DNA from: Planctomycetia bacterium
Lineage (GTDB): Bacteria > Planctomycetota > Planctomycetia > Pirellulales > UBA1268
DNA: 64,000 bases
NCBI GenBank assembly: GCA_014192425.1
Contig: BJHK01000015.1
Location: 1-64,000, forward strand
Direction of reading: 5' to 3'
This document shows positions 1-64,000 of this stretch, piece after piece. Numbering within the stretch: position 1 is the stretch's first letter; every line of letters starts with the position of its first letter. The notes under the pieces were generated by a model. It saw nothing but the letters and a program-made list of their open reading frames with translations. It had not been told where the DNA came from and did no database searches. A program made the position numbers and the translations under genes.

Positions 1-47
1 AGGGACGGATAGACGAGCTGCCCGTGATCGACATTCACAGCCTCTGA
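1..47 (+). CDS. possible 3' end of a truncated gene
   Basis: An open frame enters from the left edge and ends at a TGA at 45-47. The last residues read GRIDELPVIDIHSL, which looks protein-like but is far too short to assign. From here to about 250 I see no other gene, only GC-rich spacer. It could equally be chance, since any frame entering the window is open for a while. Confidence 0.22.
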   Translation, partial: GRIDELPVIDIHSL

Positions 48-253
48 TCGGAGCCCGACGCGAGGCATCAAGGCCCCGGACGGGCGCCCCGGGAGACGGT
101 CTGCGCCGCGGCAAGAAAATCGCCACTACGGGGGGAGGGCAGCCGTTCCGGGTGCCGCTGATTGGGTGCCGGAAAACGCGGCACCAGCCTCACCGGCCGC
201 TCATCGGCTCGGAAATGCCTGTGGACATCGTTGCGGAAGTGCCATTGACCGGA

Positions 254-913
254 CTATCCTTTTCCGCCCGCGAGGCCCAGTTCAGCCCACGTCGTCGGAT
301 CGCTGTCCCACGGATACTCCGGCGGCGCGTAGCAGGGGAGCCGGCCGAGCCGCCGGTCCACGAGCGCGGCGAAGAACCCGAGCCTGGGCACCTCCTGCGG
401 ATCCCAGCCGGGCAGCGCGGCGGCCCCGACGAAGGCGTCGATCCGCCAGCCGTCGGTCGTCGCCGCCGATTCGATGCGGATCGCCCCCTCGGGGAGCGGC
501 GCCGGCAGTTCGCTCGTCCGCGGAATCACCGCGGCCACCGCCACCGGCCGGTCGGCCCGCAGGCCGGCCCCCGTGGGGAGCAGGGCGAGCCGGCGGCAGA
601 AGCGGCCGGCCCGATGGCTGTCGCCGGTGGGCCGGGTCGCGATCCACAGATGGAGGCCGTCACTGTCCTCGGCGCGGGTCGGATGACACCAGCGGCCGCC
701 GCCCACGCCGCGGGCGATGCCGCGCACGCCAAGCCCCTCCTCGTTCCATGCCAGAAACAGGTCGAGCAGGTCAGGCACGCCGGCGAGGTGGGCCAGCGGC
801 GGCAGCCGGCAGGCCTCGTCGAGGCCTGCCGGCGACGGCGGCCAGAGCACGGGCCGGCGCGGGCAGGAAAGCCGGAGTTTGAACAGGGCGGCCGGGTTGA
901 CGAGCGGGGACAT
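254..913 (-). CDS. hypothetical protein with CBM9/DOMON-like carbohydrate-binding fold
   Basis: 219-residue protein starting at the ATG at 913. There is no signal peptide or membrane segment. The central part (about residues 60-95) has the pattern DSDGLHLWIATR followed by a SHRAGRFCRR stretch. I associate this pattern with planctomycete proteins that carry a CBM9/DOMON-like beta-sandwich, which binds sugars or haem-like ligands. The C-terminal 40 residues (Pro/Trp/Tyr-rich, WDSDPTTWAELGL) are also typical of that lineage group. It is divergent from glgA with about 80 bp between starts, so a role in carbohydrate handling is possible but not shown. No catalytic motif is visible. The family placement is from memory of the motif, not a search. 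Confidence 0.7.
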   Translation of the reverse strand: MSPLVNPAALFKLRLSCPRRPVLWPPSPAGLDEACRLPPLAHLAGVPDLLDLFLAWNEEGLGVRGIARGVGGGRWCHPTRAEDSDGLHLWIATRPTGDSHRAGRFCRRLALLPTGAGLRADRPVAVAAVIPRTSELPAPLPEGAIRIESAATTDGWRIDAFVGAAALPGWDPQEVPRLGFFAALVDRRLGRLPCYAPPEYPWDSDPTTWAELGLAGGKG

Positions 914-949
914 CCGGGCTCACCGGGCGGGAAGGGTGAAAACGTGTTC

Positions 950-955
950 TATAAT
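950..955 (+). promoter_or_regulatory. consensus -10 box (TATAAT) upstream of glgA
   Basis: A perfect TATAAT lies 41 bp before the glgA ATG, in one of the few AT-rich spots of this region. No good -35 hexamer sits 16-18 bp upstream, so the promoter call rests on the -10 alone. Confidence 0.35.
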
Positions 956-996
956 AGTCTGTAGCAGGCTGGCGGCGACGCCCCCGAGTACGACCG

Positions 997-2478
997 ATGC
1001 GCGTCCTTCATTTGGCCAGCGAGGCCACTCCCTTCGCCAAGACCGGCGGCCTGGCCGACGTGGCCGGCGCCCTCCCCGAGGCCCTCGCCGGCCTCGGCTG
1101 CGACGTCACGCTCGTTCTCCCGGCCTACCGCGAGGTGTTCGCGAAGCAGCTGCCCGTCGAGCCGACGGGGATCGAGTTCGACGTCCCCATCGGCACGCGG
1201 TCGAGCCGGGCCACGATCCTCCGTGCCCGGCTGCCGGGGCGGCGGGCCGAGACCCTGCTCGTGGCGAACGACGGCTACTACGATCGCCCCGGCTTGTACG
1301 GCGGCCCGGATGACTATTCCGACAACGCCGAGCGGTTCATCTTCTTCTGCCGGGCCGCGGTCGAGCTGGCCGCCCGTCAGGAGCGGTCCTTCGACCTGAT
1401 CCACTGCCACGACTGGCAGACGGGTCTCGTGCCGGCCTACCAGAAGCTGCTGTACCGCAACGCGCCGGCGGTCGCCAATGCCCGCACGCTGATGACGATC
1501 CACAACATGGCCTACCAGGGCGTGTTCTGGCACTGGGACATGCTGCTCACGGGGCTGCACTGGCGGCATTTCAACTGGCGGCAGATGGAGTACTACAGCC
1601 AGCTCAGCCTGCTCAAGACCGGGATCGTCTTTGCCGACGCGGTCTCGACCGTCAGCCCCACCTACGCCCGCGAGATCGAGCAGGCGCCGGGCGGCTGCGG
1701 TCTGGAGGGCGTGCTGGCGGCGCGGCACGGCGTGCTCACCGGGATCGTCAACGGCATCGACGCCCACGTCTGGAACCCGGCGACCGACCCGCACCTGCCG
1801 CGGCCCTACGGCGAGCACGATCATGACGAGGGGAAGTACGCCGCCCGCGTGGCCCTCGCCGCCCGGCTCGGCCACGCCGCCCCCGCCGCCCGGCCGCTGG
1901 TGGCCTTCGTGGGCCGGCTCGCGGAGCAGAAGGGGATCACGCTCGTGCTGGAGATGCTCGGCCGAATGGCGGGCAGCGGCCGGGCGCAGTTCGTGATCCT
2001 CGGCACAGGCAACAATGGCTACGAGGAGGCGCTGCGCCGGATGGCCGCGGCGTTTCCCGGGACGATCGACCTGCTGCTCGGCTTCGACGAGGGACTCGCG
2101 CACCTCGTCCAGGCCGCGGCCGACGTCATGCTCGTGCCGAGCCTCTACGAACCCTGTGGCCTGACGCAGCTCTACGCCCTGCGCTACGGCACGATCCCCG
2201 TCGTCCGCGGCACGGGCGGCCTCGTCGATACGGTCGTCGACACGAACGCCGACACGCTCCGCGCCGGCACGGCGAGCGGGTTCGTGTTCGAGCACTTCGA
2301 CACCGGCGGGCTCGAGCACGCGCTGACGCGGGCCCTCGACGCCTACGCCGATCGCCCGCTCTGGGACGAGCTCGTCAGGCGCGGCATGCGTCAGGACTGG
2401 TCATGGGAGGCGAGCGGCCGGGAGTATCTCCGGCTCTACGAGCGGACCTGCGCCGCTCCACCGACGGCCTGCGACTGA
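997..2478 (+). CDS. glgA: glycogen synthase (ADP-glucose type, GT5)
   Basis: 493 residues, the usual length for bacterial GlgA. It transfers glucose from ADP-glucose to the non-reducing end of growing alpha-1,4-glucan in the cytoplasm. The N-terminal nucleotide-binding signature KTGGLADV is at residues 15-22. The catalytic-domain features follow: the TIHNMAYQG and VSTVSPTYA segments, then FVGRLAEQKG at the start of the C-terminal GT-B domain. Near the C-terminus is EPCGLTQLYALRYGTIP, followed by the second nucleotide-site motif GTGGLVDTV. The start at 997 places MRVLHLASE at the N-terminus exactly as in the family. No other glycogen gene (glgB, glgC, glgP) is next to it, so it appears to be a single-gene unit. 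Confidence 0.96.
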   Translation: MRVLHLASEATPFAKTGGLADVAGALPEALAGLGCDVTLVLPAYREVFAKQLPVEPTGIEFDVPIGTRSSRATILRARLPGRRAETLLVANDGYYDRPGLYGGPDDYSDNAERFIFFCRAAVELAARQERSFDLIHCHDWQTGLVPAYQKLLYRNAPAVANARTLMTIHNMAYQGVFWHWDMLLTGLHWRHFNWRQMEYYSQLSLLKTGIVFADAVSTVSPTYAREIEQAPGGCGLEGVLAARHGVLTGIVNGIDAHVWNPATDPHLPRPYGEHDHDEGKYAARVALAARLGHAAPAARPLVAFVGRLAEQKGITLVLEMLGRMAGSGRAQFVILGTGNNGYEEALRRMAAAFPGTIDLLLGFDEGLAHLVQAAADVMLVPSLYEPCGLTQLYALRYGTIPVVRGTGGLVDTVVDTNADTLRAGTASGFVFEHFDTGGLEHALTRALDAYADRPLWDELVRRGMRQDWSWEASGREYLRLYERTCAAPPTACD

Positions 2479-2636
2479 ACGGGGCAGCGGTCGGTTCGGC
2501 CCGGGTGCGCGGGGCTCCGTTGCCCTGCTGCCTCGGCTTCTCCAGGTTGCCATGCCATCCGCCGGCGCGCGGTGGTCGCCGTCGTGCGGCGGCGCTTTTT
2601 CCGATCCTCGCCGGGACGGCTGCCGATAGAGGTGGC

Positions 2637-2990
2637 ATGCAGACGCGACGTGGGTGGAACTGGCTGGCAGCACTGGTGGCGGTCGCGATGTGCGCACCGG
2701 GCGGCACGATCGCGGCCGAGCATGCCTGCCGGGGCTGCCGCGGTGCCGCGACGTCCTGGGGCGGCACCGGCTGCGGGCCGCGGTATCACGGCGCCGTGCA
2801 CGAGGAGCCGAACACGCCCGATCCCTGCGATCACTGCAGCCGCTGGCGCGGCTGCAATAACGCCCGGCAGATGCCCGACATGCTCGCCCCCTGGCAGCTT
2901 CCTCCCGGCCGCGGCTTCCAAAGCGCGGAGCAGATGGGCTGGCGGTCCGGGCCATGCACCACCTGCGGTCCGCGGTTCGCGGGGCACTGA
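2637..2990 (+). CDS. small exported Cys-rich protein
   Basis: 117 residues from the ATG at 2637. A Lys/Arg-containing start is followed by a hydrophobic stretch (WLAALVAVAMCAPGG) and a likely cleavage site after IAAEH, so it should be exported. The mature part has CxxC-like pairs (CRGC, CDHC, CTTC) plus further cysteines and is rich in Gly, Pro and Trp. This resembles small surface-associated proteins common in planctomycetes, but I cannot name a function. Disulfide cross-linking or metal binding are the obvious possibilities. It lies 158 bp downstream of glgA in the same direction and converges with the methyltransferase genes. Confidence 0.65.
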   Translation: MQTRRGWNWLAALVAVAMCAPGGTIAAEHACRGCRGAATSWGGTGCGPRYHGAVHEEPNTPDPCDHCSRWRGCNNARQMPDMLAPWQLPPGRGFQSAEQMGWRSGPCTTCGPRFAGH

Positions 2991-3034
2991 GCGGCGCCGG
3001 GCCCGGCAGCGGGACTGTCCCGGCAGCGTGAAGC

Positions 3035-3898
3035 TCAGTGACCGGCTGTTTCTTGCCGGACGCTCTCGTAGGCCAGCACCGCGGCCGTCGCCGAGAGGTT
3101 GAGGCTGTCGGCGCAGCCGTGCATCGGCAGTCGGATCGAGTCGAGCGCGATGACGCCCGCCTCCGCCGCCGCCTCCCAGGCGCTGGAAATCCCATGGGCC
3201 TCGGAGCCGAGCAGGATCGCCGTCGGGCCGGCGAGTGCGGCCTCGTGCCAGAGTCTCCGGCCCTGCGGCATGGCCGCCACCACGCGGCGCCGGTGCTCCC
3301 GGCACCAGGGGATCGCGTCGGCCGTGGTGGCCACGGCCAGCGGCACGCTGAACACCGTGCCGAGGCTGGCCCGGATCACGGCGGGGTTGGCCGGATCGGT
3401 TCGGCCGTCGCAGACGACGACGCCCGCCAGGCCCGCCGCGTCGGCGGTGCGCAGGATCGCCCCGAGGTTGCCCGGCTTCTCGACCCCCTCGATCAGAAGG
3501 ACGGGGCGGTCCGGCGCGAACGCCGCCGTCGCCAGTCCCGGGCAGGTGAAGCGGACGACGCCGACGACCCCTTCGTTGCGGGCGCCGAAGGCGATCCGCT
3601 CGAACGGCCGCGGTCCGAGTGCGACGATCCGCGTCCCGCGGTCGGCGAGCATGGCGACCCACGGTCCGATGGCGGCCGTCAGCGGCTCGAGCGTGGCCGC
3701 CGCGGCGCCGAACAGCCGGGCATCGACGAACAGGTCGGTCACCGCCAGGCCCGCCGCGACCGCGCGGGAGAGTTCGCGCCGGCCGTCGACGAGCGTGAGA
3801 TCGTCGTCGCGCCTGCCGGCCGCGGTTCGCAGGTCTGCCACCGGCCGCAGCCGCGGGTTCGCCGCGCTGGTGATCGTCTCGATCCGGCTCGCGGTCAT
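3035..3898 (-). CDS. SpoU/TrmH-family RNA 2'-O-methyltransferase
   Basis: 287 residues if started at the ATG at 3898, which overlaps the preceding gene's TGA as ATGA. An in-frame ATG three codons upstream (3907) is also possible. An N-terminal substrate-binding region (VDGRRELSRAV, about residues 40-50) precedes the SPOUT knot domain. All three SpoU motifs are visible: NLGAILRTADAAG, LLGSEAHGI and the C-terminal SLNLSATAAVLAYE. The enzyme methylates ribose 2'-OH in rRNA or tRNA using SAM; the exact target cannot be told from sequence. Coupling to another RNA-methyltransferase-like gene suggests a small RNA-modification operon. Confidence 0.9.
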   Translation of the reverse strand: MTASRIETITSAANPRLRPVADLRTAAGRRDDDLTLVDGRRELSRAVAAGLAVTDLFVDARLFGAAAATLEPLTAAIGPWVAMLADRGTRIVALGPRPFERIAFGARNEGVVGVVRFTCPGLATAAFAPDRPVLLIEGVEKPGNLGAILRTADAAGLAGVVVCDGRTDPANPAVIRASLGTVFSVPLAVATTADAIPWCREHRRRVVAAMPQGRRLWHEAALAGPTAILLGSEAHGISSAWEAAAEAGVIALDSIRLPMHGCADSLNLSATAAVLAYESVRQETAGH

Positions 3899-4842
3899 GG
3901 GATGCACCGCTGTGTGGTGTCGGGGTGACAGCGGGCGAAGCAGCCGAGATCGAGCTCACGGCCGGTGTCATCGCGACAGGTGAGCCTGCCGATCTCCAGC
4001 ACCGGCGTTGGGCGGCCGGCCGCGCTGCATGCGGCGGCGAGCGTGTTGCGCAGGCGGTCGTGGCTCCAGCCGGGAGAGTGGCAGGTGAGGAGGATCGGGC
4101 CCGCGGGCGCGGTCGCGACGAGGCCCAGCGTTGCCCGCACCAGCGGCACGAGATCGGCGTCGATCGCGAACGGCTGGCCGCGCGGCCCGTGGCCCCACGA
4201 GGGGGGATCGAGGACGACGCCCGCGTAGGTCGAGCCGCGCCGGGCCTCGCGGGCGACGAACGTGGCGGCATTCTCGCAGATCCAGCGGATCGGCCGGTCG
4301 GCGAGACCGGAGGCCGCGGCGTTGCGCCGCGCCAGCCCGATCGCCTGTCGCGACGCGTCCACGTGCACGACCTCGGCTCCCGCCGCCGCCATGGCGAGCG
4401 TTGCGGCGCCGGAGTGGCCAAACAGCGACAGCATCCGTGACCCCGCCACGGTCGAGCGGGCCAGCCAGCGCCACTGCTCCACCTGCTCGAGAAACACGCC
4501 GATCTGGCCGGATGCCGCGGGCCGCACTTCCAGCACGATCGCCTGCCCGTCGAGCGGCACGCGGACATGCCATGGGGAGGGGATGGCCGCATGAAACTCC
4601 CAGTCGCCGCGGGCGTCGGCGCTGGCCGCCGTGGGGCCGCCCGCGTCCGCCGCAGTCTCGCGGAACAGCGCCGCCGTGCCCTGCCAGACTTCCGGACGGC
4701 CGCGGCGTTCCCTGGTCTGGGGGAGCGGCCGATCGACCAACAGCCCGCCGAGCCGCTCCAGTCGCCGGCCGCGGCCGCGGGCATCGAGGCCGAAATCGAC
4801 GAGGGCCGGGTCGCGAAACCTTTCCGGGGCTGGGCCGTTCAT
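3895..4842 (-). CDS. class I SAM-dependent methyltransferase, RlmI/RlmK-like
   Basis: 315 residues from the ATG at 4842. A Rossmann methyltransferase core begins with MLSLFGHSGAATLAM (SAM loop) and the acidic end of strand 2 in VVHVDASRQAI. The catalytic-type motif LDPPSWGHG matches the DPPSF/W motif of the COG1092 (RlmI/RlmK) 23S rRNA cytosine/guanine methyltransferases. There is no clear PUA domain; the first 110 residues are instead a short arm containing the family's W..HAAIPSPWHV-like region. It is followed by the SpoU gene with an ATGA overlap. The frame stays open far upstream, but sequence beyond 4842 is antisense to other genes and not protein-like. Confidence 0.85.
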   Translation of the reverse strand: MNGPAPERFRDPALVDFGLDARGRGRRLERLGGLLVDRPLPQTRERRGRPEVWQGTAALFRETAADAGGPTAASADARGDWEFHAAIPSPWHVRVPLDGQAIVLEVRPAASGQIGVFLEQVEQWRWLARSTVAGSRMLSLFGHSGAATLAMAAAGAEVVHVDASRQAIGLARRNAAASGLADRPIRWICENAATFVAREARRGSTYAGVVLDPPSWGHGPRGQPFAIDADLVPLVRATLGLVATAPAGPILLTCHSPGWSHDRLRNTLAAACSAAGRPTPVLEIGRLTCRDDTGRELDLGCFARCHPDTTQRCIP

Positions 4843-4950
4843 AGCATGGAAGGATACCGACGGCGGCGACCAGCCGCCCCGGCTCCCAGGTTTTTTCCAC
4901 GCCTGCCGGTTTTTCCCGGCATTCGTTTCGGGCCCCAGAGGAGGTTTTCC

Positions 4951-5619
4951 ATGCGTCGCTTCGCGTTGGTACTGTGCGCCGTCGGCGGCATGCTGCTCGT
5001 GCCGTTCCTCTCCGGAGGTCTGCACCGGGCCGTCGCCGACGCGGATGGGAACCAGTTGGTTCCCGGTGTGGAGGTGTTTGCCGGGGAGGTGTCGGTCGCC
5101 GCGACAGGCGGCGTCGAGGCGGCGGATCAGCATGAGAACACGTTCGCGGTTGCCGACGAGGACCGTGATGATGCGCGGGACGGCGCGCGGGGGGAACGGC
5201 GCCGTTCCCGCCATCATCACGGGCCGCACGACGGCCACCATCATCACGGGCCGCCGGCGCACGACATGCACGGCCACCGTGGGCCGCCCCCGGGATTCCA
5301 CCATGCGATGCGCCGGTTCGACGAGATCATCGAGCGGCTGGCGAAGATCGAGTTCAAACTCGGGATCGACGACCCGGCTCCCGCGCGCCGCGAGCGCTGG
5401 CCGCAGCCCGACGACCGGGATGGGGACCGTGGCGGTTCGGGACCGTATCGCCCGGGTGGTCCGTGGCCGAAGGAGATGGGCCGGCAGCGCGAGGAGCGTG
5501 GCGCCGAGATCCGGCAGCGCATGGAGGATGCGCGGCGCCGCTTCCGCGAGATGGAGGAGCGGGTCAAGACGCTGGAAGCCGAAATCGAGAGAATGAAGGC
5601 CGCAGACCGCGGACCCTGA
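4951..5619 (+). CDS. exported histidine-rich protein with C-terminal coiled coil
   Basis: 222 residues. The start at 4951 is set by a strong ribosome site (AGAGGAGG, 4937-4944) and by a signal peptide, MRRFALVLCAVGGMLLVPFL. After a linker, residues about 88-123 are packed with His (HHHGPHDGHHHHG and further HG repeats), a composition typical of Ni, Zn or Cu binding. The last 60 residues are charged and helical (ERGAEIRQRMEDARRRFREM...), predicted to form a coiled coil. It leads a run of three exported proteins in the same direction. Function unknown; periplasmic metal buffering is an inference from the His cluster only. Confidence 0.75.
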   Translation: MRRFALVLCAVGGMLLVPFLSGGLHRAVADADGNQLVPGVEVFAGEVSVAATGGVEAADQHENTFAVADEDRDDARDGARGERRRSRHHHGPHDGHHHHGPPAHDMHGHRGPPPGFHHAMRRFDEIIERLAKIEFKLGIDDPAPARRERWPQPDDRDGDRGGSGPYRPGGPWPKEMGRQREERGAEIRQRMEDARRRFREMEERVKTLEAEIERMKAADRGP

Positions 5620-5704
5620 CGGTGTTCGAGGCCGCGGTTCGTTTGCGAGCCGTGGCCTCGAGGCGTAGACTTCGGGGGTCGTTACCGCCCACGGGAGCCC
5701 CGCG

Positions 5705-6694
5705 ATGTCCCGCCCCACCGTCTTGATGCCGGGCCGGTCTTCGCCCCGAGCGGCGCGGGTCATGGTCGTGGCTGCGGCCGTCGCCTGCCCGATGGCGGCC
5801 GTTCGCGGTGCCGACGTCGATGTCGACGACCTGCGGATCGAAGGCCCGCGGGTTCGATTCCTCGTCGAAGACGAGGAATCCCTGCCACCGGCTGCGGGCG
5901 CCGGCGGCGGCTTGCTCCGGCTCTTCCGCGGGTTCTTCAATCCACCGGGAAACCAGCCGCCTGGCGACCCGGACGTGCCGGATGGTGCGGACGGCCCCAT
6001 GCCCGATGATCCCGAGAAGGCGGCGGCCTGGCAGCAGCGGCAGCAGATCCGCCAGCAGGCGGCCCAGATGACGCAACTGTTCCAGCCCACGCTGCGGGCG
6101 GAGTTGGAAATGGTCCGCAATGCGTGCGGTGACGAGGCACTGCCTGCCGAAACCCGCAAGCAACTGCTCACGGCGGGCCGGGCCGCTCTCGAGCAGTCGG
6201 CGCTCGAGTTCACCAGGCGGCAGATGAATGGCGGGGATGCGGGACTCGATCCGCGCCGGGTGATCCGCGAGGCGATCGCCCGCACGGTGAAGGCCCACGT
6301 CCCGGCGGAGGCGCGGGCGTCGTACGAGCGGCAGGTCGCGCTCCGTTCCGCCCGGCGTGACCGCGTGGCCCGGAGCCGGCTCGTTTTGGTGATTGACAGG
6401 CAGCTCGAGCTCACGCCCGAGCAGCAGGCGCGGGTCGGCGCCGATCTGGAGGCGAAGTGGGATGCGGGCTGGCCCTGGACCGTGGACGGGCAGGGCATGC
6501 AGATCAACGGATATCGGCCGGCCCCCGACTACGCCGGCGCCTGCGTGACCCCGCATCTCGACGAGCGGCAACTGGCCGCGTGGAGAAAGTGGTGCAACGC
6601 CGCCGGCGTGCGGGCCCATGGGCTGGAGAACTGGGGACAGCAGTGGAACTTCGGTGGCCAGGGACTCGAAGCCGACGCGTGGTGGGGCAAATGA
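5705..6694 (+). CDS. exported protein of unknown function (LTxxQ-like motif)
   Basis: 329 residues. The N-terminus has Arg residues followed by a hydrophobic stretch (VMVVAAAVACPMAAVRGAD), consistent with a signal peptide. The body is helical and rich in Gln/Arg/Glu (WQQRQQIRQQAAQMTQ). Around residue 235 is LELTPEQQARVGADL, reminiscent of the LTxxQ motif of the CpxP/Spy periplasmic chaperone group. The last 80 residues are Trp-rich. Its TGA overlaps the ATG of the next gene (ATGA at 6691-6694), so the two are co-translated. I do not recognise the family; the Spy-like comparison is weak and only motif-based. Confidence 0.75.
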   Translation: MSRPTVLMPGRSSPRAARVMVVAAAVACPMAAVRGADVDVDDLRIEGPRVRFLVEDEESLPPAAGAGGGLLRLFRGFFNPPGNQPPGDPDVPDGADGPMPDDPEKAAAWQQRQQIRQQAAQMTQLFQPTLRAELEMVRNACGDEALPAETRKQLLTAGRAALEQSALEFTRRQMNGGDAGLDPRRVIREAIARTVKAHVPAEARASYERQVALRSARRDRVARSRLVLVIDRQLELTPEQQARVGADLEAKWDAGWPWTVDGQGMQINGYRPAPDYAGACVTPHLDERQLAAWRKWCNAAGVRAHGLENWGQQWNFGGQGLEADAWWGK

Positions 6695-7632
6695 TCCGGC
6701 TCCTGCCCGTGCCGGGGCTGCCCATCGGCGCCGCGCTGACTCTGGTCTGCGTCCTGGTGGGCGCTGCGGCCGTCCTCCGGGCCGCCGACGACGAGGTCAT
6801 CGAGTCGCTCCCCGCTGTCGATGAGGAGTCGGGGTCGAACCTCCATCCGCTCGAGCGACAGTTCGACCAGACCGTCTTTTCCGACCAGCCCGGCTGGGTG
6901 CTGCCGAACGCGGAGGATGACGGGCAGACTGTCGTGAGCGGGCCCGACGTGCTGGCCGCGGCGGCGCGGCTGGCGGACAATCGGCTGGCCGCGCTGGAGC
7001 GGGTCTGTGGACTGAGCCCGAGCCAGGTGCGGGCCCTGCGGCTGGCGATGGAGTCCGATATCCGGCGCATGGCCGAGGAGATCGGTCGGGCGCGGTCCAA
7101 GTACGAGGGGGTCGTCGTCGACCTCAACGATCCAGCCGGACAGCAGCGGTTCAACCTGGCGCAGCAGGATGCGGTGCGCAGCCGGGAACGGGTCAAGACC
7201 CTGTTCGAGACGGGATCCCTGTTTCGCAAGGCGCTGGGGACGGTCCTCGACGAGGCGCAGGTCGGCAGGCTGGCCGGCAGCCGCGATCGGCAGCGGGCCC
7301 TGCTCTGGAAGTCGCTCGTCCTCACGGCCATGCTCGAACTGGACGAGCGGCTGGGGCTGAACCAGTCCCAGGCCGATGCGATCGAGCGACTGCTGCTCGA
7401 GAAGACGCCGCCGCTGCGCGTGGAGAATCCGCCTGCCGATCTCGAACAGGAGCATGTGCAGCAGGCGATCGTGTTCGCGATCCTCGCGGAGGTCGATCCG
7501 AAGCGACTCAAGGCGGCCGTGTCGAGCAGGCAGTGGCGGGCCTTGTCACGGTCGATCGATCAGGGCCGCGGGATGCGGATCAACCTCGAGCACCAGGGCG
7601 TCTTCGAGAAGCCGGCCAGGCCGACCAGGTGA
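6691..7632 (+). CDS. exported protein, coupled partner of the preceding gene
   Basis: 313 residues. The start at 6691 gives an ATGA overlap with the upstream gene and a signal peptide (LPIGAALTLVCVLVGAAAVLRAAD). The body is mostly helical and contains VCGLSPSQVRALRLAM and LDERLGLNQSQADAIERLL. These resemble the LTPEQQ segment of the upstream protein, so the two are probably distant paralogues built on the same helical unit. No catalytic motif, cofactor site or membrane segment is visible after the signal. The pair plus the His-rich protein looks like one periplasmic unit of unknown role. Confidence 0.78.
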   Translation: MIRLLPVPGLPIGAALTLVCVLVGAAAVLRAADDEVIESLPAVDEESGSNLHPLERQFDQTVFSDQPGWVLPNAEDDGQTVVSGPDVLAAAARLADNRLAALERVCGLSPSQVRALRLAMESDIRRMAEEIGRARSKYEGVVVDLNDPAGQQRFNLAQQDAVRSRERVKTLFETGSLFRKALGTVLDEAQVGRLAGSRDRQRALLWKSLVLTAMLELDERLGLNQSQADAIERLLLEKTPPLRVENPPADLEQEHVQQAIVFAILAEVDPKRLKAAVSSRQWRALSRSIDQGRGMRINLEHQGVFEKPARPTR

Positions 7633-7648
7633 CCTGGCACGCTCGCGC

Positions 7649-8590
7649 TCAGGGCCGCGGCCGCGAAGCCCGGCGGCCCGTCGGAGCCGGCCGCGACGGC
7701 GGCGCCGGGAGGTCGAATTCCCGCCACGCCTCGGCCGCCCGCCGCCGCACGGCGGCGACCATCCGTTTCCAGTGGGGGGCGAGGAACGGCGGCGCGGCCT
7801 GACCGCGGATCGCATAGGAACCGGTCGCCTTGGCGAGGTCGAGGCGGGCCGACACGATCCCCTCGTGGGCGTTGTCGGCGAGCGCCAGGATGCGGTCGTC
7901 CGGGGCGACGATCTTCGAGTCGCCCGCGGACCACAGGCCGCCCCCCTGGGGGCCGACGGAGTTGGCGAACACGTAGTAGGCAGCATTCTCGAACGCCCGG
8001 GCGGCGATCCCATCGCGGCCCGCCCGCTTGCGGCGCGACACGGCGAGCGTGTCGAGACCGGCGTTGGGATGGAAGATGATCCGCGCCCCGGCCATCACGG
8101 CGAGCCGCGGAAGCTCCGGATAGCGGCGCTCGTGGCAGATGATCGCCGTGGCCGGCACGCCGTCGATCGCGAACAGGGCCAGCGCATCGCCCGGCACGAA
8201 GCAGCGCCGGTCGAGGTCCGTGAGCTGGCACTTGGCGTAGCAGGACGTGGCGACGCCAGCGCGGTCGAAGACCACGAGGGCGTTGCAGAGCTGCCGACCG
8301 CGGAACACGGGGGAGCCGACGAGGACGTTGACACGGTGGCGGGCGGCGCTGGCCGCCACGGCCGCCAGCGCGTCGCGGACGATCGCCGGCGTCAGGCTGG
8401 GAAAGTCGTAGCAATAGCCGGTGGTCGCGCACTCGGGGAGGAGGACCGCGTCGGCAGCGCCGGCCGCCGCCTTGCCGACCAGCCGCTCGATCGTCGTCAG
8501 GTTGTCGGCGACCGTCGGCGCGAACCGCATCTGCACGGCCGCCACCCGCAGATGACCACGGCCGGCCGTCTTTCTGCGCCCCGTTTCCAT
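7649..8590 (-). CDS. carbon-nitrogen hydrolase (nitrilase superfamily amidase)
   Basis: 313 residues from the ATG at 8590. The Glu-Lys-Cys triad of the nitrilase superfamily is present: Glu in [11 protein letters not shown], Lys in [10 protein letters not shown] and the nucleophile Cys in [11 protein letters not shown]. The last is followed by the usual AxIIFHPNA segment. Such enzymes hydrolyse amides, carbamoyl groups or omega-amides in the cytoplasm; the substrate cannot be read from the sequence. The C-terminal 40 residues are Arg/Pro-rich and probably unstructured. It stands alone, convergent with the exported-protein pair and divergent from mlaE. An upstream extension of the frame is possible but unlikely, because the family begins near RVAAVQM. 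Confidence 0.92.
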
Positions 8591-8765
8591 CGCCGGTTCC
8601 TCGCCTCTCGTCGTGCCCGGACCCCGTCGGTCCCCCAGATTATCCGCTTGCCGGCGTTCGCCGCACAGGTTTCCCCGTCCGCTCATGCCGCCCGACCGGA
8701 GGAGACGATACAAGCCGCAGGGTCCGACCCCGTACGCGCCTTTCGTCCCCTCCGGATTCGGAGCC

Positions 8766-9635
8766 ATGTCGCAGCCCTCCGCAGCCACCGTCGCCTCCCC
8801 GTCCGGCGTCGCCGGCTGGCTCGTCGGTCAGGTGGCGAATGTCGGCGGTTTCACGATGGGCTGGATCGCCGGGGTCGGCGACGTGGTGCTGTTCGCCCTG
8901 CGCACGCTGGGCTGGATCGTCGCCCGGCGCCAGCGCCGCGACGTGCTCCTGCCGGCGTTCTATGGCATCGGCGTCCTGTCGCTGCCCGTCGTCGCCCTCA
9001 CCGGCCTGTTCATCGGCATGGTGCTCGCCGTGCAGAGCTTCGGGCAGTTCAAGGCCCTCGGCCTGGAGACGCGGCTCGGCTCCGTCATCAACCTGTCGCT
9101 GGTCCGGGAGCTGGGCCCGGTGCTGGCGGCGACGATGCTCGCCGGCCGCGTTGGCAGCGCCATGGCGGCCGAGCTGGGCACGATGCGGGTCACGGAGCAG
9201 ATCGACGCCCTGGAGAGCATGGGTGCCAATCCGATCTACTACCTGGTCGTGCCCCGGTTCCTCGGCTGCCTCGTCCTCATCCCGTCGCTGACGGTGATGG
9301 CCGACTTCATGGGCGTGCTCGGCGGCTACCTGTACTCGCACGTCCTCCTCGGGATCGACTACCACCACTACTGGGAGAATTCCCGCGAGTACGTCGATGC
9401 CTTCGACTTCCTGATGGGCATCTTCAAGAGCCTGTTCTTCGGGGCCGCGATCGCGCTGGTCAGCTGCCACCATGGCTTCCATTGCGAGCATGGGGCCGAG
9501 GGGGTGGGGCGGGCCGCCACCAACGCCTTCGTCCATTCCTTCGTGCTCATCCTGCTCCTCGACCTGTTCCTCGGCATCGCCCTCAACAACGTCCACGACT
9601 TCTTCCGGCCGGACGGACCGCGCCGCCTGCTCTGA
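8766..9635 (+). CDS. mlaE: ABC transporter permease, MlaE family
   Basis: 289 residues with about five or six membrane segments. Family hallmarks are visible: [13 protein letters not shown], the conserved loop [36 protein letters not shown]-type region (about residues 117-150), and a [11 protein letters not shown] loop before the last helices. MlaE forms the inner-membrane permease of MCE systems, which move phospholipid between inner and outer membranes. It is the first gene of a three-gene set (permease, ATPase, MCE protein). A segment [18 protein letters not shown] matches the family's CxxGxxxxxGAxGVGxA motif. The start at 8766 gives a short hydrophilic N-terminus; no clear Shine-Dalgarno is seen. 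Confidence 0.93.
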
Positions 9636-9657
9636 TATCCCGCCGCCCCACGCCGCC

Positions 9658-10536
9658 ATGCCCTCCAGCATCCCCGCCGCCGTCACCAGCGCCGCCGCGC
9701 CTCCGGTGCTCGCGGTCGTCGACCTCGGCGTGCGGTTCGGCAGCCAGCAGGTGCTGCGGGGGATCTCCCTGGAGATCCCCGCCGGCGAGACGCTGGTCGT
9801 GCTCGGCGAGAGCGGCTGCGGCAAGACCGTGCTCCTCAAGACGCTGATCGGCCTTGTCCGGCCGACCAGCGGCGACGTGCTCCTCGAGGGCGCGTCGCTG
9901 GGCCGGATGTCTGACCGGCAGCTCGCCCAGCTGCGCACCCGGTACGGCTTCGTCTTCCAGGGGGCGGCGCTGTTCGACAGCCACTCGATCGCCGACAACG
10001 TCGCCTTTCCGCTGCGCGAGCACACGCGGCTTCCCGGTGAAGATATCGCCGCCATCGTCACGACGCTCGTCGACGAGGTCGGACTGCCACGGTCGGTGCT
10101 CGGCAAGAAACCGGTCGAGCTCTCGGGGGGGATGCGGAAGCGGGCCGGACTGGCCCGCGCCCTGGCGCTCGACCCTCAGGTCGTGCTCTACGACGAGCCG
10201 ACCACCGGGCTCGATCCGATCATGACTGACGTCATCAACGAGCTGATTCTCAAGGTGCGCGCCCGGCCGCAGGCGACGAGCGTGGTGGTGACGCACGACA
10301 TGCAGACGGCCCGCAAGGTGGCCGACCGGATCATCATGCTCTATCCGGCGTTCCGCCTCCGGCCCGACGAGCCGCAGATCATCTTCAGCGGCACACCCGG
10401 TGAACTCGACCGCTGCCCCGACCCGCGGGTCCGGCAGTTCGTCGAGGGCCGGGCGGGGAGCCGGCTCACGGAGCTTCAGGAGGAGCAGGGACTGCTGGCG
10501 ACGACGGCGGCCGCGGCCGCGGAGGAGGGGAGATGA
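9658..10536 (+). CDS. mlaF: ABC transporter ATP-binding protein, MlaF family
   Basis: 292 residues. Walker A is GESGCGKT, the signature is LSGGMRKRAGLARAL (the Met variant is typical of MlaF), Walker B is VVLYDEPTTGLDP, and the H-loop lies in VVVTHDMQTA. It energises the MlaE permease from the cytoplasm. Its ATG lies 22 bp after mlaE, and its TGA overlaps the ATG of the MCE gene (ATGA at 10533-10536), so the three are almost certainly one operon. An Ala-rich tail of about 15 residues follows the conserved domain. Confidence 0.94.
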   Translation: MPSSIPAAVTSAAAPPVLAVVDLGVRFGSQQVLRGISLEIPAGETLVVLGESGCGKTVLLKTLIGLVRPTSGDVLLEGASLGRMSDRQLAQLRTRYGFVFQGAALFDSHSIADNVAFPLREHTRLPGEDIAAIVTTLVDEVGLPRSVLGKKPVELSGGMRKRAGLARALALDPQVVLYDEPTTGLDPIMTDVINELILKVRARPQATSVVVTHDMQTARKVADRIIMLYPAFRLRPDEPQIIFSGTPGELDRCPDPRVRQFVEGRAGSRLTELQEEQGLLATTAAAAAEEGR

Positions 10537-11600
10537 GCGACCGGGTCGTGGAGTTCCGCGTCGGCGTGATGGTGCTGGCCACGGCGATCATCGCCGGCAT
10601 CCTCGTGGTCCTGTTCGGCGACCTGCCGTCGCTCGTGCAGGCGACCTATCCGCTGAAGATGAGCTTCGAGGATGCCCGGGGCATCGCCACCGGCACGCCG
10701 GTGCGGAAGAACGGGATCCTCGTCGGCCGCGTGCGGAGCGTGACGCTCGAGGCGGCGGGTGGCGCCAACGTGGTCGCCGACATCGATTCCCACATCAGCA
10801 TCTACCGCGACGAGCAGCCGCGGATCGCCAGCACGCTGCTCGGTGATGCCGAGATCCAGCTCGTCCCCGGCACCACCCGGCCGCCGCGGCAGCCGCTGGC
10901 GGCGGACGAGGTGCTCGTCGGCGCCGCCTCGCGGGACCCCTTCGAGGTCTTTGCCACGCTGGAACCGAAGATGGGACGGGCGCTCGACTCGCTCACCGAT
11001 GCCAGCGCCGCGGTGACGAAACTCTCGGCCAACGTCGACAAGATGCTGCTCGGCGACGACGACCGGTTCGAGAAGCTCGTCCGCAAGACCGAGGCGGCGC
11101 TCGACGCCTTCAGCGTCGCGATGGCGAACATCAACGACGTCATGGGCGATCCACAGGCGCGGGCCAAGATCAAGCAGACGCTCGACGGCCTGCCGGACGT
11201 GATTGCCGACCTGCGGACGACGGTGCAGGGGATGGGGACGACGATCGACAGCGCCGACCGCAACCTGCGGAACCTGGAGGGGCTGACGCGGCCGCTGGGC
11301 GAGCGTGGCGAGGGGATGGTGGCGTCGATCGACAAGACGATCGGCCGGCTCGACGAGGTGATCAGCCAGGCGGTCGGGTTCACCCGGGCGCTCAACGAGT
11401 CGCAGGGGACGCTCGGCAAGCTGGTCCGCGACCCGCAGGTCTACGACGACCTCGCCCAGGCGGCAGACAACGTCAACCGGCTGACCCGGGAGCTGCGGCC
11501 GATCGTCAACGACGTCCGCGTGTTCACCGACAAGATCGCCCGCCATCCCGAGCAGCTCGGCGTGAAGGGGGCGCTCGACCGCCGCCCCGGCCTGAAGTGA
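10533..11600 (+). CDS. mlaD: MCE/MlaD family substrate-binding protein
   Basis: 355 residues. One N-terminal membrane helix (about 10-30) anchors the protein. An MCE domain follows (about 38-115) with the typical YPLKMSFEDARGIATGTPVRKNGILVGRV segment. The rest is a long helical region rich in hydrophilic heptads (SLTDASAAVTKLSANVDKML and following), as in MlaD-like proteins that form a lipid tunnel toward the outer membrane. It is longer than E. coli MlaD (about 180 residues) and closer to YrbD/Mce-type proteins of other phyla. No mlaB, mlaC or mlaA gene is adjacent. Confidence 0.92.
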   Translation: MSDRVVEFRVGVMVLATAIIAGILVVLFGDLPSLVQATYPLKMSFEDARGIATGTPVRKNGILVGRVRSVTLEAAGGANVVADIDSHISIYRDEQPRIASTLLGDAEIQLVPGTTRPPRQPLAADEVLVGAASRDPFEVFATLEPKMGRALDSLTDASAAVTKLSANVDKMLLGDDDRFEKLVRKTEAALDAFSVAMANINDVMGDPQARAKIKQTLDGLPDVIADLRTTVQGMGTTIDSADRNLRNLEGLTRPLGERGEGMVASIDKTIGRLDEVISQAVGFTRALNESQGTLGKLVRDPQVYDDLAQAADNVNRLTRELRPIVNDVRVFTDKIARHPEQLGVKGALDRRPGLK

Positions 11601-12195
11601 CGGGGTCCCATGCATCCGGACGTCAGGATGGTCCGGTCACTGGCACCTCCGCAATCCTTTCCGAGCTGCTGAGCGGCTCGTGAGCCTCGAGGGGGGCGGC
11701 CTCGGCGTCCGGTGGCGGCTCGAGAGGTTCGCCGAGGTGTGTCAGCGGCTGACTTCACGCGGGCTTGCGCATCCTGGCCTTCTCCCGCTTGCGAACCGCC
11801 GGTCGTACGTGTCGAAATCGGTGATCGTCAGCGGTGCAGCCATGGCGGCCTCGGAAACCAGGTTCTTGGTCCCGCAGCCCCGCGAAGCGCCCCACTCCTT
11901 CCAGGCTGCGGAAGGCGCAGGATACCGTTTCTCAGCCGATTCCCAGGCGACCGACGCTCGCAGTCGACCGCCGCGGCTGGAACGGTCGATCCGCGCCGCG
12001 CGGTCAAAGGCCATCCCTCTCCTATGGGCACGCGAAAAGCTGTGCTTTTCGCGTGAGCTGCGCTCCCGGGCACCTGATCCGTGAGGTGCTGCATGCTGTT
12101 TGGCCACAGCCTGCTAGGATCGCGCGACCCCGCCCACGGCGCGGCCGGAGGATCCGGCGCGCGAAAGGTGGATCGACGGCCCTGCCGAGGAAGTC
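11601..12195. other. intergenic region without a convincing gene
   Basis: About 595 bp between the Mla operon and the channel gene. Several overlapping open frames exist on both strands, but none has a family motif or a clear start context, and their compositions look like chance. The only structured element seen is the perfect hairpin at 12029-12055, listed separately. Confidence 0.5.
12029..12055. repeat. perfect 12-bp stem, 3-nt loop hairpin
   Basis: CACGCGAAAAGC and its exact complement GCTTTTCGCGTG are separated only by TGT. It lies about 140 bp before the channel gene start. It has no following T-run in either direction, so it is not a standard intrinsic terminator. It could be an RNA stem in a leader or a protein-binding palindrome. 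Confidence 0.7.
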
Positions 12196-12870
12196 ATGCT
12201 GCCGTTCCGCATCACGAACCGTCCCCCGAATCCGAATGGCGGCGCGTGGATCTTCGGCCTGCAACTGCTGCTCGTGATCCTCGTGCCGATCCTCGACGAC
12301 GGCGCGCCGCTCGCCCCACTGGCGTACGTCGCCGTGCTGCTCGGCGTGCTGGCGGCGACGGTCTATCTGCTCGGCTACAGGCGCACCGCGGCGACGATCG
12401 CCGCCGGCGGCGCCGGGATGCTCGGAGTGGTGTTTCTAAGCGGCCTGAAGACCGGCCCGATCCGGTTGCTCCTCTGGGGCACGCTCATGCTGGCCGGGAC
12501 GACGACGGTGGCCCTGACGCTCAAGAGTGCCTTCGCCGCGGGGGTGCCCCCCGTGCAGCGGATCTTCTGCGGCGCGGCCGGCTACGTGATGCTCGGCTTC
12601 GTGTTCGCCGCGATCCACGGGCTGGTCGGCCTCCTCGTCGGGGGCGGCTACGTCGTCGAGTCGGGGGTCGAGCTGGCCCGGCAGATCCATTGGAGCGACT
12701 ATCTCTGGTTGAGCTTTGCCACGCTCACCACCGCTGGTTTCGGTGATGTCGTCACCGTCGGTTCGGCGCCGAGTGCCGTGGCGACGATCGAGGCCCTTGC
12801 CGGGATCCTCTTCCCCGCCACGCTCATCGCCCGCATCGCGTCGCTCGACGACAATGACCGGCGCGAGTGA
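12196..12870 (+). CDS. potassium-channel-like membrane protein (ion_trans_2 pore)
   Basis: 224 residues with about six hydrophobic segments. The pore region lies between the last two (residues about 172-190): WLSFATLTTAGFGDVV. TTAGFGD is a variant of the K+ selectivity filter TVGYGD, with Phe at the Tyr position as in many bacterial two-pore-type channels. No RCK/TrkA or cyclic-nucleotide domain follows; the protein ends shortly after the last helix with SLDDNDRRE. It would conduct K+ or another cation across the inner membrane. It lies alone between the Mla operon and the repeat region. Gating cannot be inferred. Confidence 0.85.
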   Translation: MLPFRITNRPPNPNGGAWIFGLQLLLVILVPILDDGAPLAPLAYVAVLLGVLAATVYLLGYRRTAATIAAGGAGMLGVVFLSGLKTGPIRLLLWGTLMLAGTTTVALTLKSAFAAGVPPVQRIFCGAAGYVMLGFVFAAIHGLVGLLVGGGYVVESGVELARQIHWSDYLWLSFATLTTAGFGDVVTVGSAPSAVATIEALAGILFPATLIARIASLDDNDRRE

Positions 12871-13080
12871 GGTGACGGTGGCGTTGTCGGCACACCGATG
12901 CCGGCCGGCGGGCTGGTATTCCACAGCCTCGTAACGTCGCTCCTGCACGCCCCTGTCATGACCCCGTCGTAGCAGCTTGAGGACATCGAGCTCAAGCACG
13001 ACCCGGATGCGGCCGCCGACGTCGTCCGGCAGTACGACGAGATCAGCGTGACGGGCCTCAAGCTGTGGCCGACGGGGGAG
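12871..13080 (+). pseudogene. possible decayed coding remnant after the channel gene
   Basis: In the same frame as the channel gene and just after its TGA, a protein-like stretch runs GGLVFHSLVTSLLHAP to a TAG at 12970-12972. It then continues QLEDIELKHDPD, DVVRQYDEISVTGLKLW up to the start of the 174-bp repeats. The acidic, low-Arg composition differs from the usual GC-rich chance frames here. I cannot name the family. It may be the wreck of a small gene with an in-frame stop, interrupted by the repeat; it could also be coincidence. Confidence 0.25.
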
Positions 13081-13434
13081 CGGCGAGAGGTTTTTCGCGT
13101 CGTCGCCGCCATCGTGGCCGGCGACGCCTTGGCGGGCCTCCGCCCGCGCGTAAGGCCGCCTTCCCGGCGGCCCGTGCAGTGGCAGCGGCCCGCACGCAGC
13201 GGCCGCAGGCCGCGCCGCGGGCCCACGCCCGGCCGGAAGCCGGGCGGCTCGGCGCGGCGAGAGGTTTTTCGCGTCGTCGCCGCCATCGTGGCCGGCGACG
13301 CCTTGGCGGGCCTCCGCCCGCGCGTAAGGCCGCCTTCCCGGCGGCCCGTGCAGTGGCAGCGGCCCGCACGCAGCGGCCGCAGGCCGCGCCGCGGGCCCAC
13401 GCCCGGCCGGAAGCCGGGCGGCTCGGCGCGGCGA
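13081..13434. repeat. 174-bp direct tandem duplication (two copies)
   Basis: Copy 1 starts at 13081 and copy 2 at 13255, with identical sequence and a period of 174 bp. The first six bases of a third unit (CGGCGA, 13429-13434) close the array. Each unit holds several GC-rich inverted repeats, for example GCCGCC-ttcc-GGCGGC and GCCCGGC-cggaa-GCCGGGC. Open frames cross it because 174 is divisible by three, but their products are Arg/Pro/Ala-rich and not protein-like. It lies downstream of both the channel gene and cphA. Confidence 0.93.
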
Positions 13435-13455
13435 ACCTTGGCTTCGCCCCGCCGA

Positions 13456-13545
13456 GCGTAAGCCTGCGAGGGCCAGGATGGCCTCGCAGGCGCGATACAC
13501 AGCGCGTAAGCCTGCGCGGGCCAGGATGGCCTCGCAGGCGCGATA
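13456..13545. repeat. paired 42-bp hairpin repeats (period 48) after cphA stop
   Basis: Two near-identical 42-bp units (13456-13497 and 13504-13545) each contain CCTGCGAGG...CCTCGCAGG around a CCAGGAT core. The copy nearer cphA has one stem mismatch. They begin 2 bp beyond the cphA stop codon when read on the minus strand. They may therefore act as 3'-UTR stem-loops, for termination or transcript protection. No T-run follows, so a classical intrinsic terminator is not shown. Confidence 0.8.
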
Positions 13546-13546
13546 G

Positions 13547-16500
13547 TCACACCCCCGCCGGCAGCGTGGCGTCGGCGTCGATGATCCGCAGGTACTCGGC
13601 GACGAACTCCCCGTAGCGGGCCTTCACGTCGCTGGCGAGATGCCGATAGCCCGCGATCCGCACCCGGCAGGTCTTCTCCCCGCAGCGGCACGGTCCGCCG
13701 AGGTGCGTGACCTCGTACTCGAACGTGTCGTAGTCCACCGTGATCTCCTCGCCGGCCGGGATCGGCCGCAGGGCGCGGAACTCGATCTGCTTGACGCCGG
13801 AGCGGATCACGACCCCGCAGTTGGGCGCACAGGAATGGTTGACGAGCACCGCCACGCCGTCGGGAACGATGTGCGTCGTGACATCGACCTGGATCGTGTG
13901 CTGGGACCGCTGCCCGGCCTGCTCGCCCCACGTCTTGATGATCGATTCGCCCGCGGCGATGTCGCGGACAGCGCAGACGCCGAGGCCGAGTTTGCCGGCA
14001 CGCACCTCGACCGGCTCGCCGGGCTGGGGCGCCCGCTCGCCGAGACCATGGGCGGCCGGACCGGCGAGCTCGTCGAACGACATCTCGCGCAGCCGGGCCC
14101 CATACCGCTCCGCCAGCCAGGGGAGCGTCTGCTCGACCGTGTCGGGCTGGAGGAGGATCAGATCCCCCGCTGCGGCCGCGTCGAGGACAAGGCCGGCCGC
14201 CTCGGCCCACGTCCCACCCGCCTCGATCGCCACCGGACGGTCGGCCGGCATCCCCTCGCCGATGCCCTGGGAGATGAGCCGCGTGATCTCGCCCGGCTGC
14301 CGGCCACGGATGTAGGCATCCTCGTAGATCACCACGCGCTCGAACGTCCGCCCCAGCAGCCGACCCTGGGTGATCAGGTCCTCGTCGCGCCGGTCGCCGG
14401 CGGCCGAGTAGACGGCGATCCGCCGGGCGGAGGGGAGCTTGTGCATCGTCAGGCAGATCTGCTCCAGCGACGGCACGTTGTGGCCGTAGTCGACCACGAT
14501 CGAGGCCCCCCCGAGGTCGAGGAGATTGAAACGCCCGGGCGACCCGGTCGCGCCGCGGGAGAAGCTCTCCAGCCCGAGCCGGACCAGTTCCAGCGGCACG
14601 CCCATCCGCCACGCTGCGGCGGCACTGGCGAGGACGTTCTCCACCTGGAAGGAGACCAGGCCGCGATGCACCAGCGGCACGCGATCGAGGTGGGCGAGGC
14701 GGGTCTCACGCGGGCCGTCGCAGAGCACGATCCAGCCGTCACGCAGCGTCGCAGCCAGGCCACCCTGCGCCAGGTGCTCGACGATCACCGGATTGGCCGG
14801 GTCGAGACCGAAGTACACCACCTGCCCCTTGCACCACTTCTTCATGGCGACGACGAGCGGGTCGGCCGCGTTGAGCACCGCCGCCCCGCCCGGCCGCACC
14901 GCGGCCACGATTGCCCCCTTCACCCAGGCGATCTGCTCGGGTGTGTCGATCTCCCCGATGCCGAGGTGATCGCCGGAGGCGATGTTGGTGACCACGGCCA
15001 CGTCGCACGTGTCGAAGCCGCAGCCCTCGCGCAGGATGCCTCCTCGCGCCGTCTCGAGCACGGCCGCGTTGACCGACGGATTCGCCAGCACCCGGCGGGC
15101 GCTCTTCGGTCCGCTGCAGTCGCCGGTGTCGATCACCCGGCCGCCGACCGAGACGCACTCGGTGCAGGTCATGCCCACCGTGCCGCCGCCGATCCCGCAG
15201 AGGTGGGAGATGAGCCGGACGACCGTCGTCTTGCCGTTCGTGCCGGTGACGGCGGCGGTGGGAATCCGGCCGTCGTCGCCCGGCGGGAAGAGCATGTCGA
15301 CGATGGCGGCGCCGACGTTCCGCGGCGTTCCCACGGTCGGTTCCAGATGCATCCGCAGGCCGGGGGAGGCATTGACCTCGATGATCACCCCGCGCTGTTC
15401 GAGCGGCTGGCCGATGTCGGCGCTGACGAGGTCGATGCCGGCCACGTCGAGGCCGATGACCCGCGCCGCCTCGACCGCCCGGGCGGCGACGTCGGGGTGG
15501 ACGAGGTCGGTGACGTCTTCGGAGGTGCCTCCCGTGCTGAGGTTGGCGCTGTGCCGGAGAAGGATGGTCCGGCCCGCCTCCACCACGTCGTCGACGGCGA
15601 GGCCCTGCTCGGCGAGCACGGCCACCGCCACCTCGTCGAGGACCACCGGGCTGAGGACGCCCGCATGGTCGCCGCAGCGCCGCGGATCCTCGTTGACGGC
15701 ATCGACGAGCTGACGCACGGTGGCGCTGCCGGTGCCGGTGACAATGGGCGGATGCCGCCGGGCGGCAGCCACCATCCGGCCGCCCACGACGAGCACGCGG
15801 TAGTCGCCGCCGGCGACGAACCGCTCGACCACGACGGCCCGTTCACCCGCATGGGCGACGTGCCAGGCCCGCTCCACCTCCGCGCGGGTGGCGAGGTTCA
15901 CCGACACGCCCTTCCCCTGGTTGCCGTAGCGCGGCTTGACCACCACCGGCAGGCCGATCTCCTCGGCCGCTGCCCAGGCGGCCGCGGGTGAGTCAGCCGG
16001 CTGCCCCTCCGGCACCGGGATGCCGGCCTGGGCGAGGAGCGACCGCGTCAGGTCCTTGTCCTGGGCGATCGTCTCGGCGATGGCGCCGGTGCGATCGGTC
16101 TCCGCGGCGAGGATCCGGCGCTGCTTCGCCCCCTGGCCGAGGCGGACGAGCGAACCCGCCGTGAGCCGGCTGGCGGGGATGCCGCGGGCCGCCGCGGCCT
16201 CGACGATCGACCGCGTGCTCGGGCCGAGCTGCTCGTCGAGGAGCAGCGTTCGCAGCCGCTTGATCTCGCTCGTGACGTCGAACGCGGTGTTGTCGATCGC
16301 CGCCAGCAGCAGCCGCCGCGCGGCGTGCAGGCACTCGATGGCGAACGCCTCTTCCTTGTACTCGACGACCACCTTGTAGACGCCGCTGGTGTTGGTCTCG
16401 CGGGCCCGGCCGTAGCCGACCGGCGAACCGGAGAGTGTCTGCAGTTCGAGCGTGACGTGCTCGAGAATGTGCCCCATCCACGTCCCGCGCCGAAGCCGCT

Positions 16501-16699
16501 CGAAGAAGCCGCCGCGCTCGCCGATCGAGCAGCGGTGCTCGATCATGCTCGGCAGCCAGGCCATGAGCCGGTCGTTGAAGCCGGGGAGCGTGTCGGAGGG
16601 GAATTCCTCGAGCCGGCCGATGTCGACCCAGGCTTCGAGGCAGGGGAAACTGGCCCACTGGTTGGGGCCACGCAGAACCTTGAGCGACTTGATCTCCAT
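13547..16699 (-). CDS. cphA: cyanophycin synthetase with C-terminal SET + post-SET domain
   Basis: 1050 residues, against roughly 870-900 for ordinary CphA. Cyanophycin synthetase builds a poly-Asp backbone and adds Arg (or Lys) to each side chain, using ATP. The CphA N-terminal domain is residues about 1-160. An ATP-grasp domain follows, with VVVKPRYGNQGKGV (Lys255) and IIEVNASPGL (441-447). The Mur-ligase-like domain has P-loop GTNGKTT (486-492), CphA signature ETARGGILR (549-557), TNIASGDHLG and VDYGHNVPS (736-744). The extra part (about 897-1020) is a SET domain: LGLGVCAVRDIAAGE, NHSCAPN (954-960), EEITVDYD (to 991), then post-SET CRCGEKTC with Cys 1004, 1006, 1011. SET proteins are SAM-dependent lysine methyltransferases. 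The frame is continuous across the junction with no stop. The gene is divergent from the ABC/DUF1854 pair. Activity of the SET part is inferred from motifs only. Confidence 0.95.
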   Translation of the reverse strand: MEIKSLKVLRGPNQWASFPCLEAWVDIGRLEEFPSDTLPGFNDRLMAWLPSMIEHRCSIGERGGFFERLRRGTWMGHILEHVTLELQTLSGSPVGYGRARETNTSGVYKVVVEYKEEAFAIECLHAARRLLLAAIDNTAFDVTSEIKRLRTLLLDEQLGPSTRSIVEAAAARGIPASRLTAGSLVRLGQGAKQRRILAAETDRTGAIAETIAQDKDLTRSLLAQAGIPVPEGQPADSPAAAWAAAEEIGLPVVVKPRYGNQGKGVSVNLATRAEVERAWHVAHAGERAVVVERFVAGGDYRVLVVGGRMVAAARRHPPIVTGTGSATVRQLVDAVNEDPRRCGDHAGVLSPVVLDEVAVAVLAEQGLAVDDVVEAGRTILLRHSANLSTGGTSEDVTDLVHPDVAARAVEAARVIGLDVAGIDLVSADIGQPLEQRGVIIEVNASPGLRMHLEPTVGTPRNVGAAIVDMLFPPGDDGRIPTAAVTGTNGKTTVVRLISHLCGIGGGTVGMTCTECVSVGGRVIDTGDCSGPKSARRVLANPSVNAAVLETARGGILREGCGFDTCDVAVVTNIASGDHLGIGEIDTPEQIAWVKGAIVAAVRPGGAAVLNAADPLVVAMKKWCKGQVVYFGLDPANPVIVEHLAQGGLAATLRDGWIVLCDGPRETRLAHLDRVPLVHRGLVSFQVENVLASAAAAWRMGVPLELVRLGLESFSRGATGSPGRFNLLDLGGASIVVDYGHNVPSLEQICLTMHKLPSARRIAVYSAAGDRRDEDLITQGRLLGRTFERVVIYEDAYIRGRQPGEITRLISQGIGEGMPADRPVAIEAGGTWAEAAGLVLDAAAAGDLILLQPDTVEQTLPWLAERYGARLREMSFDELAGPAAHGLGERAPQPGEPVEVRAGKLGLGVCAVRDIAAGESIIKTWGEQAGQRSQHTIQVDVTTHIVPDGVAVLVNHSCAPNCGVVIRSGVKQIEFRALRPIPAGEEITVDYDTFEYEVTHLGGPCRCGEKTCRVRIAGYRHLASDVKARYGEFVAEYLRIIDADATLPAGV

Positions 16700-17702
16700 G
16701 GGAGGGCGTAATGCTCTTTGTTAGGCTCGACGCAGACGCGTGCGTGAGCCTGGTCGTGTGCGCCTCTTCCAGCCGCGGGACAATCCGACGGATTGATCTG
16801 GAAAGGAGGTCGCACGGTTCACAACGGGGCTGCGCAGACGCGTCGCCTGCACAGTCCTGCCTGCGGGGGCAGGCATCCGTACGAACCCGACGTGGTGAGT
16901 GTGCGTCAGGGCGGCTGGCAGTCCGGAGCCGCTGGAGAGATGCCGCCGGAAGAGACCGCTGTCTGCGGCGGCGAGGCCTTCGGATCGCGAAGGCCTGGTG
17001 ACAACGAGAGGGGAAAGATTCCGAGAACCAATCGACCGGCCGGGGTGGCCATGGGAGGGATGAATTCCTACACCGCCAGGCCGGTTTGAACCGCCGCACG
17101 CCACACGGACGCGCGTTCGCTTGCGGTTCCCGTTCCTCGCGGCACCTTGAATCCGACACCGGCTTCGCCCGTCTTGAGGACGGGCGTCACCGTCTCGGCC
17201 GCGGAGTTCATGACGATTGAACGTCACAACCTTCGCGTACCGATGGAAAGAGTTTACGCTGCCCGGGGTCGGGAACGAAACTTTTTTCAACACCAGAACC
17301 TGGATGCACGTGCCGTGCCGGATCGATCGGCGACCGCCATTTTTCGCTTCGGACGCGGCAAACAAGGCCTTGCCCGCACGCAACGCCTTCCGGGCGATGG
17401 AAGAAACGACACACCGTCCCGGCGTCTTCGGGCCGGCCGGGGACAAGAACAGGAACATTTTGCAGATCGGGAGAGCCGCGGACATCAGCCTGCGCATCAG
17501 CCCTGATTGCTCTGCCACGGATCTGTGTGGTTCGAACGCGTCCACTGCCTTGGCACAACGAACGCAGTAATTTAGATATGTTCGGCAGGCGACGCAAGTT
17601 TCCAGGAATCGATGCCGGCGGCTCGTTTTCCGCGGAAAAACCGGATTGTCGAGTCTTTTTTGCCACGTTCCCTCCCGCCTGCCGGCGTGCCGGCGGCCAT
17701 GG
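16700..17702. other. 1-kb non-coding region between divergent cphA and ABC genes
   Basis: No frame here carries a recognisable domain, and the sequence is clearly less GC-rich than its surroundings, mainly from 17190 to 17650. It should hold the promoters for both directions. Two tight hairpins are visible: TGCCTGC-gggg-GCAGGCA (16858-16875), and CGCCCGTC-ttgag-GACGGGCG (17166-17186). I looked for RNase P, tmRNA, SRP and 6S signatures and saw none. Confidence 0.55.
17166..17186. repeat. 8-bp stem hairpin in the cphA/ABC intergenic region
   Basis: CGCCCGTC and GACGGGCG flank a five-base loop TTGAG. There is no T-run on either side. It may be an operator or a leader stem; nothing more can be said. 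Confidence 0.5.
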
Positions 17703-20036
17703 ATGCCGTTGATGGGCCAGTCAATCCAGTCCGATCGTCGCGGTCCTGCCACCGGTGCCGCGGAGGAGGGCGGGCTGCCGTGGGCCGGTGCCGTCGCGCT
17801 CGAGGATGGTGAGACGCTGCTCGCCACCTGCCGGTTCGACCTCGACGCCGACCTGCGGTTTGCGGAGGGCTGGATCGCGCTCACGAACCGGCGGCTGTTC
17901 GCCGATCGGCCGGCTTCGGCCGACGCCACGGCGGCGGCCGAGACGGGGCCGCGGTCGTGGTCGATCGACGCGCGGACACACCTCGACGTCCACGTGCGCG
18001 GTGCCGTGGGCCGCATCGAGCTTTCACAGGGGGAACGGATTGTCGCCCGCTGGCTGTTCACGCTCGCCCGGGCCAAGGGCGTGCATGCCCTGGAGGATGC
18101 CTTCGACCGCCTGCGGTCGGAAGAATCTCGGGAGGGCGGGCCGCCCGTGGCGGCCGGTCGGCCGGCCGCCGCCGACGCCACCGACGGCGGCGATGAGCAG
18201 GAAGCCGCTCCGGCCGCGCCCCCCGCTGGCCGCGGCGGCGACGCGGACGGATTCGCCGGCGCCGGCGCGGATGGCTCGTGGCATGCGCTCGTCCGTGTGC
18301 TTGCGTTCGCCCGACCGTATGCCGGGATGGCGATCCTCGGCGGCCTGCTGTCGCTGGCGAGCACGGCCGCGGCCCTCGTGCCGCCATACCTGACGATGCC
18401 GCTCGTGGACGACGTCCTCATCAAGCGGCAGGGGGGCGCGGACGTGCCGTTCGCGCTCGTCTGGTGGTACCTCGGCGGCCTGCTCGCGGCGGCCGTCGCA
18501 GCCTGGCTCCTGTCGTGGGCGCAGATGTGGACGCTCGCCTGGGTGAGCGAGCGGATCGCCGCCGGCCTGCGGACCCGGACCTACGCCCACATGCAGTCGC
18601 TGTCGCTCGACTTCTTCCAGGCGAAGCGGACGGGCGACCTGATGTCGCGGGTCGGGAGCGACACCGACAAGATCAACATCTTCCTGTCGGTGAACCTCAT
18701 CGAGTTCGCGTCGAACGTCATGCTCCTCGTCCTCACGGCCGCCGTGCTCGCCTGGCTGAGCCCGCTGCTCGCCCTGCTCACGCTCGTCCCATTTCCGTTC
18801 GTGGTCTGGCTCGTGTACGCCGTCCGCGAGCGGCTCCGGCGCGGCTTCGGCCGGGCGAGCGTCGCCTGGGGCGACATGACGAGCGTGCTCACCGACACCA
18901 TTCCCGGGATCCGTGTCGTCAAGGCCTTCGCCCAGGAGTCGCGCGAGATCGACCGCTTCCACGCGGCCAACGACAAGGTCCTGGAAGCCAACGACCGGGT
19001 CAACGTGGTGTGGGCGTTCTTCGGCCCCTTGGTCAGCCTGTTCAGTGAGATCGGCCTGCTCGTCGTCTGGGTGGCGGGGGCGTGGCTGGTGTTCGACGGG
19101 GGCGTCACCGTCGGCAAGCTGACGGCGTTCCTGGCCTACATCGCCCGGTTCTATGGCCGCGTCGAGTCGATGATCCGCATGGTGCCGGCGACGCAGCGGG
19201 CGGCAGCCAGCGCCCAGCGGATCTTCGAGATCCTCGACTGCCGGCCGACCGTCGCCGAGGCGTTGCGGCCGGTACGGCCGGGGCGGGTCAAGGGGCGGAT
19301 CGAGATCGCGGGTGTGCACTTTCGCTACGGTGCCCGCGAGGTGCTGCACGGGATCGACCTGGTGATCGAGCCGGGGGAGATGATCGGCCTCGTGGGCACG
19401 AGCGGGTCGGGGAAGTCGACGCTCGCCAACCTCGTCTGCCGGTTCTACGATCCCTCCAGCGGCACGATCAGGGTCGACGGCGTCGACCTGCGCGAGCTGG
19501 CGATCGCCGACTATCACCGCAACCTCGGCTGCGTGCTCCAGGAGCCGTTCCTGTTCTTCGGCACGATCGCCGAGAACATCGCCTACGGCCGGCCGGACGC
19601 CGCGCGGGAGAGCATCGTGGAGGCGGCCCGGGCGGCCGGGGCACACGACTTCATCCTCGCCCAGCCTCTGGCCTACGACTCGCGTCTCGGGGAGCGCGGC
19701 GGCGGCCTGTCCGGCGGCGAGCGGCAGCGGCTCTCGATCGCCCGGGCCCTGCTCGTTGATCCGCGGATCCTCGTCCTCGACGAGGCCACGTCGTCGGTCG
19801 ACGCGGAGACCGAGGCGATCATCCAGGCGGCGATCGACCGGCTCGTCACCGGACGGACGACGATCGCCATCGCCCACCGACTGTCGACCCTGCGCCGGGC
19901 CAACCGGCTCGTCGTCCTCGACGCCGGAAGGATCGTCGAGACCGGGACGCACGACGAGCTGCTGGCGGCGGACGGCGCCTACGCCCGGCTCTACCATGCC
20001 CAGATGAAGGCGGCCGAGGAGGCTGCCGTGCCCTGA
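17703..20036 (+). CDS. cyanophycin-associated ABC exporter (TM + ATPase, extra N-terminal domain)
   Basis: 777 residues from the ATG at 17703; the ATG at 17712 is an alternative. Residues about 20-160 form a beta-rich domain (LLATCRFDLDADLRFAEGWIALTNRRLFAD) resembling a bacterial PH-like fold, then an Ala/Gly-rich linker. An exporter-type six-helix domain follows, with the typical SLSLDFFQAKRTGDLMSRV loop. The ATPase has Walker A GTSGSGKST, signature LSGGERQR and Walker B ILVLDEATSSVD. The gene is followed 18 bp later by a DUF1854 gene. This ABC + DUF1854 pair is known beside cphA in proteobacterial cyanophycin clusters, where its role is undefined. The cphA gene here is divergent, so the association holds. 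Substrate unknown. Confidence 0.93.
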   Translation: MPLMGQSIQSDRRGPATGAAEEGGLPWAGAVALEDGETLLATCRFDLDADLRFAEGWIALTNRRLFADRPASADATAAAETGPRSWSIDARTHLDVHVRGAVGRIELSQGERIVARWLFTLARAKGVHALEDAFDRLRSEESREGGPPVAAGRPAAADATDGGDEQEAAPAAPPAGRGGDADGFAGAGADGSWHALVRVLAFARPYAGMAILGGLLSLASTAAALVPPYLTMPLVDDVLIKRQGGADVPFALVWWYLGGLLAAAVAAWLLSWAQMWTLAWVSERIAAGLRTRTYAHMQSLSLDFFQAKRTGDLMSRVGSDTDKINIFLSVNLIEFASNVMLLVLTAAVLAWLSPLLALLTLVPFPFVVWLVYAVRERLRRGFGRASVAWGDMTSVLTDTIPGIRVVKAFAQESREIDRFHAANDKVLEANDRVNVVWAFFGPLVSLFSEIGLLVVWVAGAWLVFDGGVTVGKLTAFLAYIARFYGRVESMIRMVPATQRAAASAQRIFEILDCRPTVAEALRPVRPGRVKGRIEIAGVHFRYGAREVLHGIDLVIEPGEMIGLVGTSGSGKSTLANLVCRFYDPSSGTIRVDGVDLRELAIADYHRNLGCVLQEPFLFFGTIAENIAYGRPDAARESIVEAARAAGAHDFILAQPLAYDSRLGERGGGLSGGERQRLSIARALLVDPRILVLDEATSSVDAETEAIIQAAIDRLVTGRTTIAIAHRLSTLRRANRLVVLDAGRIVETGTHDELLAADGAYARLYHAQMKAAEEAAVP

Positions 20037-20054
20037 CGGGCAGGAGCACGAACG

Positions 20055-20549
20055 ATGCGAGACAGCGCGGTGACCACGGCGACGGCGCGGGACGGCTGGG
20101 TGCTGGAGCAGCATGCCCACGGCCGGCTGGCCTTCGTATCCGCCGCCGGCCAGCGGCACGACGCCGTGGACGTGCTCCGCGCCTTCCCGATCACCGACCC
20201 CGCGGGGCCGGTCGCCGTCGTGGCGGGCGACGGCGCCGAGCTGGCATGGATTCCCGTCCTGGCGGAGGTGCCGCCCGCCCTCCGGTCGATGCTCGAGGCG
20301 GAGCTGGCCCAGCGCGAGTTCCTGCCCCGGATCGAGCGGATCGAGGCGGTCTCGGACGGCGAGCCGGCGGAGTGGAGCGTCGTCACCGATCGGGGGCCGC
20401 AGCGGTTCAAGGTGGCGGCGGTGGACGACATCACCAGCGACGAGGCCGGGGGTGCGTTCGTCACCGACACCTTCGGCGTCCGTTACCGGATCACGAGCGT
20501 GGCCGCGCTCGACGCCCGGAGCCGGCGGCTGTTCGAGAAGATGTTCTGA
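20055..20549 (+). CDS. DUF1854 family protein (cyanophycin metabolism-associated)
   Basis: 164 residues, cytoplasmic, no signal or membrane segment. DUF1854 features are clear: DVLRAFPITDPAGPVAVV, then ELAWIPVLAEVPPALRSMLEAELAQREFLPRIERI. WSVVTDRGPQRFKV and a C-terminal FGVRYRIT...LDARSRRLFEKMF close the domain. In proteobacteria this family sits beside cphA and the ABC exporter. Its biochemical role has not been established as far as I know. The 18-bp gap to the exporter gene and the GGCAGGAGC ribosome-site-like sequence point to co-expression with it. Confidence 0.92.
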   Translation: MRDSAVTTATARDGWVLEQHAHGRLAFVSAAGQRHDAVDVLRAFPITDPAGPVAVVAGDGAELAWIPVLAEVPPALRSMLEAELAQREFLPRIERIEAVSDGEPAEWSVVTDRGPQRFKVAAVDDITSDEAGGAFVTDTFGVRYRITSVAALDARSRRLFEKMF

Positions 20550-20589
20550 GGTCAGCGGTGGCAGCCGCGGGCTGCGCGGCCGCCCCGAG

Positions 20590-23127
<2,538 letters not shown>

Positions 23128-23295
23128 GGAGGGGATCCCACTGGGTCGTCGTCCATCCCGACCGCCATTCCGGCAGGCGGCCATCAACACATGCTTGTCG
23201 ATGCAAACCTTACGCCAAATCGGGCGGCGGGTTCCACCCCGCCGGTTTCCGGTGGAGAATTCGACGAAAAGTGGCCCGTTGCCGCCCCTCCCAGG

Positions 23296-23910
23296 TCAGG
23301 CGGCCACTTCGCTAGGGCCGTCGTCCGCCGGGGCCGGCCGAAGCGGGAGGATCGTGGCCTCCTCCGGCCCGTCACTCGCCGTCTCGGGCCGCCGGGCCGG
23401 GCCGCCGCGGGAGATTTCGCGGGCGATTGCCTCCCGCCATGGGACGCCGGAATCGCTTGCCGCAAGGGCGTCGAGTGCCGCGCGGGCGTCGGCGAGTCGG
23501 CCGAGGCGGCGGAGGATCGTGGCCCGGAGGAGCTGGGCCTCGCCATCGGTCGGGGCGATGCCGAGAAGTTCGTCGAGGTGGGCCTCGGCGGCCGGCCAGT
23601 CGCGCGCCAAATAGGCATCCCGCGCCTTGACGAACAGGGCGTCGGCCGCTCCGGCACGCGGTCGCGGGATCGGCGCCGGAAACGCGGCCACGGCCGACGC
23701 CGTGGCGATGACCCAGACGGCGGCGGCGCCCGTCCAGAGGCCGATCGTCAACCCGATGCCGATCAGTTCCGACCAGACCCAGGTGGTCACGATCGCGACG
23801 TCGATGATCAGGGCGAACGCGACTGCGAGCGCCAGCCCCGACCGGCTGCCGCGCAGCCACAGCCAGGGCAGGCCCGGCCAGGCGAGTGTCAGGGAACGGA
23901 GCAGAGCCAT
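23296..23910 (-). CDS. membrane protein with two N-terminal helices and TPR-like region
   Basis: 204 residues from the ATG at 23910. Two hydrophobic segments (about 26-48 and 53-76) are followed by FVKARDAYLARDWPAAEAHLDELLGIAPTDGEAQLLRATILRRLGRLADARAALDAL, a pair of TPR-type helix repeats (about 92-150) facing the cytoplasm. The Pro-rich tail is probably disordered. It lies between clpC and thiD2-thiE, divergent from the latter by about 125 bp. TPR proteins mediate protein contacts; the partner is unknown. Confidence 0.8.
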   Translation of the reverse strand: MALLRSLTLAWPGLPWLWLRGSRSGLALAVAFALIIDVAIVTTWVWSELIGIGLTIGLWTGAAAVWVIATASAVAAFPAPIPRPRAGAADALFVKARDAYLARDWPAAEAHLDELLGIAPTDGEAQLLRATILRRLGRLADARAALDALAASDSGVPWREAIAREISRGGPARRPETASDGPEEATILPLRPAPADDGPSEVAA

Positions 23911-24034
23911 CGAGCGGACCTTGGCGTGGCCGGCCTGAACGGGCCCGGCCGGAGGCGGAAGTCTAGGCGGATGGCCCCGGCGGGCCAAGGCGAGTGGGCC
24001 GCGCCTCTCGGGCTGGTAAGATCGGAGGCAAACC

Positions 24035-25150
24035 ATGCAAGACAGGGAATTTCACGAACACCCGGCCGCGGCCGGAAACGCTGGCATCTGGCGGTCGATC
24101 GACGCGTCCGCCAACCGGGCAGGTGAGGCCCTGCGGGTCCTCGAGGACGTGGTCCGGTTCGCTCTCGACGACGAACGGCTGACGGCACTCGCCAAGAACC
24201 TGCGGCACGATCTGGCGGGCCTGCTCGCGACCGGATCCCTGCGGTTTCGGGCTGCGGCCCGCGATGTCTCGGGGGACGTGGGCGCGGGCATCGAGGCCGC
24301 CGCGGCCCTGCGTCGCGCGTCGGTCGCCGACCTGGTCGCGGCCAACGCCGCCCGCGCCGGCCAGGCCCTGCGGAGCCTCGCCGAAGCGGCGGCGGTCGTG
24401 GTGCCGGAGACGGCGGCCGGGTTCGAGCGGCTCCGCTACCGGCTCTACGACCTGGAACGCGACGCGCTCGCCGCCGCCAGCGCGCACGAGCGGCTCGCGG
24501 GGGTGAACCTCTGCGTGCTCGTCGATGGCCGGCGGGATGCCGCGGCGTTCGCGTCACTCGTGGAGGCGCTCTTCGAGGCCGGCGTGCACATGATCCAGCT
24601 CCGCGACAAGGCGCTCGGCGTTCCGGCACTCGTGGAGCGGGCCCGGGCGGCCGTGGCGATCGCCCGGCGGCGCGTCGCAGGCACGGGGAAGCGACCGCTG
24701 GTCATCGTCAACGACCGGGCGGATGTCACGGCGGCGGTCGGAGCCGATGGCGTCCACACCGGCGCCGACGACCTGCCGACGACGCTCGCGCGTCGCGTGA
24801 TCGGCCCGGGCGGGCTGCTCGGCCGCACGGCCCACGATCTGGCGGAGGCCCACGCGGCGGCCGGCGCAGGCGCCGACTACCTCGGCATCGGGCCCTGCTT
24901 TCCCTCCGCGACGAAGGCTTTTGGAGCGTTCGCGCCGCGCGGGTTCCTGGAGCAGGTCGCCCGGACGATCGCGCTGCCGTCCTATGCGATCGGAGGCATC
25001 ACGCTCGACCGACTCGACGAACTCGCCGCGCTCGGCATCCGCCGGGTGGCGGTCGGGTCCGCGGTCACCGCCGCGGCCGACCCGGCCGCTGCCGCCCGGG
25101 CGCTGATCGAGCGTCTCGAGCACCGCGCGGCCGCGCGGCTCGGCGGGTAG
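24035..25150 (+). CDS. thiE: thiamine-phosphate synthase with N-terminal ThiD2 domain
   Basis: 371 residues. Residues about 18-145 match the ThiD2 domain (IDASANRAGEALRVLEDVVRFALDD...), an alternative hydroxymethylpyrimidine-phosphate kinase found fused to ThiE. The C-terminal part (about 152-365) is ThiE: MIQLRDKALG, the pyrophosphate/HMP site VNDRADVTAAVGADGVHTGADDLP, LGRTAHDL, YLGIGPCFPSATK and YAIGGIT. One polypeptide would phosphorylate HMP-P and join HMP-PP with the thiazole phosphate to give thiamine phosphate. No other thi gene is nearby and no TPP riboswitch was recognised upstream. An ATG leader of 17 residues before IWRSIDAS is plausible but uncertain. Confidence 0.93.
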   Translation: MQDREFHEHPAAAGNAGIWRSIDASANRAGEALRVLEDVVRFALDDERLTALAKNLRHDLAGLLATGSLRFRAAARDVSGDVGAGIEAAAALRRASVADLVAANAARAGQALRSLAEAAAVVVPETAAGFERLRYRLYDLERDALAAASAHERLAGVNLCVLVDGRRDAAAFASLVEALFEAGVHMIQLRDKALGVPALVERARAAVAIARRRVAGTGKRPLVIVNDRADVTAAVGADGVHTGADDLPTTLARRVIGPGGLLGRTAHDLAEAHAAAGAGADYLGIGPCFPSATKAFGAFAPRGFLEQVARTIALPSYAIGGITLDRLDELAALGIRRVAVGSAVTAAADPAAAARALIERLEHRAAARLGG

Positions 25151-25671
25151 GCCGCAACCAGCGACGAGCATGCCTCCGACAGGCGGCGCCGCTCCCGGCA
25201 ACGGTGGATGGTTTCCAGGACCGCCGTGGGCTGTGGAAGCGAGCGAAGCCATGGACGGCGCAGCGCAGCGGACACGCAATGAACGCGGGCCTCGTGGGCC
25301 GACGTGAACGTCACGCGAAAGGCCATCGGCAGCCCGAACGGGCTACGGACGAGTGTCAACTATTGGATGCTCCCGGTTGTATCCGAGCCACTTGGCGGAG
25401 CCGCATCACGGCGTGGAAAGGCAGTGGCCGATGGTGCTGGTCGGCAATCTTGGCGGACGATTGAAGACAGCCGGGCGATTCCTCCAGTTCCCCGGGTACG
25501 GCAAGGCCGGCCACCGAACGATCGCGAAGGTCTGCCTGACGCTGTTGCATGCGGTCAGCGACAAGCGTAAAAGGTCGGAGAATCCGTTCACGAACGCCGC
25601 GACATCGATACGGCCGGCACGCGGCGACCCCCGTGCTGTGGATTCTCTCTCCTTGCAACCGGAGCACACCC
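25151..25671. other. intergenic region without a recognised gene
   Basis: About 520 bp between thiE and the SNase-SUMF1 gene. Short frames on the plus strand read into the downstream gene but carry no motif and lack a convincing start. No transposase remnant, tRNA or strong palindrome was seen. Confidence 0.5.
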
Positions 25672-27036
25672 ATGCGAGTGACGTCCGCCGCCATCTGCCT
25701 GTGCATCGCAGGAGTCGTCTCCGCCCCGGTGGCCCAGGCCGGCAATCAGCCCGGCAGGGCACTCGCCGTGCTCGACGGGGACACGGTCAAGGTCGTCGCT
25801 GTCGATGGGAACGGCAAGGAGGGCGGCGGCGGAACCTTCGGCATCCGCGGCATCGTCGCGCCGGCCCTCGATCAACCGTTCGGCTTGCAGGCCCGGGACA
25901 AACTCAAGGAACTCGTCGAGGGCAAGGGAGTGTTTTGGAACGGCCCCGTGCCGCGTGCCCACAAGGAGGGCATCGCGGTCTTCATGCGGGACGCCGAGAA
26001 CGCGTCGCTGGCGAAGCAGTTGCTCGCCGCGGGGCTGGCCTGGGTGGTCGAGGACGAGCTCATGGGGAAGCCGGCGCAGCCAGGCGGCGAGAAGAAACCG
26101 TGGCCCGAAGCCGCGGAGTGGATCGCCGCCGCCCGGGAGGCCCGCGAGGCCGGCCGCGGTCTGTGGGCCGACAAGGATCCGGTGCCGCCCTGGGAATGGC
26201 GGGCGCGAATGAAGGAGATCACCAACGGTACCGGGATGCGGCTCGTGTTCGTGCCCCGTGGCACATTCGTGATGGGCTCTCCCGCCGACGAGCCGGGCCG
26301 GGAGCCCGCCGAGGTGCAGCACCAGGTGGAGATGTCCCGCGGGTTCTACCTGGGCGCCACCGAGGTCACGGTGGGCCAGTTTCGGAAGTTCGTCGCCGAG
26401 ACCGGCTACAAGACGTCGGGCGAGGCCGAGGGCACGGGAGGCTGGGGCGTGAACCCCGACAGCGGAAAGATGGAGTCGGGCCCGCAGTACACCTGGAAGA
26501 ACACCGGGTTTCCGCAGACCGACGAACATCCCGTGGTGATCGTCAGCTGGACCGATGCCGACGCGTTCTGCCGCTGGCTGGCCAAGAAGGAGAACAGGGA
26601 CTTTCGACTGCCGACCGAGGCGGAATGGGAGTATGCCTGCCGCGCTGGCACGAAGACCGCGTACTCGTGTGGCGCGAACGTCGCGGACCTGGCCAGGGTC
26701 GGGTTTAAGGAGAACGCGGCGGGCCGGTTCACGGTGCCGGTTGGCGGATTCGAGAAGAACGCCTTCGGGATCTTCGACATGCACGGCAACGCCTGGGAAT
26801 GGTGCCAGGACTTCTACGATCCCAAGGGCTATGCCGGGGGCCGGCAGACGGATCCACAGGGGCCCGCCACGGGAATGGCGCGGGTGCAGCGTGGCGGAGG
26901 CTGGTCGAGCACCGCGGATCGGTGGCGATCCGCCGCCCGAATCGGCCGCGATCCCGTCAGCTATCGCGGCTCCTACCAGGGCTTTCGCGTGGCCCTGACC
27001 GGGCCCGATGCCGTCGCGTGGAAGACGGCGCCGTAA
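25672..27036 (+). CDS. exported SNase-like + SUMF1 (FGE-sulfatase fold) fusion protein
   Basis: 454 residues. The ATG at 25672 gives a signal peptide (MRVTSAAICLCIAGVVSAPVAQAG). Residues about 30-165 look like a staphylococcal-nuclease fold: AVLDGDTVKV, then IRGIVAPALDQPFGLQARDKLKELVEGKGV and AREAGRGLW. The nuclease catalytic Arg/Glu set is not clearly conserved, so enzymatic activity is doubtful. Residues about 180-450 are the SUMF1/FGE domain (MRLVFVPRGTFVMGSPADE, VTVGQFRKFV, RLPTEAEWEYACRAG, NAWEWCQDFYD, RVQRGGGWSS, YRGSYQGFRVA). The catalytic Cys pair of true formylglycine-generating enzyme (RGGSWxCxxxxC) is absent: RGGGWSSTADRWRSA has none. This is therefore the non-FGE branch, widespread in planctomycetes. 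Confidence 0.88.
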   Translation: MRVTSAAICLCIAGVVSAPVAQAGNQPGRALAVLDGDTVKVVAVDGNGKEGGGGTFGIRGIVAPALDQPFGLQARDKLKELVEGKGVFWNGPVPRAHKEGIAVFMRDAENASLAKQLLAAGLAWVVEDELMGKPAQPGGEKKPWPEAAEWIAAAREAREAGRGLWADKDPVPPWEWRARMKEITNGTGMRLVFVPRGTFVMGSPADEPGREPAEVQHQVEMSRGFYLGATEVTVGQFRKFVAETGYKTSGEAEGTGGWGVNPDSGKMESGPQYTWKNTGFPQTDEHPVVIVSWTDADAFCRWLAKKENRDFRLPTEAEWEYACRAGTKTAYSCGANVADLARVGFKENAAGRFTVPVGGFEKNAFGIFDMHGNAWEWCQDFYDPKGYAGGRQTDPQGPATGMARVQRGGGWSSTADRWRSAARIGRDPVSYRGSYQGFRVALTGPDAVAWKTAP

Positions 27037-27093
27037 TCAGCCGGCCGGTTCGCCCGCGGGGCCTGCCCGCGAGTCGCCGCCACTGACCGTCGG

Positions 27094-28446
27094 TCAGGTC
27101 GCGGCCGCGTCGCGCCAGACGCTGCCGCCGGGAAACTCGTGGTCCGCGATCGACCGCGGCCACATCTCCGCGCTGTAGCCGGGCATCGTCGGCGGCAGGT
27201 AACGGCCGTTCCGCATCCGGATCGGGTCCTTGAAATGCTCGTGGAGGTGGCCGGCATGCTCCGTGAGCCGGTTCTCCAGCGTGCCGCTGGCGCAGACGTA
27301 GTCGAAGATCGAGAGGTGCTGCACGTACTCGCAGAGGCCGACGCCGCCGGCGTGCGGGCAGACCGGGATGCCGAACTTCGCCGCCATGAGGATCACCGCC
27401 AGGATCTCGTTCACGCCGCCGATCCGGCAGCTGTCGATCTGGCAGACGCCGATCGCGCCCGCCTGCATGAACTGCTTGAACATCACCCGGTTGGCACAGT
27501 GCTCCCCCGTGGCGACGAGGATCGGGGCCACGGCCCTGGCGATCGCGGCATGGCCGAGGATGTCGTCGGGGCTCGTCGGCTCCTCGATGAACCACGGGCG
27601 GAACTCGGCGAGATGCCGCATCCACTCGATCGCCTGCGGCACGTCCCAGACCTGGTTGGCATCGACCATCATGCGCCGATGCGGGCCGATCTCGTCGCGG
27701 ATGATCCGGCAGCGGCGGATGTCGTCGGCGCGGTCGCGGCCGACCTTGATCTTGAAGCAGTCCCAGCCGGCGGCGAGCCCGCGCCGGCAGAGGTCGCGGA
27801 GCTTGTCATCGGAGTAGCCGAGCCAGCCGGCGGAGGTGGTGTAGGCAGGGTAGCCCTCGGCCTCCAGATGGGCGATCCGCTCGGCGCGGGACGGGGCGAG
27901 CCGGGCGAGCATCGCCAGTGCCTCCGCCGGCGTCAGGGCGTCGGTGATGTAGCGGAAGTCGATGCAGGCGACGAGCTCCTCAGGCGTCATCTCCGCCAGC
28001 AGCCGCCACAGCGGCTTGCCCGCCCGCTTCGCCAGCAGGTCCCAGACCGCGTTGACGACGGCGCCGGTCGCCATGTGGATCACCCCCTTCTCGGGGCCGA
28101 CCCAGCGCAGCTGGCTGTCGCCGGTGATCCGGCGCCAGAAGCCGGCCATGTCGGCGGCGATCCCCTCCAGCGACTGGCCGACGACCAGCGGTCGGAGGGC
28201 CTCGATCGCCCGGCAGCAGAGCTCGTTGCCGCGGCCGATCGTGAACGTGAAGCCGTGCCCCTCCGGTCCGCCCCCGGTCGTGCGCAGCACGCAGTAGGCC
28301 GCGGAATAGTCCGGGTCGGGGTTCATGGCATCGGAGCCGTCGAGTTCCCGAGACGTGGGGAACCGCAGGTCGTGAACGTCGAGTGCGGTGATCGTGGTCG
28401 CCATCGTGGCGGGGCCCTCGGGGAGATGGGATTGTCGAACGGTCAT
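27094..28446 (-). CDS. L-fuconate dehydratase (enolase superfamily)
   Basis: 450 residues from the ATG at 28446, which forms an ATGA with the upstream gene; the in-frame ATG at 28404 (MATTITAL) is an alternative. The enzyme removes water from L-fuconate to give 2-keto-3-deoxy-L-fuconate. Enolase-superfamily residues are visible: FKIKVG (acid/base Lys pair), [10 protein letters not shown] and [16 protein letters not shown] (metal ligands), ATGEHC (third metal ligand) and the CPHAGGVG His. The N-terminal [25 protein letters not shown] and [24 protein letters not shown] are typical of the fuconate-dehydratase/ENOSF1 subgroup. It is last in a four-gene minus-strand operon and links in function to the enzymes at 61-64 kb. 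Confidence 0.9.
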
Positions 28447-29027
28447 GGTCCGGGCGGTACGGGTGCGGCACCAGCCCGAAGCGCCCTGGCGACCGCGGTG
28501 GCGATCTCGGACTCGACTCCTGCGCGGTAGCCGATCCAGCCGTGGAGCACGGTCCCGTCGGTACCGACAAGATAGGTCGTCGGAAAGGCCTCGAGGAGCG
28601 GTCCCGCGATGTCCCCGGCGGTGAAGGGGAGGCTGGACAAGGGATCGGCGAACGCCCAGGCGTCGATGTCGAGCCGCTCCTTCTCGAGGAACCGCTGCAC
28701 GTCGGCGGCGAGCGCCGCCTCGTCGTCGGGCCCCGCCGCGCTCGCCACGGCGACGAACTGGAACCGCGGGTCGTCGCGCAGCCGGGCGGCGAGCCGGGCC
28801 AGGCCCGGTAGTTCCGCGCGGCAGGGGGGGCACCAGGGCCCCCAGAAGTTGACGAGCGTGACCTTGCCGGCGAGCGGCGGAGCCGGCTTCTTCGTGCCGG
28901 TGAGCGTGCGGATCCGCAGCGCTGGAAAGGGCTGGCCGACTGCGCGATGGGGGCGGGGTGGCCCGCCGCAGCCGGTGATCGCCGCCAGCAGCATCGCGCA
29001 CGTCGCTCGTCGGCGGAGGAGCGTCAT
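28443..29027 (-). CDS. thioredoxin-like lipoprotein (TlpA/ResA type)
   Basis: 194 residues. The N-terminus ends in a lipobox, AITGC (Cys near residue 20), so it should be a lipid-anchored periplasmic protein. A thioredoxin fold follows, with [22 protein letters not shown] (active-site WCPPC) and [19 protein letters not shown] near the cis-Pro position. Such proteins reduce disulfides, for example during cytochrome c maturation. Its start overlaps the panD stop (TGATG) and its stop overlaps the dehydratase start (ATGA). No cytochrome-maturation gene is nearby. Confidence 0.9.
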
Positions 29028-29377
29028 CAGCGCACGACGGTGTTGCCGGGGCCGAGCACGATCACGGCCGGGCGGTGATCCGCGGCCGCGGCCGCGTCGA
29101 TCCAGGTGAACGACATGATCGTCAGTCGGTCACCGGGCTTGCCGAGGTGGGCCGTGGCCCCATTGAGCTCGATGACACCCGCTCCGGTAGGCCCGAGGAT
29201 GACGTAGGTCTCGAACCGCTCGCCGTTGGCCATGTTGCCGACGAGGATCCGCTCGTAGGACCGCAGCCCGACCCGCTCCGCCAGATCGGCAGCGATCGTC
29301 AGGCTCCCCTCGTACTCGACCGAGGCGCCGGTCACGACCGCACGGTGAATCTTCGACTTGAGCAGGCAGAGCATCAT
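29027..29377 (-). CDS. panD: aspartate 1-decarboxylase, pyruvoyl-dependent
   Basis: 116 residues. PanD makes beta-alanine from aspartate for pantothenate synthesis. The self-cleavage site is Gly24-Ser25 in VEYEGSLTI, with Lys9 and the [27 protein letters not shown] and IMSFTWID segments of the family. Length and order agree with PanD; the C-terminal [13 protein letters not shown] is also normal. Either Met1 or Met2 could be the true start. It lies 7 bp after the lactonase gene and overlaps the thioredoxin-like gene. Confidence 0.95.
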
Positions 29378-29384
29378 CCGCTGG

Positions 29385-30482
29385 TCACTCCGCTGGCCGG
29401 AAGCGGATGCAGGTGGGCGTGGGCACGTCCACCTGTTTCCCCGTGAACGACAACGTGCCGTTGTCGGGATCGATGGCGAACACCGTCACGCTCGCCGAGT
29501 GCTGCCCGGCGGCGAGGAGGAAGCGGCCGCCGGGGGCGATGGCGAAGTTCCGTGGCTCCTTGCCCCGGATCGGCTCGACGCCGAGGAACGTCAGTCTGCC
29601 TGTCGTCGCGTCCACCGCGTACATCGCGATCGTGTCGGGGCCGCGGTTCGACGCGTACAGGAACCGACCGGAGGGATGGAGCGCGATCTCGGCGCTGGCG
29701 CACTTGTCGGTCGATCCCTCCGGCAGCGTGGAGATCGTCTGCACTTCGGCGAGCGTGCCGGCATCGGCGTCGAACGTGAACGCCGTGACGGTGGCCTTGG
29801 TCTGGTTCAACGCGTAGCCATGGCGGCCGCCGGGGTGGAAGGCGAAGTGCCGCGGTCCGCTGCCGGCCGGCAGCGCGACCTCGCCGTGGGGCGCGAGGGC
29901 GGGCTTGGCCGCGTCGAGCGAGTGGACGAAGACGCGGTCGAAGTGCATGTCGCAGGCGACGGCGAACCGGCCGTCCGGCGTCGGATAGGCGGAGTGGGGA
30001 AACGACTTGGCCCGGACGCCGGCGGGAGCGTTGTGCTGGAGCGTTGCGACGGCACCGAGGCCGCCGTCGTTCGCGAGCGACAGGCAGGCGACTCCCCCGC
30101 CTGCGGCGAGCAGGGCGGACCCGCTGGGCGTGACGGAGAGGTGGCAGGCCCAGACCGCCGCGTGGCCCTTCGCCGCCAGTTTCCCGGTCGCCTCGTCGAT
30201 TGTGAACGCCTCCACCTTGCCGACGAACTCGCAGGCCGCGTAGAGCACCGGGAGCGTCGGGTGCAGGGCGATGAACGAGGGCGTCGTCGTCTTGGCCGCG
30301 AGTTCCACTGGGCCGAAGGTGCCCGTCTGGTCGTCGAAGCGGGAGACGTAGATCCCGTCCGACTTCGTGCCCGCGCCGGTGTAGGTGCCGAACCAGACCA
30401 GATGCTCGGCGGCCGGAACGGCGGACGGGACGCCGATGAGCGCGACCGTCACCATGGCAGCCAGGGTGTGGATGGACGGCAT
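29385..30482 (-). CDS. exported lactonase, seven-bladed beta-propeller (YbhE/Pgl-type)
   Basis: 365 residues with signal peptide MPSIHTLAAMVTVALIGVPSAVPAAE. Repeated blades carry the family marks: FGTYTGAGTKSDGIYVSRFD, TPSFIALHPTLPVLYA, GSGPRHFAFHPGGRHGYALNQ and EIALHPSGRFLYASNRGPDTIAMY. EPRNFAIAPGGRFLLAA closes the set. The cytoplasmic relatives hydrolyse 6-phosphogluconolactone; an exported version may act on other sugar lactones. It heads an operon with panD, the thioredoxin-like gene and L-fuconate dehydratase, so a sugar-acid lactone substrate fits. That is inference. Confidence 0.9.
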   Translation of the reverse strand: MPSIHTLAAMVTVALIGVPSAVPAAEHLVWFGTYTGAGTKSDGIYVSRFDDQTGTFGPVELAAKTTTPSFIALHPTLPVLYAACEFVGKVEAFTIDEATGKLAAKGHAAVWACHLSVTPSGSALLAAGGGVACLSLANDGGLGAVATLQHNAPAGVRAKSFPHSAYPTPDGRFAVACDMHFDRVFVHSLDAAKPALAPHGEVALPAGSGPRHFAFHPGGRHGYALNQTKATVTAFTFDADAGTLAEVQTISTLPEGSTDKCASAEIALHPSGRFLYASNRGPDTIAMYAVDATTGRLTFLGVEPIRGKEPRNFAIAPGGRFLLAAGQHSASVTVFAIDPDNGTLSFTGKQVDVPTPTCIRFRPAE

Positions 30483-30509
30483 CGGGAAAACACCTCATGT
30501 TGGGCGGCT

Positions 30510-31823
30510 ATGGACCAGCCGCGACGAACCTCCAATCCTACCCCTGCCGGCCCCGGATGCAACGCGAACGAGCACCCGGGCTGCAGCGCTGACGGGCAGG
30601 TCGCCCGCAATTCCTTCTGGCTCGAGGCCTACCAGGTCGTCGTCCGGGTGGGCTGGATCTTCAAGACCGAGACGATCATCATGCCCGCGGTCCTCGACGC
30701 CGTCGTCGACTCCGGACTGCTGCGCGGCTTGCTGCCGGTGCTCAATCGGGCGGGGCAGAGCCTGCCGCCGCTGGCGTACGCCGCGGTGCTCGATCGGCGC
30801 CCCGTCAAGAAGTGGACGCTCGTGTGCACGAGCCTCGCCATGGCCGCCTGCTTCGCCGTGCTGGCGATCGCCTGGCAGCCGCTGCAGGCGGCGCGGCCGG
30901 ACCTGCTGGCCGCACTGTTCCTCGTCGTCTACGCCCTGTTCGCCGCGGCGAACGGCCTGAACCAGCTCGTGGCGGCGGCTCTGCAGGGCAAGCTCATTCC
31001 CGCCGGGCAGCGTGGCCGGGCGATGGTGATCAGCATCACGATCGGCAGCGTGCTGGCGATCGTGGCGGCGCTGGTGCTCCTCGGACCGTGGCTCGACGCC
31101 GTGGACGGCTTTCCGCGGATCTTCGGGGCCACGGCCACCTTCTTCGCGATCGCCGCCCTGATCCCGGCGCTGCTCGACGAGCCTGCCGACCGGCCGACGC
31201 CGACGGATGCCGCGGGCCCGCGGCCGGGGCTGGCCGGCTGGCGGCAGTCGCTGGCCGCCGACCCGGCGCTCGTGCGGCTGGCGGTCGTGGCCGCGCTGTT
31301 CTCGGCGGTGCTCATGCTCTTTCCCCACTACCAGGCCTTCGCCCGCGACGGGCTCGGCTGCCCGCAGAGCAGCCTGCTGACCTGGGTGATCGTGCAGAAC
31401 GCCGCCACCGGGTGCGCGAGCCTCGTCGCCGGGCCGCTCTCCGACCGGCGCGGGACGCGGCTGGTGCTCGTCGGCGTCGTGGCGCTGTCGGCGCTGACGC
31501 CCGTGCTCGTCACGCTGCTGTCGATCGTTCCCGCCGCCGACGCGGCACGGTGGTTCTGGCTCGTCTACGCGCCGCTGGGACTGAATCCGATCGCCCTCAA
31601 GATGTTCACCAACTACGCCCTCGAACTCGCGCCGCGGCCCGCCGAACACGCCCGCTACGTGAGCCTCGTCGGCGCAGCCCTGGCGGCCCCGTTCGCGGTC
31701 TCGCCGCTGGTGGGCTGGAGCGTGGATGCCCTCGGGTTTCGGCCTGTGTTCCTCGCCGGGGCGTGCGTGATCGCCGCCGGGGCCGCGGTCGCCGCCGGGC
31801 TCCCCGAGCCCCGCCGCCGCTGA
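30510..31823 (+). CDS. MFS transporter
   Basis: 437 residues from the ATG at 30510. About 10-12 hydrophobic segments are seen. The loop KLIPAGQRGRAMVISITIGS, between helices 4 and 5, and GPLSDRRGTRLVLVG, the A-motif-like loop of the second half, are MFS-like. The first half starts unusually (FWLEAYQVVVRVGWIFKTETIIMPAVLD), without the standard GxxxDRxGRR loop. It is divergent from the lactonase operon with only 27 bp between starts, so shared control is likely. The substrate is unknown; a sugar or sugar acid would fit the neighbours. Confidence 0.85.
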   Translation: MDQPRRTSNPTPAGPGCNANEHPGCSADGQVARNSFWLEAYQVVVRVGWIFKTETIIMPAVLDAVVDSGLLRGLLPVLNRAGQSLPPLAYAAVLDRRPVKKWTLVCTSLAMAACFAVLAIAWQPLQAARPDLLAALFLVVYALFAAANGLNQLVAAALQGKLIPAGQRGRAMVISITIGSVLAIVAALVLLGPWLDAVDGFPRIFGATATFFAIAALIPALLDEPADRPTPTDAAGPRPGLAGWRQSLAADPALVRLAVVAALFSAVLMLFPHYQAFARDGLGCPQSSLLTWVIVQNAATGCASLVAGPLSDRRGTRLVLVGVVALSALTPVLVTLLSIVPAADAARWFWLVYAPLGLNPIALKMFTNYALELAPRPAEHARYVSLVGAALAAPFAVSPLVGWSVDALGFRPVFLAGACVIAAGAAVAAGLPEPRRR

Positions 31824-31832
31824 ATTCAGCCG

Positions 31833-31862
31833 TTGCGGCGCCGGCGTCACGCGGCTTACAAT
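31833..31862 (+). promoter_or_regulatory. possible sigma70-type promoter before the Cys-rich gene
   Basis: TTGCGG (31833-31838) and TACAAT (31857-31862) are spaced by 18 bp and lie 113 bp before the ATG at 31975. The -35 matches the consensus in only part, so this is a weak call. Confidence 0.3.
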
Positions 31863-31974
31863 CTTTGGCAACGTGTCACGGGGCCGGTTCACGGCCTGCG
31901 CGCGGTGACCGGTCGCTGGTCGCCGACAGGATCACAACCCGCGCCCGTCAAGGGCCCATCAGGAGCAGGAATCA

Positions 31975-32415
31975 ATGAAGCGTCTATTCGCGCTGGCTCT
32001 GTTGTCCGTGGCGGTCGTTCTCTCGACCGTCGCCGTGTCGGCCGCGGTCAAGGAGCCCAAGGATGCGAAGTGCCCGGTCTCCGGCAAGGCCTGCAACCCG
32101 GAAGAGTCGGCCGAGTTCGCCGGCGGCAAGGTCTGGTTCTGCTGCGGCAACTGCTCCGGGAAGTTCAAGGGGGATTCGGCCTCGTTCGCGGCCAAGGCCC
32201 ATCAGCAGATGGTGTCCACGGGCCAGCTCGTGCAGAAGGGTTGCCCGTTCAGCGGCGGTCCGGTCAAGAACGGCACGAAGATCGCCATCGGTGACGCCGA
32301 GGTCGGCTTCTGCTGCCCCAACTGCAAGGCCAAGGTCGAGAAGGCCGCTCCCGAGGAGCAGGTCACGATGGTGTTCGGCACGATCGAGAAGGGTTTCGCT
32401 CCGCCGGCCAAGTGA
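31975..32415 (+). CDS. exported protein with two TRASH/YHS-like Cys motifs
   Basis: 146 residues with a clear signal peptide (MKRLFALALLSVAVVLSTVAVSAA). Two repeats follow: KCPVSGKAC...WFCCGNCSGKFKGD (about 33-65) and GCPFSGGPV...GFCCPNCKAKVE (about 89-122). Each has the Cys-x-Val/Phe-Ser-Gly plus FCCxNC pattern of TRASH/YHS-type metal-binding modules. It is therefore probably a periplasmic metal (Cu, Zn or Fe) binding protein. The AGGAG at about 31962 precedes the ATG. Lys-rich composition suggests high expression. No metal pump is adjacent. Confidence 0.82.
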   Translation: MKRLFALALLSVAVVLSTVAVSAAVKEPKDAKCPVSGKACNPEESAEFAGGKVWFCCGNCSGKFKGDSASFAAKAHQQMVSTGQLVQKGCPFSGGPVKNGTKIAIGDAEVGFCCPNCKAKVEKAAPEEQVTMVFGTIEKGFAPPAK

Positions 32416-32529
32416 GCGGGGGCGGGAACGCCCCGTCGCACGCCACGCCCGCCCGAAATGGGCTAGGGTGGGCGGCCCGGTTTTGAAATACTCCGCCGGG
32501 GTCCACGCGGGCCCCGAGTGGAGTTTTTC

Positions 32530-33759
32530 ATGCGCGTCTTCGTCTCGGCGGGCGAGCCCTCGGGTGACCATCATGCCGCGGTCCTCGTGCGCGCCCTCCG
32601 GGACCGGCAGCCCGACGTGGAGTGCGTCGGCCTCGGCGGGCCGCAGATGGAGATTGCAGGCTGCCGCCTCGTGGCCGACATGACGCGGCTGGCCGTGATG
32701 TGGTTCCTGCGCGTGATCGTCAACATCCACCGCTTCGTCGAGCTCGCCCGCCGCGCCGAGCGCAGCTTCCTCGATGCCCGGCCCGACGTCTGCGTGCTCG
32801 TCGACTTCCCCGGCTTCCACTGGTGGCTCGCCTGGCGGGCGAAGCGGCACGGCATCCCGGTCGTGTTCTACTGCCCGCCGCAGGTCTGGGCCTGGGCACA
32901 GTGGCGGGTCCGCAAGATGCACCGGCTCGTCGATCGGGTCTTCGCGGCGCTCCCCTTCGAGCACGACTGGTTCGTCGCCCAGGGCCTGCAGAGCACGCTC
33001 GTCGGCCATCCGTTCTTCGACGAGCCGGTCATCGTGGCCGGCGGACTGGAGCCGCAGGACACCCGGCCGCTGGTGCTCCTCCTGCCGGGCTCGCGCGGGC
33101 AGGAGATCGAGGGCGTGCTCGGCACGCTCCTCAACGCGGCGACGCGTGTTCGCGGCACGGTGCCCGACTGCCGGCTGGCCGTCGGCGCGCTGCACGAGCG
33201 GCATGCGCGGCGGATCGAGGAGATGATCGCGGCGCACCCCGCCGCCCCGGCCCTCGGCATCGAGGTGCATGCCGGTCGCACGGCTGAGCTGATCGCCACG
33301 GCCAGCGCGGCGATCGCCTGCTCGGGGTCGGTGTCGCTGGAACTGCTCGCCGCCCGGGTGCCGACGGTGATCGTGTACCGCATCGGTGGCCTGGCTTACG
33401 TCGTGCAGAGCTGGTTGCGCCGCGCCCGGTTCATCACCCTCGTCAACCTGCTCGCCTGCCGCGATCCGGTGGGGCCGGTGCGTCCCGTCTACCGGCCGCC
33501 GGCGACGGTGCCCCGCGCCGATCCCGAGGCCGTCTACCCCGAGTACCTCACCGTCCAGGATCCGGCGCCGGAGGTGGCTGCGCACGTCACGGAGTGGCTC
33601 GTCGATCCGGCGGCACGGGCCCACGTCATCGACCGCCTCGAGGCGGTCGCGGCGACCGTGGTGCAGCCCGGGTCGGCCGCGCGGGCCGCTGCGGCCGTGC
33701 TGGAGATCGCCCGGCCGGCGGCTCCACGAGCGCTGCGGCCGCGTCGCCGGGCGGCCTGA
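32530..33759 (+). CDS. lpxB: lipid-A-disaccharide synthase
   Basis: 409 residues from the ATG at 32530 (MRVFVSAGEPSGDHHAA, the classic LpxB start). LpxB joins UDP-diacylglucosamine and lipid X at the inner-membrane surface in lipid A synthesis. Family marks: FVSAGEPSGD, LVDFPGFHWWLAWRAK, FYCPPQVWAW, PFEHDWF, LVGHPFFDE, LLLPGSRGQEIEGVL and SGSVSLELLAARVPTVIVYR. The last 35 residues are Arg/Ala-rich. Its presence implies an LPS-type outer membrane. It is followed 85 bp later by the site-2 protease gene. The other lpx genes are not in this window. Confidence 0.95.
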   Translation: MRVFVSAGEPSGDHHAAVLVRALRDRQPDVECVGLGGPQMEIAGCRLVADMTRLAVMWFLRVIVNIHRFVELARRAERSFLDARPDVCVLVDFPGFHWWLAWRAKRHGIPVVFYCPPQVWAWAQWRVRKMHRLVDRVFAALPFEHDWFVAQGLQSTLVGHPFFDEPVIVAGGLEPQDTRPLVLLLPGSRGQEIEGVLGTLLNAATRVRGTVPDCRLAVGALHERHARRIEEMIAAHPAAPALGIEVHAGRTAELIATASAAIACSGSVSLELLAARVPTVIVYRIGGLAYVVQSWLRRARFITLVNLLACRDPVGPVRPVYRPPATVPRADPEAVYPEYLTVQDPAPEVAAHVTEWLVDPAARAHVIDRLEAVAATVVQPGSAARAAAAVLEIARPAAPRALRPRRRAA

Positions 33760-33844
33760 GGGACGCCCCGTCGGCTTGCGTCGCGGGGGCGTGCGGCGTG
33801 AAGATGACCCGTGTACCGATCGACGCCCGAGGAGCAACCGGACG

Positions 33845-34624
33845 ATGCTAGCCGAACCACCGGAGACCGGTGCCGACTGGAGTTTCACCCTCTTCGGCAT
33901 CCGCGTCCGCGTCTCGGCCTGGTTCTGGGCGGCGGCCGGCCTGCTGGGGTGGAACGTCTGCCAGTCGATTGCCCAGGGCGACCAGCGGATGCTCCTGCAG
34001 TTGCTCGTGATCTGGGTCGGCGTGGTGTTCGCTTCGATCCTCGTCCACGAGTTCGGCCATGCGCTCGCCTACCGGTTCTTCGGCCAGGACGCGCGGGTTG
34101 TGCTCTACCATTTCGGCGGCCTGGCGATTCCGAGTGCCTGGGGCCGGCACCGGCACCTCCGGCCGGCACAGCGGCTGCTCGTGTCCGCGGCGGGCCCGGT
34201 GGCGCAACTGGTTCTTGCCGCGTTGGTTATCACCGGGCTCCGCGCCGCCGGCCTGTTCGTGCCGTTCCCGCTGGAGTCGATCGGCGCCCGGCTCGGCTTC
34301 TATGACGGTCGGCCGTTCGCATCTCCCTATGGTTACGCCGTCTGCGACTTCCTCCTCTCCGTCAACATCCTCTGGCCGCTCCTGAACCTCGTGCCGGTGC
34401 CGCCGCTCGACGGCGGCCAGATCGTGCGCGAGGGCCTGCTCGCCCTCGACGTCGCCGATGGCCAGCGGATCGCCTCGATCATCGGCGTCGTGGTCGGTGC
34501 CGCCGTGGCCGTCTGGGGCTACACGCGAAACGAGCCCTATCTCGGGATCATGTTCGCGCTGCTGGCGGCCTCCTGCTTCCAGTCGCTGTCGGCCGGGCCG
34601 CCACCGTGGCGGCGCTGGAATTGA
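33845..34624 (+). CDS. site-2 protease family (M50) membrane metalloprotease
   Basis: 259 residues with five or six membrane segments. The zinc-binding HEFGH is at residues 68-72 within a membrane helix, and the third ligand lies in LNLVPVPPLDGGQIV near the C-terminal side. There is no PDZ domain. This is the short M50 type, similar to SpoIVFB-like or Rip-type enzymes that cut membrane substrates. The start at 33845 (MLAEPPETGADWSFTLFGIRV) gives the typical short cytoplasmic lead. The substrate is unknown; no sigma/anti-sigma pair is adjacent. Confidence 0.88.
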   Translation: MLAEPPETGADWSFTLFGIRVRVSAWFWAAAGLLGWNVCQSIAQGDQRMLLQLLVIWVGVVFASILVHEFGHALAYRFFGQDARVVLYHFGGLAIPSAWGRHRHLRPAQRLLVSAAGPVAQLVLAALVITGLRAAGLFVPFPLESIGARLGFYDGRPFASPYGYAVCDFLLSVNILWPLLNLVPVPPLDGGQIVREGLLALDVADGQRIASIIGVVVGAAVAVWGYTRNEPYLGIMFALLAASCFQSLSAGPPPWRRWN

Positions 34625-34646
34625 CACGGCGCTGCGGGGCCGCCCG

Positions 34647-35420
34647 ATGACCGACCGGTTCGTGGTGCTCGGGGCGAGCAACGTGTCGCGCGGGCTGGCC
34701 CGGCTCGCGGCCACGGTCCGGGCCAGAGCCGGTACCCACGCCGCCGGGCCGGCCGACCTGTTCGTGGCCGCGGGGCATGGCCGGGGCTATGCGGTGACGT
34801 CGCGGGTCGGCCTGCGCCGGCTCCCCTCGATCCTCGCCAGCGGCCTGTGGCGGGCCCTCGATCGGGAGCAGGTCGCGGCGCCGGCCGCGGTCGTGATGGA
34901 CGTCGGCAACGAGCTGCTCTACGGCCTTGGCGTCGCGGCGGTGGCGGCGGCGGTGCGTACGGCCGTACTCCGGCTTGCCGACCGCGGCGGCCGGATCGCG
35001 ATCCTCGGCCTGCCGCTGGCGAGCATCGCCCGGGTCGGGCCGCTCCGCTACCGGCTGATGCGCACGGTCTACGTGCCCGGCTGCCCGCTCACGCTCGGTG
35101 CGATCCGCGAGGGGGCGACGTGGCTCGACGAGGAACTCCGCGCGATCGCCGCCGCGGCCGGGGCGACGTTCATCGAGCAGCCCGGCGATTGGTACGGATT
35201 CGACGCCCTGCACGTCGCGCGGCCGCGGCTCGACGACCTCTGGCAGCGGGTCGGAGACGCCTGGGCGTTGCCGGCGGCTGCCGACCGGCCACGGGTCACA
35301 TTCGCCGCATGGGCGGCGGTCGGCACGCGGGCGGCCGAGGTTCGGTCGATCGCCAGGCGGACGCTCCGGACGCCGCAGCCCGCCATGGACCGGCACGGGC
35401 TACGGGTGTGGATGTATTGA
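34647..35420 (+). CDS. SGNH-hydrolase-like protein
   Basis: 257 residues from the ATG at 34647, 22 bp after the protease gene. Block-like motifs fit an SGNH/GDSL fold: LGASNVSRG (Ser11), a central VVMDVGNELLYG in the GxND position, and DALHVARP near residue 190, which may supply the Asp/His pair. There is no signal peptide, so it should act in the cytoplasm if it is an esterase. The assignment is motif-based and the exact substrate cannot be inferred. The 3' end is convergent with the interrupted gene that follows. Confidence 0.72.
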   Translation: MTDRFVVLGASNVSRGLARLAATVRARAGTHAAGPADLFVAAGHGRGYAVTSRVGLRRLPSILASGLWRALDREQVAAPAAVVMDVGNELLYGLGVAAVAAAVRTAVLRLADRGGRIAILGLPLASIARVGPLRYRLMRTVYVPGCPLTLGAIREGATWLDEELRAIAAAAGATFIEQPGDWYGFDALHVARPRLDDLWQRVGDAWALPAAADRPRVTFAAWAAVGTRAAEVRSIARRTLRTPQPAMDRHGLRVWMY

Positions 35421-35479
35421 GACGGCGGCCGACCGCCGGCGACCGGTCACGGCGTTCCCCTCCCGCGGTTGAGCAGCGA

Positions 35480-36928
35480 TCACTTCCGTCTCTTTCCGGC
35501 CAGCTCCCGGGCCACCGCGCCAGCCAGTTCGAGCAGCTTCGCGTCCTCGGTGGCCTGCATGTGGCGGTAGCTAAACCGACCTCCGACCAGCGCCTCGGCC
35601 CGTTCGTCCAGGTAGCGGCTGGCCCGCGCGGCCAGATCCGCGCCCAGTTTCTTCTCCGCCAGCGCGGTCTCGATGAACAGGACCACCTCGGCCACTTCCA
35701 TGCCCTCGCGGAACGCCTCGAACCGTTCCGTGGCCACCGGCCCGTCGGGCCCGGGGTAGAGCAGGGCCGCGGTACTTCGCCCGGGCGGGCTGATATTCAT
35801 TCCCCGCGCAACCGCCAGCGTGGCGTAGCCGCCGACCTTGGTCTTCAAGGGGAACAGGTCCACGCCGAAATCGCACACGCCATCGATCCCCGAACGCACC
35901 ATCTCCTCACCGATGCCGCGGCACAGCGGCAGCAGCGACTGGTCGTTGAGGTTGCCGCGATACGCATTGGCGAAGGTCAGACGCCGCGGTTGCGGCAGCA
36001 GGACCGGCACCCCCCGGCGCTGCGTCGGCCGAGGACAGTAAAAAATGCCGCTGGCATGGCGCACGACCATGTCGTTGATCTTCATGTCCCGACCCCCGCT
36101 GTGACTGCCGTAGCTCCACTCGACGCCTGGCCAGCTCCGGGCCACGACGCCGTAGTCTCCGGACACACCCCAGCTCGTGCAGAGGCCGAAGGTCGTGTGC
36201 TCCAGCCATCCCCGCGCTTCGACCTTCTTGCGGATCGCTTCGAACACCGGCTGCCAGAATGCCTGCTCGGGATCCTTGACGTTGGCCGGATACAGCGACG
36301 TGTATTTGACCTTCTCGACTTTGCCCGTGGCCGGATCGAGCACCGAGACGCTGTCGGGAAGATCCGGCTGGTTCAGCCCGCCGTGGGTGAACGCGGTCAG
36401 GCGCAAGGACCGCGGCTCGACCATCGACTTGTCGACCATGTCCAGGTACGTGTCGAAGATCGTGAAATCATGCTTCAAGGAACCGTCCGCCTGCCTGATC
36501 CATCTCACCAGCGACTCGGGATTGCTGTCCGGACCGTGGTAGTTCGCCACCAGAAAGGCCTCGGCCTGCCGTGAGTTCACCTCGGCCATCAGCGCCCACG
36601 CCTTCCCCATCAGCTCGAAATGCCGATCCGACCAGCGCGGCACGTCATAGTGCCGGGCGACCTGCTCGTCGGAATGAATCAGGAAATTCTGGAGCCGCCA
36701 GTCTGCCGGGTCCGGCATCGTGTAGTCGCTCACCTCGACCCGCAGCGGGACGTTCGTGGCCGCGAATCCCACCTCGTCCGGATTCCCCGCGCCGGCCGGC
36801 AGATGCTGGCGTGTCAGTTCCTTGCCGTTGACATACACCACCACGCCCCCCCAGTAATCCAGGGAGAAACGGCAGGCGCTGACCTTGGTCGGATCCGCAA
36901 TCCCGAACCGGCCGCGGGCATAGATCAC
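35480..36928 (-). CDS. C-terminal part of an interrupted exported glycoside-hydrolase-like protein
   Basis: 482-residue open part from the ATG at 36928, in the same frame as the fragment at 36965-37456. The only block between them is a TAG at 36965-36967, and the codons between TAG and ATG read ESPFILRPYETAV, which continue the protein smoothly. Residues about 20-60 (SLDYWGGVVVYVNGKEL) resemble a galactose-binding or jelly-roll appendage. The middle (FTIFDTYLDMVDK, RLTAFTHGGLN, FGLCTSWGVSGDYGVVARSWPGVEW) resembles large TIM-barrel glycoside-hydrolase-like proteins of the DUF4091/DUF6067 sort seen in planctomycetes. That placement is tentative. Without its N-terminal part it lacks a signal peptide, so it is probably non-functional unless the TAG is read through. 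Confidence 0.7.
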   Translation of the reverse strand: MIYARGRFGIADPTKVSACRFSLDYWGGVVVYVNGKELTRQHLPAGAGNPDEVGFAATNVPLRVEVSDYTMPDPADWRLQNFLIHSDEQVARHYDVPRWSDRHFELMGKAWALMAEVNSRQAEAFLVANYHGPDSNPESLVRWIRQADGSLKHDFTIFDTYLDMVDKSMVEPRSLRLTAFTHGGLNQPDLPDSVSVLDPATGKVEKVKYTSLYPANVKDPEQAFWQPVFEAIRKKVEARGWLEHTTFGLCTSWGVSGDYGVVARSWPGVEWSYGSHSGGRDMKINDMVVRHASGIFYCPRPTQRRGVPVLLPQPRRLTFANAYRGNLNDQSLLPLCRGIGEEMVRSGIDGVCDFGVDLFPLKTKVGGYATLAVARGMNISPPGRSTAALLYPGPDGPVATERFEAFREGMEVAEVVLFIETALAEKKLGADLAARASRYLDERAEALVGGRFSYRHMQATEDAKLLELAGAVARELAGKRRK

Positions 36929-36964
36929 CGCCGTCTCGTAGGGACGCAGGATGAAGGGCGATTC

Positions 36965-37456
36965 CTACCCTTCCACCGGGCCGATCAGCCCCGGGACAGG
37001 CCACTGCGCCCGCAGCCATGAACCATCGTCAAAGGCCGGATCCGCCCAGTCGGCCGCCGGCTTCGGCGAAAAGAAGGCCGCCGCCGGTTCGGGACCGGGA
37101 AGCACTGCTATGTTGCCGGCACCATGGGCCGGATTCGGGCTGCCTGCGGCATTGTAAGCCGTCGACGCCGGGTCCTGCTCTTTCGAAACGCGACCGGGAT
37201 CCACGTCGTTCATGCCGTACCCGTTGCCCCAGTTGATTCGCTTGCGGCGCAAGACCCCGTCGGCATCCCGCATATGGGATGCGCCTTCCACGTGGAAGTG
37301 CCGCCACGAGGTGGCGTTGTTCAGCGCCACAACCGGGCCTGCGTTGGCCCCTGGCTCGGCGCCGCGGGCGCCGTTACCCGTCGTCAGCCAGAGGGTGGTC
37401 AGGGCAACGGCACGAAGGAGGGCATGAGTGGCGGCCAACCTGACGGTTCGCTGCAT
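36965..37456 (-). CDS. N-terminal part of the interrupted exported protein, ending at in-frame TAG
   Basis: 163 residues from the ATG at 37456, with signal peptide MQRTVRLAATHALLRAVALTTLWLTTG. It contains WRHFHVEGASHMRDADGVLRRKRINWGNGYGMNDVDPGR and a Pro/Ala-rich stretch, then DPAFDDGSWLRAQWPVPG, the typical entry to a sugar-binding-like beta-sandwich. It ends GPVEG-TAG, and the downstream frame continues without shift. A single base change (for instance TGG or CAG to TAG) would restore a 658-codon gene spanning 35480-37456. On its own it would be a secreted, truncated product. Confidence 0.7.
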   Translation of the reverse strand: MQRTVRLAATHALLRAVALTTLWLTTGNGARGAEPGANAGPVVALNNATSWRHFHVEGASHMRDADGVLRRKRINWGNGYGMNDVDPGRVSKEQDPASTAYNAAGSPNPAHGAGNIAVLPGPEPAAAFFSPKPAADWADPAFDDGSWLRAQWPVPGLIGPVEG

Positions 37457-37525
37457 GGCACGAGTCCTTTCGCTGTCTCGTTGAGACGCGATCGACGAAT
37501 CGTCGGAGAACAGCAGATCCGCGGT

Positions 37526-38614
37526 TCAGAGCACCGGGAGGGCCGGGAGCGGCGGGCGGGCGGCCGTGGCGGCGGCAAGCGTGCCCACGAGCCGCGTGCA
37601 GATCGCCTCGAAATACGGGGCCGCTGCCGGATCGTCGTAGTTGGCCGCCGTCCGCCCGGCGTCGCCGTGTTCGCGGATCGGGATCTGGATCGGCACTTCA
37701 CCGAGGAACGGAATGTCCATCTCCTGCGCCGTCCGCCGCGCGCCCCCCGTGCCGAAGATGTCGTACCGCTTCCCCGTGTCGGGGCAGACGAAGAAGCTCA
37801 TGTTCTCCACCATGCCGAGGAGCGGGATGTTGACCTTGCGGAACATCGCGATCGCCTTCGTGGCATCGAGCAGGGCCACGTCCTGCGGCGTGCAGACCAC
37901 CACCGCCCCGGTCAGCGGCAGCACCTGCGAGAGCGTCAGCGCGATGTCCCCCGTGCCCGGCGGCATGTCGATGATCAGATAGTCGAGCGGCCCCCAGCGG
38001 GTGTCGCGGAGCATCTGCGTGATCGCCCCGTGGAGCATCGGCCCGCGCCACACCACCGCCTCGCCCGCCGGCACGAGATACCCCATCGACATCGTCGGCA
38101 TCCGGCTGCGGCCGACGTCGAGCCACTGGGGGACGATCTTCCCTTCCTCGATCTGCGGCCGTCCCGAGAGGCCGAGCAGGTGGGGAACGCTCGGCCCGTA
38201 GACGTCGGCGTCGAGGAGCCCGGTGCGGCTCCCCGCCCGGGCGAGGCCGATGGCGATCGAGGCGGCGATCGTGCTCTTGCCCACGCCCCCCTTGCCAGAG
38301 CCGACGGCGATCACGCTCTTGGCCTCGAGGCCGATCTGGCCGAGTTTCGGCGCCGGCCGGTCGTGCGGGACGATCGTCACCGTCACCTGCGGCACCGCGG
38401 GAAACCGGCTGCGCAGGAGGTCCTCGATCCGGCCGCGGGTCGCCGGCCAGAGGATCGCGGAGTGCGTCGTGAGCCCGATCGTGACGGCAATCGTCGTCGG
38501 GTCGGCGGCGACCGACACGATCTGCCCCATCTCGGGCAGCGGCCGACCCGACTCGGGATCGGCGATTTCGCCGAGCAGGCCGCGGACGGCGGATTCGCTC
38601 ACGGCACTGCTCAT
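37526..38614 (-). CDS. Mrp/NBP35-family iron-sulfur carrier ATPase
   Basis: 362 residues. An N-terminal MIP18-like domain (about 1-90) precedes the deviant Walker A GSGKGGVGKST (about 105-115). VVWRGPMLHGAITQML, YLIIDMPPGTGD and GMVENMSFFVCPDTG follow. The last contains only one of the usual CxxC cysteines (NMSFFVCPDTGK), so cluster binding may differ from canonical ApbC. These proteins bind and deliver Fe-S clusters. Its ATG overlaps the nuoN TGA (ATGA at 38611-38614), which ties it to complex I, a cluster-rich enzyme. The mitochondrial relative Ind1 serves complex I, so a similar job is a reasonable inference. Confidence 0.93.
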   Translation of the reverse strand: MSSAVSESAVRGLLGEIADPESGRPLPEMGQIVSVAADPTTIAVTIGLTTHSAILWPATRGRIEDLLRSRFPAVPQVTVTIVPHDRPAPKLGQIGLEAKSVIAVGSGKGGVGKSTIAASIAIGLARAGSRTGLLDADVYGPSVPHLLGLSGRPQIEEGKIVPQWLDVGRSRMPTMSMGYLVPAGEAVVWRGPMLHGAITQMLRDTRWGPLDYLIIDMPPGTGDIALTLSQVLPLTGAVVVCTPQDVALLDATKAIAMFRKVNIPLLGMVENMSFFVCPDTGKRYDIFGTGGARRTAQEMDIPFLGEVPIQIPIREHGDAGRTAANYDDPAAAPYFEAICTRLVGTLAAATAARPPLPALPVL

Positions 38615-40350
38615 CGCACACCCGCCATGGGAACGCCGGCCGGTTCACGTGGATCGGCGCGGACCTCCGTCGCGGGCAGATCGCCGCCGGAGACGACGTT
38701 GCCGGCCGTCCGCGTCCGGGCGACGAGCCCGCCCGGCGCCAGCGCGACGCCGATGACCGCGACGAGGCAGGCGAGCATCGCCAGCCCTGCGGCCAGACCA
38801 CCATCCGCCTGCACGCCCCGTTTCGACGACTTGAAGTACATCGCCGCGATGATCCGCAGGTAATACGCGGCGGCGATCGCGGCGTTGAGCACCAGCACGA
38901 CCGCCAGGCCGACGAACCATGCCCGCCGGCTGCCGGTGACGAGCGGCGCGTTCCAATCGACCGCCAGGCTGGCCGTCGCCAGAGACAGCTTGCCCCAGAA
39001 GCCGGGAAACGGCGGGATGCCGGCCAGCGAAAGGAGGAATGCCGCGATCGCGAACGCGGCCACCGGGTTGGTCGATGCCAGGCCGTCGAGATCGTCGACG
39101 GTCGCGATCTCCTCGCGCGGCGGCCGCGGGCCGCTGTCGGCGGTCCACTCGGGCCAGCGGTGGCCGAGGTAGGCGATGGCGCCGAAGATGCCGATCGTGG
39201 CCAGGGCGTAGGTGGACAGATAGAAGAGCGTGGCGGACATGCCCCCCATCCGCGCCACCCAGCCGGCGTCGAGGCCGCCGACGTCGCCGAGCGGCTGACC
39301 GGCCCGGGCCGCCGCCCCAGCGGCGGCGGCGGCGATGCCGACGAGCAGGTAGCCGGCATGGGCGATCGACGAGCAGGCCAGGAGCCGGCGCAGGTTCCGC
39401 TGCCCGAGGGCCATCACGTTGCCCACGGTCATCGTGACCGCGGCGAGGACGGCGGTGAGCTGCCAGAGGATGTCGAGCCAGGCGACGGCCGTCGTGCCCG
39501 ACGGCTGCCCGGCCTGCTCGGGGGCGATGCCGAGCGCCAGCACCCGTGCCAGGATGATGATCCCCGCCACCTTCGGCAGCGTGGAGAGGAGGGCGGCGTT
39601 GCCGGGGCTCGTCCCTTCATAGACGTCCGGCGCGTAGAAGTGCATCGGCACCGCCGCCAGCCGGAAGGCGGCACCGACCAACGCCATCCCGATGGCCGCC
39701 GGCAGGAGTGGCATCACGCTCCCCGCAGTGCCGTCAACGCCGCGGATCCGCTCCGCGATCGTCGCCAGGCTCGTCGAGCCGCCGATGCCGTACAGGCAGA
39801 CCAGCGCGTAGAGGAAGAACGCCGAGGCGACGAGCGACAGGAAGAAATACTTGAGGCCCGCCTCCTGGCCATGGGCATCGGTCCGCTTCAGGCCGAGGAG
39901 GATGTAGGTCGGAATCGACACCAGCTCGAGCCCCGCGAACAGGAGCACGAGATCACCAGCGACACCGACGAGCGACAGGCCGGCGAGCATCACGAGGAAC
40001 GTCCCGGCCTCCTCGCAGGTGCCGCCGCGCCGCAGGCTCGGGCCGCGACTCACGGCCGCGGAAAACAGGTCGCCCGCCTGGACGAGCGCCAGCAGGGCCC
40101 CGAGGCCGAGCACCGTCCAGCGGTTGAAGGTCGAGAACGCGTCGAGGATGACGCCGCCGGAGGCGATCGAACCGCCGGTCGCCGGCCCGCCACCGGCCAG
40201 GACCGCCGCCCCTGCGATGCCTGCCAGGGCCACGAGCCAGCCGGACCGCAGGCCGAGGAAGGAGGCGCCGAGCCAGGCCACGAGCGCCGCCGCCACGAGG
40301 GCGATCTCCGGGGCGAGCAGGGTGAACGACAGGGACGACGTGGGATTCAT
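38611..40350 (-). CDS. nuoN: NADH-quinone oxidoreductase subunit N
   Basis: 579 residues from the ATG at 40350. An antiporter-like membrane subunit of complex I with about 14 helices. Characteristic segments are FLSLVASAFFLYALVCLYG, PMHFYAPDVYEGTSP (the conserved Lys/His loop area), STLPKVAG, NLRRLLACSSIAHAGYLLVG and FLLSLAGIPPFPGFWGKL. An Arg/Pro-containing loop (HRWPEWTADSGPRPPREE) before the last helices is longer than usual, and the C-terminus has an extra hydrophilic tail. It is the last nuo gene and is coupled to the Mrp gene. Confidence 0.95.
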   Translation of the reverse strand: MNPTSSLSFTLLAPEIALVAAALVAWLGASFLGLRSGWLVALAGIAGAAVLAGGGPATGGSIASGGVILDAFSTFNRWTVLGLGALLALVQAGDLFSAAVSRGPSLRRGGTCEEAGTFLVMLAGLSLVGVAGDLVLLFAGLELVSIPTYILLGLKRTDAHGQEAGLKYFFLSLVASAFFLYALVCLYGIGGSTSLATIAERIRGVDGTAGSVMPLLPAAIGMALVGAAFRLAAVPMHFYAPDVYEGTSPGNAALLSTLPKVAGIIILARVLALGIAPEQAGQPSGTTAVAWLDILWQLTAVLAAVTMTVGNVMALGQRNLRRLLACSSIAHAGYLLVGIAAAAAGAAARAGQPLGDVGGLDAGWVARMGGMSATLFYLSTYALATIGIFGAIAYLGHRWPEWTADSGPRPPREEIATVDDLDGLASTNPVAAFAIAAFLLSLAGIPPFPGFWGKLSLATASLAVDWNAPLVTGSRRAWFVGLAVVLVLNAAIAAAYYLRIIAAMYFKSSKRGVQADGGLAAGLAMLACLVAVIGVALAPGGLVARTRTAGNVVSGGDLPATEVRADPREPAGVPMAGVR

Positions 40351-40360
40351 GCGCGAGCCT

Positions 40361-42094
40361 TCAGGGGGCGTGGGCGACCTGGTCGGAGGGGGTGGCGGCC
40401 TGCATGCGGGCCGCGAACGCGTTGGCCGCGGCCCGCGTGGTCGCCCGCAGGGCCGGCGCCGCCGGAGCGAGGAACGTGGCCGGCGTGAGGCCGATCCAGA
40501 CCACGAACACCGCCAGCGGCAGGAGGGCGGCGAGCTCGTGCCAGCGCAGGTCGCAGCGGTCGGTCGCAGCGACGGCTGCGTGGCCGTTCCCATGACTAAG
40601 GCCACCGTGCCCATGCCCGCCGTGGCCGCTGGCGGCATGCCCGGTGTCGTGCCCGTGGCCTGCCGCTCGGGGGGGCTCGCGGGACGGCCCGAAGCAGACC
40701 CGCTCCAGTGCCCAGAGCATGTACCAGGCGCCGAGCACCACGCCGAGCACCGCCGCGACGGCCATGCCGAGGTAGGCGGTGGCGTAGGCCGGAGCAACGC
40801 CCGACCAGGCCCGCTGGAACGAGCCGGCGAGGATGAGGAACTCGCCGACGAAGCCGTTGAGGCCGGGAAGGCCGATGCTCGAGAAGGTGAAGAGGACGAA
40901 CAGCACCGTGAGCCACGGCGCCCGCGAGGCGATGCCGCCGAGGTTGGCGATCGAGCGGGTGTGGAACCGTTCGTAGATCATCCCCACGATGGCGAACAGC
41001 CCGGCCGAGGAGAGGCCGTGGTTCACGAGCTGGAGGTTGGCCCCCTCGACGGCCACGGGCGTGAGCGCGAACAGGCCCATGACGATGTAGCCCATGTGGC
41101 TTACCGACGAGTAAGCGATGAGCCGCTTGAGGTCGGTCTGGACGAGGGCGACGAGCGCGCCGTAGAGGATGCCCGCCACGCCGAGGCCGAACAGCCAGGG
41201 GGCGGCCGCCGCGGTCGCTTCCGGGAGCATCGGCAGCGAGAACCGCAGGAAGCCGTAGATGCCGATCTTGAGGAGCACGCCGGCGAGATCGACGCTGCCG
41301 CCGGTCGGCGCCTCGACGTGTGCCAGCGGGAGCCAGGTGTGCAGCGGCACGATCGGCACCTTGACCGCGAATCCGGCGAGGAGCGCGAGGAACACGACCA
41401 TCTGCAGCCAGCCCGCCTCGGCCGTCATCGGTAGCGGGTGCTGACGCAGCACGCTGGTGAGCGTGGCGATGTCGAAGGAGATCGTCCCGGTGTGGGAGGC
41501 GGCCCAGAGGACGATCGCCAGCAGGCCGAGGAACGTGAGCACGCTCCCGGTCAGCGTGTAGACGAAGAACTTCACCGCCGCCCGGCGGCGCTCCTCGTGC
41601 CCCCAGATGCCGATCAGGAAGAACAGCGGCACGAGGGTGAACTCGAAGAACACGTAGAACAGGATCACATCGCGGGCGGCGAACACGCCGAGCATCGCCG
41701 CCTCGAGGACGAGGAGCAGGACATAGAAGCCCACGGGCCGGTCGGTGATGGCGTCCCAGCTGACGAACACCGCCGTCACCGAGAGAAGCGCCCCGAGGCC
41801 GAACATCCAGATGGAGAGGCCGTCGAGGCCGAGGGAGAAGCGGACGTCGAAGGGGGACTCGACGAGCCAGGGCAGGGAGACCTCGGCGAACGGCTGCCCT
41901 GCGATGAACCCCGGGTCGGCGAGGGCGCGGAGGATCAGCCAGCCGGCGAGCACCAGCGTCACCACGGTCGTCACGGCGGCGCTTTGTCGCACCGCGCCGC
42001 GACCTCGGCCGCCGAGCAGCCAGGCGGCCAGACCACCCACGAGCGGCGCGGCGATGACCAGCAGCAGGTGCAGGCCGGGGGAGAAGTCGTTCAT
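40361..42094 (-). CDS. nuoM: NADH-quinone oxidoreductase subunit M
   Basis: 577 residues. Antiporter-like proton channel subunit. LLVLEAAMLGVFAARDVILFYVFFEFTLVPLFFLIG contains the key Glu of helix 5; KVPIVPLHTWLPLAHVEAPTGGSVDLAG and DLKRLIAYSSVSHMGYIVMGL follow. The region GHGHDTGHAASGHGGHGHGGLSHGNGHA (about 500-530) is a His/Gly-rich loop not usual in NuoM and could bind metal. It is 10 bp upstream of nuoN. Confidence 0.96.
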   Translation of the reverse strand: MNDFSPGLHLLLVIAAPLVGGLAAWLLGGRGRGAVRQSAAVTTVVTLVLAGWLILRALADPGFIAGQPFAEVSLPWLVESPFDVRFSLGLDGLSIWMFGLGALLSVTAVFVSWDAITDRPVGFYVLLLVLEAAMLGVFAARDVILFYVFFEFTLVPLFFLIGIWGHEERRRAAVKFFVYTLTGSVLTFLGLLAIVLWAASHTGTISFDIATLTSVLRQHPLPMTAEAGWLQMVVFLALLAGFAVKVPIVPLHTWLPLAHVEAPTGGSVDLAGVLLKIGIYGFLRFSLPMLPEATAAAAPWLFGLGVAGILYGALVALVQTDLKRLIAYSSVSHMGYIVMGLFALTPVAVEGANLQLVNHGLSSAGLFAIVGMIYERFHTRSIANLGGIASRAPWLTVLFVLFTFSSIGLPGLNGFVGEFLILAGSFQRAWSGVAPAYATAYLGMAVAAVLGVVLGAWYMLWALERVCFGPSREPPRAAGHGHDTGHAASGHGGHGHGGLSHGNGHAAVAATDRCDLRWHELAALLPLAVFVVWIGLTPATFLAPAAPALRATTRAAANAFAARMQAATPSDQVAHAP

Positions 42095-42146
42095 CGGCGG
42101 CGGGTCACTTTCTTGTCGATCGTGTCGATGCGGGGCGTGTCACGGG

Positions 42147-44369
42147 TCAGCAGATGCCCCACCACAGCCCGAGGACGACGAGGAGCGTCCCCAGCACGGC
42201 GGCGAGGGCATACCGCTGGAGAAGTCCGGACTGCAGGTGCCGCACGGCGGCGCCGACGGCGACGGGGATATGGCCGATGCCGTCGACCAGACCGTCCACG
42301 AAGCCCCGGTCGCAGGCGGCGGCCACTCCCGCCAGCAGTTTGAGCGGCGTCACGACCAACGCCCCGTAGAACTCGTCGATGTAGAAGCGGTTGGCGAACA
42401 GCGTGCCGAGCGGACCGAGGAACCGCTCCATCTGCGGGCCGTCGCTGCGCCGGCCGAGGTGCCCGACCGCCGCCACGGCGATGCCCAGCGCTGCCGCCAG
42501 GGTTCCCTGGAGGGCGAGGTCAAGGTGAAAGGCGTGCGGGACCGCGCTGGCCGCGATGGCCGGCATGGTGAACGACGGGGTGGAGGCGAGGAAGTCGGCG
42601 AGCCCGTGCGTCGTGAACAGCCACCAGCCGATCAGCGCCGAGGGAACGGCGAGGAGCATGAGCGGAACCGTCATCACGGGCGGCGATTCATGGGCATGAT
42701 GACCGGCCTCCTCCGGCACCCGTGTCGGGCCGGTGAAGGTCATGAACAGGGCGCGGAAGGTGTAGAAGGCGGTCAGGCCCGCGGTCACGAGCGACATCCA
42801 GAACAGGACGCGCCACGTCTGCGGCCGATCGAGCCCGGCCCGGGACGCCGCCGGCACCGGCTCGCGCAGGACGGCTTGGTGGACCGGGATGCCCCGGCCC
42901 GCATGGTCGCCGTCGCCCGGCGTCGCCTCGTGGTGTCCGGCGTGAAGGTCTGCCCAGCCCCGGGCATGGACCGCGGCGAGGATCTCATCCTTGCTGAAAA
43001 AGCCGGCGAACGGCGGCACGCCGCCGAGCGCCAGCGCCCCGACGAGGAACGTCGCCGCCGTCACGGGCATGATCCGGCGCAGGCCGCCGAACCGGCGCAT
43101 GTCGATCACGCCCCCCATGGCGTGCATCACCGAGCCGGCGCCGAGAAACAACAGCGCCTTGAAGAAGGCATGGGTCACGAGGTGGAAGATGGCAGCCGTG
43201 AACCCGAGCAGCGTGCCGGTGCCGAGGGCGACGAACATGTAGCCGAGCTGGCTGATCGTGGAGTAGGCAAGGACCCGCTTGAGGTCGTTCTGCACCGTGC
43301 CGATCAGGGCCGCCACCAGCGCCGTCGTCGCCCCGACCACCGACACCGCCGCGAGCGCGTCCGGGCAGCCGACGAACAAGGGCGCGCAGCGGGCCACGAG
43401 GTACACGCCGGCGGTGACCATCGTGGCCGCGTGGATCAGGGCGCTGGCGGGCGTCGGGCCCTCCATCGCGTCGGGCAGCCAGACGTGGAGCGGCAACTGG
43501 GCGCTCTTGCCGCAGGCGGCGAGGAGCAGGAGCAGGCAGATGGCCGTGCCCACCGCGCCGCCGACGTAGCCGGCGGCGTCGGCGAGTCGCACCTGCCCGA
43601 GGATTCCGGGAATGATCGTGTCGCCGGCCCCCACGGTGTCGTGGAAGTTCAGCGTGCCGTAGGTCATCCAGAGCAGGAACGTGGCGACGGCGAGGCCGAA
43701 GTCGCCGACACGATTGACGAGGAACGCCTTCTTCGCGGCCTTCGCCGCCTCAGGCTTCGTGAACCAGAAGCCGATCAGCAGGTAGCTGCAGGCGCCCACG
43801 GCCTCCCAGAAGACGTAGACGAGGAGGAAGTTGCTGGCCGCGACGAGCATCGTCATCGAGAACACGAACATCGCCACGAGGGCGAAGAACCGGGGATAGC
43901 CTGGGTCGTCGTGCATGTAGCCGATCGAGTAGATCGCCACCAGCAGGCCGACGCCGGTGATGATCACCAGCAGCGTGGCCGTCAGCGGGTCGAGCCGGAG
44001 GGCGATCGGGATCGAGAATCGGCCCACGGCATCCCGTGCCGCCGTGTCGGTGGCGACCGGGTCGGCGGCTGCCGAGGCTCCGTCGTCGATCGTCGCCCAC
44101 TGCCAGAGGGTGGTGACCATCTCGACGGGGCGGGCCATCGCGCCGCCGGCGACGGGGGCGCCGTCCCCGTTCCTGCCGCGGCCGACGTCGCCGACGAGAG
44201 AGCCGAGGAGCAGCGCGGCGCTGACCGCCGACGCGGCGATGCCGGCCACTGCCGGCAGGTGCGCCTGGCCACGGAGCAGGCGGCCAAGGGCCACCGTGAG
44301 CAGGGCGCCGACGAGCGGCAGCAGCGGAACGAGCACCAGAAGCGTGGCGGCAGAGATGGAGTCGGGCAT
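42147..44369 (-). CDS. nuoL: NADH-quinone oxidoreductase subunit L
   Basis: 740 residues, the normal size for NuoL, with the C-terminal extension that spans the membrane arm. Segments seen: FFALVAMFVFSMTMLVAASNFLLVYVFWEAVG, GKSAQLPLHVWLPDAMEGPTPASALIHAATMVTAGVYLV, DLKRVLAYSTISQLGYMFVALG and HAFFKALLFLGAGSVMHA. GVPPFAGFFSKDEIL is the conserved end of the antiporter core. A charged stretch (about 415-470) separates the antiporter core from the lateral helix, as in other NuoL proteins. 52 bp separate it from nuoM. Confidence 0.96.
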   Translation of the reverse strand: MPDSISAATLLVLVPLLPLVGALLTVALGRLLRGQAHLPAVAGIAASAVSAALLLGSLVGDVGRGRNGDGAPVAGGAMARPVEMVTTLWQWATIDDGASAAADPVATDTAARDAVGRFSIPIALRLDPLTATLLVIITGVGLLVAIYSIGYMHDDPGYPRFFALVAMFVFSMTMLVAASNFLLVYVFWEAVGACSYLLIGFWFTKPEAAKAAKKAFLVNRVGDFGLAVATFLLWMTYGTLNFHDTVGAGDTIIPGILGQVRLADAAGYVGGAVGTAICLLLLLAACGKSAQLPLHVWLPDAMEGPTPASALIHAATMVTAGVYLVARCAPLFVGCPDALAAVSVVGATTALVAALIGTVQNDLKRVLAYSTISQLGYMFVALGTGTLLGFTAAIFHLVTHAFFKALLFLGAGSVMHAMGGVIDMRRFGGLRRIMPVTAATFLVGALALGGVPPFAGFFSKDEILAAVHARGWADLHAGHHEATPGDGDHAGRGIPVHQAVLREPVPAASRAGLDRPQTWRVLFWMSLVTAGLTAFYTFRALFMTFTGPTRVPEEAGHHAHESPPVMTVPLMLLAVPSALIGWWLFTTHGLADFLASTPSFTMPAIAASAVPHAFHLDLALQGTLAAALGIAVAAVGHLGRRSDGPQMERFLGPLGTLFANRFYIDEFYGALVVTPLKLLAGVAAACDRGFVDGLVDGIGHIPVAVGAAVRHLQSGLLQRYALAAVLGTLLVVLGLWWGIC

Positions 44370-44407
44370 GATTGGGTGACGGGGTTCCGGGGCCGGGGGT
44401 GGCCGGG

Positions 44408-44851
44408 TCAGACGTGCTCGCGCTCCAGGGCCTCGTCCTCGTCGGCCGGGGGCCGGATGCCGGCCGGGGTGAGCCGGGGGAACTTTGGCGGCTCGACATC
44501 GACCGCCGGCAGCTCATGGTCGACGAACCGGCGCCGGCCCTGCTCGCGCAGCGACTGCCAGGCGGCGGCGTCGAGCCGCCCGGTGCGGGCGTACGCCTGA
44601 AGGACGAACACCAGCGCCACGGCCGCCTCGCAGGCGGCGACCGTGAGGACGAGGATCACGAGCACCTGGCCACCGAAGTCGCCATGCCGGCGGCTCCAGG
44701 CCACGAGGCTCACCGAGATTCCCTGCAGCATCAGTTCTGCCGAGAGGAACATCACGATCAGGTTGCGGCGGGCGAGGATCCCCACGAGCCCGAGGGCGAA
44801 GAGGATCGCCCCGACCAGCAGGGCATTTTCCACCAGTGCGGTCCCGGTCAT
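44408..44851 (-). CDS. nuoK: NADH-quinone oxidoreductase subunit K, with extended C-terminus
   Basis: 147 residues from the ATG at 44851, against about 100 in most bacteria. Three helices with the family's core: LFALGLVGILARRNLIVMFLSAELMLQGISV (the membrane Glu is in SAELM), GQVLVILVLTVAACEAAVALVFVLQAY (second Glu in ACEAA). The last 45 residues (about 103-147) are hydrophilic and Pro-rich (RRFVDHELPAVDVEPPKFPRL...) with no counterpart in standard NuoK. Overlaps nuoJ by four bases. Confidence 0.94.
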   Translation of the reverse strand: MTGTALVENALLVGAILFALGLVGILARRNLIVMFLSAELMLQGISVSLVAWSRRHGDFGGQVLVILVLTVAACEAAVALVFVLQAYARTGRLDAAAWQSLREQGRRRFVDHELPAVDVEPPKFPRLTPAGIRPPADEDEALEREHV

Positions 44852-45690
44852 GCGACGGTCCCCCGACCCCGATCGGCGGCCTGCGATGCCGCGGCCTCGG
44901 ACCCACGGGCGACCATGGCGATCGCGCCGATGAGGGCGACGAGCAGGAGCACGCCCGCTGCCTCGACGGCGAGCAGGTGGCGGCCGAAGAGTTCTGCACC
45001 GAGCCGGGCGACATGGTCGCGGGCGAGCGGGTCGGCAGCAGATTCGACGCCCGGTGCGTTGGCGGCCGGCGGCGCGGTCGGACCGCCGGCGGCATCGCCG
45101 GCAGGTGTGTCGCCGGCAAGCGCCGCGGCCCTCGAGGGCACCTTGCAGCACGCGGCCGGCTCGGCGGACAGCCGGCCGATCGACAGCGAGAGCAGGCCGA
45201 GGAGCACGGCCCCCGCCACGGCCGACAACAGCGGCTCGTTCGACACCCGGTCGTAGGGGGCGAGGCCGGCAGGCTGGGCGAGCATGAGGACGAACAGGAA
45301 CATCACGAGGATCGCCCCGGCATAGACGACGATCGTGGCCACGCCGAGGAACTGCGCCCCGAGCACGAGCAGCACGCCGGCCACGCCGGCGAGCGACAGC
45401 GCGAACCAGATCGCCGCGTAGACCGGCGACCGGGAGACGATCGTCGCCGCCGCGGAGACGACGGCGACGAGCGAGACGACGAGAAACACGGCCTCCTCGC
45501 CGACACTGCCGAGACGGCGTCCGGTGAGGATGAAGCCGGCGAGGGCGGCGACGCCGAGAAGCGTGCCGATCCAACGGGCCGCCGCCCGCTCGGCGCCGCG
45601 CGGCAGCAGCATCCACAGGCTGAGCGCGGTCGCGGCGACGGTGCCGGCGAGCAGGAGTCCGTCGTCGATGGGGAACAGGGAGGCGATCAC
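44848..45690 (-). CDS. nuoJ: NADH-quinone oxidoreductase subunit J
   Basis: 280 residues, starting at a GTG (45690-45688) that overlaps the nuoI stop as GTGA. The first half has the NuoJ core: VYAAIWFALSLAGVAGVLLVLGAQFLGVATIVVYAGAILVMFLFVLML, including the flexible pi-bulge helix region. Between helices 4 and 5 lies an Ala/Pro/Gly-rich insertion of about 60 residues (KVPSRAAALAGDTPAGDAAGG...), so the protein is longer than the usual 165-200. No in-frame ATG near 45690 would preserve the first helix, hence the GTG choice. Confidence 0.92.
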   Translation of the reverse strand: MIASLFPIDDGLLLAGTVAATALSLWMLLPRGAERAAARWIGTLLGVAALAGFILTGRRLGSVGEEAVFLVVSLVAVVSAAATIVSRSPVYAAIWFALSLAGVAGVLLVLGAQFLGVATIVVYAGAILVMFLFVLMLAQPAGLAPYDRVSNEPLLSAVAGAVLLGLLSLSIGRLSAEPAACCKVPSRAAALAGDTPAGDAAGGPTAPPAANAPGVESAADPLARDHVARLGAELFGRHLLAVEAAGVLLLVALIGAIAMVARGSEAAASQAADRGRGTVA

Positions 45691-46220
45691 AACGCGCCTC
45701 CCAGTTCCATCGACTTCATCGGCTCGGCATCCTTGGTCATGTCGTAGACGCCGAGCAGCTTCTCCTTGTCGAAGATCATCTCCTCGCGGCTCCGGCCGGT
45801 GAGGTCGAGGAGGCTGGTGAGCTCGATCGCATCGACCGGGCAGGCCTCCTCGCACATCCCGCAGAAGATGCACCGCAGTTCGTCGATCTGGAAGCTCTCC
45901 GGATACTTCTCCCGGTCCGGCCACGGGCTTTCCGTGGCCACGATGTCGATGCAGTGGGCCGGGCAGGCGGTGGCGCAGAGGAAGCAGGCCACGCACTTCA
46001 CCCGCCCCTCGGCGTCGCGGTTGAGCCGGTGGACGCCGCGGTAGATGAGCGGGTTGCCCACCGTGGGCCGCTGCTCCGGGAAGCTGACCGTGACCTTCGG
46101 GCTGACCAGATGCCGGGCCGTCGTGGTCAGGCCCTGGATAAAGAGCGGGAGGTAGAGCCGCTCGGCCAGGCCCAGCGGCTTCTCCTCCAGCCACGAGATG
46201 GCGGGGTCGGTGGGCTGCAT
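45687..46220 (-). CDS. nuoI: NADH-quinone oxidoreductase subunit I
   Basis: 177 residues. The 8Fe ferredoxin-like subunit, with two [4Fe-4S] motifs: CVACFLCATACP and CIFCGMCEEACP, which carry electrons (clusters N6a and N6b) to the N2 cluster. RLNRDAEGRVKCVAC and EIDELRC-like spacing (FQIDELRCIFCGM) are typical. The start at 46220 directly follows nuoH with a one-base gap. Confidence 0.96.
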   Translation of the reverse strand: MQPTDPAISWLEEKPLGLAERLYLPLFIQGLTTTARHLVSPKVTVSFPEQRPTVGNPLIYRGVHRLNRDAEGRVKCVACFLCATACPAHCIDIVATESPWPDREKYPESFQIDELRCIFCGMCEEACPVDAIELTSLLDLTGRSREEMIFDKEKLLGVYDMTKDAEPMKSMELGGAL

Positions 46221-46221
46221 G

Positions 46222-47475
46222 TCAGGTCTCCACGAGTTCGTGTTCGATGTCGAGAGGACCGGTGGCCCGGATCGGCCGGTTGTCGGTGCCCGACGGCGTG
46301 AGCAGGCCGGCCGCGATCCAGCCGAGGAAGAACACGCCCCACGGCGCCGCGAGGGCGACGCCCTGGGCGAGCCCGGGGCCGAGGGCCGCCACGAGCTGCG
46401 GCCGAAACTCCTCGATCGTCGCCACGGTCACGAGGTTCGCCAGTCCCAGCGGCAGCATCACCTTCCAGGCGAGGTTCATCAGCTGGTCGAAGCGGAACCG
46501 GGGCCAGCTCCAACGGACGAGCATGAAGAACAGGATCACGGCGAGGATCTTGGCGGACAGGACACCGAAGCGGATCAGGCACTGCAGCCAGGTGATGTTC
46601 TGGTCCGCGCCGGTCAGACCCCACAGGTGCCAGCCGCCGAGGAACATGATCACGATCAGGAACGCGGCCGTGACCATGTGGAGGAACTCGGCCACGAGGA
46701 ACAGGAGGAGCTTGATGCCGGAATACTCGGTGTGATAGCCGCCCACCAGTTCCTGTTCGGCCTCGGGGAGGTCGAAGGGGAGCCGGGCCGCCTCCGCGAA
46801 GCTCGCCACGAGAAACACGACGAATCCCAGCGGCTGGGCGAAGGCGTACCAGATGCCGCTCTCCGCCTGGGCATTCATGATCGCGTCGAGCTTGAGCGAC
46901 CCCGCCGCCAGGACGACGCCGAGCAGGCCGAGGCCGAGCGGGATCTCGTAGGCCACGAGCTGGGCGCTCGACCGCAGGCCGCCGAGGAACCCATACTTGT
47001 TGTTGCTCGCCCAGCCGCCGAGGAGCACGCCGTAGACGGCGATGCTCGACAGCGCGAACACCCAGAGCACGCCGACGTCGAGGCCCGGGGCGACGAGGAA
47101 CGGCACCGGATCCGGGAGGCCGGCGATGCCGAGCGGCGGCAGGACGCTGCCAAAGGGAATCGCCGCAAAGATCGCCAGCGAGGCGGCGAGGATCACCAGC
47201 GGCGCCGCCGTATACAGGACGCGGTCCACGTGCCGGGGCGTGAAGTCCTCCTTGAGGATGATCTTCAGCCCGTCGGCGAGCGGCTGGCCGAGGCCGAAGA
47301 GCCGGATCTTCGTCAGCGGGATGCCGACACGGTTCGGCCCCTTTCTGTCCTGCACCCAGGCCGCCATCCAGCGCTCGACGAGCACGAGGTAGGCGGCCGC
47401 CGTCATCAGGCCGCCGACGAGGAGGCCGATCTTCACGAGCGCGGCGAGCGTTTCAGGGGAGGGGAGGAGGCCCAT
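46222..47475 (-). CDS. nuoH: NADH-quinone oxidoreductase subunit H
   Basis: 417 residues, eight to nine helices. Quinone-site subunit linking the membrane and peripheral arms. LVERWMAAWVQDRKGPNRVG, FGLGQPLADGLKIILKEDFTP, LGGLRSSAQLVAYEIPLGL, RLPFDLPEAEQELVGGYHTEYSGIKLLLFL and LVRWSWPRFRFDQLMNLAWKVMLPL are all family hallmarks, including the conserved acidic loops. Ends with a hydrophilic tail. Confidence 0.96.
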   Translation of the reverse strand: MGLLPSPETLAALVKIGLLVGGLMTAAAYLVLVERWMAAWVQDRKGPNRVGIPLTKIRLFGLGQPLADGLKIILKEDFTPRHVDRVLYTAAPLVILAASLAIFAAIPFGSVLPPLGIAGLPDPVPFLVAPGLDVGVLWVFALSSIAVYGVLLGGWASNNKYGFLGGLRSSAQLVAYEIPLGLGLLGVVLAAGSLKLDAIMNAQAESGIWYAFAQPLGFVVFLVASFAEAARLPFDLPEAEQELVGGYHTEYSGIKLLLFLVAEFLHMVTAAFLIVIMFLGGWHLWGLTGADQNITWLQCLIRFGVLSAKILAVILFFMLVRWSWPRFRFDQLMNLAWKVMLPLGLANLVTVATIEEFRPQLVAALGPGLAQGVALAAPWGVFFLGWIAAGLLTPSGTDNRPIRATGPLDIEHELVET

Positions 47476-47481
47476 GGCGGC

Positions 47482-49101
47482 TCAGGCGAGTTGGAGGATG
47501 CGGAGATCGACGCCCGACTCCGGCACGTCGCCGGCGAGGGCCGCCAGCGCTGCCGTCGAGGCGGCGAGTTGGCGGCGGACGGCGTCGGGGTCGTAAAGAC
47601 CCTGCCGGCCGAGCATGTTCCAGTACAGCCGCCCCTCCGGCCAGACGCCGGCCGGGGCGCGGATCGCCTGCCGGAACGACTGGGCGCGGTGGGCGACGTT
47701 GACCCACGTGCCGGCCCGCTCGGCGAAGCCCGCGGCCGGAAGCCGCCAGGTGGCCAGCCGGGCCAGTGGCGAATCGAACAGGTCCTGGACGACGAGGCAG
47801 CGCAGGTCGGCGAACGGGGCCGCGCCGGCGTCGTCGATCCACGGGCTGGGATAGCCGGCGCTAATCCAGGCGGCGTCGGCGTTGCCCGTGGAGACGTGCC
47901 GCACGAGGTCGTCCCAGGTCTGCCCCCCGGCGCCGTAGGCACCGAGCACCGCCTCGACGCCGTGCCGGTTGGGGCACTTCTCGGCCCGGATCGTGAACCC
48001 GCCGGGGAACGTCTCGTCGCTGCCTGTCAGGGGCACGCGGCCAACGGCGAGGAACGCCCCGGGGTCGATCGAGCGGGCGACGGCGCAGAGCATCCACGCC
48101 TCCTCGACCGTGAGCATCGGTGACACGGCGACGGCCAGCCGGCCGGCCTTCTTCAGGTCGTCCCGCATGCCGCTGACGACGTCGGACCACTCCACCGGCA
48201 GATACTCCGTGCCGCCCGGCGCCGCATCGCGCCGACCGGCGGCCAGCAGCCGGGAGGCGTCGTGAAGGTGGTGCCAGCCGTAGCGGCCGTCGTCGCACAT
48301 CCACCAGCCGTTGACGTGCGGATTCTCCCGGGGCTTGAGCCGGTAGACGGTGTCCTGGTTGTGCTCGGTGTGGATCGAGCAGCCGGCGGCGCAGCCGCCG
48401 CAGACGTTGGCCTCGCGCTTCAGGAACCAGACCCGCTGCTGGTAGAGGAAGTCCTTGTCGCCGAGCGCCCCCACCGGGCACAGGTCGACGACGTTGCCGG
48501 CGAGTTTGTTGGAGAGCGGCTGGCCGGGGAAGACGTCGATTTCCTCCTTGGCGCCGCGCGACGTGACCATCAGCTCGGCCGTGCCGGAGATCTCGCGGGT
48601 GAACCGCACGCAGCGGGTACACATGATGCAGCGGTCGACGAACAGCGTGACCGTCGGCCCGACGTCGCGCTTCCGGCTGTGGAAGGGCTGGATGTCGGCC
48701 CGGCGCTCCGGCTGGCCGTGCTGGAAGTGGTAGTCCTGGAGCAGGCACTCCCCCGCCTTGTCGCAGATCGGGCAGTCGATCGGGTGGTCGATGAGCAGCG
48801 CCTCCTCGACCCGGGCCCGGCTGGCCTTCACCGTCTCGCTCTCGGTGACGATCACCGTGCCGTCCTTGACCGGCGTCTGGCAGCCCGGCACGAGCTTCGG
48901 CACCATCGTCACCTTGCCGGTGGCGGCGTCCCGCTGGCCGGTTTCGATGAGGCACATCCGGCAGCTGGCAACGACCGACAGCCCCGGGTGCCAGCAGTAG
49001 TGCGGGATCTCCTTGCCGGCCCGGCGGGCGGCCTCGATGCAATTGAGCCGCTCGTCGGCCCCGATCTCGATCTCCTGTCCATCGACGATGACGACCGGCA
49101 T
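47482..49101 (-). CDS. nuoG: NADH-quinone oxidoreductase subunit G (short form)
   Basis: 539 residues from the ATG at 49101, far shorter than the 700-900 of many NuoG proteins. Iron-sulfur parts are complete: 2Fe-2S HYCWHPGLSVVASCRMC and GCQTPV, DCPICDKAGECLLQD, CIMCTRCVRF, and CGGCAAGCSIHTE for a further [4Fe-4S] cluster. The downstream molybdopterin-oxidoreductase-like part is abbreviated (about 260-539) and lacks a cofactor site, as is normal for NuoG. The start shares one base with the nuoF stop (TGATG). Six bases separate it from nuoH. Confidence 0.94.
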   Translation of the reverse strand: MPVVIVDGQEIEIGADERLNCIEAARRAGKEIPHYCWHPGLSVVASCRMCLIETGQRDAATGKVTMVPKLVPGCQTPVKDGTVIVTESETVKASRARVEEALLIDHPIDCPICDKAGECLLQDYHFQHGQPERRADIQPFHSRKRDVGPTVTLFVDRCIMCTRCVRFTREISGTAELMVTSRGAKEEIDVFPGQPLSNKLAGNVVDLCPVGALGDKDFLYQQRVWFLKREANVCGGCAAGCSIHTEHNQDTVYRLKPRENPHVNGWWMCDDGRYGWHHLHDASRLLAAGRRDAAPGGTEYLPVEWSDVVSGMRDDLKKAGRLAVAVSPMLTVEEAWMLCAVARSIDPGAFLAVGRVPLTGSDETFPGGFTIRAEKCPNRHGVEAVLGAYGAGGQTWDDLVRHVSTGNADAAWISAGYPSPWIDDAGAAPFADLRCLVVQDLFDSPLARLATWRLPAAGFAERAGTWVNVAHRAQSFRQAIRAPAGVWPEGRLYWNMLGRQGLYDPDAVRRQLAASTAALAALAGDVPESGVDLRILQLA

Positions 49102-50456
49102 CAGTGCGCTCCCACGATCGCGAGGGCCGGGACGGGATCGGTGACCATCCAGCCCGAGGGATTGGTCCGCTTGATGTACTCTTCGAACTCGCCGCGGAAC
49201 TTCTTGATGGCGTTCTTCATCGGCCAGGCGGCGCCGTCGGCAAGGCCGCAGATCGTGCTCCCCGGCATCATGCCCATCGTGTTCCCCAGTTCGAGCAGGA
49301 TGTCGAGGTCCCTGAGCCGCCCCTTGCCGGCCCGGATCCGTTCCAGGATCCGCAGCGACCAACTCGTCCCCTCGCGACAGGGCGTGCACTGGCCGCACGA
49401 CTCGTGGGCGAAGAACCGGGCCGAGTTGTGGAGGACGTCCACGATGCTCGTCTGGTCGTCGATGACGACCACGGCCGCAGTTCCCAGGCCGAGGCAGCCG
49501 ACCCGGCCGGGACCGGCGAAGTCGAGCGGCGTGTCGAGCTCGCTCTCCGTCATCAGGCCCATCGAGATCCCGCCGGGAATCACCGCCTTGGCCTTCCGCC
49601 CCTTCCAGACGCCGCCGCCGTGGACGTCGATCAGTTCCCGGGCCGTGATTCCCAGGGGAGCCTCGTAGCAGCCGGGCCGCTCGACGTGGCCCGACAGGCA
49701 GTAGAGTTTGGGGCCGAAGGAGCCGGGGTCGCGCGGGTTCGTGGGATCGGGCGGCACGCCGATCGACTTGAACCAATCGACGCCGCGCCGGGCGATCTGC
49801 GTCACGCAGGCCATCGTCTCGATGTTATTGACGACCGTCGGCTTGCGGAACAGCCCCTCGATCGCCGGGAAGGGCGGCTTGATCCGCGGCCAGGCCCGCT
49901 TGCCCTCCAGGCTTTCGATGAGCCCGGTCTCCTCGCCGCAGATGTAGGCGGCGGCGCCGCGGTGCAGGTAGAGGTCGAGGGAGAAGCCGCTGCCGCGGAT
50001 GTTCTTCCCCAGATAGCCGGCCGCGTAGGCCTCGTCGATCGCCCCCTGGAGCCGGTGCCAGCTCCGCGGATACTCGTACCGCAGGTAGATGTAGGCCGTC
50101 GTGGCTCGCGTGGCGAACGAGGAGAGGATGATCCCCTCGATCACCTGGTGCGGGTCGTCCTCCATCAGGATCCGGTTGTTGAACGTCCCCGGCTCGCTCT
50201 CGTCGGCGTTGACGCACAGGTAGATCGGTCCGGGATGATCCTTGGGGAGGAACGTCCACTTCAGCCCCGTCGGGAAGCCGGCGCCGCCGCGGCCGCGCAG
50301 CCCCGAAGACTTCACCATCTCGATCACGTCCGCCGGCTGCTTGCCGGCGAGCGTGGCCTCGAGCGGCGCGTAGCCGCCGCGGGCTCTGTAGCTGGCGATC
50401 GTGTGGCCATCGGGAACGCCGACGGCCTCGAGCAGGACGGGCTGAAACGGTGGCAT
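49101..50456 (-). CDS. nuoF: NADH-quinone oxidoreductase subunit F
   Basis: 451 residues from the ATG at 50456. NADH/FMN-binding subunit: GLRGRGGAGFPTGLKW (FMN/NADH glycine loop), CVNADESEPGTFNNR, YICGEETGLIESLEG, and ESCGQCTPCREGTSW for cluster N3. It takes electrons from NADH and passes them into the cluster chain. Two bases separate it from nuoE. Confidence 0.97.
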   Translation of the reverse strand: MPPFQPVLLEAVGVPDGHTIASYRARGGYAPLEATLAGKQPADVIEMVKSSGLRGRGGAGFPTGLKWTFLPKDHPGPIYLCVNADESEPGTFNNRILMEDDPHQVIEGIILSSFATRATTAYIYLRYEYPRSWHRLQGAIDEAYAAGYLGKNIRGSGFSLDLYLHRGAAAYICGEETGLIESLEGKRAWPRIKPPFPAIEGLFRKPTVVNNIETMACVTQIARRGVDWFKSIGVPPDPTNPRDPGSFGPKLYCLSGHVERPGCYEAPLGITARELIDVHGGGVWKGRKAKAVIPGGISMGLMTESELDTPLDFAGPGRVGCLGLGTAAVVVIDDQTSIVDVLHNSARFFAHESCGQCTPCREGTSWSLRILERIRAGKGRLRDLDILLELGNTMGMMPGSTICGLADGAAWPMKNAIKKFRGEFEEYIKRTNPSGWMVTDPVPALAIVGAH

Positions 50457-50458
50457 GG

Positions 50459-50959
50459 TCAGGTGGCCCTCTCCCGCGGCTTGCCGAGCTCCGCCGCGGC
50501 GGTCTCGGGAGTCATGTTTCGGAGCAGGTCGTCGTTGGCGAGGATGCAGGGGGCGAAGTCGCACGCCCCGAGGCACTCCGCCGGCTCGATCGTCAGGCTG
50601 CCGTCGGCCGTCGTCCCGTAGGGCTCGACGCCGTGCTGCTTGCAGAGCGCGTCGAGGAGTTGGTCGCCGCCGCGCAGGGCGCACGACAGCGACCGGCAGA
50701 CGAAGGCCCGCACCTGCCCGTGCGGCTTCTCCTGGTGGAAGAACTGGTAGAAGGTGAGCGTGTCCTGGACCTCCGCCGGCGCCAGCCCGAGGAGGGCGGC
50801 GATCTCGGCGACCGCGCCGAGCGGCACATGGCGAAGCGCGGCGTTGACGATGTGGAGCGCCGGCAGCGTCAGCGCGCGGCGGTTCGGATAGCGGGGCGCC
50901 AGGTCCTCGATCTGGGCCACCATCTCGTCAGTGAGGTAACTGCGGCCTGGTGCGATCAT
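50459..50959 (-). CDS. nuoE: NADH-quinone oxidoreductase subunit E
   Basis: 166 residues. Thioredoxin-fold subunit carrying [2Fe-2S] cluster N1a: first pair in VCRSLSCALRGG and second in ECLGACDFAPC. A helical N-terminal part (YPNRRALTLPALHIV) and a FYQFFHQEKPHGQ loop agree with the family. It lies upstream of nuoF with a 2-base gap but is 232 bp from nuoD, an unusually wide space in this operon that holds an inverted repeat. Confidence 0.95.
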   Translation of the reverse strand: MIAPGRSYLTDEMVAQIEDLAPRYPNRRALTLPALHIVNAALRHVPLGAVAEIAALLGLAPAEVQDTLTFYQFFHQEKPHGQVRAFVCRSLSCALRGGDQLLDALCKQHGVEPYGTTADGSLTIEPAECLGACDFAPCILANDDLLRNMTPETAAAELGKPRERAT

Positions 50960-51028
50960 GGGGTGGGTGTGGTTGGTTGCTGGGGCGCGGCTGCCCCACC
51001 GGGCTGTCGAGGCGTTGTTGCCGGGCCC

Positions 51029-51166
51029 GGCCGGGGCTGCCCGTGCCGTCTCGCCGGACGTTCGCTGCGGCCATCCTGGCCTGCGGTCACTCGATGCTGG
51101 CTGCGCTTCGCCATCCTGGCTGCGCTGGCCAGCAACGCCGTCTCACCGGCACGGGCAGCCCCGGCC
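51029..51166. repeat. 19-bp inverted repeat pair in the nuoE-nuoD spacer
   Basis: GGCCGGGGCTGCCCGTGCC at 51029-51047 and its exact reverse complement at 51148-51166 enclose about 100 bp. The enclosed part holds two direct copies of GCCATCCTGGC (near 51070 and 51110), the core also found in the hairpins after cphA (13456-13545). It is the only wide gap inside the nuo operon. An internal regulatory stem or a small mobile-repeat footprint are both possible. Confidence 0.72.
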
Positions 51167-51191
51167 TGACGGGACCAGGGAAGACAGGGCG

Positions 51192-52430
51192 TCATCGGTC
51201 GAGCTCCGCGGCGATGATGTTCAGGCTGCCGAGCACGGCCACCACGTCGGAGAGCGTGTGGCCGCGGATGAGGTGCGGGAAGAGGGCGAAGTGCAGGACC
51301 GACGGCGGCCGGCAACGCGCCCGGTAGGCACATTCCCCCCCGTCGCCGACGAGGTAGAAGCCGAGCTCGCCGTTGGGGGCCTCGATCGCCGCGTACGACT
51401 CGGCACAGGGGACCTCGAAGCCGCGGTTGCTCATCGAGAGCTCGAAGTGCGAGATCGTCCCCTCGATCGTCGAGTACACCTGCCGCTTGCCCGGCAGGGC
51501 CGTCCGCTCGCCGATGGCGACGTCCACCGGGCCCGCCGGCAGGCTCTCCAGCGCCTGGGAGACGATCTTCAGGCTCTCGCGCATCTCCTGCATCCGCACC
51601 AGGTATCGGGCGTAGCAGTCGCCGGCCGAGGCGCAGCAGACCTGGAAGTCGTAGTCGGCGTAGGCCAGATAGGGCTCGTCCTTGCGCAGGTCGCGGGTCA
51701 CGCCGCTGGCCCGGGCCACCGGGCCGCTGGCGCCGCCGGCGATCGCCTCCGCGCGGGACAGCACGCCCACGCCCCGCGTCCGGTCGACGAAGATCCGGTT
51801 GCGGGTCAGGAGCCGCTCCATGTCGTTGAGCGTCTTGGGGAAGGTGCGGATGAAGGTCCGGATTTTCTCGATCACCAGCGGCGTGAAGTCGTGCGACACG
51901 CCGCCGACGCGGGTGTAGCTGTTGGTGAACCGGGCCCCGCACAGCGTCTCGAAAATGTCGTAGATCACCTCGCGCTGGTAGAAGCCGTAGAGGAAGAAGG
52001 TGAACGCCCCCGTGTCGAGGCCGACGGCGCCGTTGCAGAGCAGGTGGTCGCTGATCCGGGCGAGCTCCGCGACGATCGTGCGGATCACGCGGCAGCGCGG
52101 CGTGAGCTCGATGCCGAGGAGCGTCTCCACCGCGTGGTGCCAGGCGACGTTGTTGGCCATCGGCGAGATGTAGTTCATCCGGTCGGTGACCGTGACGTAC
52201 TGGTTGAACGTCAGGTGCTCGCCGATCTTCTCGAAGCCGGAGTGCAGGTAGCCCATCTCCGGCATGGCGTCGACCACCCGCTCCCCCTCCAGCTTGAGGA
52301 CGAGCCGCAGGGTGGTGTGGGTCGCCGGATGCTGGGGGCCGAAGTTGAGCGTCCAGGTGTAGTCCTCGGACCGCGTGCCGGTACGCGGCGCGGGATCGAG
52401 CACGGGTTCGGCGCTGGGGGCGATGGACAT
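51192..52430 (-). CDS. nuoD: NADH-quinone oxidoreductase subunit D
   Basis: 412 residues, separate from nuoC (not fused). The 49-kDa-type quinone-site subunit: NFGPQHPATHTTLRLVLKLEGE, DAMPEMGYLHSGFEKIGEHLTFNQYVTVTDRMNY, RVIRTIVAELARISDHLL, DTGAFTFFLYGFYQRE and GELGFYLVGDG are all present. The last residues (VVAVLGSLNIIAAELDR) are the standard DxDR-type ending. Confidence 0.97.
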   Translation of the reverse strand: MSIAPSAEPVLDPAPRTGTRSEDYTWTLNFGPQHPATHTTLRLVLKLEGERVVDAMPEMGYLHSGFEKIGEHLTFNQYVTVTDRMNYISPMANNVAWHHAVETLLGIELTPRCRVIRTIVAELARISDHLLCNGAVGLDTGAFTFFLYGFYQREVIYDIFETLCGARFTNSYTRVGGVSHDFTPLVIEKIRTFIRTFPKTLNDMERLLTRNRIFVDRTRGVGVLSRAEAIAGGASGPVARASGVTRDLRKDEPYLAYADYDFQVCCASAGDCYARYLVRMQEMRESLKIVSQALESLPAGPVDVAIGERTALPGKRQVYSTIEGTISHFELSMSNRGFEVPCAESYAAIEAPNGELGFYLVGDGGECAYRARCRPPSVLHFALFPHLIRGHTLSDVVAVLGSLNIIAAELDR

Positions 52431-52471
52431 GGTTCGGTGGGGGTGTGACCGGGTCGGCGGTCGGTGCGGGG

Positions 52472-52987
52472 TCAGCTGTGGTCGCGGGTGATGACGGGGA
52501 AATTGTGCCGCTCGCCGCGGCCCTGGAGCGGATAGTCCTTGCGGAGCGGATGGGCCGTGAACTCCTCCGGCATCACCAGCCGGCGCAGGTCGGGATGGCC
52601 GACGAAGCGGATGCCGAACATGTCCCAGACCTCGCGCTCCAGCCAGTTGGCTCCTTCCCAGAGCGGCACCACGCTGGCGACCGTCGGATCGGGGTCGTCG
52701 AGGTACACGCGGACGGTCAGCCGGCGGTTCGTGGCCGTGGAGGCGAGCAGGTAGACGAGGCCGTAGCGATGGCGGGCGCCGCGGTACTCGAGGTAATCGA
52801 CGCAGGTCACGTCCACGAGCAGGTCGAAGCCCTGCTGACGGAGGAGCCGCAGCGCGTCGAGCGTCTCCGGGGCGGGAACCACGACCCGCGTCTGACCGCG
52901 GAACGTGTCGGTCTCGAGCGGACCGAAGCGGGCGGTCAGTTCGGCGATCGCATCGTCAACCGGAGGGGTGTGGCTGGTCATGGGCAT
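52472..52987 (-). CDS. nuoC: NADH-quinone oxidoreductase subunit C
   Basis: 171 residues. Peripheral 30-kDa-type subunit. LLVDVTCVDYLEYRG, RRLTVRVYLDDPDPTVASVVPLWEGANWLEREVWDMFGIRFVGHPDLRRLVMPEEF and HPLRKDYPLQGRGER are the family's signature region. The start at 52987 (MPMTSHTPP) could be shifted two codons to the second Met. 41 bp from nuoD. Confidence 0.95.
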   Translation of the reverse strand: MPMTSHTPPVDDAIAELTARFGPLETDTFRGQTRVVVPAPETLDALRLLRQQGFDLLVDVTCVDYLEYRGARHRYGLVYLLASTATNRRLTVRVYLDDPDPTVASVVPLWEGANWLEREVWDMFGIRFVGHPDLRRLVMPEEFTAHPLRKDYPLQGRGERHNFPVITRDHS

Positions 52988-53012
52988 GAGGGAGCGGGCG
53001 TGAGGCTGCGGG

Positions 53013-53723
53013 TCAGCCCCCCGAGGAGGAGGCGAGTTGGCGCTGCAGGACCGGGTTGCGGGCGGCGTCGAGCGGCACGGGGCCCGCCGCCTCCACCAAC
53101 GCCCGCTTGCGGAACTGTCGGCTGGCGGTGTCGAACTCGCGGCCCGTGATCGTGCCCTCCGCCTGGATCTTGTCCTGGAGGTCGATGATCGCCTGGATGA
53201 GCTGCTCGGGCCGCGGCGGGCAGCCGGGGACGTACATGTCGACGGGGATGAAGCGGTCGATCCCCTGCACCACGGCGTAGGTGTCGAAGACGCCGCCTGT
53301 GCTGGCGCAGGCCCCCATCGAGATGCACCACTTGGGTTCGTGCATCTGCTGCCAGATCCGCTGCAGCACGGGGAGCATCTTCATCACCACCCGGCCGGCC
53401 ACGATCATCAGGTCGCACTGCCGCGGGCTGAAGCGGAACACCTCGGCGCCGAACCGGGCCAGGTCGTGCTTGCTCGCCCCGGTGGCCATCAGCTCGATGC
53501 CACAGCAGGCCGTCGCGAACGGCATCGGCCAGAGGCTGTTCTTCCGGCACCAGTTGGCCAGCGAGTCGAGCCGGCTCACCACGACATTTTCTGGAAGTTC
53601 TAGTTTTCCTCTTGAAAAGCCCTCCCTGGCCTTTTCAATCTCGATCGACCGATGGGAACGCTGAGGGTTCCCATGGTCGATGGGCATCGCATCCGGCGAT
53701 GCCGCAGTGCTCTTCAACGCCAT
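53013..53723 (-). CDS. nuoB: NADH-quinone oxidoreductase subunit B
   Basis: 236 residues. Holds the N2 [4Fe-4S] cluster near the quinone site. [18 protein letters not shown] (adjacent Cys pair), [39 protein letters not shown] (the other two Cys) are present. The N-terminal about 40 residues before [13 protein letters not shown] are extra compared with E. coli NuoB, and the start overlaps nuoA by ten bases. A later Met (MPIDHGN) is a possible alternative start. Confidence 0.94.
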
Positions 53724-54109
53724 CGGAACACCCCCTTCCGCCAGTCATAGGCGAACCCGACCACGACCAGGGCCACGAACAGCATCGCGCCGCCGAACAC
53801 GAGCCCCCGGGACGAGACGAGCCCCCCGGCGACGGCGGCGTCGATGCCCGCCGGCGACCGGCTGGCCACCGCCCACGGGTAGAGGAACAGCAGTTCCACG
53901 TCGAACACGAGGAACGTGATCGCCACGAGATGGAAGCGGACGTCGAACCGGCGTCGGGTGTCGTGGACCGGGTCCATGCCGCTCTCGTAGGGCATCTCCT
54001 TGACCGCCCCCGACCGGCGCGGGCCGATCAGTTGGGCGAACACGAGGAGGCCGACCGAGACCGCGGCCGCGATGGCGACGAACAACAGGACTGGCAGGAT
54101 GGCATCCAT
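53714..54109 (-). CDS. nuoA: NADH-quinone oxidoreductase subunit A
   Basis: 131 residues, three helices, first gene of the nuo operon. Family marks: [44 protein letters not shown], which includes the conserved acidic residues and the ESG loop next to the quinone channel. The stretch upstream (54110-54352) has no gene and carries the palindrome listed separately, so it is the likely promoter region of the whole operon. Confidence 0.96.
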
Positions 54110-54176
54110 GACGTGCAGCCCCGCCAGGCGGGGTGCCCTCGCTCGGGTGCGAACCGCGAAATTCGGCCGCAGGAAT

Positions 54177-54204
54177 CGACTTCGTGAAATTCGTCACGAA
54201 GTCG
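54177..54204. promoter_or_regulatory. perfect 11-bp palindrome upstream of nuoA
   Basis: CGACTTCGTGA and TCACGAAGTCG flank a six-base centre (AATTCG), 68-95 bp before the nuoA ATG. In the minus direction a T-run (CTTTTTTT, ending near 54210) lies just upstream of it. It may be a dimeric regulator operator for the nuo operon, or a leader stem. The regulator is unknown. Confidence 0.5.
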
Positions 54205-54352
54205 GCCCCAAAAAAAGCCGGTGCCCATCCGGGGCTCCCGGCCAATCGTTACGACCCCTATCGTTATACAGCGGGCGGCCGCCGGCGACGAGTCGGAATG
54301 CTTTTTCCCGGGCGCGAGGCGGAAACCGTCCTTCCCGCGGGCCGCGGGGGGG

Positions 54353-55237
54353 TCAGCCGCAGCGGGCGAGATGGCCGCGGATCAGCGCGAGGTGCGCGGG
54401 ATGGCGGCGGCCCAGTTCCGCCTCCAGACGGCCCAGTGCCAGGCCGTAATGATTGACCCGGAACAGGCCGACCTTCACGAACGGCACGCCGGCCGCGAGC
54501 AGTCGCCACCAGACCAGTTCACTGGGGTTGTGCGTGCCGCGACGCCCCTTTTTCAGCAGTCGCCAGGCCTGGCGCGGGGCGGCGAGGGAAATGTGTGGCA
54601 GGAGTTCGCCGAGTGCGATGCGGCCGGCATGGCGGGCGTCGTAGAGGGCAGCCACGTGGAACCCGGCCGCCAACGCCCGCTCGGACAGCCCGATCTCGTA
54701 GCGGTCGATGATCTCCGCCTTGGTGGACAGGGGCTCGACCTGCCGCCAGAAATCGGCGCAGGCCTGGGAATCAAGGAATGGCCTCCGCATGGCGAAGAAC
54801 CAGGACTGGAGATGAGGCCGGCGGGTTCCGCGGCGCAGCGGCGCCTGCTCGGAGAGCACCATGCCCCAGAGGTCGGCCGATGCGACCCGCGGGTCGGAAA
54901 ACAGCGGCGCCGGGTCGGAGAGCGGCCCGTAGACGCTGTCGTTGACGCACACCACTTCGTCGTGGAGTCCGGGCTCCAGGGCCGCCAGCCCCGCCTTCCA
55001 ACTGCAGAAGTCGTAGCCGTCGTTGTCCCGCAGGATGCAGTCATCGACCACGTCGCGGACGGCCGGCGGGGGCGGGCATCCGCCGGCGGAGACGATCACG
55101 AGCCGGTCGGCTACCGACCGCCAGGCGGCGATGGCCCGCAGGACGTGCGGGTCGAAGCGGCCGTGGGGGTCGAAGTGGGCGTAGACGATGGCCCGCCGCC
55201 GCGAGCCGGACCGGGAGGGCGGGGGAACGGATGACAT
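54353..55237 (-). CDS. rhamnan-synthesis F-like (RgpF) glycan protein
   Basis: 294 residues from the ATG at 55237. The N-terminal part RAIVYAHFDPHGRFDPHVLRAIAAWRSVADRLVIVSAGG, followed by RDNDGYDFCSWKAGLAALE and VCVNDSVYGPL, is typical of RgpF-type proteins involved in rhamnose-containing or related polysaccharide synthesis. The family's glycosyltransferase-like character is not fully resolved. It follows the GT2 gene on the same strand with 28 bp between them, so the pair probably works on one surface glycan. The frame extends upstream of 55237 but is not homologous there. Confidence 0.8.
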   Translation of the reverse strand: MSSVPPPSRSGSRRRAIVYAHFDPHGRFDPHVLRAIAAWRSVADRLVIVSAGGCPPPPAVRDVVDDCILRDNDGYDFCSWKAGLAALEPGLHDEVVCVNDSVYGPLSDPAPLFSDPRVASADLWGMVLSEQAPLRRGTRRPHLQSWFFAMRRPFLDSQACADFWRQVEPLSTKAEIIDRYEIGLSERALAAGFHVAALYDARHAGRIALGELLPHISLAAPRQAWRLLKKGRRGTHNPSELVWWRLLAAGVPFVKVGLFRVNHYGLALGRLEAELGRRHPAHLALIRGHLARCG

Positions 55238-55265
55238 CGGGTGGTCCCGTGACGACGGTCCGTGC

Positions 55266-56300
55266 TCAGGCCGCGCGGCGGCCGGCGCCGACGACCCGCG
55301 CCCGCAGCGCCGCCAGCCGGCGGTGGACGGCACGGCCGTGCCGCAGCGGCCGATCGCCGAGCAGGCGCAGCAGTTCCGGGATCTGCGCCAGCGTTTCCGC
55401 CGCCTGGTCGCTCATTCCCGCGGCCAGCAGCCGTTCGACCGTGCGCAGGGCGGAGGCCGTGTGCCAGCGGACGCTGTCCGCCGTGACGCGATCACGAATC
55501 TCCGCCGGCAGCATCTCGGCGATGATGTCGATCGCCTGGGCGATGTCGGGCCAGAGCTGACCGGAGCGGAACAGCCGTGACGACTCGTTGCCGGGATGGC
55601 GGCGGTAGACCGCCAGCGCGCGGGGCTCGTACCAGACCGGATACCGGGCGGCGATCCGCACCCACATCTCCCAGTCGAGCGCCTGGCGCAGTTCGGGACG
55701 GTAGCCCCCCAGCGCCTCGTAGGTGGCGCGGGGCACCACGGCGGCGGGCGTCTGGATCCGTTGCCGTTCGGCGATCCGTGGCAGCCAGTCGGCGATCGCG
55801 CCGGGGATCCAGCGGATCAGCGATGACCGCTTCTCGGTCCGTTGACCCTCGTCGATGATCAGCGTCCGGCTGAACGCCATGCCGAGGTCCGCTCCGCGGG
55901 CGAAGCCGTGCTCGATGCGGTCGTAGAACCCGGGGAGCACGAAGTCGTCCTGGTGGAGCAGGTGCACGAGCTCTCCGCGGGCGAGGCAGATCGCCCGGTT
56001 CCAGTTGCCCGCCAGGCCGAGCCGCTCCGAACACTCGACGACTTCGACACGAACCGCGGTATCGACCGCAGCGACGAGCCGCCGCGTAAGGCCGGGCCGC
56101 GACGCATCGTCGACGACGGCGATCTGCATGACGGCGGGAGGCGGCGCCTGCGCGAGCACCGTGCGCAGGGCGTGGCACAGTCGTTCGTCCGGCTCACGCG
56201 TGGGCAGCATGACCGAAAACCGCGGCCGGTCGCCCGCCGTCGGCAGCGGGTCGATGGCGGGGGGAGGGCTGCCGGCGGATGAATGGAGCCGAAGGTGCAT
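55266..56300 (-). CDS. glycosyltransferase family 2
   Basis: 344 residues from the ATG at 56300. GT-A fold: FSVMLPTREPDERLCHALRTVLAQ (substrate loop), IAVVDDASRPGL, NWNRAICLARGELVHLLHQDDFVLPGFYDRI (the DDx-type metal site HQDD), and ALDWEMWVRIAARYPVWYEPRALAVYRRHPGNES. GT2 enzymes add a sugar to a surface glycan. The last 80 residues are helical. It is upstream of the RgpF-like gene. The donor sugar cannot be read from sequence. Confidence 0.9.
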   Translation of the reverse strand: MHLRLHSSAGSPPPAIDPLPTAGDRPRFSVMLPTREPDERLCHALRTVLAQAPPPAVMQIAVVDDASRPGLTRRLVAAVDTAVRVEVVECSERLGLAGNWNRAICLARGELVHLLHQDDFVLPGFYDRIEHGFARGADLGMAFSRTLIIDEGQRTEKRSSLIRWIPGAIADWLPRIAERQRIQTPAAVVPRATYEALGGYRPELRQALDWEMWVRIAARYPVWYEPRALAVYRRHPGNESSRLFRSGQLWPDIAQAIDIIAEMLPAEIRDRVTADSVRWHTASALRTVERLLAAGMSDQAAETLAQIPELLRLLGDRPLRHGRAVHRRLAALRARVVGAGRRAA

Positions 56301-56420
56301 CGCGGTACTCGCGGGGCGTGGGCTGGGGACGATACAGGGTCGATGCCGGCCACGGTAGGCGGATTGGCGGCCGATTTCTCCGGCCGTCCGCCCGTGCTTG
56401 CCCAGATTTCCGGGCCGGCG

Positions 56421-56510
56421 CGGGGTGTCATCCGCCTGACCCCCGAGCCGCGCAAGGGTTTGCTGGGCGGGGCTGCCCACGGGGTGTCATCCGCCTGGCG
56501 GGGCTGCCCA
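56421..56510. repeat. short interleaved direct repeats near the GT2 gene start
   Basis: CGGGGTGTCATCCGCCTG occurs at 56421-56438 and 56480-56497. GGCGGGGCTGCCCA occurs at 56466-56479 and 56497-56510. They suggest a local duplication in the spacer between the GT2 gene and the exported-protein gene. No promoter or gene is otherwise evident in 56301-56587. Confidence 0.75.
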
Positions 56511-56587
56511 TGTCCGCCTGGATCGCAAATGGCTCCGTGACGGTGCCCGACGATCCCGCCGCCCCGGGCCGCGGTCCCGAACGGCCG

Positions 56588-57358
56588 TCAGAAGTTGCCG
56601 ACGTTGAAGTTCACGTAGGCGCCGAACGGGCCGGCGCCGACCGACATGCCGGAGCCTTTCACGTCGGAGAACGGTGGCTTGCCACCCCCGCCCTGGCCGC
56701 CGGAGCGGTAGGGAGAGTAGGCCGCGCCCGCCTGGGCGGCCGCGGTGGCCGCCGCCGCCGCGGTCTGCTGCCGGGCCGCCGCGGCCCGGTCCACGAGCTG
56801 CTGCCGGCTCTGGTCGAAGGCGGCCGACCGCTGCTGGAGCGCGGCCCGCGTCTTCTCGATCTTCTCGATCTCCAGTTGCAGCTGGCTCGCCGACATCGTC
56901 ACCACGTCGGGCACGTCCTTGAGCACCTCGGCCCGCTTGCGGTCCGACATCGCCGACAGGTACTGGCCGACCCACGACCGGGCGTCCTTCGCCTCCGGTG
57001 TATCGAGGATCTTGAACTTGGAGTCGAGATCGTCGAGGAGGTATTCGAGCTCGTACGACGACATGCCGGCGACCCGACGGTTGAAGCTCGCCTTGATCCG
57101 CCGCACTTCGTCCGTGGTGTAGATCTGCTGCGCGGCAAGCCATTCCCCGAGTTCGAAGATCGCCCGGCGCCAGCGCTGGCTGTTCATGATCTGCGCCTTG
57201 CGGACGATGTCGTCGTCGGCGTCGTTGGCCGGCGCGGCCGGGGCCGCTGCCGCCGGCGGGTCGGCCGCGGCAACCCGGGCGCCGGCGAGGGCGGTGACGG
57301 CGAGGCATGCCAGCACCAGGCAGACCGTCCGGCGGAATGGGAGGCGGGGGTGGATCAT
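56588..57358 (-). CDS. exported helical protein of unknown function
   Basis: 256 residues from the ATG at 57358, which overlaps the upstream gene's stop (ATGA). Signal peptide MIHPRLPFRRTVCLVLACLAVTALAGARVAAAD. The middle is helical (MSSYELEYLLDDLDSKFKILDTPEAKDARSWVGQYLSAM; LQLEIEKIEKTRAALQQRSAAFDQSRQQLVDRAAAARQQT), so likely a coiled coil. The C-terminus is Gly-rich, ending VGAGPFGAYVNFNVGNF. I cannot name a family. It is translated with the NTF2-like protein before it. Confidence 0.75.
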   Translation of the reverse strand: MIHPRLPFRRTVCLVLACLAVTALAGARVAAADPPAAAAPAAPANDADDDIVRKAQIMNSQRWRRAIFELGEWLAAQQIYTTDEVRRIKASFNRRVAGMSSYELEYLLDDLDSKFKILDTPEAKDARSWVGQYLSAMSDRKRAEVLKDVPDVVTMSASQLQLEIEKIEKTRAALQQRSAAFDQSRQQLVDRAAAARQQTAAAAATAAAQAGAAYSPYRSGGQGGGGKPPFSDVKGSGMSVGAGPFGAYVNFNVGNF

Positions 57359-58359
57359 GGCGTCTTTCCCTTGGGCTTGCGGGTCATGACCATCGTGAAG
57401 GCGGGGGCGTGCTCCCCGCCCACGTGCGTCGGCAGCGACCGCCAGATGCAGCGATCCTTGCCGTCGAACGAGTAGATGTTGAGTGAGGATGTCTGGGTGC
57501 CGTCCGGAAGCACCGCGGCGGTGCGGGCCACCCAGGCATCGCCGTCGCGGCTCCACGCCGCCTCGCCGTGGCCGCCGTCGGAACTGAAGACCCAGGAACG
57601 GATCTTCCGCGACAGCGGGTCCCAGCCGATCCGCTGGGTGACGTTCAGCGTGCCGGCCTGATTGGCCTCGTCGGCGGCGGCGGCCGGGATCTTCATGTCG
57701 CGGAGCAGGAAGGTTCGGTTGGCATTCCAGCGGACCGTGATCTCCATCGCCGGCTTGTCGCCAGCCGCCGCTTCCGGGCGGCCTTCACGGTCCTCGACGA
57801 CCGTCCATTCGCCGACCATCCAGTCGAGATCCTGGAGCGTCTCGGCGTCGGACGGTGCATCGAGCCGGTCCTCGCGGAGCGCAGCCAGTTTCCAGCCGTC
57901 TGCGCCGCGGACCCAGGTCGCGGAGAACCGGCCCCGAACCGGCTGCGCGATCCCCGGCAGGCCGACCTCGACCGTGCCGTCCTCGATCGCCACGTCGTCG
58001 GTGAGGAAGCGCAGGTTCGTCTCCCGGATCCGCATGTCGGGCCGCACCGTTCCGGCCGCCGGCTTCGTCGCATCGGCGGCCGACTTTCGCCCCGCGAGCG
58101 TGTTTCCCTGCTCGTCGACGATGTCGCCGTCGGCGGTCCAGAAAGCGGCCAGCGCCGGCCCATCACCCCGCGACAGCGCCTCCTGGTAGGCCTGTGCCGC
58201 CGCGCGGATCGCCGCCTTGTCACGGTCCCGGACGGTGTCCGCGGCGATCGCCGGCGCGAGGAGCGAGGCGGCGGCCAGCAGGCACGAGGCGCCGACGACA
58301 GAGCATGGGACGCCGGCGCGGCCCGACTGCGCCGGGTTGAGAATGGGAGCGAGCGACAT
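57355..58359 (-). CDS. exported NTF2/SnoaL-like domain protein
   Basis: 334 residues. Signal peptide region (CSVVGASCLLAAASLLAPAIAAD). Residues about 45-165 match an NTF2-like (DUF4440/SgcJ-type) fold: AIRAAAQAYQEALSRGDGPALAAFWTADGDIVDEQGNTLAGRKSA, then FSATWVRGADGWKLAALRED. The rest (about 175-330, LDWMVGEWTVVEDREG... and TQRIGWDPLSRKIRSWVFSSDGG) looks like a DUF1579-type beta-barrel region often paired with it in planctomycete exported proteins. No catalytic residues are apparent. The partner gene 56588-57358 is coupled by an ATGA overlap. Confidence 0.8.
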   Translation of the reverse strand: MSLAPILNPAQSGRAGVPCSVVGASCLLAAASLLAPAIAADTVRDRDKAAIRAAAQAYQEALSRGDGPALAAFWTADGDIVDEQGNTLAGRKSAADATKPAAGTVRPDMRIRETNLRFLTDDVAIEDGTVEVGLPGIAQPVRGRFSATWVRGADGWKLAALREDRLDAPSDAETLQDLDWMVGEWTVVEDREGRPEAAAGDKPAMEITVRWNANRTFLLRDMKIPAAAADEANQAGTLNVTQRIGWDPLSRKIRSWVFSSDGGHGEAAWSRDGDAWVARTAAVLPDGTQTSSLNIYSFDGKDRCIWRSLPTHVGGEHAPAFTMVMTRKPKGKTP

Positions 58360-58459
58360 CGGGCACCATAGAGCGGAAGAGGAGAAAAATCAGGATAATT
58401 CTAGCACGGCGCCAGGGGGCCGGGAAAGCGGCCGCCACGTCTGGTAGGGTGGGGGGGAC

Positions 58460-59683
58460 ATGACCGAGATCACCGCGACACTCGCCGACCTCGTCCGTCG
58501 CCCCAGCGTCAATCCGATGGGCCGCGACGTGTCAGGGCCCGAATACCTCGAGGGCCGCGTCACCGACTACCTCGCCCAGCGGTTCGCGGCCGCCGGCCTG
58601 CTCTGGGCCAGACAGCCCGTCGCCCCCGGCCGCGACAACGTGATCGCACGACTCGATGCGACCGAGCCCGGGGGGCCGGTCATCCTCTGGGATGCCCACC
58701 AGGACACCGTTCCCGCCGAGGGGATGACGGTCGAACCGTTCGTACCGCTGGTTCGGGAAGGGCGTCTCTACGGTCGCGGTGCCTGTGATGTGAAGGGGGG
58801 CATGGCGGCGATGCTCGTCGCCCTCGACCGATTGCGAACCGTCGGGGTCTCGCGTCGGGCGACGATCGTGTTTGCGGCGACGGTCAACGAGGAGTTCGGC
58901 TTTTCGGGAGCCAAGGCGCTCGCCCGCCTCTGGACCCAGACCGGCGACGAGTTTCCTGCCACCGACGCGGCCGCCCGCAAGCTGGTTGGGGGGCGGCCCC
59001 TGCTGGCGGTCGTGGCCGAGCCGACGGGGCTGGACCTCGTCACCCGGCACAAGGGGGCCGTGCGCTGGCGGATCGGCGTCCACGGCCGGGCATGTCACAG
59101 CGCGTTTCCCGAGCAGGGGGAGAACGCGATCTACCCGGCCGGCCGGGTGATTCTCGCGATGGAGGCGCTGTCCCGGGAACTCCTGGCCCGCGCCCCCGAT
59201 CACCCCTGCGGACCACCGACGCTCAACGTGGGCACCGTTCGCGGCGGCAGCGGCGTCAATCTCGTGCCCGACCTCGTCGTGATCGAGGTCGAGCGGCGCA
59301 TCCTGCCCGGCGAGTGTCCGGTGGCGGCCCGGGACGAGGTCATGCGGCGCATCGCCGGCGCCTGTGGCGATGCGCGGGTGGTGCACCACGACCCGTTCCT
59401 CGAGAGCGGAGGCCTGCCCGAGGCGGACTGCGACGCGGTCGTCCCCTGGATCGAGGCCCTCGTGGCCGGGGCCAGGGCCCGCGGCGGCGCCGCCCGGCGT
59501 GTCGCCGCCCGCTACGGCACCAACGCCAGCATCTTTGCCGCCGCCGGCGTGCCGAGCGTCGTCTTCGGCCCCGGCTCGATCGAACAGGCTCACACCGCCG
59601 ACGAGTGGATCGCCCTCGAGCAGGTCGATGCCGCTGCCGACAGCCTCGGCAGCCTGGCCGCGGCCCCGTCCCCCCGGGTGTGA
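58460..59683 (+). CDS. M20 family metallopeptidase (ArgE/DapE-like)
   Basis: 407 residues. Zinc ligands and catalytic residues of M20 enzymes are in place: [35 protein letters not shown] (bridging Glu pair), [39 protein letters not shown] and [15 protein letters not shown] (the C-terminal His). Such enzymes remove acyl groups from amino-acid derivatives or cut dipeptides; the substrate is not decidable. The start at 58460 has a purine-rich GGGTGGGGGG just upstream. It precedes the isocitrate dehydrogenase gene by 98 bp on the same strand. Confidence 0.92.
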
Positions 59684-59781
59684 GGCGGGAAGGCGGGCTG
59701 GTACAACTTCGCTCGCCGAGCCCTGCCGCATGCTGCCGCACGCCGTGGCATGCTCCGGCTTCCCGACGAGGTGCTGACGCC

Positions 59782-61002
59782 ATGGCAGGCAGGATCAAGG
59801 TCTCGGGCCCGGTCGTCGATCTCGACGGCGACGAGATGACGCGGATCATCTGGAAGTTCATCAAGGACCAACTGATCCTGCCCTTTCTCGACGTCGAGCT
59901 GCGGTCCTACGACCTGTCGATCCAGAACCGCGACGCCACGGCCGACGCGGTGACCGTCGAGGCGGCCGATGCCATCCGCGAGTGCGGCGTCGGCGTGAAG
60001 TGCGCCACCATCACACCCGACGAGGCGCGGGTCAAAGAGTTCGGTCTCAAGCAGATGTGGAAGAGCCCCAACGGCACGATCCGCAACATCCTCGGCGGGG
60101 CTATCTTTCGCGAGCCGATCATCATCAGGAACATCCCCCGGCTGGTGCCCGGGTGGACGAAGCCGATCGTGGTCGGCCGGCACGCGTTCGGCGACCAGTA
60201 CCGGGCCACCGACCTGAAGATTCCCGGACCGGGAAGCCTGACGCTCACGTTCACGCCGGCCGACGGCGGGCAGCCACAGGAGTTCCACGTCTACGACTTC
60301 CCGTCGCCGGGTGTCGCGCTGGCGATGTACAACCTCGACGATTCGATCCGCGACTTCGCCCGGGCGAGCTTCCGCTACGGCCTCGCCCGCCGCTATCCCG
60401 TCTACCTGTCGACGAAGAACACGATCCTCAAGGCCTATGACGGCCGCTTCAAGGATATCTTCCAGGAGATCTACGATGCGGAGTTCAAGGCCGATTTCAC
60501 CCGCGAGGGGATCGGCTACGAGCACCGACTGATCGACGACATGGTCGCCTCCGCGCTCAAGTGGGATGGGGGCTACGTCTGGGCCTGCAAGAATTACGAC
60601 GGCGACGTGCAGAGCGACGTCGTCGCCCAGGGGTTCGGCTCGCTGGGCCTGATGACAAGCGTGCTGCTCACGCCCGACGGGAAGACCGTCGAGGCTGAGG
60701 CGGCCCACGGCACCGTCACCCGGCACTTCCGCCAGCACCAGCAGGGCAAGCCGACCTCCACCAACCCCATCGCCTCGATCTTCGCCTGGACGAGGGGGCT
60801 GGCCCACCGCGGCAAACTCGACGGCACCCCCGACGTCATCCGGTTCGCCGAGACGCTGGAGCGGGCCTGCATCGAGACGGTCGAGGCGGGGAACATGACG
60901 AAGGACCTGGCGACCCTCGTCGGACCCGGCCAGCCTTCTCTCACGACCGAGGAATTCCTGGGGGCGATCGACGCCACGCTGCGCCGGGCGATGGCCGCCT
61001 GA
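59782..61002 (+). CDS. icd: NADP-dependent isocitrate dehydrogenase, eukaryote-like type
   Basis: 406 residues from the ATG at 59782. The enzyme makes 2-oxoglutarate in the TCA cycle. The sequence is of the homodimeric eukaryote-like kind rather than the E. coli type: [123 protein letters not shown] and [37 protein letters not shown]. The RHFR/H..GK NADP-binding features are kept, so NADP rather than NAD is the likely cofactor. Either vertical inheritance in this phylum or transfer could explain the subtype. Confidence 0.95.
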
Positions 61003-61279
61003 GGCCCCGGCCTGGTTTGCGCGGGCCGGCGAGCGGGGGGCCGGGCGTCGCCGGGGGGAGACCATGTGCCCTTCTGCCGACGTATGCTGTCGGTTTCGGG
61101 TCTTTCCCGCCGTCATTCGCGGGATCTGGGATGGTGTGGGTGATTGGGCGGCTGCCGCACCAAAAGGCGCATCACACGTGGTTCGCCGTGCCTGCTTGTC
61201 GCCCGTTTGGAAGTCAGGGCCGATCTCCGTCACGGCGTGACGTGCCCACGCCCGAACGCTCGCCCTGAGGTGACCCTGG

Positions 61280-62311
61280 TCACGCCGGCAGTTCGATCAC
61301 GGCCTTGAGGGTGCCGGCGGCCGGGTCCATGAGCCCCGGAAACGCCGCGATCGTATCGGCGAACGGCACCTGGTGGGTGATCCAGGGCCGGGTGTCGATC
61401 ACACCCGCCTCGATCAGACCGATGATCCGCCCGAAATCGCGGGACATCGCGTTGCGACTGGCAAGCAGGGTCAGTTCCCGGCGGTGCATCACCGGCGCGT
61501 GCGGAAACACGAGATCGGCCTGCGTGATCCCGACGTAGACGAGCCGGCCGCCGAACGAGCAGAACGTCAGGGCCCTGGCCATGCTCGCGGCGCTGCCGGT
61601 GGCATCGACCACCACGTCGGCCATCCGTCCGCCTGTCAGCTTGCCCACGGCCGCTTCGTCGGCGGCAGTGCCGGTCGCCAGAAGTGTGTCGGCCACGCCC
61701 ATCCGCTCGCGGACGAACGCCAGCCGCGACTCGGCCATGTCCATCACGATCACGCGGCCCGCCGCGAGCTTCGCGAACTCGACGACCGAGAGCCCGATCG
61801 GACCGGCGCCGATCACGAGCACCGTGTCGCTCGGCCCGGGCCCGCCGCGGTCGACCGCATGGCAGCCGATCGCGAGCGTCTCCACCAGCGCGTTCTGGGC
61901 ATGCGTGAGCCGGGGCGACGGATGGAGCTTGCGGGCCGGCACCGTGAACAGCGGCCGCAGGCCGCCGTCGCAGTGCACGCCGAGCGTCTGATGATGCTCA
62001 CAGCAGTTCGTGAGCCCGCGCTGGCACGACGAACATCGCTGGCAGTTGATGTAGGGCTCGACACAGCAGCGGTCGCCCGCATGCACGTGCGTCACGCCCA
62101 GCCCGACGGCCACCACCTCGACGCCCAGTTCGTGCCCGGGAATCCGCGGGTAGCTGAAGAACGGCATCGTGCCGAGGTAGCCGCCGTAGTCGGTGCCGCA
62201 GATGCCCACGGCGTGTACCCGCACGACCGCCTCGCCGGCCGCCGGCGCCGCCGGCTCAGGGATGTCGATGAACCGAAACGCCTTGGGCTGTTCGAGCAAC
62301 AGGGCCTGCAT
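61280..62311 (-). CDS. zinc-dependent alcohol/polyol dehydrogenase (MDR)
   Basis: 343 residues. Catalytic-site region GICGTDYGGYLG and IPGHELGVEVVAVG, structural zinc Cys cluster CQRCSSCQRGLTNCC, Rossmann GAGPIGLSVVEFAKLAAGRVIVMD with an acidic end (NAD preference) are all present. It is the third gene of a minus-strand run (aldo/keto reductase, fuconolactonase-like, this) separated by 3 bp from the preceding gene. In that setting it could oxidise 2-keto-3-deoxy-L-fuconate at C4, a step usually made by an SDR enzyme elsewhere, or oxidise L-fucose itself. The exact substrate is inferred from context only. Confidence 0.9.
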   Translation of the reverse strand: MQALLLEQPKAFRFIDIPEPAAPAAGEAVVRVHAVGICGTDYGGYLGTMPFFSYPRIPGHELGVEVVAVGLGVTHVHAGDRCCVEPYINCQRCSSCQRGLTNCCEHHQTLGVHCDGGLRPLFTVPARKLHPSPRLTHAQNALVETLAIGCHAVDRGGPGPSDTVLVIGAGPIGLSVVEFAKLAAGRVIVMDMAESRLAFVRERMGVADTLLATGTAADEAAVGKLTGGRMADVVVDATGSAASMARALTFCSFGGRLVYVGITQADLVFPHAPVMHRRELTLLASRNAMSRDFGRIIGLIEAGVIDTRPWITHQVPFADTIAAFPGLMDPAAGTLKAVIELPA

Positions 62312-62314
62312 GGG

Positions 62315-63163
62315 TCACTTCTCCGTGAGTCCGTAGAACCGGGTGGCGGTGCCACCGAAGAATTGTGCCTGCTCGCCGGCCGACGTCCGGCTGAAAAACT
62401 CGCGCACGATCGCCACCACGTCGGCATACTCCGCCGCGACGAGGCAGACCGGCCAGTCGCTGCCGAACATCAGCCGTTCGGGGCCGAATGCCGCGAGCAC
62501 GACGTCGAGGCAGGCTACGAAGTCGGACTGGCTCCAGCCCCGCCAGGCCGCCTCCGTCACCATGCCCGATACCTTACAGAGCACATTGTCGTGTGCCGCG
62601 AGGGCCTCGATGTCCCGCCGCCAGCCGGCAAAGCCCCCCCACGATGACCCCTGTGCAATCCTCGGCTTCGCGAGGTGATCGAGCACGAACGGCTGCTCGG
62701 GGAGCAGACCCACGAGTTCGACCGCCGCCGGCAACTGCTCCGGATAGACGAGCAGATCGTAGGTGAGGTCGAAACGCCGGAGCTGCCGCAGCCCGCGGAC
62801 GAACGCCGCGCCGAGCAGGAACCGCGGATCGGGCTCGTCCTGCACGACGTGCCGTACGCCCACGAACCGCGGCTGTGCCGCGAACGGCTCGAGCTGCCGC
62901 ACCACCTCGGGATCCCGCAGGTCGATCCAGCCCACCACGCCACGAACGAACGGATCGGCATCGGCCAGTTCGAGTAGCCAGCGACTCTCCGCCAGCGACT
63001 GCCGCGCCTGCACGGCGACGCTGCCGCCGATGCCATGCGGCTGGGCGACTCCAGCCAGATCGACCGGCAAGAAATCCCGCGCAATCCGCTCCATGCCGGT
63101 GCCGATCCACGGATAGTCCTCCGCCGAGTACCGCCAAAAATGCTGATGTGAGTCAATCTGCAT
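62315..63163 (-). CDS. amidohydrolase-type lactonase, likely L-fuconolactonase
   Basis: 282 residues. Amidohydrolase-2 family: DSHQHFWRY near the N-terminus (metal HxH), YPWIGTGMERIARDFLPVDL, GWIDLRDP, FVGVRHVVQDEPDPRF, YDLLVYPEQLP, FVLDHLAKPRIA and FGSDWPVCLVAAEY are the conserved landmarks of the COG3618 lactonases, which open sugar-acid lactones such as L-fucono-1,5-lactone. It sits between the reductase and dehydrogenase genes. The related L-fuconate dehydratase is about 35 kb away (27094-28446). Confidence 0.9.
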   Translation of the reverse strand: MQIDSHQHFWRYSAEDYPWIGTGMERIARDFLPVDLAGVAQPHGIGGSVAVQARQSLAESRWLLELADADPFVRGVVGWIDLRDPEVVRQLEPFAAQPRFVGVRHVVQDEPDPRFLLGAAFVRGLRQLRRFDLTYDLLVYPEQLPAAVELVGLLPEQPFVLDHLAKPRIAQGSSWGGFAGWRRDIEALAAHDNVLCKVSGMVTEAAWRGWSQSDFVACLDVVLAAFGPERLMFGSDWPVCLVAAEYADVVAIVREFFSRTSAGEQAQFFGGTATRFYGLTEK

Positions 63164-63247
63164 CGATCTACCCTACCCATCAAACGAGGCGCAGCGGCGA
63201 CTTGTACCGCCCCCAAGCCGGCGCGTGCGAGCAGGCATGCACTCCCA

Positions 63248-64000
63248 TCAATTGTTCTCAGCCAGCCCCTCGGTGTGCCCGACGTTCCTCACCGGAGCAA
63301 AGATCGCCTGCACGTCGCGGACGAGCTCCATGTCGAGCGGCTCGGCGGCCCAGGCCGCCCAGGCCCGGACGTTGGCGGGATTCGCGCTGCCGGCCACGGT
63401 GGTGGCGATGTCGGGATTGGCGATCGCGAACTGCAGCGCCAGCTTCGCGAGTGAGCTGCCGCGAGACCGGCAGAGATCCGCCGCCCGCCGGGCCGCCGCC
63501 TTCACGCTCTCCGGCTCCTTGAGCCAGGCCGGCAGCGGGGCGTCGGTGAGCAGCCGCGCACTGAACGGCCCGGCATTCATCACGCCGATCCCCTTGTCCT
63601 TGAGGTACGGAATCGTCTCGTCGGCGAACCGGGTGTTCTGCAGCGTGTATTGGTTGTAGTTGAGCACGCAGTCGACTCGGGCCTGGTCGCAGATGAACCG
63701 GAAGATCTTCTGCGGATACCCGCTGAACCCGCTGAACCGCAGCTTGCCCGCCTGGCGGGCCCGCTCGAGGGCCGGCAGCGTTTCGTCCACGATCTGCTGC
63801 ATGGGCACGAACTCGATGTCGTGACAGAGCACGATGTCGAGATGGTCGGTCCGCAGCCGGTGCAGCGACACGTCGATGCTCTCGGCCACCCGCTTCGCCG
63901 AGAAGTCGAAGTGGCCCAGGTCGTAGCGGCCGAGCTTTGTGCAGAGAAGGTACTTATCCCGTGGTATGCCCAGCGCGATGCCGAGCAGCACCTCGCTCAT
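63248..64000 (-). CDS. aldo/keto reductase, L-galactose/L-fucose dehydrogenase-like (5' end cut off)
   Basis: 250 residues up to the window edge; the first 70-90 residues of the family are missing, so the true start is outside. SEVLLGIALGIPRDKYLLCTKLGRYDLGHFDFSAKRV, SLHRLRTDHLDIVLCHDIEFVPMQQI and GKLRFSGFSGYP resemble L-galactose dehydrogenases, whose substrate differs from L-fucose only at C6. VLNYNQYTLQN and GVMNAGPFSARLLTD agree with that subgroup. The catalytic Tyr and Lys lie partly outside the window. It is the first gene of the presumed fucose operon. Confidence 0.88.
   Translation of the reverse strand: MSEVLLGIALGIPRDKYLLCTKLGRYDLGHFDFSAKRVAESIDVSLHRLRTDHLDIVLCHDIEFVPMQQIVDETLPALERARQAGKLRFSGFSGYPQKIFRFICDQARVDCVLNYNQYTLQNTRFADETIPYLKDKGIGVMNAGPFSARLLTDAPLPAWLKEPESVKAAARRAADLCRSRGSSLAKLALQFAIANPDIATTVAGSANPANVRAWAAWAAEPLDMELVRDVQAIFAPVRNVGHTEGLAENN

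Follow-up and report, generated by a model that had tools for sequence, protein, structure and literature searches.

We investigated whether a cyanophycin synthetase (CphA) gene of a planctomycete genuinely continues into a SET methyltransferase-like domain, and what such a domain might act on. The polymer that CphA makes, cyanophycin, has been studied as a nitrogen store and is a candidate bioplastic. Here, "the window" is the whole stretch of DNA analysed, 64,000 nucleotides in length.

The CphA-SET fusion gene

A preliminary description had placed an uninterrupted frame at 13547-16699, with a full CphA followed by SET and post-SET motifs. The frame was confirmed, and lies on the minus strand: it runs for 1050 amino acids without a stop (ATG at 16699, stop at 13547-13549). 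Its parts are as follows.

13547-16699, minus strand: CphA-SET fusion gene (frame, NCBIfam and Pfam)
16220-16699, minus strand: CphA N domain, residues 1-160 (Cx19HxxEH motif; Pfam PF18921)
15275-16219, minus strand: CphA G domain (ATP-grasp), residues 161-475 (KPRYGNQGKGV and EVNASP intact)
14105-15268, minus strand: CphA M domain (Mur-ligase-like), residues 478-865 (GTNGKTT, ETARGGI, DYGHN and GDRRD intact)
14009-14104, minus strand: linker, residues 866-897 (faster evolving; AlphaFold2 pLDDT below 50 at residues 881-888)
13664-13987, minus strand: SET and post-SET, residues 905-1012 (N954-H955-S956-C957, catalytic-type Tyr990, Cys 1004/1006/1011)

The fusion is real. An assembly or frame artefact was ruled out because the same uninterrupted frame occurs in 27 genomes of the window's family and also in two other families, and a chance motif match was ruled out by the Pfam SET match, the dN/dS of the SET codons, the AlphaFold2 SET fold and the Foldseek matches. 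The sequence establishes the fusion and its conservation, together with intact motifs at four sites, the selection on the gene and its neighbourhood. Downstream of the fusion gene lie two tandem direct repeats, one at 13077-13424 (two 174-bp copies, 99% identical) and one at 13456-13545 (two 42-bp copies, 98% identical).

Residues 1-865 matched the NCBIfam cyanophycin synthetase models NF010623 (1170 bits, cut-off 877) and TIGR02068 (1048 bits, cut-off 850), passing the curated cut-offs over the full model, and the motifs of both the G and M domains were intact, which places the core in CphA1 and bears out the claim of a full CphA. The primer-making metallopeptidase motif of the N domain, Cx19HxxEH as defined previously (PMC9262961), corresponds to C57, H77, E80 and H81, and was invariant among 28 fused proteins. 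The protein departs from the usual CphA1 architecture, which typically, though not by strict definition, lacks a further C-terminal domain; here SET occupies residues 905-1012 of 1050. The window genome also holds a second CphA paralog of 650 amino acids (L002:1294-3246; G000:C37), with intact ATP-grasp motifs and without the Mur-ligase P-loop, and many genomes of the window's family hold similar paralogs.

The SET domain and its relatives

A homology search of the C-terminal tail found Pfam SET (PF00856) at residues 905-990 (E 1.3e-13; 51.7 bits, cut-off 22.4), and the motifs noticed earlier, NHSCAPN (residues 954-960), EEITVDYD and CRCGEKTC, were all present. The SET motifs were complete and nearly invariant in the 12 fused members compared, and nearly invariant also across 32 fused, adjacent or related SETs. 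In 28 fused proteins, H955, C957, P959 and Y990 were invariant, as were C1004, C1006 and C1011, which form the post-SET CxCx4C motif. The tail alone was modelled by AlphaFold2 as a SET fold (pLDDT 91.6), and in the full-length model SET stands apart behind a flexible linker.

The best fold matches of the tail model in Foldseek were MLL1 (E 8e-10), MLL4 and ASH1L, with BurB also among the top matches, and BurB was the best sequence match in the PDB (E 2.1e-12). Because SET matches both MLL-type enzymes and BurB, its target could plausibly be a protein lysine or the side chain of an amino acid. The SETs linked to CphA clustered in the SET tree (94/93) with one acidobacterial SET, and BurB fell outside this clade on a very long branch. 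A stand-alone generic SET gene of the window genome (G000:C1:243832-244203; 187-aa frame) is distant from the fused SET.

Most known SET enzymes methylate lysines of proteins, and the fused domain might likewise act on lysines of CphA itself, a partner CphA or another protein of the cluster, tuning synthesis or export. The three best fold matches agree with this, as does the full NHSCxPN motif, kept here where BurB has LHSC, but no conserved target lysine was identified, and we consider a regulator of this kind somewhat improbable. A BurB-like enzyme methylating free Lys, Arg, ornithine or Met, whether to supply the M domain with its monomer or to make a separate metabolite, would accord with the closest PDB sequence and with an HTxQ...TH segment common to BurB and the fused SET. 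As BurB sits apart from the CphA-SET clade on a long branch and lacks the asparagine of NHSC, we regard action on a free monomer as unlikely.

Distribution of the fusion and of the SET subfamily

A search of CphA homologues for an extra SET domain, as proposed in the preliminary description, showed that the fusion recurs in three planctomycete families: the window's own (f1), f21, and f23, where the cultured Zavarzinella formosa carries it. In the window's family, it was uninterrupted in 27 of 72 genomes (9 genera; 66-100% identity) and split by contig ends in two more, and about 18 of the 72 had CphA (open frames of roughly 900-1000 amino acids) without SET.

Among 398 genomes sampled from the class, 22 carried the SET subfamily (E 1e-25 or better), and CphA was present in 22 of these 22, a figure that counts related genomes and not independent events; overall, 119 of the 398 had CphA. 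SET was a separate gene directly behind cphA in two genomes (G421 and G118; loci L167 and L136), and lay far from cphA in another CphA-containing genome (G346). One acidobacterial metagenome-assembled genome (MAG) held a related SET without detectable CphA, which speaks for action on a free monomer; the frames scanned beside this SET gave no Pfam match, and may be the wrong ones. In a sample of 392 genomes from the phylum, the same SET was found in the window genome only; known fusion carriers were not repeated in that sample, and the result therefore shows only that SET is rare. A plasmid search for SET returned only distant stand-alone genes.

Selection and loss of SET

Codon changes between close pairs show purifying selection on the SET part, of a strength similar to that on the core: dN/dS was 0.03-0.16 for SET codons in most pairs (0.30 in one very close pair) and 0.04-0.14 for the CphA core, and the linker was under looser constraint than either. 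The fused state is most simply read as ancestral to the window's family and to its join with f23, and SET was lost inside the window's family at least twice, probably three times, according to an M-domain tree that was built by a quick method and has several open forks.

One fused relative (L010:1501-4653) has a damaged SET active site, SHSCSPT, as would be expected if SET served as a binding or assembly domain devoid of methyltransferase activity. However, the M-domain tree places L010 as sister to a clade from which SET was lost, so the damaged site looks like decay and not a second function, and in the other SETs the active-site residues vary little or not at all; a non-catalytic role is thus very improbable.

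A change in core specificity upon SET loss was not supported. The only core changes were T550A, which lies in the M-domain motif ETARGGI and is common to one SET-less clade and L010, and R673K, a weak change matching SET loss in two other clades.

Gene neighbourhood

Two genes on the opposite strand match families named for cyanophycin metabolism, the second just below the family cut-off.

17646-20036, plus strand: cyanophycin metabolism-associated ABC transporter, 796 aa (NF052233, 1020.6 bits, cut-off 880)
20055-20549, plus strand: DUF1854 protein, cyanophycin metabolism-associated type (PF08909, E 1.3e-33; NF052234, 141.8 bits, just under the cut-off of 150)

The ABC transporter gene is divergent from the fusion gene and is kept in relatives, and the same pair also adjoins the Gemmataceae fusions L168 and L172. 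At 8613-11600 on the plus strand, genes for an MlaE-type permease, an ABC ATPase and MlaD stand in a row, and are kept beside the fusion in several loci of the family. No Rfam elements were found within 11500-21000 of the window. Cyanophycinase (TIGR02069) had no match in the window genome and was found in only 3 of the 72 genomes of the family, most of which have CphA; a recognisable cyanophycinase is likewise missing from many CphA-bearing genomes elsewhere (PMC10206079).

A split synthetase in Gemmataceae

In the CphA-SET proteins of the Gemmataceae loci L168, L172, L174 and L175, the ATP-grasp site is degenerate: its lysine, P-loop and Mg ligand are gone. The G domain, measured in L168, L172 and L175, has 236-244 residues versus 315, a loss of about 75, and the Mur-ligase motifs and SET are kept. 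CphA paralogs with an intact ATP-grasp site adjoin these genes or stand a few kilobases off; in L168 and L174 they retain the Mur P-loop and lack the DYGHN and GDRR motifs. A split system of this kind, with a Mur-ligase-plus-SET subunit and a nearby ATP-grasp-active paralog, was seen in L168, L174, L172, L175 and L176. In Zavarzinella, the ATP-grasp region of the fusion gene contains a scaffold gap.

The Gemmataceae SET subunit keeps the Mur motifs and loses ATP-grasp, so SET goes together with the site responsible for adding the basic residue. Such tracking of the Mur-ligase-active subunit would not be required of a general protein-directed regulator.

A possible role in polymer tailoring

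We tentatively read the window protein as a CphA1-type synthetase whose own SET domain, a SAM-dependent methyltransferase, tailors the polymer on the side of the M domain. Primer synthesis would fall to the N site, addition of Asp to the backbone to the G site and attachment of the basic residue to the M site. The flexibly tethered SET would then methylate the basic group of the polymer side chain, and the polymer would be made next to a dedicated ABC transporter. We infer SET activity, the polymer as its substrate and Lys as the residue, the most plausible methyl acceptor being the epsilon-amine of a Lys that the M domain has attached; such methylation may alter polymer charge, solubility or degradability.

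Several observations point in this direction. The kept SET motifs, selection like that on the core and the SET fold suggest it, as do the presence of CphA in all 22 class-sample genomes with the SET subfamily and the ability of an unfused SET to follow cphA directly. The Gemmataceae arrangement, where SET stays with the subunit keeping the Mur-ligase site, is compatible with it. By analogy, BurB, the closest solved SET by sequence, acts on an amino-acid side chain and not on a protein. Moreover, SET was lost more than once with the core almost unchanged, as expected of a tailoring step dispensable for polymerisation. This last pattern would fit a dispensable regulator acting on proteins equally well, and it counts against a free monomer as the substrate, as some change at M-domain positions might be expected if the monomer differed.

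Other observations run against tailoring. CphA attaches mainly Arg, which is outside the known substrates of SET enzymes; to our knowledge, these do not methylate Arg. The best fold matches of the modelled tail include protein (histone H3K4) lysine methyltransferases, the acidobacterial MAG has a related SET without detectable CphA, the SET gene of G346 is far from cphA, and the C-terminal position of SET next to the M domain could be accidental.

More broadly, it is conceivable, if rather doubtful, that planctomycetes make a methylated cyanophycin-like polymer, stored or exported, with a four-site enzyme whose SET methylates basic side chains, and that in Gemmataceae this synthetase has been split into ATP-grasp and Mur-ligase-plus-SET subunits. 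The recurrence of the fusion in three planctomycete families suggests that some bacteria methylate a storage polymer or the machinery that synthesises it. With a methyltransferase built onto the synthetase, these bacteria would have a new natural polymer, changed in charge and stability, or else a new control of polymer synthesis, and SET domains would gain a bacterial role outside chromatin. The cultured carrier Zavarzinella formosa DSM 19928 makes the question testable.

Comparison with known systems

The preliminary description knew of no CphA-SET protein, and the searchable literature agrees: in openly accessible publications other than bioRxiv preprints, we found nothing relevant on a CphA joined to SET, on a methyltransferase associated with planctomycete CphA or on a methylated polymer, and no description of a dedicated cyanophycin-modifying enzyme. 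The novelty of CphA-SET is accordingly provisional.

The window protein shares the N, G and M catalytic motifs, including the primer motif Cx19HxxEH, with CphA1 (7LG5/7LGJ, 7LGM, 7LGN and 7WAC), whose solved chains align to query residues 1-866. These chains have 879-929 residues, the alignments end at query positions 851-866, and none match the SET tail. CphA2, the cyanobacterial dipeptide-polymerising enzyme, keeps only one of two ligase activities, and resembles the Gemmataceae pair in having one working ligase site. CphA2 lacks the N-domain motif (PMC9262961), whereas the window protein has Cx19HxxEH and both ligase sites, and is thus not a CphA2; the Gemmataceae fusions differ in losing the G site and carrying SET. 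Both genes of the cyanophycin-associated ABC/DUF1854 cluster (NF052233 and NF052234) stand beside CphA in the window and in Gemmataceae clusters, but the NCBI family names describe a cluster whose synthetase has no SET domain.

The KMT2/MLL-type histone lysine methyltransferases have the SET/post-SET fold and the NHSCxPNC, GEELTxDY and CxCx4C motifs in common with the fused domain, but belong to eukaryotic chromatin, carry other partner domains and reach a TM-score of only about 0.55-0.60. BurB (9L4T and 9L4V) is a SET-domain methionine S-methyltransferase that methylates free methionine (PMC12542666). It differs from the fused SET in being a stand-alone protein of 172 amino acids, in its free Met substrate, in serving an unrelated pathway and in lacking the Asn of NHSC, but is the closest solved SET by sequence, matches it in fold (TM 0.66), and has in common with it the HTxQ...TH segment (adjacent to the Met-binding residues of BurB), the catalytic Tyr and the post-SET cysteines.
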